DNA from: a virus
DNA length: 28,096 nucleotides
Virus record (IMG/VR): IMGVR_UViG_3300040781_000073
Coordinates: 1 to 28,096 of that record
Direction: 5' to 3' (one strand)
Shown here: in pieces, positions 1 through 28,096 of the stretch
Position numbering within the stretch: position 1 is the stretch's first letter
Layout of the letters: the number at the start of each line of letters is the position of its first letter
Position numbers and translations under genes: made by a program
The notes under the pieces: model-generated
The model's database searches: none
Told to the model about the DNA's origin: nothing
The model's input: only the letters and a program-made list of their open reading frames with translations

Positions 1-983
1 TGTATTCCTTGAGTACCTTGAATACCAAAATCACCCTGTATTCCTTGAATACCCTGGACACCTTGAACACCCTGTATTCCTTGAGTACCTTGAATACCAA
101 AATCACCCTGTATTCCTTGAATACCCTGGACACCTTGTATTCCTTGAGTACCTTGAACACCAAAATCGCCTTGGACACCTTGAGTACCTTGAGTACCCTG
201 GGCACCTTGTATTCCTTGGACACCTTGAGTACCTTGAATACCAAAATCGCCTTGGACACCTTGAGTACCTTGAACCCCCTGTATTCCTTGTGTACCTTGA
301 ACGCCAAAATCGCCTTGGACACCTTGGACACCCTGAGTACCTTGAACACCTTGTATTCCTTGAGTACCTTGAATACCAAAATCACCTTGGATACCTTGGA
401 TACCTTGGGCGCCAAAATTGCCTTGGATACCCTGAGTACCCTGTGGTCCAATATCGCCACGAGAACCTTGTAATCCTCGTACACCTTGAATACCCTGAAA
501 ACCTATAAAGCCTCTTGAACCTTGAATTCCAGTGAATCCAGGGTTTCCTTGAATTCCAGAGTTTCCTTGAATTCCAGTGAATCCTTGAACTCCTCTAAAA
601 CCTCCAATATTAAACCATTGATTTCCATCGAAAACCCAAAGTGAATCGTCTGATGTTTGTATAACACTATCACCGGCAACAGCAGTTGGATATATAGATA
701 ATAAATTTGAATTATTAGACACGACTTGAGACCCAATAATTGTAAAACCAGGTCCATAGTCACCTTGGACACCTTGGGTACCTTGAGCACCTTGAGCACC
801 CTGAACTCCTTGAGCGCCTGCAATTTCAGACCAAGTGACACCGTCTGAAAATCTGATTTCACCTCCTTCCGTGTAAATCATTGCGCCTTTAAAAACCACT
901 GGGTCTAATTTAGCAATATCCTGTGGTAAACCTTGACCTATTAATTTTGTACGACCACTCAGTCCTTTAAAACGACTAGACAT
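1..983 (-). CDS. Collagen-like tail fibre protein, 3' part beyond window edge
   Basis: The reading frame is open from the ATG at 983 to the window edge, giving 327 residues with no stop. Residues 1-55 are non-collagenous ([20 protein letters not shown]...). A short Gly-X-Y run covers about 56-79. A globular insert at about 80-127 contains [17 protein letters not shown]. An unbroken Gly-X-Y tract then runs from about 128 to the edge (about 66 triplets), with Gln dominating the Y position (GIQ, GVQ, GTQ). Phage collagen-like proteins of this kind form trimeric tail-fibre shafts; a fibre role here is inferred from that and from the neighbouring fibre genes. Two in-frame ATGs lie at 986 and 983. 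GGAGG at 990-994 is 3 nt from the first and 6 nt from the second, so I chose 983. The gene overlaps the end of the upstream 142-aa gene by 8 bp. The receptor-binding C-terminus is not in the window. Confidence 0.88.
3..602 (-). repeat. 9-bp periodic Gly-X-Y coding repeat
   Basis: This low-complexity tract repeats a 9-bp unit encoding Gly-X-Y, mostly CAAGGTATT-like permutations. A less frequent unit encoding G-D-F or G-N-F recurs with its F/D codons at 27, 99, 162, 243, 306, 378 and 414. The spacings are 72, 63, 81, 63, 72 and 36 bp, all multiples of 9. Length changes therefore preserve both the frame and the triplet register, as expected for slippage or unequal recombination under selection for a collagen helix. 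Confidence 0.9.
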
Positions 984-1404
984 CATCTTCCTCCGATTGT
1001 CCTAAAGTAAACGAAAAGTTAACATTTACTGCGAAATTTGTATCACTTTTTATTTCCAATACATCGCCTGTTTTAAAAAATTGCCCATTTAAAGGGATTG
1101 GTATTGTGTCATTTGAACCTATCAATAAATTCCTTACAAAGAAAAATGCTCTATTCTCTTTAAATCTGTAAACTCTTAGATCAATAGACGCAGTGTTTGC
1201 TGAAAAATTGCTACAAATTAGTGGGCTTATTACCTCTCCAACACCAGATTCTATTGTTGTTGAACCGCCAAAAATTAATTCTGGTACCTCGTACTGAGGT
1301 ACATCAATTAGCGTTTGCCAATTAGTCGAAAGCACAATACTTTTCGCAATTGGCTTGGCGTCCGGTGCCTGAGAAGTAACTATAGTTGTTATGTTATCTG
1401 TCAT
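976..1404 (-). CDS. Small structural protein of the fibre cluster, unknown function
   Basis: This encodes 142 aa that I do not recognise as a named family. The sequence is beta-rich, with no signal peptide or membrane segment. An N-terminal linker ([18 protein letters not shown]) is followed by alternating hydrophobic strands ([62 protein letters not shown]) and an acidic end (SEEDDV). This suggests a compact beta-sandwich. It sits between two fibre genes, 18 bp after the 2221-aa gene and overlapping the collagen-like gene by 8 bp, so it probably joins the same fibre assembly, perhaps as an adaptor or decoration. AAGG lies 11 nt upstream of the ATG. The virion role is inferred from position only. 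Confidence 0.75.
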
Positions 1405-1422
1405 CTATGTGATGCCTTATTG

Positions 1423-4400
1423 TTATATACTTGCTCGACTATTTGAAGCTCTTCTTGCAAGCTTTCTTACCGATGACGTAAATGGTCTTCCTTCAATACG
1501 CCCAGTTCTACCATTAATTTTCAATCCTCTTGCGAAATATTGGTTATTCAATTCATCAGCACCTGACCAGCGAACTCGCCCGCCATCCTCTGATAATACA
1601 GATGCAGATGCAGAAATTGCTGCGCCAACGTTCCTAAAGTTGAGTGGTAACGCTCGCCTGTTAACACCAGCTGATGCACCATTGAATTGATGCGCAATAG
1701 ATTCAACCAATGAACCAAACGTTAATACCGTAGGTCTAAGCACACTGGCAATTAATATATCATTAAATAGTGCGTTTAACATGTTACTCGTACTAGCGGT
1801 AGGTGAATATTGTTCTCTAATAAAATCCCTCATTCTTTCCCAAGATTTATAAAACGCTTGTAATAGCTGAGTATTATTTGGACCACTATTAATCCAAATT
1901 GAACCGTCCCAATACCAAACATCACCTTCAAAATAATTTTCATTAAATATGGTGGGTATTATATACGCATAATTTGGTTTATTATTTGTATCAGGTAATT
2001 TCGTCACATCTTCTAAAGAACCTCTATATTTCAAACCAGTTATTCTTGGATTGAATACAGGAAACACGTGTCTACCGTTATCGTCAAATAAAGATGCTAC
2101 GAAAGTCTGTATTGAAGTCTGCGATCCTTCAGTTCCGAACACTGGACTTGATACTCTAAAATCATCAGCCAAGAATTTAATAAGATTTCCTGCGTCACGT
2201 CGTGTTAGATTCAAATCAACAAATCCATACTCCGCGTTTACAAATCTTACAACTTCTCTTGATATAGATTCTTTGCGCTTAGATAATATATCTTTAGAGA
2301 ATACAAAGAAGTTTTCTTGCCATGACATATCAGGTTGTTTCAATAATGGTAATTTTTCTATATCATTATTTATTTGAGTCTGATAGAATATATTTGCAAG
2401 ATCTTGTACTTTTTGTGCCTCAACTAGTGTACCAAGTTCGTTATTTTTATTCTGACCGTTATACTTGCCAATTACCACATCATGACATATTTCGCCTAAT
2501 CTTTTATAAGACTTTGCAGTTCCTTCGCGCTGATCTTCTGGTATTCTATATATGTTATTCCAAAAATAGAAATCGGCGTTCCATCTTGATGCAACATTAC
2601 CGTCATAATTTAAATCAAAGCTAAATGCATCTAATAAATAACCAATATCGCGCTTACATTTTGCTTTATTATAATCAAGAACACTAAATTCCTGATTTAG
2701 CCACTCTATCATCGCGTCGGCTAAATCATCGCAGTTTATATCAATTAATTCTGATGATTCTTTCAGTTCTTGCGATACCCAACTTATATTAGGCTCTTTT
2801 AGTGCAGGAATTGAGTCAAGAGAGTCATTCCTAATGACATCTTCAACTATTGCAACTAAGGCTGCAACTTCTATACCTTCGGTTGGTGTTGCCGCAGATA
2901 CAAAACCACCTAGATCCTGTAGTACATCAGTATAAGCTGGATTATCTGTACTAATTCTTTGGACAATATCAGAAATAATTGTAGCCAAATAAGCATAAAC
3001 GTCTGCAGTCTGTTTTCTTGTATCAAACGGCAATACACTAATACCATTTTCAAAATAAATTTGGGCTACAATTCTAGTGGCGTGATTTGTTGAATATTGC
3101 ACATCGTGAGAAATAGCATCAACTAAGAATCCAATATCTCTCTTACACTTTTCAGTAGGGAAACTTAAACCATTATAATTGTTTGATATGAAGTTAATTA
3201 CCTGTGTTGTTAAATTGCTAACTTCATCCTCAATAAATTCTTTACTAACAATATAATTATCATTAACCCACGATATATCAGGATCAATCCTCGCCGGAAG
3301 ATCAGCATTTATAGTATCATCAGCTATATTTGCAACAATCAATGCAAGGTCTTTAACTTCCTCACCAATAAGCGGATTTGCTCCTATTATAGATAAATCT
3401 TGACTTATTGTGTTACCTTCCGTAGGCGTAATGGATCTTCTTTGAACTATAGTTTCAATAATGTTAGCAAGATGTTGGAATGCAAATTTAGTTGGCTCAC
3501 GTTGATTTTCTGGTAAAACATTAATTGCGTTTAAGAAATATATTCCCGCAACATTTAATACAGCTGCGTTACCTCTATACTGAATATCATGTGATATTGC
3601 ATCAACGATATATCCAACATCTCTAAAACATTTTTCACTATCATACGTAAAATATCTATCTTTCTGATATCTATCATTAATATATGCAATAATTTCATTT
3701 TGTATGAATAATTTATTCGCCTGTAGCTGTTGCCTTGCGACTTTTCTATTTGGATCTTTTATAAATGCTGCAGGTACTTGAATTTCTTCAATTGAACTAT
3801 TATCGACAAGATTAGCTAACGTCTGAATTAATGAAACCAATTCTGTCGCAATATCAGCATTAGAAGCACTGCCAGCAATATTTTGTGTTGTAATATTTCC
3901 AGTTGTAGGTGCCACATTAAAGTTTTGTACTACGTTTCCAGCTACAGCTGCTAAATGCTCAAATGCTAATCTTGTGGGTTCACGCTGTTCGTCTGGTAGA
4001 ATATTAATTGCATTTTCAAAGTAGTATCTTCCGGCATCAATTATTGAATTATTATATCCGTATTCAATATCTTTAGAAACTGCGTCTATAATTAACCCAA
4101 CATCACGTCTACATAAATTTTTATTGTATGATAATCCATTAAATGTCTCTGCAATATAATCAATGACACCAAATTGTACTAAAGGCTTTAGGCCATCAAT
4201 CGTTATTATTCCATCCAAATACATTTCACTTTCTATAGATGGTTCGATGTATGTAGGTATGATTTCAAAATCATCATTTTTAATCACAAACGGCACTATT
4301 GATAATAAATCTCTTACATCATTAGCGATTGCAATTCCTGCACTGCCTGTAGCATTATTTTGCGAAAGACCATTACCAATTGTATTTACAACAGTTATAT

Positions 4401-7400
4401 TCTGTAATACTAGATATGCAACTTCTGCTAAATGTTCAAAGGCTTTAGCGGTTATAACCTTTTGGTTTTCAGGTAATACACTTACAGCATTATCGAAATA
4501 CATTCTTGCATTATTTACAGATCCAGCATTTGAACTGTTTTTAATATCCCATGTTACGGAATCAATTAGATATCCAACATCTCTTTCACATTTTGCAACA
4601 TCATAAGTTAATGTTGGGTATTTATTCGCAATCCATGCAGTTATTTCAGCAGTAAAGAAATTTTTATTTGATTGTAATAATGATGCGCCTATTTCCGTAT
4701 TTGCATTAATTGTTAACGATCCGAAATTGATTGTGTCTGCAGACACAATCCCGTTTGTCATGATATCAATAATTTCATTAAACGCCGATGTAGCTCTTAT
4801 AGCAGAATCGTTATTTAAATCTAAGAGAATTCTATCTTTTACCCAGTTAATTGCTCCAACTGTTTCTGTTAATTGGTCATTAACAACTATTTCCGTTGAT
4901 TCATTTCCAGATCTATACGACAACCCTGCGAAAATTGAATTAAAGTTAGATCCTGTTGCTATATCTCTTTTTACTGCATCGAGTATTAACCCAACATCAC
5001 GTCTGCATTTTTCACCATCGTACGCGAAATAATTATTTTCAATCCAAGCAATAACTTCTTCTTGTAAGAATTCTCTGTTTATTTGTAGTTGATCTTTAGC
5101 ATTTGTTCTAGCTTGCAGCTTATCAGATTCACCAGGATCAGTCCAAATTATTGTATTTGCTGCATTTAAGCCATTTAACATTATATCAATAATTTCGCCA
5201 AACGCTTGGTTAGTTCTCACTATTGAACTTGCATCGTCAATTACGTTATTAGCAACCAATTCTTTTAAGTGTGTTACAGAACCAGATGTTTCTATTAATT
5301 GACTGTCCACAACTTCGCTAGCAGTCGCAGAATAATATCCTATGCCTGTTTGAATAGAATTAAAGTTTGTTCCTAGCAATAAATCTCTTTGGACAGCTGG
5401 TAAAATATATTCCGATATATCACGCTGACACTTATCACCATCATACACAAAATACGTATTTGCTATATATCCCATGATATGTTCTTGAATATAAAATCTA
5501 TTATTTTGTAATTGGACTCTTGCATCTTTCTTATTTGCATCGATACCATCGTCATCACTAAATATAAGTATGTTATTACTTTGCCCATTCTTAATAATAT
5601 TAATAATTTGGTCAAAGGATTCGTCTGAAGCTATTGCGCTTAATTCGGAATTTGCTTGGTTTAATATAAGTTCACTTGTTTTATCTCTTAATTTTTTATA
5701 CGCTGAAATAGTTTCATCTTTTTGATTATTTAAAACTTTAGATGCAGTTGCCATATAATACGCATCACCAGCAGTGACAGTATTGTAGTTCGTACCAAGC
5801 ATCATATCATATTTTACTGCAGGTAAAATATAATCAGTCGTGTCACGTCTACATTTAGTACTATCATATGCAAAGAATTCGTCATTATCTTCAATCCAAT
5901 CAATCAATTCATCCGTTATGAAATCTTTATTCTCTTGTAATAATTGGCGTGATGCAGTTCTTGCGACTACGCCCGTATCTTCAAATAATATCGGGGACGC
6001 GTAGTTTTCGCCATTTTCAAGAACATTTAATATTTCGGTGAATGATGTATTTGCTCTTTCAATAATTGCATTATTTGCATTTTGGAATACATCAGATACC
6101 ACTTCTCTTAAATGGTTGATGGCTCCAGTTGTTTCAGTTAATTGTTCATTAACTACAACGTATGATATCGGGCTACGATAAGTTATACCGCATAATCTTC
6201 CCCAATAATTTGAATTTAGCGCAATGTCATAGCCTACACTATCTACAATTATTTCTGAGTCTCTTTTGCATTTTTCAGCGTCGTATGTTTGGTAATCTAA
6301 TCCACCATTTACTGTATTTGCCGTTAAGTATTCAACTAAGTCATCTATAATTATTTCAGAATTCTGTAAAAGTGTATCAGCAAAATTAACATCCTGTGTA
6401 AGATCTACTTCAGTAGATCTTGGTTGAAATATTTCAGTGGTACCTTTTGCACGCATTGATATGTCACCAAACTGAGTACCTGAGTTATTTAGTGTCATTT
6501 GGCCACCTTCTAGTGCATAAAAGGCGCATCGTACAAATATTGATAACGAACCTATACCGTTAATACCTGCACCATTTCTTGCAACATAACCCATACCATT
6601 CTGAGAACGTGGTGTAAAACCAAAACACAGTACGTATGTATATAGAGAATCCGTGTCAAGAACGCGTCTATCCGCTAATACACAACCACCTCCACGACCA
6701 ACTAAAGGGTTAGGAAAATCTTCAGGTCCTATTTCTGCAATGGTAACTAAACCACCAGATTCAGCATAAATTATATCCCCAGGACTTATGTTACCTTTTA
6801 TATTTCTAACATACAATTCATTATTATTTAAGTCATTAATATATGTTATAATTGCAGTTGCACCACTTGAGAATGTTACTTCATCTTCAAATGCGATAAT
6901 ACCCGTTTTATCGTTTTCTAATATTAATTGTGTACCTAAGTCCGCTATAGTACCTTTTGAATTGAAAGGTTGTAATGGTGGCTCGACGTCAAGACGCTTG
7001 AAGTTTGATAGTTGAGAACTATCTCGTATATAAGGAGATCTTCTTAATAGTGCGCCTGGGCGATATGCAACACCAAATCCAACTGTAGGAAAATCGAAGT
7101 TATCTATTTCAAAGTTTAGGAATGAAAAACCTTGCACATAACAACCAGATCCAACCAGTATCGCATTGATTCTTTCGAATCCTTTTTCTGCCTCTATTAC
7201 AGTTGCGTATTGGCCTGCAGATGAAGTTAATGCACAATCATCAGGCAACCACACGGATTCTTTAATATAATATGTGCCAGGGCCAACTGATATATGAATA
7301 GCGTTATTAATGTCGTTACGTGAATATTCTCCACCAGCTTTTTCTAGCGCGATTTCAGCAGCTCTTTGGAGTGTTCTCACTGGTTCTAAAATGGAACCAC

Positions 7401-8088
7401 TATTACGATCGTCACCATCTACGTCTACATAAACTTTTAACGCTTTTGCTGTACTTTTTGATATTTCAGAGAAGAATTGTTTATACGTGAATTGTTCTGT
7501 TTCGCCGGTTCTTTGATTCTTAAGCGCAAAATATGAATTCTCGTCAATTCTCAAATCCTCATATGGATTATTAAGATCCATGTCGAAGTCAACTAAGTCT
7601 GATCTTAATACTTTACCATCTTGAATTGTTGTACTTGAGAATATATTATTATTACCTTCACCATCATTGAAGGTAGAGCTAGTCATTTCAACATTATTTG
7701 CAGTTGAATTGGTTATTTCTCCATCGTTAAACGTGCTTTGGTCAATGTCTCCTGTTTGAAAAACGGAGTCACTGATTGTCATATTATTTGCAATTGTATT
7801 GAATATCTCACCATCACTGAAAGTACTTAATGTAATTTCACCTTCGGTGAAAGATGTAGTTGATATTCTAGAGTCTAAAATGTCCGTATTCGATATGAGT
7901 ACGTTTTCAATTGTACCACCCGTGATCTCTATTCTTGAAAACACTTCAAATTGAATAGCTTCAACTAGTTCCTTACGAGTAATACTCTTTGTGCCATCGT
8001 CGCCTTGCACTAGGTTTACGATAACAAGCAGATCTTCTGGTCTTGTATTTACACCCGTAATCGGTTCTAATTCTGTAATCTTAGACAT
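1423..8088 (-). CDS. Giant modular tail fibre / baseplate-rim protein
   Basis: This encodes 2221 aa. Residues 1-75 form a head region (MSKITELEPITGVNTRPEDL). At about 75-160 are short repeats of the type STFNDGEITNSTANN, which look like a pentapeptide or beta-solenoid. About 220-560 resembles a pectate-lyase-type right-handed beta-helix (VYVDVDGDDRNSGS, PVRTLQRAAEIA, then many Gly/Val turns). Residues 600-1990 hold ten modules centred on Y-x-x-x-K-C-x-R-D followed by an amphipathic helix. The module cysteines are at about 607, 746, 887, 1028, 1167, 1326, 1487, 1648 and 1811, and the tenth copy has Thr at 1962. The C-terminal region ends in a basic tail (SSVRKLARRASNSRASI). Proteins with such modules occur in marine T4-like phages as virion proteins; the exact location is not known to me. 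A perfect late promoter box lies 24 bp upstream. The AGG-type ribosome site 9 nt from the ATG is weak. Confidence 0.85.
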   Translation of the reverse strand: MSKITELEPITGVNTRPEDLLVIVNLVQGDDGTKSITRKELVEAIQFEVFSRIEITGGTIENVLISNTDILDSRISTTSFTEGEITLSTFSDGEIFNTIANNMTISDSVFQTGDIDQSTFNDGEITNSTANNVEMTSSTFNDGEGNNNIFSSTTIQDGKVLRSDLVDFDMDLNNPYEDLRIDENSYFALKNQRTGETEQFTYKQFFSEISKSTAKALKVYVDVDGDDRNSGSILEPVRTLQRAAEIALEKAGGEYSRNDINNAIHISVGPGTYYIKESVWLPDDCALTSSAGQYATVIEAEKGFERINAILVGSGCYVQGFSFLNFEIDNFDFPTVGFGVAYRPGALLRRSPYIRDSSQLSNFKRLDVEPPLQPFNSKGTIADLGTQLILENDKTGIIAFEDEVTFSSGATAIITYINDLNNNELYVRNIKGNISPGDIIYAESGGLVTIAEIGPEDFPNPLVGRGGGCVLADRRVLDTDSLYTYVLCFGFTPRSQNGMGYVARNGAGINGIGSLSIFVRCAFYALEGGQMTLNNSGTQFGDISMRAKGTTEIFQPRSTEVDLTQDVNFADTLLQNSEIIIDDLVEYLTANTVNGGLDYQTYDAEKCKRDSEIIVDSVGYDIALNSNYWGRLCGITYRSPISYVVVNEQLTETTGAINHLREVVSDVFQNANNAIIERANTSFTEILNVLENGENYASPILFEDTGVVARTASRQLLQENKDFITDELIDWIEDNDEFFAYDSTKCRRDTTDYILPAVKYDMMLGTNYNTVTAGDAYYMATASKVLNNQKDETISAYKKLRDKTSELILNQANSELSAIASDESFDQIINIIKNGQSNNILIFSDDDGIDANKKDARVQLQNNRFYIQEHIMGYIANTYFVYDGDKCQRDISEYILPAVQRDLLLGTNFNSIQTGIGYYSATASEVVDSQLIETSGSVTHLKELVANNVIDDASSIVRTNQAFGEIIDIMLNGLNAANTIIWTDPGESDKLQARTNAKDQLQINREFLQEEVIAWIENNYFAYDGEKCRRDVGLILDAVKRDIATGSNFNSIFAGLSYRSGNESTEIVVNDQLTETVGAINWVKDRILLDLNNDSAIRATSAFNEIIDIMTNGIVSADTINFGSLTINANTEIGASLLQSNKNFFTAEITAWIANKYPTLTYDVAKCERDVGYLIDSVTWDIKNSSNAGSVNNARMYFDNAVSVLPENQKVITAKAFEHLAEVAYLVLQNITVVNTIGNGLSQNNATGSAGIAIANDVRDLLSIVPFVIKNDDFEIIPTYIEPSIESEMYLDGIITIDGLKPLVQFGVIDYIAETFNGLSYNKNLCRRDVGLIIDAVSKDIEYGYNNSIIDAGRYYFENAINILPDEQREPTRLAFEHLAAVAGNVVQNFNVAPTTGNITTQNIAGSASNADIATELVSLIQTLANLVDNSSIEEIQVPAAFIKDPNRKVARQQLQANKLFIQNEIIAYINDRYQKDRYFTYDSEKCFRDVGYIVDAISHDIQYRGNAAVLNVAGIYFLNAINVLPENQREPTKFAFQHLANIIETIVQRRSITPTEGNTISQDLSIIGANPLIGEEVKDLALIVANIADDTINADLPARIDPDISWVNDNYIVSKEFIEDEVSNLTTQVINFISNNYNGLSFPTEKCKRDIGFLVDAISHDVQYSTNHATRIVAQIYFENGISVLPFDTRKQTADVYAYLATIISDIVQRISTDNPAYTDVLQDLGGFVSAATPTEGIEVAALVAIVEDVIRNDSLDSIPALKEPNISWVSQELKESSELIDINCDDLADAMIEWLNQEFSVLDYNKAKCKRDIGYLLDAFSFDLNYDGNVASRWNADFYFWNNIYRIPEDQREGTAKSYKRLGEICHDVVIGKYNGQNKNNELGTLVEAQKVQDLANIFYQTQINNDIEKLPLLKQPDMSWQENFFVFSKDILSKRKESISREVVRFVNAEYGFVDLNLTRRDAGNLIKFLADDFRVSSPVFGTEGSQTSIQTFVASLFDDNGRHVFPVFNPRITGLKYRGSLEDVTKLPDTNNKPNYAYIIPTIFNENYFEGDVWYWDGSIWINSGPNNTQLLQAFYKSWERMRDFIREQYSPTASTSNMLNALFNDILIASVLRPTVLTFGSLVESIAHQFNGASAGVNRRALPLNFRNVGAAISASASVLSEDGGRVRWSGADELNNQYFARGLKINGRTGRIEGRPFTSSVRKLARRASNSRASI
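2194..6270 (-). repeat. Ten tandem C-x-R-D fibre modules (protein-level repeat)
   Basis: The codons for the conserved Cys lie at 6268-6270, 5851-5853, 5428-5430, 5005-5007, 4588-4590, 4111-4113, 3628-3630, 3145-3147 and 2656-2658; the tenth site (Thr) is at 2203-2205. In transcription order the spacings are 417, 423, 423, 417, 477, 483, 483, 489 and 453 bp. There are thus two size classes of about 140 aa and about 161 aa, arranged in blocks and not alternating, plus a final 151-aa spacing to the degenerate copy. The DNA of the copies has diverged strongly, so the repeat is ancient at the protein level and not a recent duplication. Confidence 0.88.
4729..4750. repeat. Perfect 22-bp palindrome inside the fibre gene
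   Basis: The left half GATTGTGTCTG is followed directly by its exact reverse complement, with a PstI-like CTGCAG at the centre. It lies within coding sequence for the I-V-S-A-D-T-I-N segment of the modular fibre. In RNA it would form an uninterrupted stem except for the few central bases. It is not followed by a U-run on either strand, so it is not a typical terminator. Confidence 0.9.
6401..6420. repeat. 9-bp inverted repeat with 2-bp centre
   Basis: AGATCTACT, two bases, then AGTAGATCT. It lies in the modular fibre gene over codons for R-S-T-E-V-D-L. No U-run follows. It may be a chance hairpin or a site for a dimeric DNA-binding protein. Confidence 0.8.
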
Positions 8089-8111
8089 GTATTAAGCCTA
8101 CCCTTTTACTT

Positions 8112-8119
8112 TATTTATA
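8112..8119 (-). promoter_or_regulatory. T4-type late promoter for the giant fibre gene
   Basis: On the - strand this reads TATAAATA, the perfect T4 late (gp55-sigma) -10 box. It lies 24 bp upstream of the fibre ATG at 8088, inside the 73-bp gap after the S74 fibre gene. A one-mismatch copy, CATAAATA, lies just upstream at 8121-8128. Late promoters of this family need no -35 element, and none is visible. Confidence 0.8.
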
Positions 8120-8161
8120 ATATTTATGCTACAGATAAGCGCCTAGATAAAGAATTGAGTT

Positions 8162-9184
8162 TTATTTATTCTCCAACTTTTTTACTTTGTCACTTAATTC
8201 TTTTATGGATTCTACTAATAGCGAAACTACATTTCCATACCGAATTGCCTTATAAATTTCACCATTTGTATTTTCAACCTCATAAACGGCTTCAGGTAGA
8301 ACTTTTTCTAATTCTTGCGCTATTAAACCTGTTGATAACGACCCGGGTTTATTTTTATATTCAAATGTATAACCTGATAGTGTGTTAATTTTATCAAGAC
8401 TGTTTTCAATTTTTAATATATTCTTTTTTAATCTAATATCTGAGAAATCGAATCCTGTCGTAATATCACCACCAACATTTAGTGCACCCGTAACTGATAA
8501 ATTGCCAGTTAATGTACCATTTTGATTATTTCTTAAATACGATGATGCGGTTTGACCACCTAGTTGCACTGCGTTTATATTTAGATCATCAATGAAATTT
8601 TTATTTACTGTACCATTAATTGCAGCATCTACACGATCTGATGTATAATAAACATTGTTTGCACCTTCAACTACATCATCTGTCGTGATATCTAAATTAA
8701 AACCTTCGCCACCTATACTTTCTGTAATTATTATATTTTGTATTGTTAATGTACCATCTGGCGATAGTTGAAATTTGTTCGAACCTATTCCAGTATTTAT
8801 AATAAAATTTGCATCAGTAGATTCTTCCATCCCAATATCCCAAGATGTAGTTCCATCAGAATATCTTGTTCTGCCACCACTGGCATTAAATGTATATGTT
8901 GCGCATATAGGTGATTCAGTACCAAGAATTGATATTGGGTTATCGAAGCCTATAACATCATTATTAAAAGATTCTATTATATCAATTGTTAATGTGTCAG
9001 ATATTGAAATATTATTGGCACTAAAATTACCAATTAGTGTAGCGTTACCAGTTGTTTCGTCACCCTGCCCAATGGACGCAGTTAACACTTCTTCTCTCAT
9101 AAGATTAACTAGTTCGTTAGTTTTATCAAACCAATTTTGAAATGTCTGTGTGGTATTAAGGTCTAATATTGATGCCTTAGCCAT
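8162..9184 (-). CDS. Tail fibre with C-terminal S74 self-cleaving chaperone
   Basis: This encodes 340 aa. The N-terminal part (MAKASILDLNTTQTFQNWFDKTNELVN) is the helical start common in marine T4-like fibre proteins. The middle, about 50-245, is beta-rich (e.g. VTGALNVGGDITTG). From residue 248 the sequence matches the peptidase S74 / endosialidase intramolecular chaperone family: SDIRLKKNI, then LSGYTFEYK, STGLIAQELEKVLPEAV and a C-terminal helix VSLLVESIKELSDKVKKL. In this family the domain drives trimer folding and then cuts itself off just before the Ser of S-D-x-R-x-K, here between F247 and S248. Ser248 and the downstream Lys are present, so cleavage is likely intact. GGAG lies 9 nt before the ATG, and the gene starts 3 bp after the coiled-coil gene. 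Confidence 0.9.
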   Translation of the reverse strand: MAKASILDLNTTQTFQNWFDKTNELVNLMREEVLTASIGQGDETTGNATLIGNFSANNISISDTLTIDIIESFNNDVIGFDNPISILGTESPICATYTFNASGGRTRYSDGTTSWDIGMEESTDANFIINTGIGSNKFQLSPDGTLTIQNIIITESIGGEGFNLDITTDDVVEGANNVYYTSDRVDAAINGTVNKNFIDDLNINAVQLGGQTASSYLRNNQNGTLTGNLSVTGALNVGGDITTGFDFSDIRLKKNILKIENSLDKINTLSGYTFEYKNKPGSLSTGLIAQELEKVLPEAVYEVENTNGEIYKAIRYGNVVSLLVESIKELSDKVKKLENK

Positions 9185-9187
9185 TTA

Positions 9188-9370
9188 TTATTGCTCCAAT
9201 TTTTCTATTCGATTAAGTAGACTTTCTATTACATTTTTCATTAGTAAAATCTCCTTTTCTAAATTATCTACTTTACTATTGTATTTTTTCTGTAACTTAT
9301 ATTTATTTAGAGCTTCCTTATCAGTATTAATAATAGCCCCAGAGTTACGATCTCTTTGAACATTATTCAT
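9188..9370 (-). CDS. Small coiled-coil protein
   Basis: This encodes 60 aa. A polar N-terminus (MNNVQRDRNSGAIINTDKEA) precedes a charged helix with heptad-spaced Leu/Ile/Val (VDNLEKEILLMKNVIESLLN), predicted to form a coiled coil over about residues 33-60. The start overlaps the last base of the DUF4815-type gene stop (TAATG), and the stop is 3 bp before the S74 fibre start, so it is translated inside the structural operon. It could be a small virion connector or an assembly helper for the adjacent fibre. I cannot name it. The 1-bp overlap and conserved operon position make it a credible gene despite its size. Confidence 0.72.
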   Translation of the reverse strand: MNNVQRDRNSGAIINTDKEALNKYKLQKKYNSKVDNLEKEILLMKNVIESLLNRIEKLEQ

Positions 9371-12300
9371 TATGTTAATGCTATTCCTCTATAATCTTTA
9401 AGAGATGGCACAGAGTAATTATTATTAGAAATCATATCAATACGAATAGCAAATTTACGATACCCTGAAAAATCTCCAGCGTTTGATGTATAAGTTATGA
9501 CACCGTTTCCATCTTTATTCGTATTCGCAACTTTGTATTTAAATTCCCTGTAATCGTTAATGTTAGTCGTCGAAGAAAATACTCCAACACCTTCAAACAA
9601 TTCAAGTTCGATCCAATCAATAGATTGGAAGCTATCACTATCAAACACGTTTTGAGGTCTAATGTAAGTTCTTATTTCAGTACCTTCCGGTTTATAAGCA
9701 GTAATAATTAAATTTAAATCTTCAGCATCAAAATCTTCAGATAGCTCAATTGGCTTCGAAATGTATGATGAAGTAGTATTAGGATTATTAGTAATTCTAT
9801 ATTGATACGCAAGCAACTTGGAAACTTCAATATCAATAAATCCAGTAGATGTACTATTCGACGAGTTTGTCAAATCAATATTAATTTCAAATGCTTTACT
9901 GCCGGTTATATCATTTGATTTGCTATAGAGTATCGCACCGCTATTATTAAAATAATTGTTATCATTAAATTTCATAGGTAGTTGATATGTACTATCAAGA
10001 TCAACAGGGCTTACGAATGTTCCAGATAAATCAGTCGTAGAAACGGAATCGTTTGCTTTGATAATCATCGGTTGAACATAGCTTATACTTATGTTATCAA
10101 TTGTGTTTACGTTTGCAGTTGAGCCACTATCAAAACCTGTTATATCAGCTGCAGTTTGGAATAAACGCCCAGGCCGTACTGAACTTTTATCTAAATGGAT
10201 TTCATTAGGATTGCGTCTATTATAATATGCAACAGTCCCTACAATAATAGGTGTTCCGATACCATTTGTTAGTGCAGTAAATATTGGTTTATTAACAGTC
10301 ATTTGTGAATCATTTGTTATGCCTATAACCTTAAAGATATCTTTAAAGTTATTGTCACCGGTGATTAAAATATAATCTCCTGAATTGTAATTAGAAGTTA
10401 GACTCGTACCTGTTAAAATATTTGAACCAACTGTCATTCCTACAGATGCACCAACTGATTTTTCTTGATACACCAATTCACCAACATTAAATCTCCCAGA
10501 TATATCATTTATAGATAAGAATTCAGAATCTCTTGGTACTAATGTGCACCTACCAAGAGATTCGTTAAATTCGTGTATATATAATACAAATTTAATATCT
10601 TCGTCTTGATAAGATTTCCATGCCTTGTTATTCGTTGAAGTAAATAATACACCATCTCCCCAATCTTGTACAATTGATTGCCCTTGTGTTGATCCTGGGG
10701 TTAAATCAACTCCACCAACCTTTGATGTATATATTAAATAATTCGGGTCATTTGCGTCTGGCATTACGACGATTGCATATTCTTTCTCGACGTCTAATCT
10801 AATAGGCGCCTCAAAAGTAAATGTTGTTACTACACTAGCATCATCAGAAACATTTACTTGACTCGGTGTGAAATGAACTTTAGAGAAAGGAACTATTTGA
10901 CTTGTCGGATATCCATTCGTAACTTCACGGATCATTAAAGTTACACCATTTATATTAGACTTTCGTTTAAAGTATAAATCAACTTTTGAAAGAAATACTG
11001 AATTTGAACCTTTACCCATCCCTTCTTTAATAAAGAAAGTCTGAGCGAGTGGATCTCTACCACCGCGAGGACGACCTGGCAAATTTCTTGTTGTTGTCGT
11101 TGTTGCCAAATCAAAATCTGGTGCTCTTGTTGCGATAGTAAGAGCAGCCTTTTCTACAGAAAAGTTATATGAACGGTACGTTACAAATCCTTGTGACGTA
11201 GAACCAGAATCTATACTATCATACTGGTCAACATCTGCAATTTTTAAAACGCGGTCACCAACAAAAAAAGTTGCGTCAGGTATTCTAAATACCGCCCTCA
11301 ATACACCATTACTATCTGATAGTACTGCTGTACCAAATAGACCATTTCTTTCAATTGAATCCGCATCGTTAACTAAAGTTCCTGGGATTACATGCGAATC
11401 AACGTTCACACCATCAAAGAAGAAATGATGCTGAGTGTCGGGTCTCAATCCGGACATATAAACTTTAATGTCACGAGATGACATGTACGGATTAAATTGG
11501 AAATTAGTTACAAACTCGCCAACAGTATTTTGGCCTGTGCCTGATTGCTCCGTAAATGTTAGTTGTCTGTTAGTTAGTGTTTCCTGTCGCTGCGCGAATC
11601 TATTGTTAAATCTTTCGTCAATAGATGATGTAGTATCTGTTAGCGGTAAGAATTCTTGAATATTGTCGATAAAATCTTCAAATGGCGTAATTAAATCAAC
11701 ATCCAAACTTAACGGGTTTATAGTCGTGTCGTATGTTGCGTCGTATGGCGGAGACACAGTACCTTCACCGGCATACTTGTAGAAATTACTTACACAATTT
11801 CTAAATTCAGACGCATATGGCTGAGATAATATTACAACATCAGATGACCTACCGAGTGTTGCGACTTTTGGATCAGCAGTTGGCGGAAATATTGAAACAC
11901 CATTTGATTCTTTATATTTTAAATCAATCGGAAACGTCTTAACTGATGGTGTTAATATTTTTCTATTAAATGGTATAGCAGCGTTAAATTTAACATCATT
12001 TATGTCAGAAAGAGATAAATCATTAAATGGGTCAACTACAAACCCGTTCTTAAATCTATTCAAGCCATTTTCGTCAAGTATAGATAAGTTTTGAGTTTCA
12101 GTCTCTAGCTGACTCAACGATACATAATATACCAAATCATCTACTTTACGTTCAATACTCTTAATATCTTTCATTGTGTAATTTTTTGTACCAATTGATT
12201 TGGCAACGATTGCATATTCTCTCTTACGCTGATTTGATGCTTCTTGCTGTGATAATGCAGGAAACCCAGGAATTTTAATTTCAGCAATCGTAAGTTTATC

Positions 12301-14682
12301 AGAACCAACTTTAGGCGGTACTGGTAAACGACTAGCATTACCTTTTACTAATTTAATTTCGCCGTATGAATCTACTGTGATTAAATCAATTCTACTCAAG
12401 TAGTATTCAATATCAGTTGTTGCACTACTATTTAACGCAGGGATTAATCCTACACCATTATCACTAAACGCTGGAGCTGTTGATTCAACGCCAGCAGATA
12501 TAGTTGGAGCAGCTGCAGGAGTAGTTGCGTTATAGTCTGCTAAAGGATCTTTATTTACATGAGGTCTAAAATCAAAACATTCTCTTAAATTAAAACGCAT
12601 ACCTTTTGCACTTTCATAAATTGGTATATTATTTGTATCTAAAGTATTTGGATAACTATTTACTGTAAAGAAATAATCACCAGCTGCCGTGTTTAGTTCA
12701 AACACCCTAAAATGAATTGTTAATTCTGCTGCATTGGCTGGCTGAGCTCTTCCTTGTATATATTCAATATATGATAAATCGTAATACTGATCTTTTTGGT
12801 TTGTTTTTAATCTAAAGCTATCGGTAAAATCTTCGCCGTTATTGTCAACAACACTAATCAATTCGAATACATCAGGAAATCCTAAACTATATTTAGTTTT
12901 ATTTGACTCAAACGTGGTCTTAATAAATGGCTCTTTTACAGTTTTATCATAAGGTTCTGTATTTGCAATTCTTTTATTAAAATAAACTTGAACTGTACTA
13001 ACTGATTGTGATAATACAATATTCAATTGACTATTATTATTAGATGTAGTGGCTGATGTGACAGGAATGTACGTACCTGTCGTTTCTATAACAACTAAGT
13101 CAGAATTATTAACAGCAAAGTCTTCGCCTACTGCTGCGCTTATCGTAAACGCAGATCCGTTTGCAGTCACGGTAATTTGATCTCTTACAGGCAATATCAT
13201 GTCTGTTGTTTCTTTAACACTAAAAACACCCGTGTCAAATATTAGAGGAGTTTTTTTCGTGTCTTTTAGCGTCGCACTTGTGGTTGTATTTGCTATAACT
13301 ATTTCGCCATTTGGGCTATCAATTTTAAATACATCATTGAAGTTACTGCCCGAGTTTAGACGTGTTCCGTATAAGTACACTCTGTTTGGGGTAATATTAG
13401 AAATGAATGTTTCGCCTATTTTTGTATCTGTGTTATTAAGCAAATCTAATACGGCTGGGGTTTCTATATTTGGAAACCCGTTATAAGATATAACATCAAC
13501 ATAAGACCCATAATTAAATGATACAGGTTGGTTTACCTGAATTTCAGTGTCATTCACTTGATCTAATTGGTCGATTACAAACGAACGTTCTCCGGTATTT
13601 TCTATCCTAAAGCCTTTAACGTAAGCAACACCAGTACCAACAAGAGCATTCACTTCACCAACTCTCCTGTTGGTTTTAATTGAAAAATCGTTTAAGATAT
13701 AATTGCCTGACTCTTCAAATGTTCTTTTTGCTAACTCTTCTGCTAGTACATTATATTGTGATACATCACGAAGTGCAACTTCACTGCCATTTTGGTATCT
13801 TATTAGCGCAAAGAACGAAGGATCTGTGTCTGCGATTGATGTTTCCAAAACAGTAAGTATTGGTATTAAATTGAGTCTATCTGCACCAGGTGCGTTTTCA
13901 TTATTTGAACCATTTGCATTGTCGTATAAAGAGCTATCATTAAGAGCTGATAATAATCTTTCTTGTACTCTATAACCAACTGACACACTATCAGGTAGGT
14001 TTGAATATTTTGAAACGATTAAAGTTTGTTCCGTCGTGAATAAAAAGTGGCCTTTTTGAAAGATGATACCTGGGGCAGATTGAATACCGTAAGATCTACC
14101 AACAGCTGGACTATCTGTTAATGTTACCGATATATCTGCTATACCAATTTCAGTTGCAGATGGTTCATTCGTACCAACTTTAAATTTATAAAGGTTTATC
14201 GTCAAGTTTTCACCAGCCTGAAACTGTTTAATATTTCCGCTAGTGTTAAGATAATTTATAAAGAATGTGTTAAGGTTGGGTGGTCTTGATTGAAATCCAC
14301 GAGAAGCAGATATGATATTAGCTCTCAGTCCTGAACTTTCACCAACAACTTCATATACATAATCATACTCACCTTCGATACCATTTACAATTTCTGTAAC
14401 TCTTCTAGGAGAATATAGTAAAGGATCGAATCCGACAGGATTTGATAGTTTAACAAATTGTAAGTCGCCAAGCGTTGTAAAGTTACACCCCTTAACGATA
14501 CTACCTTCTTTAAAAATATTATCGCCGAATTGTTCTATTTGGCTTTGGAGTATTGTTTGAAGCTGTGTGAGCTCTCTTGCTTGTACAGCAAACCCTGGTT
14601 TAAACAGTATTCTGTAGTATTGATTTGCGATATCGAAATCGTCAAAATACGGTGCAGTATTTAGATCTGTATTAATAGGCAT
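9370..14682 (-). CDS. Giant DUF4815-type virion protein (baseplate periphery)
   Basis: This encodes 1770 aa. The first 60 residues (MPINTDLNTAPYFDDFD, then YYRILFKPGFAVQARELTQL, QTILQSQIEQFGDNIFKEGS) match my recollection of the N-terminus of DUF4815 virion proteins in marine T4-like phages. Long beta-rich regions follow. At about residues 1200-1340 lies RPRGGRDPLAQTFFI with a lectin-like or jelly-roll strand pattern after it (VDLYFKRKS, VTLMIREV, EYAIVVMPD). There is no signal peptide, membrane segment or evident catalytic motif. It follows gp8 by 14 bp, with a good AAGGAAG site 9 nt before the ATG. In T4 the genes after 8 are 9-10-11-12 (rim and fibres), so this probably replaces part of that set; this is inference. 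A possible internal late promoter lies in the 3' end of gp8. Confidence 0.85.
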   Translation of the reverse strand: MPINTDLNTAPYFDDFDIANQYYRILFKPGFAVQARELTQLQTILQSQIEQFGDNIFKEGSIVKGCNFTTLGDLQFVKLSNPVGFDPLLYSPRRVTEIVNGIEGEYDYVYEVVGESSGLRANIISASRGFQSRPPNLNTFFINYLNTSGNIKQFQAGENLTINLYKFKVGTNEPSATEIGIADISVTLTDSPAVGRSYGIQSAPGIIFQKGHFLFTTEQTLIVSKYSNLPDSVSVGYRVQERLLSALNDSSLYDNANGSNNENAPGADRLNLIPILTVLETSIADTDPSFFALIRYQNGSEVALRDVSQYNVLAEELAKRTFEESGNYILNDFSIKTNRRVGEVNALVGTGVAYVKGFRIENTGERSFVIDQLDQVNDTEIQVNQPVSFNYGSYVDVISYNGFPNIETPAVLDLLNNTDTKIGETFISNITPNRVYLYGTRLNSGSNFNDVFKIDSPNGEIVIANTTTSATLKDTKKTPLIFDTGVFSVKETTDMILPVRDQITVTANGSAFTISAAVGEDFAVNNSDLVVIETTGTYIPVTSATTSNNNSQLNIVLSQSVSTVQVYFNKRIANTEPYDKTVKEPFIKTTFESNKTKYSLGFPDVFELISVVDNNGEDFTDSFRLKTNQKDQYYDLSYIEYIQGRAQPANAAELTIHFRVFELNTAAGDYFFTVNSYPNTLDTNNIPIYESAKGMRFNLRECFDFRPHVNKDPLADYNATTPAAAPTISAGVESTAPAFSDNGVGLIPALNSSATTDIEYYLSRIDLITVDSYGEIKLVKGNASRLPVPPKVGSDKLTIAEIKIPGFPALSQQEASNQRKREYAIVAKSIGTKNYTMKDIKSIERKVDDLVYYVSLSQLETETQNLSILDENGLNRFKNGFVVDPFNDLSLSDINDVKFNAAIPFNRKILTPSVKTFPIDLKYKESNGVSIFPPTADPKVATLGRSSDVVILSQPYASEFRNCVSNFYKYAGEGTVSPPYDATYDTTINPLSLDVDLITPFEDFIDNIQEFLPLTDTTSSIDERFNNRFAQRQETLTNRQLTFTEQSGTGQNTVGEFVTNFQFNPYMSSRDIKVYMSGLRPDTQHHFFFDGVNVDSHVIPGTLVNDADSIERNGLFGTAVLSDSNGVLRAVFRIPDATFFVGDRVLKIADVDQYDSIDSGSTSQGFVTYRSYNFSVEKAALTIATRAPDFDLATTTTTRNLPGRPRGGRDPLAQTFFIKEGMGKGSNSVFLSKVDLYFKRKSNINGVTLMIREVTNGYPTSQIVPFSKVHFTPSQVNVSDDASVVTTFTFEAPIRLDVEKEYAIVVMPDANDPNYLIYTSKVGGVDLTPGSTQGQSIVQDWGDGVLFTSTNNKAWKSYQDEDIKFVLYIHEFNESLGRCTLVPRDSEFLSINDISGRFNVGELVYQEKSVGASVGMTVGSNILTGTSLTSNYNSGDYILITGDNNFKDIFKVIGITNDSQMTVNKPIFTALTNGIGTPIIVGTVAYYNRRNPNEIHLDKSSVRPGRLFQTAADITGFDSGSTANVNTIDNISISYVQPMIIKANDSVSTTDLSGTFVSPVDLDSTYQLPMKFNDNNYFNNSGAILYSKSNDITGSKAFEINIDLTNSSNSTSTGFIDIEVSKLLAYQYRITNNPNTTSSYISKPIELSEDFDAEDLNLIITAYKPEGTEIRTYIRPQNVFDSDSFQSIDWIELELFEGVGVFSSTTNINDYREFKYKVANTNKDGNGVITYTSNAGDFSGYRKFAIRIDMISNNNYSVPSLKDYRGIALT

Positions 14683-14696
14683 TTAAATTGCTTCCT

Positions 14697-16319
14697 TTAA
14701 AATTCCAGAACAAGTTTGAACTCCTCTCTTGATGAATCAGTTCTAGCAAGTGGGAAGAAATCTTCCATAAAGTACACTTCGCCTGTTCTTTGTATATATT
14801 CTGATGTTATAATGTTTTGATCTGTTGGTGTATTTATACGTATAGTTTGTCCAGATTCTGACCTAAGCGGTAACGTTGCATTTAAAGAAATATCAGTGTT
14901 AGCACCATTTTGATACGGACCTGAATATTCGGCGACGTATATTGTATTACTTGTCGTATCAACTTCGTGAACAGTGCCAGAAAAAACTATTTCGTTATTA
15001 TTATCAACTTGGGTTATTGTAGTATTTATTAATACTGAGCTAACATCATCCGTCACGATTGATATTCTATTATCAAAAACAACAGGCGAAGTATTTGCAA
15101 AATTCGGATTTTTAATTACCCCAATTGTGCCGTATGTATTAGTTGCCCCAATTTGGTTATTGTTATCTTCAGTAATATACGCATATAATAATATATGTCT
15201 ACATTTGAATTCTTCTAAGAAGTCGTAACCATGATCATTTATCGGCGCAAGAACTCCTCTAACAATAGCTCTCGTATCTGGTGACTCTATATTATCAGGT
15301 TCAAAATTAGATATAGGGTCAACAATACTTACTATCACGTTTTTATATCCACTACCTTTATTTAATATAGTGATAGAATCAATTCTGTTATTCACGATAT
15401 TAGAAATTGCGATCGCACCAAAACCATCACCCTGTATTTTAACTCTAGGTAATATTTTAAATGTTGCTTGCGCACCTACAAGATCATTTGTTATGACTTC
15501 GCCCTCGTTAGCTTTAACCCTTATTTCGGGCACAGATATTCCTGTGTTATAGTTGTAAGATGTTATTTCATAAACGAACGACGTGCCATCATTGGTGTTG
15601 GTAATATAAATCGATTGCCCAGCATAAAAGTTTGTAGTTCTATTCCATTCACTCCTTGGAGATACTCTTAGAACTGCTGTAGTGGTGCTCCCATTTGGAA
15701 TTGTGAAAGTTCCAAGGTCTCCGATTTCTTCATTATATCCAAAATTAGTATTTTTATTTTCAACTTTAATGTTAGACAATGGTGAACCACTAACTAATGG
15801 GGGTTCAGTATTAAAATCGCCAATCAGAGGTATATAACCTGATGCATTATACGCGTCAAACTCATTGGCGGTTAAAACATACATGAATTTCCATATATAT
15901 CCGTCTGCGGTATTATAAATTTGATCTACTGTTACATCACTATATGCAGGTGGACTCGTAACAGGTGATCCAAAATTGTTATTTAAACATTTGTATACAC
16001 GATAATCGCCGGTGTCATTATTATTAGGTCCTACTGTGGCATAAAAGTTCAAATCATCCAAATTTGTGTTATCATCATACTGCGCATATATAGTTCCTCT
16101 TTGCCAAGGATAATATTTAATAACATATTTGACATCATCATTCAAGAATTTTTTACCAAATAATGTTTTTTCTAAAAAAGACATTTTTGATCTTGCTGAG
16201 TTTTCTGACACGGTTGTGCCTATACTTGACACGAATAAATAATAGTTATTATTCAAGACATCATTTGCAAACAATCTAGTGTTGTCTGTTTTATAGTTAG
16301 TTGTTAGTATTTCAGGCAT
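14697..16319 (-). CDS. 8: Baseplate wedge subunit gp8
   Basis: This encodes 540 aa; T4 gp8 is 334 aa, and marine homologues are longer. The N-terminal third carries the gp8-type pattern: YYLFVSSIGTTV near 26-37, YVIKYYPWQRGTIYAQYDD at 65-83, DYRVYKCLNNN at 105-115 and DGYIWKFMYVLT at 139-150. The C-terminus, VYFMEDFFPLARTDSSREEF, is also typical. gp8 dimers bind gp7 and gp10 in the T4 wedge. Its place after gp6 and the gp7-position gene gives the T4 order 6-7-8. A perfect late promoter box lies 25 bp upstream of the ATG. The extra length lies in the middle, a beta-rich segment of about residues 165-430. Confidence 0.87.
   Translation of the reverse strand: MPEILTTNYKTDNTRLFANDVLNNNYYLFVSSIGTTVSENSARSKMSFLEKTLFGKKFLNDDVKYVIKYYPWQRGTIYAQYDDNTNLDDLNFYATVGPNNNDTGDYRVYKCLNNNFGSPVTSPPAYSDVTVDQIYNTADGYIWKFMYVLTANEFDAYNASGYIPLIGDFNTEPPLVSGSPLSNIKVENKNTNFGYNEEIGDLGTFTIPNGSTTTAVLRVSPRSEWNRTTNFYAGQSIYITNTNDGTSFVYEITSYNYNTGISVPEIRVKANEGEVITNDLVGAQATFKILPRVKIQGDGFGAIAISNIVNNRIDSITILNKGSGYKNVIVSIVDPISNFEPDNIESPDTRAIVRGVLAPINDHGYDFLEEFKCRHILLYAYITEDNNNQIGATNTYGTIGVIKNPNFANTSPVVFDNRISIVTDDVSSVLINTTITQVDNNNEIVFSGTVHEVDTTSNTIYVAEYSGPYQNGANTDISLNATLPLRSESGQTIRINTPTDQNIITSEYIQRTGEVYFMEDFFPLARTDSSREEFKLVLEF
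14831..14838 (-). promoter_or_regulatory. Candidate internal late promoter for the 1770-aa gene
   Basis: This is a perfect TATAAATA on the - strand within the last codons of gp8 (encoding R-I-N-T), 148 bp upstream of the DUF4815-type ATG. An AT-rich genome yields some such boxes by chance, so this is weaker than the three intergenic sites. Confidence 0.35.
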
Positions 16320-16343
16320 CTTAAATCCAAAATTATTTTTGTT

Positions 16344-16351
16344 TATTTATA
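16344..16351 (-). promoter_or_regulatory. T4-type late promoter for gp8 and the fibre genes
   Basis: This is a perfect TATAAATA on the - strand in the 37-bp gap between the gp7-position gene and gp8, 25 bp before the gp8 ATG. The gap is one of only three over 30 bp in the window, and all three contain this box. Confidence 0.8.
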
Positions 16352-16356
16352 TACAA

Positions 16357-18498
16357 TCATTCATTTAATAACGGTGATTGTGCACCGTTATCGTTAAAGA
16401 CTCTTGTAAACCTTTGGTTTTTATCTCGCTTAATCGCGTTACTATAAGAAAACACACCAAATAGTTTGGTGCCAGCCAGGTGGGCGTTTTCTCTTAATAA
16501 CTGTTCATATTGTTCGATACCCATTCTTGATTTTATCTGATATGAGTATTCCTGATAGAAATCACTATCCTGTATTTTCATACTAGAATCGTAGTAATTT
16601 AAATTATTATTTTCAAATACGTACCCGTTTAAGTGTGATGTAACAGATGACCAATAACCGGAAGTTTTACCTTGAGTTTCTGCTTCTAATATTCCCTTTG
16701 ATACGATGTTGCCATCATTGTTTACTAAGAATGCATCTGAAGTATCAACGTACCCAAATCCCGTATCGTTTATTGCAACTTTGGTAATACGCCCAACCGA
16801 AAATTCTGTTCTTGAATTTATATTTGCATTGTTTCCCATAACTGCTGATGAGTAGTCAACATCAACTCTATTTATTTCTATGACTGCGCCGTTTTCTTTA
16901 ATCACCTGTCTTTCGCCAGAAAAACCTGCAAAATCATATGGTGTAACTGTTATTATACCATCACTAATGTTTGTTGATCTAACTATACCAGTAACACCAG
17001 TGTTAGCCTCTTCAATAATTTCGCCAATAGTAAACGAACCAGCTGACGCAGGAACTGTTAGTGATATTATTTGATTGTATTTTTCTAAATTAGAAAAAAC
17101 GTCGTCAATAGCAAACGCAAATACGTCGTTTACGTAGTTAACACCCGGATCTACATTAATAAATGATTCAATTGTGCCTATTGTAAACTCAGCCAACTGA
17201 AATGCTTGGTCTAATGATGTTGATAAATTTACTGGAGATGTGTTTCCTGACATAGTGCCGTAATCTGTGGCACTAATTACCACATTTAAATAAGGTTGTA
17301 TAGGATCAATTATTATAGAAGTATTTGAGGTATTTGATAAAGAACCTATTTTAACATCTAAATTGTTGCTAGTATCAGCAAACATTGGGCCAGGTGATGT
17401 ACCGTTTTTTGCGGTTATAGATGTTGCTATTATTGTAATGTTATTAGACCTATTTACTGTACTAATAGGTCTAACGGCAACAAATGTTGATCCTGTATCC
17501 ATTTTAACGCCAATTGCATTTTCATTTTGGCCTACTACAATGCCTGTGTTGCCATCACTATCTTGTACTCTTTCGCCAACAATTAGTTGAAGATCTCTAT
17601 TATCGGTTATAATTACTTGGTCTGACACAATAAGCCTGGTGTTTTCAATTGAATATCCGAAACCTCCATTATCTACTGTGTATATAATCTCACCAGTGAA
17701 TTCTTCCGTTACTTCAGTTACGATCGCCTTCCCACCAGTTCCAAATGTTGACTCAACATTAAATACATCACCGACTTGGTTTCCAGTCGTACCAGCAAAG
17801 TCATCGCTTATTAAAAAATTACTTAATGAACCATTCATAGATCCAAAATTAATTACTTCGTCGTTTATCGTTGTTAATATTTCATCAAATCTTTGGAATG
17901 TACCTCTAACATCTTCAATATAAATAATAGGAGTATTTGTACCATTTAACATGACAGAGTTGATCTTATTTACAACCGCAACTGCTTTTGACGAAGAACC
18001 TCTAATGTTCCTTCCTAATAAATCGTTATATGTATATTCCTTCCCATTAATAGATTTAAAATTATCGTTATTTGGAAACATCTGTAAATAAATTCCAGTT
18101 TTCCATTGTGAATCTGATGGTTTAAACATTTTTGAAGCAGGATAAAATATCTCAACATCTTCCTGATAGAATGCTCTAAAGAATAATTTAATACCTGCCT
18201 GTGTACCTTTTCTTCTATAAAGATCCATTATATTTCTAGCAATGAATCTTACGTTTTCTTCTTTAAGTGGCAAGTCGGCCATATATTTCTTTTGAAAGAA
18301 GATAATCATACTAGAAATAGTTGTAGTTATGTCTTTATATTCAAATAATCGACGATTAATATATGTGCTTTGATTTGTTTCCGTTTCTAAGAAATTATAA
18401 TATTCTTCAACCAAACTAATTAACTCAGATCCATTTTCCCTGTATATGGCTGGAAATTGTTGATTAACTAGAAACGCGATGTTTTTTTCTATTTGCAT
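16357..18498 (-). CDS. gp7-position baseplate wedge / virion protein
   Basis: This encodes 713 aa. Residues 1-150 are helical (FLVNQQFPAIYRENGSELIS, VEEYYNFLETE, VRFIARNIMDLYRRKGTQAG, IKLFFRAFYQEDVEIFYP). The rest is beta-rich with repeated small motifs such as GGFGYSIENTRLIVSDQ and DTGFGYVDTSDAFLV, then a helical end (MGIEQYEQLLRENAHLAG). The N-terminal block is typical of a virion protein of marine T4-like phages found between gp6 and gp8. T4 gp7 (1032 aa) occupies that slot and clamps the wedge together. Sequence similarity to T4 gp7 is not evident by eye, so I assign by position. The gene lies 11 bp after gp6. A 9-bp stem-loop covers its final codons. Confidence 0.75.
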   Translation of the reverse strand: MQIEKNIAFLVNQQFPAIYRENGSELISLVEEYYNFLETETNQSTYINRRLFEYKDITTTISSMIIFFQKKYMADLPLKEENVRFIARNIMDLYRRKGTQAGIKLFFRAFYQEDVEIFYPASKMFKPSDSQWKTGIYLQMFPNNDNFKSINGKEYTYNDLLGRNIRGSSSKAVAVVNKINSVMLNGTNTPIIYIEDVRGTFQRFDEILTTINDEVINFGSMNGSLSNFLISDDFAGTTGNQVGDVFNVESTFGTGGKAIVTEVTEEFTGEIIYTVDNGGFGYSIENTRLIVSDQVIITDNRDLQLIVGERVQDSDGNTGIVVGQNENAIGVKMDTGSTFVAVRPISTVNRSNNITIIATSITAKNGTSPGPMFADTSNNLDVKIGSLSNTSNTSIIIDPIQPYLNVVISATDYGTMSGNTSPVNLSTSLDQAFQLAEFTIGTIESFINVDPGVNYVNDVFAFAIDDVFSNLEKYNQIISLTVPASAGSFTIGEIIEEANTGVTGIVRSTNISDGIITVTPYDFAGFSGERQVIKENGAVIEINRVDVDYSSAVMGNNANINSRTEFSVGRITKVAINDTGFGYVDTSDAFLVNNDGNIVSKGILEAETQGKTSGYWSSVTSHLNGYVFENNNLNYYDSSMKIQDSDFYQEYSYQIKSRMGIEQYEQLLRENAHLAGTKLFGVFSYSNAIKRDKNQRFTRVFNDNGAQSPLLNE
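16368..16391 (-). other. Stem-loop at the 3' end of the gp7-position gene
   Basis: ATAACGGTG, a 6-base loop, then CACCGTTAT. In the - strand transcript it forms a 9-bp stem that ends 11 bases before the stop codon and about 17 bases before the late promoter box of gp8. The sequence after it is AU-rich but lacks a proper U-run, so it is at best a weak terminator. It could instead protect the 3' end of the upstream message. Confidence 0.4.
17444..17474. repeat. 11-bp inverted repeat with 9-base loop in coding sequence
   Basis: TTAGACCTATT, nine bases, then AATAGGTCTAA, all inside the gp7-position gene (codons for V-R-P-I-S-T-V-N-R-S). No U-run lies on either side. It would form a stable hairpin in the message. 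Confidence 0.85.
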
Positions 18499-18509
18499 AA
18501 ACTATTCCA

Positions 18510-20324
18510 TTATTGAGAAGATCTATCATCTTCAACTACAACATTTACTTTAACATCATCATCTCTTATGATGAATACGCGGCCTTGCGGTGATTTAATA
18601 TCATTCTTTAACGTTCTTGCCATAATTTTAATCGCAGATCCTACAAAATCTTCAACAGTAAAGTTAACCAACTTTACTTCACCTGTTTTATAATCAACAA
18701 CTCCGCAGGTTGGATTAATAACTTGTGGCGTTGTTACATCATCTGCTACTAGTTGAATGTTTCCAAGGCCATCATCTTGTATGAATACACAAGTGCCATT
18801 CACATCAAACGCACTACTTTTTATCGCAGGTTTGTATTCAGTGAAACCACTTGTGTCTTTAAATGGATATGGTTTTACCAGTTCAGATTCAAATTTAAAC
18901 GTAGGATTGGCGGGTGAGTTTAAAACTGGCGAATATTCTATAATAGGCATGGCTGTTAAGTTGTTACTTTGTATTGAAATATCTAACCCATCTACAATTG
19001 AAGATAATTTTGATAATCTTAACGTTCTATTGAATTGTTCAAGATTATCATCAGAATATTTTTGTATCGCGTCCCTCACGAGTGTTTCAACTTCATCTAC
19101 AGATTTCTCAGTTAGCTTTGTTGAATAATAAACTTTAACACTAATATCTGCATATAAAAAATTCGTAGGTACAAATATAGGTTCAATGCCAAGAGGACTT
19201 CTATCTTTTAAAAATTCAATATATGAGTTTGATAATGTACTTGATATTAGCTTATTATTATCATTAAGATAAACTGCAATTGCCACTTTACCAAATTGTG
19301 GAGGATTTAATTGGTCACCGCTATATGCAGACACCGCTGATATTTCTGGAAATTTTTGTCTTAATAATATTTCATAATCACTAGTTGTAATTGCTCTTTC
19401 TTGTATCTGAATTGACTTTGGTGCAAAATATCTTATTGATTGTAGATCTTCTCGCTCAACACCACCGAATGCTGGAGTTATAGTCTGTACCGAAATCTGT
19501 GCACCTTCGATAAAACTTGTGGTAAAATTACTTGCACCGTTTGCATCAACTCCACTTGTTATACGATATCTCACACGGACATCATCTAATACATTAGGTT
19601 GTTTCCCAAAAATATCACGCCCAAAATAGATGGTATAGCGATCGTCATAAAAAGGTTCTACATAAAATACTCTATCTAATGCACCTACGCCAAATATTCC
19701 TGATGCATACTTATATTCTATTTGTTCGTCATCTTGTTCTGATTGTGTAAACACTGCTAATGAATCAACATCAACTGTGTCGTTAGTTAAATTAATTCTT
19801 AGTTTTCCATCGTCGTCAATACTATAACCTTCGCGTTCAAAACTACTTAACATTTGACCTTCAAAGATTTCAATTTCATCTGTTACAAAAATACCTGCAC
19901 CAGTCTTTCTTGCAACATACATCTTATCAGTCACAAATGTAAATGAATCGTTTTGAAATCTTGTAGTGAATTCTGTATATTGGGGTATAGTAATTGTTTG
20001 GTCTGGTATTGAATTATCACTAATTATCATCTGCACAATCGCCTTTGCAGATTTTCTCGAACGAGGTAAATAATTTAATTCCTTTGCGTGTGAAACGACA
20101 GAATTTTTTATTTGTGCCGAGTCTAAAAACATTTCATTAATTGCCATATTCGTATAAAAATTATTTTGGAATGTATTATATGCAAGGACGTCTAACAACA
20201 CATTCATATTTGAACCTTCAAAATTATAATCTTTGAATTGTGTTTGAGTGCTTAAATATGTTTTAAGTTGATTCTTAATACCTTCAAAATCCAACTCTGT
20301 AATTGGTGTTGTTGGTTGTGACAT
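18510..20324 (-). CDS. 6: Baseplate wedge subunit gp6 (baseplate J family)
   Basis: This encodes 604 aa; T4 gp6 is 660 aa. The N-terminus, ITELDFEGIKNQLKTYLSTQ then FEGSNMNVLLDVLAYNTFQN and FYTNMAINEMFLDSAQ, is the gp6 signature. The baseplate-J region lies near residues 295-355: RYFAPKSIQIQERAITTSDY, then LRQKFPEISAVSAYSG and PPQFGKVAIAVYLND. gp6 dimers form the ring that links the wedges in the T4 baseplate. It starts 1 bp after the gp25 stop, with AGGA 10 nt before the ATG, so the two are probably translationally coupled. The C-terminal 130 residues (GEVKLVNFTVEDFVG, IKIMARTLKNDIKS, GRVFIIRDDDVKVNVVVED) resemble other marine gp6 proteins. Confidence 0.93.
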   Translation of the reverse strand: MSQPTTPITELDFEGIKNQLKTYLSTQTQFKDYNFEGSNMNVLLDVLAYNTFQNNFYTNMAINEMFLDSAQIKNSVVSHAKELNYLPRSRKSAKAIVQMIISDNSIPDQTITIPQYTEFTTRFQNDSFTFVTDKMYVARKTGAGIFVTDEIEIFEGQMLSSFEREGYSIDDDGKLRINLTNDTVDVDSLAVFTQSEQDDEQIEYKYASGIFGVGALDRVFYVEPFYDDRYTIYFGRDIFGKQPNVLDDVRVRYRITSGVDANGASNFTTSFIEGAQISVQTITPAFGGVEREDLQSIRYFAPKSIQIQERAITTSDYEILLRQKFPEISAVSAYSGDQLNPPQFGKVAIAVYLNDNNKLISSTLSNSYIEFLKDRSPLGIEPIFVPTNFLYADISVKVYYSTKLTEKSVDEVETLVRDAIQKYSDDNLEQFNRTLRLSKLSSIVDGLDISIQSNNLTAMPIIEYSPVLNSPANPTFKFESELVKPYPFKDTSGFTEYKPAIKSSAFDVNGTCVFIQDDGLGNIQLVADDVTTPQVINPTCGVVDYKTGEVKLVNFTVEDFVGSAIKIMARTLKNDIKSPQGRVFIIRDDDVKVNVVVEDDRSSQ

Positions 20325-20325
20325 T

Positions 20326-20742
20326 TTATCTGATCCTTTCTAAAATAATGTCAAGCGAAGTAGCTTGCTCTATATTTGTTACGTAAAACTGCAATGACAC
20401 ACGAACCGAATTCTCTTCTAGGTTTGCTGACACATTAACACTTATTATTTCGCATCTTGGTTCGTATGTCTCGATTGTTTCTCTTACTCTGTTTTCTATA
20501 ATCTTAATGGTGGCGGGTGTCATGTTTTCAAATAAAAGCTCTCTTATACCACCGCCAATGAAAGGTTGCATTAACCTTTCACCTCTATCTGTTAATACCA
20601 AATTTTTTATTGATTCCTTTACTGCATTTTCGTTTCTTAATACTGCAAGATCTTCTGATATTGGGCTTATCACTAAATCTTTTCTAATATCAGAAAATAA
20701 ATCTGGTGTTTTTGTTCTACTTGTGAAAATGTTAATTGGCAT
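20326..20742 (-). CDS. 25: Baseplate wedge subunit gp25 (GpW/gp25 family)
   Basis: This encodes 138 aa, close to T4 gp25 (132 aa). It shows the family pattern: an N-terminal strand region (LFSDIRKDLVISPISEDLAV), a central LVLTDRGERLMQPFIGGGIR, a helix (ATIKIIENRVRETIETYEPR) holding the conserved E-P-R, and C-terminal strands (SVRVSLQFYVTNI). In contractile tails gp25 joins gp6 to the first sheath ring and passes on the contraction signal. Despite its historic name it is not a lysozyme. It lies between the M15 gene (5 bp away) and gp6 (1 bp away). Confidence 0.95.
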   Translation of the reverse strand: MPINIFTSRTKTPDLFSDIRKDLVISPISEDLAVLRNENAVKESIKNLVLTDRGERLMQPFIGGGIRELLFENMTPATIKIIENRVRETIETYEPRCEIISVNVSANLEENSVRVSLQFYVTNIEQATSLDIILERIR

Positions 20743-20747
20743 AATCG

Positions 20748-22292
20748 TTAACCTACTAATTCCCTTAAATCTAAATGTATATGCGAATTATAAACTTTAA
20801 CAAATCTAAATCCGCTTTCAAAAGCTTTTTGTGCTATTGTGGTAAGGTCGATACCGTCTGTTGATATATCAACAGACTTACCACTAATGTGTGGTGAATA
20901 TGGATCGCCTTCGACTTTTGAGTTATATTGCTGACTTACCCATCCATATGTAATTATTAATTTAACACCAATTTTATTATATAATCTTAATAGATAAACT
21001 CTAAGATCGTAGTCTAATCCAGTCCATCCTTCCATACCAAAATCTTTAACCCAATCTCCTCTAACGCCAATTCTTTTATCAGTTCCATTCCTAACTGCTG
21101 AACATGTTGGCAAATTGCTATATTCTGATATTTCCGGTACTTTGACGTTGAGAGGCTTATTGCCGGATGGTGTATAATTTACACCATTAGAACCTTCCCA
21201 GCTTTGTTGTATACTATTTATTTGTTCCTGTTTGGCTTCATCTGAGAACCGTATTGCTCCATTTCTTATAGCAGTTGATGACGTGATATTTGATATTGTT
21301 TTTAATCTATTTGCTATTTTTTTATATTTGAACTCAAATTGGTCAAGTGGCGATTTGAAATCTAAAATAAGAGCTTTTACATTTGAAATAAGGGCACAGA
21401 ATCTAGTGATAAGAAACTGTATTTCAGCAACTGCTGGGTTATCGAATAGGCCAACTGCGTAATCGAATAAAGCTATAATTTTATCAGTTACTGTCTTTTT
21501 GTTTTCTTCTGATAATAATAAACATCCATCGTCTTTTCTTTGCATTATAGTTCTTATCGCAGCTCTATTTAAACGGACATTTACATTATTAATAATTTCA
21601 GAAATATTGAAGTTCGTAAACATTGCAGCCAATGCGTCCCACATGTTTTTTAGTTCTTTTATGATTAGTTTTTTTATTTGTTCAATCAATGCCGTTAATG
21701 TAAATTCATCATTTGCTCCCGCCACAAATGTTTCTAAATCGACTGCTTTTGCTAAAAATGATTGCGCACTCGCGATTAGTGATCCAACTTGCCCTATAAA
21801 ATTAAAAAATCCATCTGCCCGTGCAAACACTGTCTCAAATAATCTACACACACCACCTAATGCGCCAGATCTAATGTCGTTTGAATAATATCTTTCAAGC
21901 TCAAATAATAAATTGTTAGACTTCAATCTCCCTTGTGATATTACTCCATTTGGTGTTATATTAAACAGTGTGCCAAAATCAGCAAACTCAATTGGCGTAA
22001 TTGGCCCTTTAATAAATCGTTCACTAACTATTGGGTAATCGTCAAGGTTTCTTTCCTTTAAAAATTCATTAAGATAGTTAATTCCGTCGTAAAACGAATT
22101 TCCATATTTGTCTTCAGCGATCTTTACAGGATTTGTTTCAGAATCACTTACAATATTGTCAGCAAGCTCTTGTGCGAATATATCAATTTGATTCAACGTA
22201 TACTCGCCATTCGAGTTCGTCGATATTTGATTACGAGGACGAAGACTATTTGTCTGTGTCTGATTAGTTGGATCTATACAATTAGAGGCCAT
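20748..22292 (-). CDS. Hub-cluster protein with C-terminal M15-type peptidase
   Basis: This encodes 514 aa. Residues 1-150 are soluble and polar. About 150-350 is mainly helical (FFNFIGQVGSLIASAQSFL, LTALIEQIKKLIIKELKNMW, IQFLITRFCALISNVKALIL), with an LDQFEFKYKKIANRLKTI helix. The C-terminal ~90 residues match the M15 D-Ala-type metallopeptidase pattern: YDLRVYLLRLYNKIGVKL, then SPHISGKSVDIST and SHIHLDLREL. Predicted zinc ligands are H468, D475 and H506. The likely role is cutting peptide links of peptidoglycan under the baseplate during injection. The gene lies directly after the gp5-like spike (3 bp), which lacks the lysozyme domain of T4 gp5, so it probably supplies that missing function. 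The N-terminal region probably anchors it to the hub; this is inferred. A perfect 22-bp palindrome covers the S-V-D-I-S-T codons. Confidence 0.85.
   Translation of the reverse strand: MASNCIDPTNQTQTNSLRPRNQISTNSNGEYTLNQIDIFAQELADNIVSDSETNPVKIAEDKYGNSFYDGINYLNEFLKERNLDDYPIVSERFIKGPITPIEFADFGTLFNITPNGVISQGRLKSNNLLFELERYYSNDIRSGALGGVCRLFETVFARADGFFNFIGQVGSLIASAQSFLAKAVDLETFVAGANDEFTLTALIEQIKKLIIKELKNMWDALAAMFTNFNISEIINNVNVRLNRAAIRTIMQRKDDGCLLLSEENKKTVTDKIIALFDYAVGLFDNPAVAEIQFLITRFCALISNVKALILDFKSPLDQFEFKYKKIANRLKTISNITSSTAIRNGAIRFSDEAKQEQINSIQQSWEGSNGVNYTPSGNKPLNVKVPEISEYSNLPTCSAVRNGTDKRIGVRGDWVKDFGMEGWTGLDYDLRVYLLRLYNKIGVKLIITYGWVSQQYNSKVEGDPYSPHISGKSVDISTDGIDLTTIAQKAFESGFRFVKVYNSHIHLDLRELVG
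20856..20877. repeat. Perfect 22-bp palindrome inside the M15 peptidase gene
   Basis: GTCTGTTGATA is followed directly by its exact reverse complement. It covers the codons for the zinc-ligand motif S-V-D-I-S-T of the peptidase. No U-run follows, and its sequence is not the same as the palindrome at 4729-4750. Confidence 0.9.
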
Positions 22293-22295
22293 TTA

Positions 22296-23699
22296 TTAAT
22301 CCCTATCCATCGATGTTGATAAACCAGCCAATGAAGATGTGCCTGATTGTTTATAATTTGTTAACGCAGTAGATTTAACAGGTGGTGCTGGCATAACTGA
22401 CTCGTTCGGCGCAAAACATATAAGTGGTGGCAGTGTCGCTAACGCAGGTTGTGCAAATCCACCAGCAAGATTCACAAAATTGTCGATATTTACAGTTGGT
22501 CCTAATATGTTTATATTTGTAGCCGCCTTTACATTTAAAGTACTCGTAACACTATTTAAATGAATACCTTTTTGGCCATCAACTGTTTCGCTTGACATCG
22601 CCCCAGTTGCAGTTCCAAATATGTTACTCGAGAATACCGAATAGTCTCGACCCGCGTTTATATTATAATCCAATGCTGCAGTCATGTCAATTTTGTTTAA
22701 TGCAGTTTGGTTTATCGTGCTAGTATACATTAGTATTGTTTCATCAGATCCTAAATGAACATTTCGTTTTGCCCTTAAAGTTAGTGTTGACACGTTTGCG
22801 TCCAACTTTACATCGGCTCCGCGTATTTGTACTTGGTCGCTTGCGTTTAAGCTTAGTTGCCCACCAACTCCAATCTGAGAATTACCATGGACGATTAAAT
22901 TATAATCACCATTTATTTCTTCTGTTTTGTTACCATGAACATATACATGACTATCTCCTTTTATATGAATAACACTTTTGCCTCCAACATACACATTTTC
23001 ATTCTGTAAAGATACGTCTGACTTATCTTTTGCTGACTTGTATGACACACTTCCTGATGCATCCATTTGTATATGAGAACCTGCGTCATGACGAATCATG
23101 ATTCTTTCCGCACCCGGAGTATCATCAAGCTCTATCGAATGTCTTGCTGTTTCTATAACTCTATTATAGGGATATTTTGCAGCGTATGCACAAGCTGGCT
23201 CATCCCATGTTTCGTCTGTGCCAGCTATTTTTACACCCTCAACTCTTGTCATTTCGTAAGTTAAAACGTAAGTTTCTTCGATATTTTCGCCACGAGCCAA
23301 ACGAGAATTTTGTGGTTGGCATGCCTCATTAGGTGATGCGCCTTGCGCTAAAATATCACCATCTCTATCTGGAATAACCCCCCAGCCTGTTACACTTGGG
23401 TTGATTACTTCCGTAAATTGTGTTGGAATTAAACCAAGAATGATTGGATGTTGAGCATCACGGCCATCCAAAAACATTCCATATACGAATGAGTTTAATT
23501 TTGGTGGTGGATTATTTGCGTCGTAATTACCTGCCGCACAAATCGCCCACGGCAAATGAGAAGTTGGAACCTCATCTTGATTACCGTGCACGGAAAAAGC
23601 ACGAACTTGAACTCTTCCTTCTAACCTTTTATCAACATTTTCTTCAACTACACCTATGAAAAATAGTGGGTTTGAAATTCCAGCACCTACATCTATCAT
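22296..23699 (-). CDS. 5: Baseplate central spike gp5-like, without lysozyme domain
   Basis: This encodes 467 aa. Residues about 12-115 form the OB-fold of gp5/VgrG type: FFIGVVEENVDKRLEGRVQV, then LPWAICAAGNYDANNPPP and SFVYGMFLDGRDAQHPIILG. About 120-210 is a linker. From about 205 to 380 come V-x-G-x-x-x-x-x style octad repeats (VYVGGKSVIHIKGDSHVYVH, NGDYNLIVHGNSQIGVGG), matching the triple-stranded beta-helix needle. T4 gp5 (575 aa) has a lysozyme domain between these parts; here nothing of that size is present. The C-terminus is Pro/Ser/Thr-rich. The protein forms a trimer below the gp27-like hub and punctures the outer membrane. Its start overlaps the preceding stop by 1 bp. Confidence 0.9.
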   Translation of the reverse strand: MIDVGAGISNPLFFIGVVEENVDKRLEGRVQVRAFSVHGNQDEVPTSHLPWAICAAGNYDANNPPPKLNSFVYGMFLDGRDAQHPIILGLIPTQFTEVINPSVTGWGVIPDRDGDILAQGASPNEACQPQNSRLARGENIEETYVLTYEMTRVEGVKIAGTDETWDEPACAYAAKYPYNRVIETARHSIELDDTPGAERIMIRHDAGSHIQMDASGSVSYKSAKDKSDVSLQNENVYVGGKSVIHIKGDSHVYVHGNKTEEINGDYNLIVHGNSQIGVGGQLSLNASDQVQIRGADVKLDANVSTLTLRAKRNVHLGSDETILMYTSTINQTALNKIDMTAALDYNINAGRDYSVFSSNIFGTATGAMSSETVDGQKGIHLNSVTSTLNVKAATNINILGPTVNIDNFVNLAGGFAQPALATLPPLICFAPNESVMPAPPVKSTALTNYKQSGTSSLAGLSTSMDRD

Positions 23700-25060
23700 T
23701 AGTCTTTACTCCAATTATACTTTATTAATCTCGCAGTAGTGCTTAATAATCCATTTTTAAACGAATGATTTATTGTTTCTACCAAATAGTTTCCAGATAA
23801 TTGGCCGTTCTCTTCTTTCTTTTTATCTGCGGAAAAATTATTTGCGCTTATTTTAACCATACTACCAGCCGATATATCAAGCCTTCCTTTTAATATAATA
23901 TTAACAGATATACTATTCATATGATAATTTTGTGAAAGTCTTCTTGAAATGATTTCATTATAGTATTGGTCAGATCGTAAACTGCCTGGTATATCACCTT
24001 CTTGACTATAATCTTTATACACAATAACTCGTTTTGCGTTTTCTCTATTAAACGTATCCTTTATAAATTGTATGGTATGTGCGTCTGACGATATTTTTGC
24101 CTGATTTCCAGATGTGTCTATATTTCTTGCATCGTTATCATAATTAAAGAAGTTATTGTTTACCTTTCTACGAAGCAGATCAATTTCAATAACATTATTC
24201 ATATAAGCGCCATTGTGTATCGCGGTACCAACGTCAACTCTTGTTGGGTTTGCTAGAGTCTCTATATTTCTAACTTGATCTATCACTCGTTCAGGATCTA
24301 ATTCAATAAACGCGTTATAATTTAATTTTTCTATTTCATTATTATCAATTGCATATCTAATTAAATATTCATCTGTTACAAAAAAATAACCATCAAAAGT
24401 TTCAAAAAACCTATATGAGCTTGATGGTGTTATTTCACTATGAGACTTTTTCTTAAGGAAGTTTATTGCAGTCTGTGTACTATAGTTAGGGATGACTGTT
24501 CTCATTGCACCGTTTGTTGGTTGAATATATAAATTTCTTCCTTTATTTTTATCACCTAATAATTTGAATTTTTTAGTCGAAAACGGTAACACTTCTTTTA
24601 TAATATTGTTAGGATCTTTACAGTTAGCATACTTTTCTTTAAATATTTTCTTCACTATAGATGAGCATGGTATGTCTCTATATGACTTTGTAACCTTTTT
24701 CGTACTTGCAATATAACTTGCCTTGGATACGAAATGTAAAACATATGTTACACCATTATTATTTTCGGTTGCCTTCACGTTATTAATTTTATATATTTGG
24801 CAATTAAGATCAATTTCATAGCCAGTGTCGTATGTTTTTAAATTAAGTCTTAACTCTTCCTCACCACGCAAAGGAAACTTTTCTAAAAAAGATGTATAAT
24901 CGAGGACACTAATTGATCCTTCCCACATACTCTTTAATATTGACTGCGAAAGATCTATACTTATTATTAGAGGATGTATGTCAAAAGATTTATTCTTATC
25001 AGAATGAGACGTGATTTCGGCAGAAATAATATCATATCCTGACGTATTAAAATCACTCAT
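23699..25060 (-). CDS. 27: Baseplate hub protein, gp27-like
   Basis: This encodes 453 aa; T4 gp27 is 391 aa. The N-terminal tube-like domain shows IISIDLSQSILKSMWEGSIS, VLDYTSFLEKFPLRGEEELR and YVLHFVSKASYIASTKKV. The C-terminus, SVNIILKGRLDISAGSMVKI then LSGNYLVETINHSFKNGLLS, has the pattern of gp27/gpD/VgrG hub proteins (a G-x-x-x-I-x-x-G-S-M-V strand pair and a final 'Y-L-V-x-x-I-x-H'). These trimers join the tail tube to the spike. The next gene is the gp5-like spike, sharing a TAATG overlap. In T4, gene 27 is located away from gene 5, so here hub and spike are adjacent as in many other myophages. Assignment rests on pattern and context, not on an alignment. Confidence 0.78.
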   Translation of the reverse strand: MSDFNTSGYDIISAEITSHSDKNKSFDIHPLIISIDLSQSILKSMWEGSISVLDYTSFLEKFPLRGEEELRLNLKTYDTGYEIDLNCQIYKINNVKATENNNGVTYVLHFVSKASYIASTKKVTKSYRDIPCSSIVKKIFKEKYANCKDPNNIIKEVLPFSTKKFKLLGDKNKGRNLYIQPTNGAMRTVIPNYSTQTAINFLKKKSHSEITPSSSYRFFETFDGYFFVTDEYLIRYAIDNNEIEKLNYNAFIELDPERVIDQVRNIETLANPTRVDVGTAIHNGAYMNNVIEIDLLRRKVNNNFFNYDNDARNIDTSGNQAKISSDAHTIQFIKDTFNRENAKRVIVYKDYSQEGDIPGSLRSDQYYNEIISRRLSQNYHMNSISVNIILKGRLDISAGSMVKISANNFSADKKKEENGQLSGNYLVETINHSFKNGLLSTTARLIKYNWSKD

Positions 25061-25317
25061 TAATCATTACTCATTGTATTAATAAATTCTTTTGAAATTT
25101 GATCCGTAAATTTACTATCAAATAAAAAAATTTCTTTTTTATTATTATTTAAATCTGTTTCAAAATCATATAGTCTATACGCACGCCACTCATCTGGAAT
25201 AATACGTTTAATAATTATTTTTCTACCAAGTTCAGTTCTTAGTATGACACGGTCCTCGCCACGTAAATATATTGTCTGGAACGATTCTGGTGTTAATTTT
25301 ACTATGTCAATGGCCAC
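25060..25317 (-). CDS. Small conserved-position protein of unknown function
   Basis: This encodes 85 aa that I do not recognise. It has a short beta-rich N-terminal part (IVKLTPESFQTIYLRGEDRV, then ILRTELGRKIIIKRIIPDEW) and a charged C-terminal part with Asn/Lys and a final helix (FTDQISKEFINTM). It has no cysteine and no membrane segment. Its start lies 2 bp after the gp53 stop, and its stop overlaps the hub-gene start by 1 bp, so translation is tightly coupled to baseplate proteins. A small hub component or hub-assembly helper is possible, comparable in role to T4 gp26, gp28 or gp51, but there is no sequence evidence for any of these. Confidence 0.75.
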   Translation of the reverse strand: MAIDIVKLTPESFQTIYLRGEDRVILRTELGRKIIIKRIIPDEWRAYRLYDFETDLNNNKKEIFLFDSKFTDQISKEFINTMSND

Positions 25318-25319
25318 AA

Positions 25320-25697
25320 TTAAACCTCTCTATAATAGTATAAAATGTTATCTGATATACTTTGATCTCTAGTCCAATCAACAACATCTTCCCCAGTTTT
25401 ACCAGATTGCGACTGATATTTTTTAATCAAATATTGATTAAAATTATAATCATCAAGTGGCCATTCAAGGTAAGGGTCTACAATGTTATTTGCTAAATAC
25501 ACTAACCAAGTATAATCCGTTGAGCCATAATAGAATTGAGCAATATCCTCTGGTCTCTCCCCCTGTCTTACTGTATATGGCATAAATAAATATGGGTTAT
25601 TTGTTATATTTCTGCTAAAATTATTTCTACGAGTAATATCTTTTACACGTCTACCATTATACTCTATTGTTGGGAAATTTTCAAAATATTTTGTCAT
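25320..25697 (-). CDS. 53: Baseplate wedge subunit gp53 (LysM-like)
   Basis: This encodes 125 aa; T4 gp53 is 196 aa, and marine forms are shorter. The core YTVRQGERPEDIAQFYYGST then DYTWLVYLANNIVDPYLEWP is the LysM-like gp53 motif. It is preceded by YNGRRVKDITRRNNFS and followed by NFNQYLIKKYQSQSGK and a Tyr-rich end. gp53 bridges the wedge to the hub and is needed for closing the hexagonal baseplate. Its start shares 1 bp with the gp48-like stop. The 4 / 53 divergent arrangement with the + strand gp4-like gene is the T4 order. Confidence 0.92.
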   Translation of the reverse strand: MTKYFENFPTIEYNGRRVKDITRRNNFSRNITNNPYLFMPYTVRQGERPEDIAQFYYGSTDYTWLVYLANNIVDPYLEWPLDDYNFNQYLIKKYQSQSGKTGEDVVDWTRDQSISDNILYYYREV

Positions 25698-26683
25698 TAC
25701 GTACTCTCTTCTGCGTCATTAACAGTTGGTATGAAACTACCTGCTATCTCAGGTTCACCAAATACATCTTCATATACACCAGCATCATCTGACTGCAGTT
25801 CAGTAAATTCGAGTGTTATTGTGACAGCAGCAGGTTTACCGCCTTCCATTATTGGCACTGTATCGCTTGACCCATAATCGACATTAAATGCTGATACTAT
25901 TGCAGGTTTAAAATGAAAAAAGAATTCTTCATCAACACCGATAAGTTGCGCTTCAACTGTGCTCGGGTATGCCAATAACGCTTTATTAAAACCGCCAAAA
26001 TTTCTTGTCGTTGGTAAAACGTTTGATTTAATTGTTTTAATAATGTCATTAATGATCGCAGATTCTCTTCTGCTATTCGGAAATAATTGCCATACGAAAG
26101 AGTATGATTTTAAATCAACACCGGTAAATACTAACGATTCTTTTGGGTTAACTGTTCTACCAACAGTGCTTTCAATTGTCGATGCATAATTATTACGACC
26201 AAATATACTAAGCGCATAACTCACAGCGGTTGCCAAATCTCCAGATATTCCATTAAAATTTGATAATCCTTTGCCAAAAGATTGTAAACCACCAGCCGCA
26301 GCATTAGTAGTATTAAGAAGTTTGGTTCCAACATCATTTGCAGATGGGCTTTGAGATATGTCCAACATCTTATTTGCAGCAGACTCAGCAAACACGGATT
26401 TGCCAAAAGTTTCAACACGTAGCCCTGTTTGGTTTGATAAATTTTTAGGAAACGGTAATTCAACGTATTGCTGCATTAACGGTTGCCCATCGGGTTTAGA
26501 GTCATCACTAGTTCTATTATTCAACTTATTAAATACATTACTATAATCATATTTTGTAAATGTTAATAACATACTATGAGGTAACGCTCTTTCAGGGAAC
26601 GATATTTTTTTTCCATTTTGTTTGCTGCCAGCTCTACTTTTTTCTGGCCTAGTTGAGCCATATCTACCTTTATTGCGAGCCAT
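25697..26683 (-). CDS. 48: Baseplate tail-tube cap gp48-like
   Basis: This encodes 328 aa from the ATG at 26683. A GTG two codons upstream (26689) overlaps the ribosome site AGAGG at 26689-26693 and is therefore unlikely to be the start; the ATG has 5-nt spacing. T4 gp48 is 364 aa. The N-terminus is basic and disordered (MARNKGRYGSTRPEKSRAGS). The C-terminal half carries the gp48/gp54 pattern: YSFVWQLFPNSRRESAIIND, FGGFNKALLAYPSTVEAQLI, FFFHFKPAIVSAFNVDYGSS and AAVTITLEFTELQ. The protein sits on the hub and starts the tail tube. It is the first gene of the - strand operon, with a perfect late promoter box 45 bp upstream. gp54 is the main alternative; the partial gene at the right end of the window fits the tube-initiator fold better. 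Confidence 0.83.
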   Translation of the reverse strand: MARNKGRYGSTRPEKSRAGSKQNGKKISFPERALPHSMLLTFTKYDYSNVFNKLNNRTSDDSKPDGQPLMQQYVELPFPKNLSNQTGLRVETFGKSVFAESAANKMLDISQSPSANDVGTKLLNTTNAAAGGLQSFGKGLSNFNGISGDLATAVSYALSIFGRNNYASTIESTVGRTVNPKESLVFTGVDLKSYSFVWQLFPNSRRESAIINDIIKTIKSNVLPTTRNFGGFNKALLAYPSTVEAQLIGVDEEFFFHFKPAIVSAFNVDYGSSDTVPIMEGGKPAAVTITLEFTELQSDDAGVYEDVFGEPEIAGSFIPTVNDAEEST

Positions 26684-26688
26684 TAACA

Positions 26689-26693
26689 CCTCT
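26689..26693 (-). promoter_or_regulatory. Ribosome binding site that fixes the gp48-like start
   Basis: AGAGG on the - strand, 5 nt before the ATG at 26683. The longer reading from GTG at 26689 would begin inside this site. Confidence 0.75.
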
Positions 26694-26708
26694 TTATCTT
26701 ATGTTCTG

Positions 26709-26716
26709 TATAAATA
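26709..26716 (+). promoter_or_regulatory. T4-type late promoter for the gp4-like operon
   Basis: This is a perfect TATAAATA on the + strand, 47 bp before the TTG start of the gp4-like gene. Its predicted start point is about 26722-26723. Its partner on the other strand lies 12 bp to the right and points back toward it. Confidence 0.82.
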
Positions 26717-26728
26717 TACATATAAGAT

Positions 26729-26736
26729 TATTTATA
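26729..26736 (-). promoter_or_regulatory. T4-type late promoter for the baseplate operon
   Basis: This is a perfect TATAAATA on the - strand, 45 bp before the gp48-like ATG. Its predicted start point is about 26722-26723, nearly the same pair of bases as the opposite promoter. Each polymerase must therefore cross the other's -10 box on leaving. Confidence 0.82.
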
Positions 26737-26763
26737 CAATGAACTGATAATAGGAATGCATAA

Positions 26764-27222
26764 TTGGCTTATAAAGGCAAGTTTCGCCCAACAAATCCTT
26801 CTAAATATAGGGGAGATCCATCAAAGATTATATATAGGTCTTCGTGGGAGTGTAAATTTTTTAGATATGTTGATAAACACCCAGATGTAATATGGTGGGC
26901 ATCAGAAGAATATATAGTACCCTATAGATCTCCAATAGATGGGAAGATGCATAGATATTTTCCTGATGTAGTTGTTCATAAAAAATTGCCCAACGGCTCA
27001 AAGGTTACTACAATGATTGAAATAAAACCATATGCTCAGACTTTACCGCCAAACCCAAAGAAGAAGAATAATACACCTTCTGGGAGAGTGTCAAGAAGAT
27101 ATTTAAATGAGGTAAAGACTTATGGTGTAAACGAAGCAAAATGGAAAGCTGCTCGAAATTATTGTATGGATCGTGGATGGAGTTTTATTATCATGACAGA
27201 ACATCACTTAGGGATAAAATAA
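26764..27222 (+). CDS. 4: Head completion protein gp4-like, nuclease-fold motif
   Basis: This encodes 152 aa; T4 gp4 is about 150 aa. The start is TTG (TTG-GCT-TAT) with AGGA 8 nt upstream. An ATG at 26756 opens a different frame that ends within about 110 bp. The sequence GKFRPTNPSKYRGDPSKIIY, SSWECKFFRYVDKHPDVIWW, RYFPDVVVHKKLPNG and MIEIKPYAQT is the gp4 family pattern. It contains a PD-(D/E)xK-like set (E29, P67-D68, E86-I-K88), reminiscent of TnsA-type endonucleases. gp4 acts on the filled head before tail joining. It is the first gene of the rightward operon, divergent from the baseplate genes as in T4. Nuclease activity is inferred from the motif only. Confidence 0.88.
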   Translation: MAYKGKFRPTNPSKYRGDPSKIIYRSSWECKFFRYVDKHPDVIWWASEEYIVPYRSPIDGKMHRYFPDVVVHKKLPNGSKVTTMIEIKPYAQTLPPNPKKKNNTPSGRVSRRYLNEVKTYGVNEAKWKAARNYCMDRGWSFIIMTEHHLGIK

Positions 27223-27834
27223 ATGGCTGCGTTATTTGCAAATATTTTGGCAAAAGGAATAAGACAGGGTCAGGTTCCAGCAAGGACGTCGATAGCTCGA
27301 GAATGGTACCGTATGCAGGCACGAGGGATAAAGAAAAATCCTGATATTGTACAAAATAAAATTATACAAGAAAAGAAAAAGACTAGCCTTGAATCTAAGA
27401 TTAGAATAGGTAATATGTATATGTTTTCATATGAGGCAAAGCATAAAGATACTTTGCCTTATTATGACGCGTTCCCGCTAATATTTCCAATCGGTCTTGC
27501 AAAAGGTGGTTTCCTCGGTATTAATTTACACTATCTGCCGCCACAGTTAAGAGCTGTATTAATGGATGAACTATATAAAAATTTGAATAACGAAAGATAT
27601 GACGAAAATACCAGAGTAAAAATATCATACGAGTTGTTGAATAGTGCCGCTAACTTTAAAGAATTTAAACCTTGTATTAAACATTATTTGAATGCCCAAC
27701 TCAAATCTAGGTTTATCTATGTTGCGCCTGACGAATGGGATATCGCATTGTTTTTACCATCAGCCAAATTCATCGGAGCAAGCAAACAAAAAGTTTATGC
27801 TGATTCGCGTAAAATTATAACAGGAAGAAAATAA
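27223..27834 (+). CDS. 2: Probable DNA end protector gp2-like
   Basis: This encodes 203 aa; T4 gp2 is 274 aa. A helical basic N-terminal part (FANILAKGIRQGQVPARTSI, REWYRMQARGIKK) leads to IRIGNMYMFSYEAKHKDTLP, YYDAFPLIFPI and GFLGINLHYLPPQLR, then a C-terminal part with APDEWDIALFLPSAKF. The Y-Y-D-x-F-P-L and G-F-x-G-x-N-x-H-Y-L blocks are what I recall from the protein called gp2 in marine T4-like phages. Its place directly after gp4 also matches the T4 cluster 3-2-4. gp2 binds the ends of packaged DNA and protects them from RecBCD. The ATG directly follows the gp4 stop, and AGGG lies about 9 nt upstream. The family call is from memory and context, hence moderate confidence. Confidence 0.6.
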   Translation: MAALFANILAKGIRQGQVPARTSIAREWYRMQARGIKKNPDIVQNKIIQEKKKTSLESKIRIGNMYMFSYEAKHKDTLPYYDAFPLIFPIGLAKGGFLGINLHYLPPQLRAVLMDELYKNLNNERYDENTRVKISYELLNSAANFKEFKPCIKHYLNAQLKSRFIYVAPDEWDIALFLPSAKFIGASKQKVYADSRKIITGRK

Positions 27835-28096
27835 ATGGCTTTTAACATAAGCAGATTCAAAGCAGAAGTAGATAAAAGAGGTGGTCTTGCGAAACCATCT
27901 TTATTTGAATTTATAATAACGCCAATAAAAGACGGTGCTAAAGAAACGACATCAGATAATAGACTTCAGTCAAGATCACTATCATTTTTTTGTAGTGGAG
28001 CAAGCATCCCTGGTATTGCATTAAACGTCGTTCCTTATCAAGCAGTTGCGCAGCTTCAAAAATCGTTTCCTATGACTGTAGAAGCTCAGCCTGTAA
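27835..28096 (+). CDS. Tail-tube-like / tube initiator protein, N-terminal part
   Basis: The first 87 codons are present, and the gene runs off the right edge. MAFNISRFKAEVDKRGGLAK, PSLFEFIITPI, SLSFFCSGASIPGIALNVVP and the following KSFPMTVEAQPV have the strand pattern of the gp19/gp54 tube fold of marine T4-like phages (N-terminal helix, 'F-x-F/V-x-I', then 'C-x-x-A-S-I-P-G'). The ATG follows the preceding stop directly, with AGGA 10 nt upstream inside the previous gene. A tube initiator (gp54) is the most likely identity because the gene lies beside the baseplate block. Main tube protein gp19 or another tube-fold protein remains possible without the C-terminal part. Confidence 0.62.
   Translation, partial: MAFNISRFKAEVDKRGGLAKPSLFEFIITPIKDGAKETTSDNRLQSRSLSFFCSGASIPGIALNVVPYQAVAQLQKSFPMTVEAQPV

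Follow-up and report, generated by a model that had tools for sequence, protein, structure and literature searches.

A giant phage fibre predicted to consist largely of tandem phycobiliprotein-like modules that may bind bilins

Introduction

In phycobiliproteins, the X and Y helices mediate assembly of the antenna, and the chromophore is held by three residues: a Cys that forms the bilin thioether, an Arg that holds the propionate and an Asp that holds the pyrrole nitrogens. The light-harvesting members (PF00502: phycocyanin, phycoerythrin and allophycocyanin) are separate alpha and beta subunits of 160–177 aa, with K-C-x-R-D where helix E begins; C-x-R-D is their bilin-attachment motif (PMC10151467). 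Phycobiliprotein-type globins are also known outside photosynthesis, as the bilin biosynthesis-associated globins (BBAGs) of heterotrophic bacteria (Rockwell 2023, PMC10151467). BBAG-1 and BBAG-3 contain CXRD and take up bilin without a lyase, and their genes are located near those of heme oxygenase and ferredoxin-dependent bilin reductase (FDBR) (PMC10151467).

Bilin genes (hemO-pcyX, pebS, pcyA and cpeT) are also carried by marine phages. One paper calls the purpose of phage pebS and pcyA 'a mystery' and describes the role of phage cpeT as 'unresolved' (PMC3037559); in another, the purpose of phage hemO-FDBR is 'still enigmatic' (PMC11480375). In the available passages of these papers, phytochrome or a BBAG is named as a possible acceptor, and no phage-encoded one is proposed (PMC11480375, PMC3037559). 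No description of phycobiliprotein-like domains in fibres was found in the open-access phage literature.

Here, a giant fibre gene was analysed in a 28-kb record of an uncultured virus (IMGVR_UViG_3300040781_000073, positions 1 to 28 096; the whole stretch is called the window). Its product contains tandem modules of 140–163 aa, close in length to phycobiliproteins, which are predicted to share with the light-harvesting proteins a globin-like fold along almost their entire length (Z 15–16), with K-C-x-R-D at the beginning of helix E. In contrast to the separate antenna subunits, the modules are beads inside a single 2221-aa fibre; they have no X/Y assembly helices, their B–E loop is shorter by about 10 aa, identity is about 10–15% and their bilin is only putative. 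They are like BBAGs, as these are described, in being predicted phycobiliprotein-type globins, and like BBAG-1 and BBAG-3 in having CXRD. BBAGs are single-domain cellular proteins encoded in clusters with pre-PcyA, V4R and Fe-S proteins, whereas the window gene sits among baseplate and fibre genes; BBAG genes lie near those of heme oxygenase and FDBR, whereas the phage cassette lies apart from the fibre gene. The phage bilin genes occur in the same marine phage groups as the modules but encode enzymes. Direct homologues sharing the module are the giant fibre or baseplate proteins of cyanomyoviruses (PHROG 4527, 5342 and 701), which are often longer, contain other inserted domains and are annotated merely as tail fibre, structural or hypothetical.

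Results

Organization of the giant fibre

The giant fibre ORF (1423..8088, minus strand, as are all the features described below) encodes 2221 aa. Its product matched PHROG tail-fibre families, and it is positioned downstream of T4-like gp6/gp25/gp5-like baseplate genes and of the gene for a 1770-aa DUF4815 protein; a tail-tube-cap-like gene and genes for S74-chaperone and collagen-like fibre proteins are also present around it. With these matches and this position, the label 'giant fibre' of the preliminary description appears apt. The product would be extracellular, judging from the same matches and position. By the baseplate genes of the window, the nearest phages are Sinorhizobium phiM12 and Caulobacter Cr30, and neither psbA nor psbD was found on large module-bearing contigs related to the window. 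The host is therefore probably not a cyanobacterium, since these contigs are without psbA/psbD and the baseplate genes are nearest to those of alphaproteobacterial T4-like phages; assignment of the window phage to the cyanophages is unsupported.

The N-terminal 199 aa (7492..8088) include a stretch (aa 61–120) resembling pentapeptide-type repeats in the translation, and gave a weak match to PF13599 (E 0.0065, under the cut-off). Residues 200–556 (6421..7491) probably form a right-handed beta-helix (pectate-lyase-like) domain, although no Pfam family was matched. Ten modules follow. Four belong to a short class: module 1 (6004..6420, motif Cys607), module 2 (5581..6003, Cys746), module 3 (5158..5580, Cys887) and module 4 (4741..5157, Cys1028). 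The next five belong to a long class: module 5 (4264..4740, Cys1167), module 6 (3781..4263, Cys1326), module 7 (3298..3780, Cys1487), module 8 (2809..3297, Cys1648) and module 9 (2356..2808, Cys1811). Modules 2–6, 8 and 9 were defined by motif, alignment and tree; module 1 was matched by PF00502 and module 7 was modelled (see below). Module 10 (1999..2355, end approximate), recognized by its motif, is a terminal variant in which Thr1962 (LTRRD) replaces the Cys. The C-terminal domain (1423..1998, aa 2031–2221 and stop) is strongly conserved among relatives.

Conservation of the motif

The nine K/L-C-x-R-D motifs and the tenth, T-x-R-D, were found just as reported in the preliminary description, with successive spacings of 139, 141, 141, 139, 159, 161, 161, 163 and 151 aa, i.e. 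in the ranges 139–141, 159–163 and 151 aa. In shuffles of the same protein 0.0085 [KL]CxRD were expected, against the nine observed (maximum 1 in 2000 shuffles). In a MAFFT alignment of the nine Cys modules, the C, R and D of the motif and a later D, N, Y and T were invariant.

Relatives were collected as 79 viral loci retrieved with the whole protein as query, and six cyanophage isolates were added. With a profile of the nine modules, 850–860 domains were detected at E < 1e-4 in 87 ORFs, from 87 loci, which bears out the kinship of the copies, and iterated profiles brought the number to about 866. Among 823–825 readable copies, C was conserved at about 100%, R at 99%, D at 100% and K at 82%; D at +14 from the Cys, N at +20 and Y at +30 were near-invariant as well. 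Free variation of the Cys among homologues can thus be dismissed, as it is near-invariant in the 866 copies. Sequence identity between modules is often below 30%, and the Arg of the motif is sometimes replaced in cyanophage modules. The view that each module has one Cys holds in that only the motif Cys is kept from module to module; the whole protein has 17 Cys, those outside the motifs including Cys633, Cys1786, Cys1868 and five in the N-terminal part.

In the terminal module, T or S occupied the Cys position and R-D was kept in all 74 relatives with a readable motif, a count conditional on a search pattern in which R-D was obligatory and which had in part been adjusted to T. No Cys was found at this position in the inspected sequence of any relative. 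The terminal module is a natural Cys-less control copy. The retention of R-D in it indicates that R-D has at least one role that does not involve a covalent bilin.

Most relatives have eleven modules and one has 19, the most seen, within a 4182-aa open frame (L042, aa 1–4182). Spacings of 241, 345, 658 and 766 aa in relatives are due to extra domains of about 104–108 aa inserted between modules. In two relatives (L004, aa 960–1840; L005, aa 957–1856), one to six such domains occur each time between fixed modules, with the consensus TPTxATYDPxTG...FTFxC...HPR...ITVNVG...HTFVSA, which contains a conserved C...H. These domains are absent from the window fibre.

History of the modules

A tree was built from 124 modules of 12 phages. 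The branch parting 56 short-class from 68 long-class modules had an SH-aLRT support of 100, and the length difference is mainly located between the C-terminal helices G and H, according to the alignment and the model. Modules were grouped by position (20–28 label changes) rather than by phage (113 label changes). The proposal of two rounds of amplification from one ancestor therefore needs refining: a single ancestor and two length classes forming two deep clades are retained, and the amplification is not recent, since modules group by position across phages and the duplications must be old. In 11-module relatives, module 7 groups with module 4 and module 8 with module 5, and this pattern suggests that a block (modules 4-5-...) was copied to positions 7–8.

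Predicted fold

The fold of the module had been left open in the preliminary description; the models point to that of the phycobiliproteins and bilin-binding globins. Module 7, submitted to AlphaFold2 with an alignment of 108 modules, gave a model of six helices (pLDDT 91.3, pTM 0.87), in which the globin-like set A, B, E, F, G and H is present. When this model was compared with the PDB using Foldseek, the best 38 matches were all phycobiliproteins (one of them an engineered bacterial fluorescent protein of this family). Globins came next, interspersed with more phycobiliproteins; E-values were modest (6e-3 at best) with a probability of 1.00. In a VIA comparison with phycobiliproteins, module 7 reached Z values up to 15.5 over 143 residues. 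A two-module model (modules 4 and 5) gave Z 16.3 and an rmsd of 2.1, aligned mainly over module 5. Module 4 was barely covered in this comparison, so that the short class is assigned to the fold by its sequence homology to the long class and by the Pfam match of module 1. The scoring of these fold comparisons is independent of the C-x-R-D motif, and we consider it very probable that the modelled domain has the phycobiliprotein/bilin-binding-globin fold.

In the module 7 model, Cys51 is within helix 48–68, at the start of helix E. Residues 1–9 form a coil, after which helix A (10–21) comes first; single-module structural alignments begin at residue 20–33 of the phycobiliprotein chain. The X/Y helices of antenna phycobiliproteins were not found in this model, and the module is therefore not a subunit of a light-harvesting antenna. 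Phycobilisome mimicry, i.e. a fibre assembling with host phycobilisomes, was set aside, given the lack of X/Y helices and the presumed extracellular location of the fibre.

Sequence comparison with phycobiliproteins

Phycobilisome (PF00502) was the only Pfam family above its cut-off in the whole fibre protein, matching aa 564–677 in module 1 (22.9 bits, cut-off 22.2); module 1 searched alone scored 19.4 bits. It was also the family matched by most single modules (16/108, the next best family matching two). In NCBIfam, the sole match below E 0.01 was phycocyanin alpha, far under its cut-off. Searches of PDB sequences with module profiles retrieved phycocyanin in the right register, with non-significant E-values (0.28 and 0.55) and behind an unrelated short protein.

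When the modules were aligned with 44 diverse phycobiliproteins using hhalign, the score was 38.7 (pairwise E 9e-6) against a maximum of 20.7 in 60 column shuffles, and the KCxRD of the modules was placed on that of the phycobiliproteins. Once the motif was masked, the score (18.3) was at the level of the null (maximum 18.9), so that the sequence kinship leans on the motif, and the fold is an independent line of evidence. A phycobiliprotein profile scored 91 of 440 modules above 10 bits and none when the modules were reversed or shuffled; when the flanks were shuffled and the motif kept, one of 440 passed. From this difference and the loss of signal after masking, motif and flanks act jointly and the motif is dominant. 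Conversely, 49 of the 50 top matches of the module profile among cyanobacterial ORFs were phycobiliproteins, which make up 20% of that set. With fold and sequence taken together, homology to bilin-binding globins is strongly indicated, and shared descent is likely. The modules themselves were not found in 386 cyanobacterial genomes (a search run without a positive control).

Bilin genes in relatives of the window phage

The closest relative of the window (L002, contig of 77 kb) has a fibre 69% identical to that studied here. On its contig and on a 170-kb contig (L014), a heme oxygenase gene is directly followed by an FDBR gene, away from the fibre gene. The reductases are PcyA/PcyX-like, and both contigs (L197 and L198) are T4-like and without psbA. 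Published hemO-pcyX cassettes from marine phages (PMC11480375) resemble this cassette. Heme oxygenase and FDBR were not found on module-bearing contigs of 156, 137 and 119 kb. Both genes occur on just 2 of the 20 uncultured contigs with modules, and no module was found on 36 other PcyX contigs, mostly short fragments; the idea that modules always travel with bilin synthesis genes was rejected on these counts. The link to bilin genes in this group is thus partial. In none of the large uncultured relatives were psbA/psbD, CpeT or CpeS found, and their host may therefore make no phycobilins.

Modules and bilin genes in cyanophages

Modules were present in at least 251 phage records and in 16 of the 22 phage isolates tested, eight of which had been picked for holding modules. 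CpeT, a member of the bilin-lyase family, was detected above threshold in 13 of the 16 module-bearing isolates and in none of the six module-less ones. Two others of the 16, P-SSM7 and S-ShM2, are given as having CpeT in a published table, where S-SM2 and S-SSM7 are listed without it (PMC3037559). As predicted from this absence, modules were not found in the first 145 kb of S-SM2 and S-SSM7, a region that takes in the baseplate genes as well as many of those for fibres and stops 46 and 88 kb, respectively, before the end of the genome. When 19 phages from the isolate test were combined with S-SM2, S-SSM7 and Syn1, 16 of these 22 cyanophages had modules and CpeT, five had neither and one had modules only (Fisher p about 2e-4, kinship ignored). 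The co-occurrence is suggestive, as the test ignores kinship and the module-less phages may represent few lineages.

In about 20 phages, a full-length CpeT gene lies 1–6 kb upstream of the module-bearing giant gene, on the same strand. These are ACG-2014e/i/j, S-CAM1, S-CAM3, S-CAM4, S-PM2, S-RSM4, S-WAM2, S-H9-1, S-H9-2, Syn1, S-RIM32, S-RIM44, several Sf phages and AG-345-P14; S-SCSM2R, judged by best match, is an exception to this order. Identity between their CpeT proteins goes down to 37%. Part of this adjacency can be put down to gene order that was inherited.

A CpeS-family lyase was found in S-CBWM1, which has no modules, and an FDBR in P-SSM2, which also has none. Among module-bearing isolates, FDBR was present in 4/4 Prochlorococcus versus 0/12 Synechococcus phages, as expected if the phage supplies what its host is without; host and lineage are confounded in this comparison. 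A bilin reductase was seen in all five Prochlorococcus phages tested (P-SSM2, P-SSM4, P-HM1, P-RSM4 and P-SSM7) and the same model detected none in the Synechococcus phages to which it was applied.

Discussion

The account that we favour, by a modest measure, is that the modules are divergent phycobiliprotein/bilin-binding globins used as beads of a fibre and that, in some phages, they bind bilin. They would be strung in tandem along a giant fibre associated with the baseplate of a T4-like marine phage, each retaining helices A, B, E, F, G and H of the globin core without the X/Y helices, and their C-x-R-D, located where helix E begins, would be an inherited bilin-attachment site. In at least some phages, the Cys modules may bind a linear tetrapyrrole during assembly, loaded by CpeT-family proteins or by spontaneous attachment. 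The main job of the fibre would remain that of a long spacer or adhesin; stability, light or redox sensing and host attachment are candidate purposes for a fibre pigment. Retention of bilin binding is put forward tentatively, and the presence of bilin in at least some virions is possible, a little short of probable. Somewhat more doubtful is the fuller proposal that marine T4-like phages carry bilin-loaded fibres, i.e. are chromoprotein virions, in which bilins made by HemO with PcyX, PebS or PcyA, of phage or host origin, are attached to the module Cys, unaided or via the phage CpeT, in up to about a dozen modules per fibre.

A serious competitor, given about the same weight as the chromoprotein virion, is that the modules descend from a bilin-binding globin and the fold now serves as a rigid spacer without chromophore, with C-x-R-D capping helix E and packing the core. 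Tandem domains are frequent in fibre spacers, the Cys-less terminal module retains R-D, and heme oxygenase and FDBR are missing from most large relatives, psbA and lyases from all of them. Such an apo scaffold leaves the CpeT neighbourhood and co-occurrence unexplained, however, and at such divergence Ala, Ser, Val or Thr usually takes the place of a buried structural Cys, yet here the Cys is kept at about 100% in 866 copies across phage groups. That this position tolerates another residue is shown by the terminal module, where it is always T or S.

That an unrelated helical domain arrived by convergence at both the C-x-R-D motif and a globin-like arrangement of its helices is very improbable and already disfavoured: the sequence signal does fall to the null after motif masking and middling structural matches come easily to helical folds, but Foldseek and VIA place phycobiliproteins far above other helical proteins, the motif falls in identical register in the profile alignment, and the flanks contribute beyond it. 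The preliminary description had also offered the Cys as a metal ligand or a cross-chain disulfide in a trimeric fibre, for which its single conserved copy per module and the supposed extracellular location would speak. We regard this as the least probable reading. Nothing points to metal, as the module has no conserved His or Cys partner; phage tails are assembled in the reducing cytoplasm, and cross-chain disulfides are unlikely because the Cys belongs to the motif for bilin attachment, within a predicted phycobiliprotein fold.

Under the favoured account of bilin-binding beads, the giant fibre modules are a phage-encoded candidate bilin acceptor that keeps the attachment Cys. Bilin-loaded fibres, if real, would account for the bilin and CpeT genes that marine phages carry, also where the hosts have no phycobilisomes, and the virions would be coloured or photoactive. 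If the modules are not loaded, an antenna-protein fold would still have been turned into a virion building block, in cyanophages and in psbA-less relatives. The finding matters because the open question of what phage bilin genes are for becomes testable: pigment-carrying fibres can be looked for, also in the cultured phages S-PM2, P-HM1 and Syn9.

Two other putative fibre genes flank the giant one on the same strand. The adjoining gene (8162–9184) encodes a 340-aa protein with a C-terminal Peptidase_S74 intramolecular chaperone and is probably another fibre tip. On the other side (3–986), a collagen-like fibre protein with GxQGxQG repeats (Pfam Collagen) runs past the end of the window, and tandem DNA repeats of 9, 36 and 72 bases lie within this gene region.
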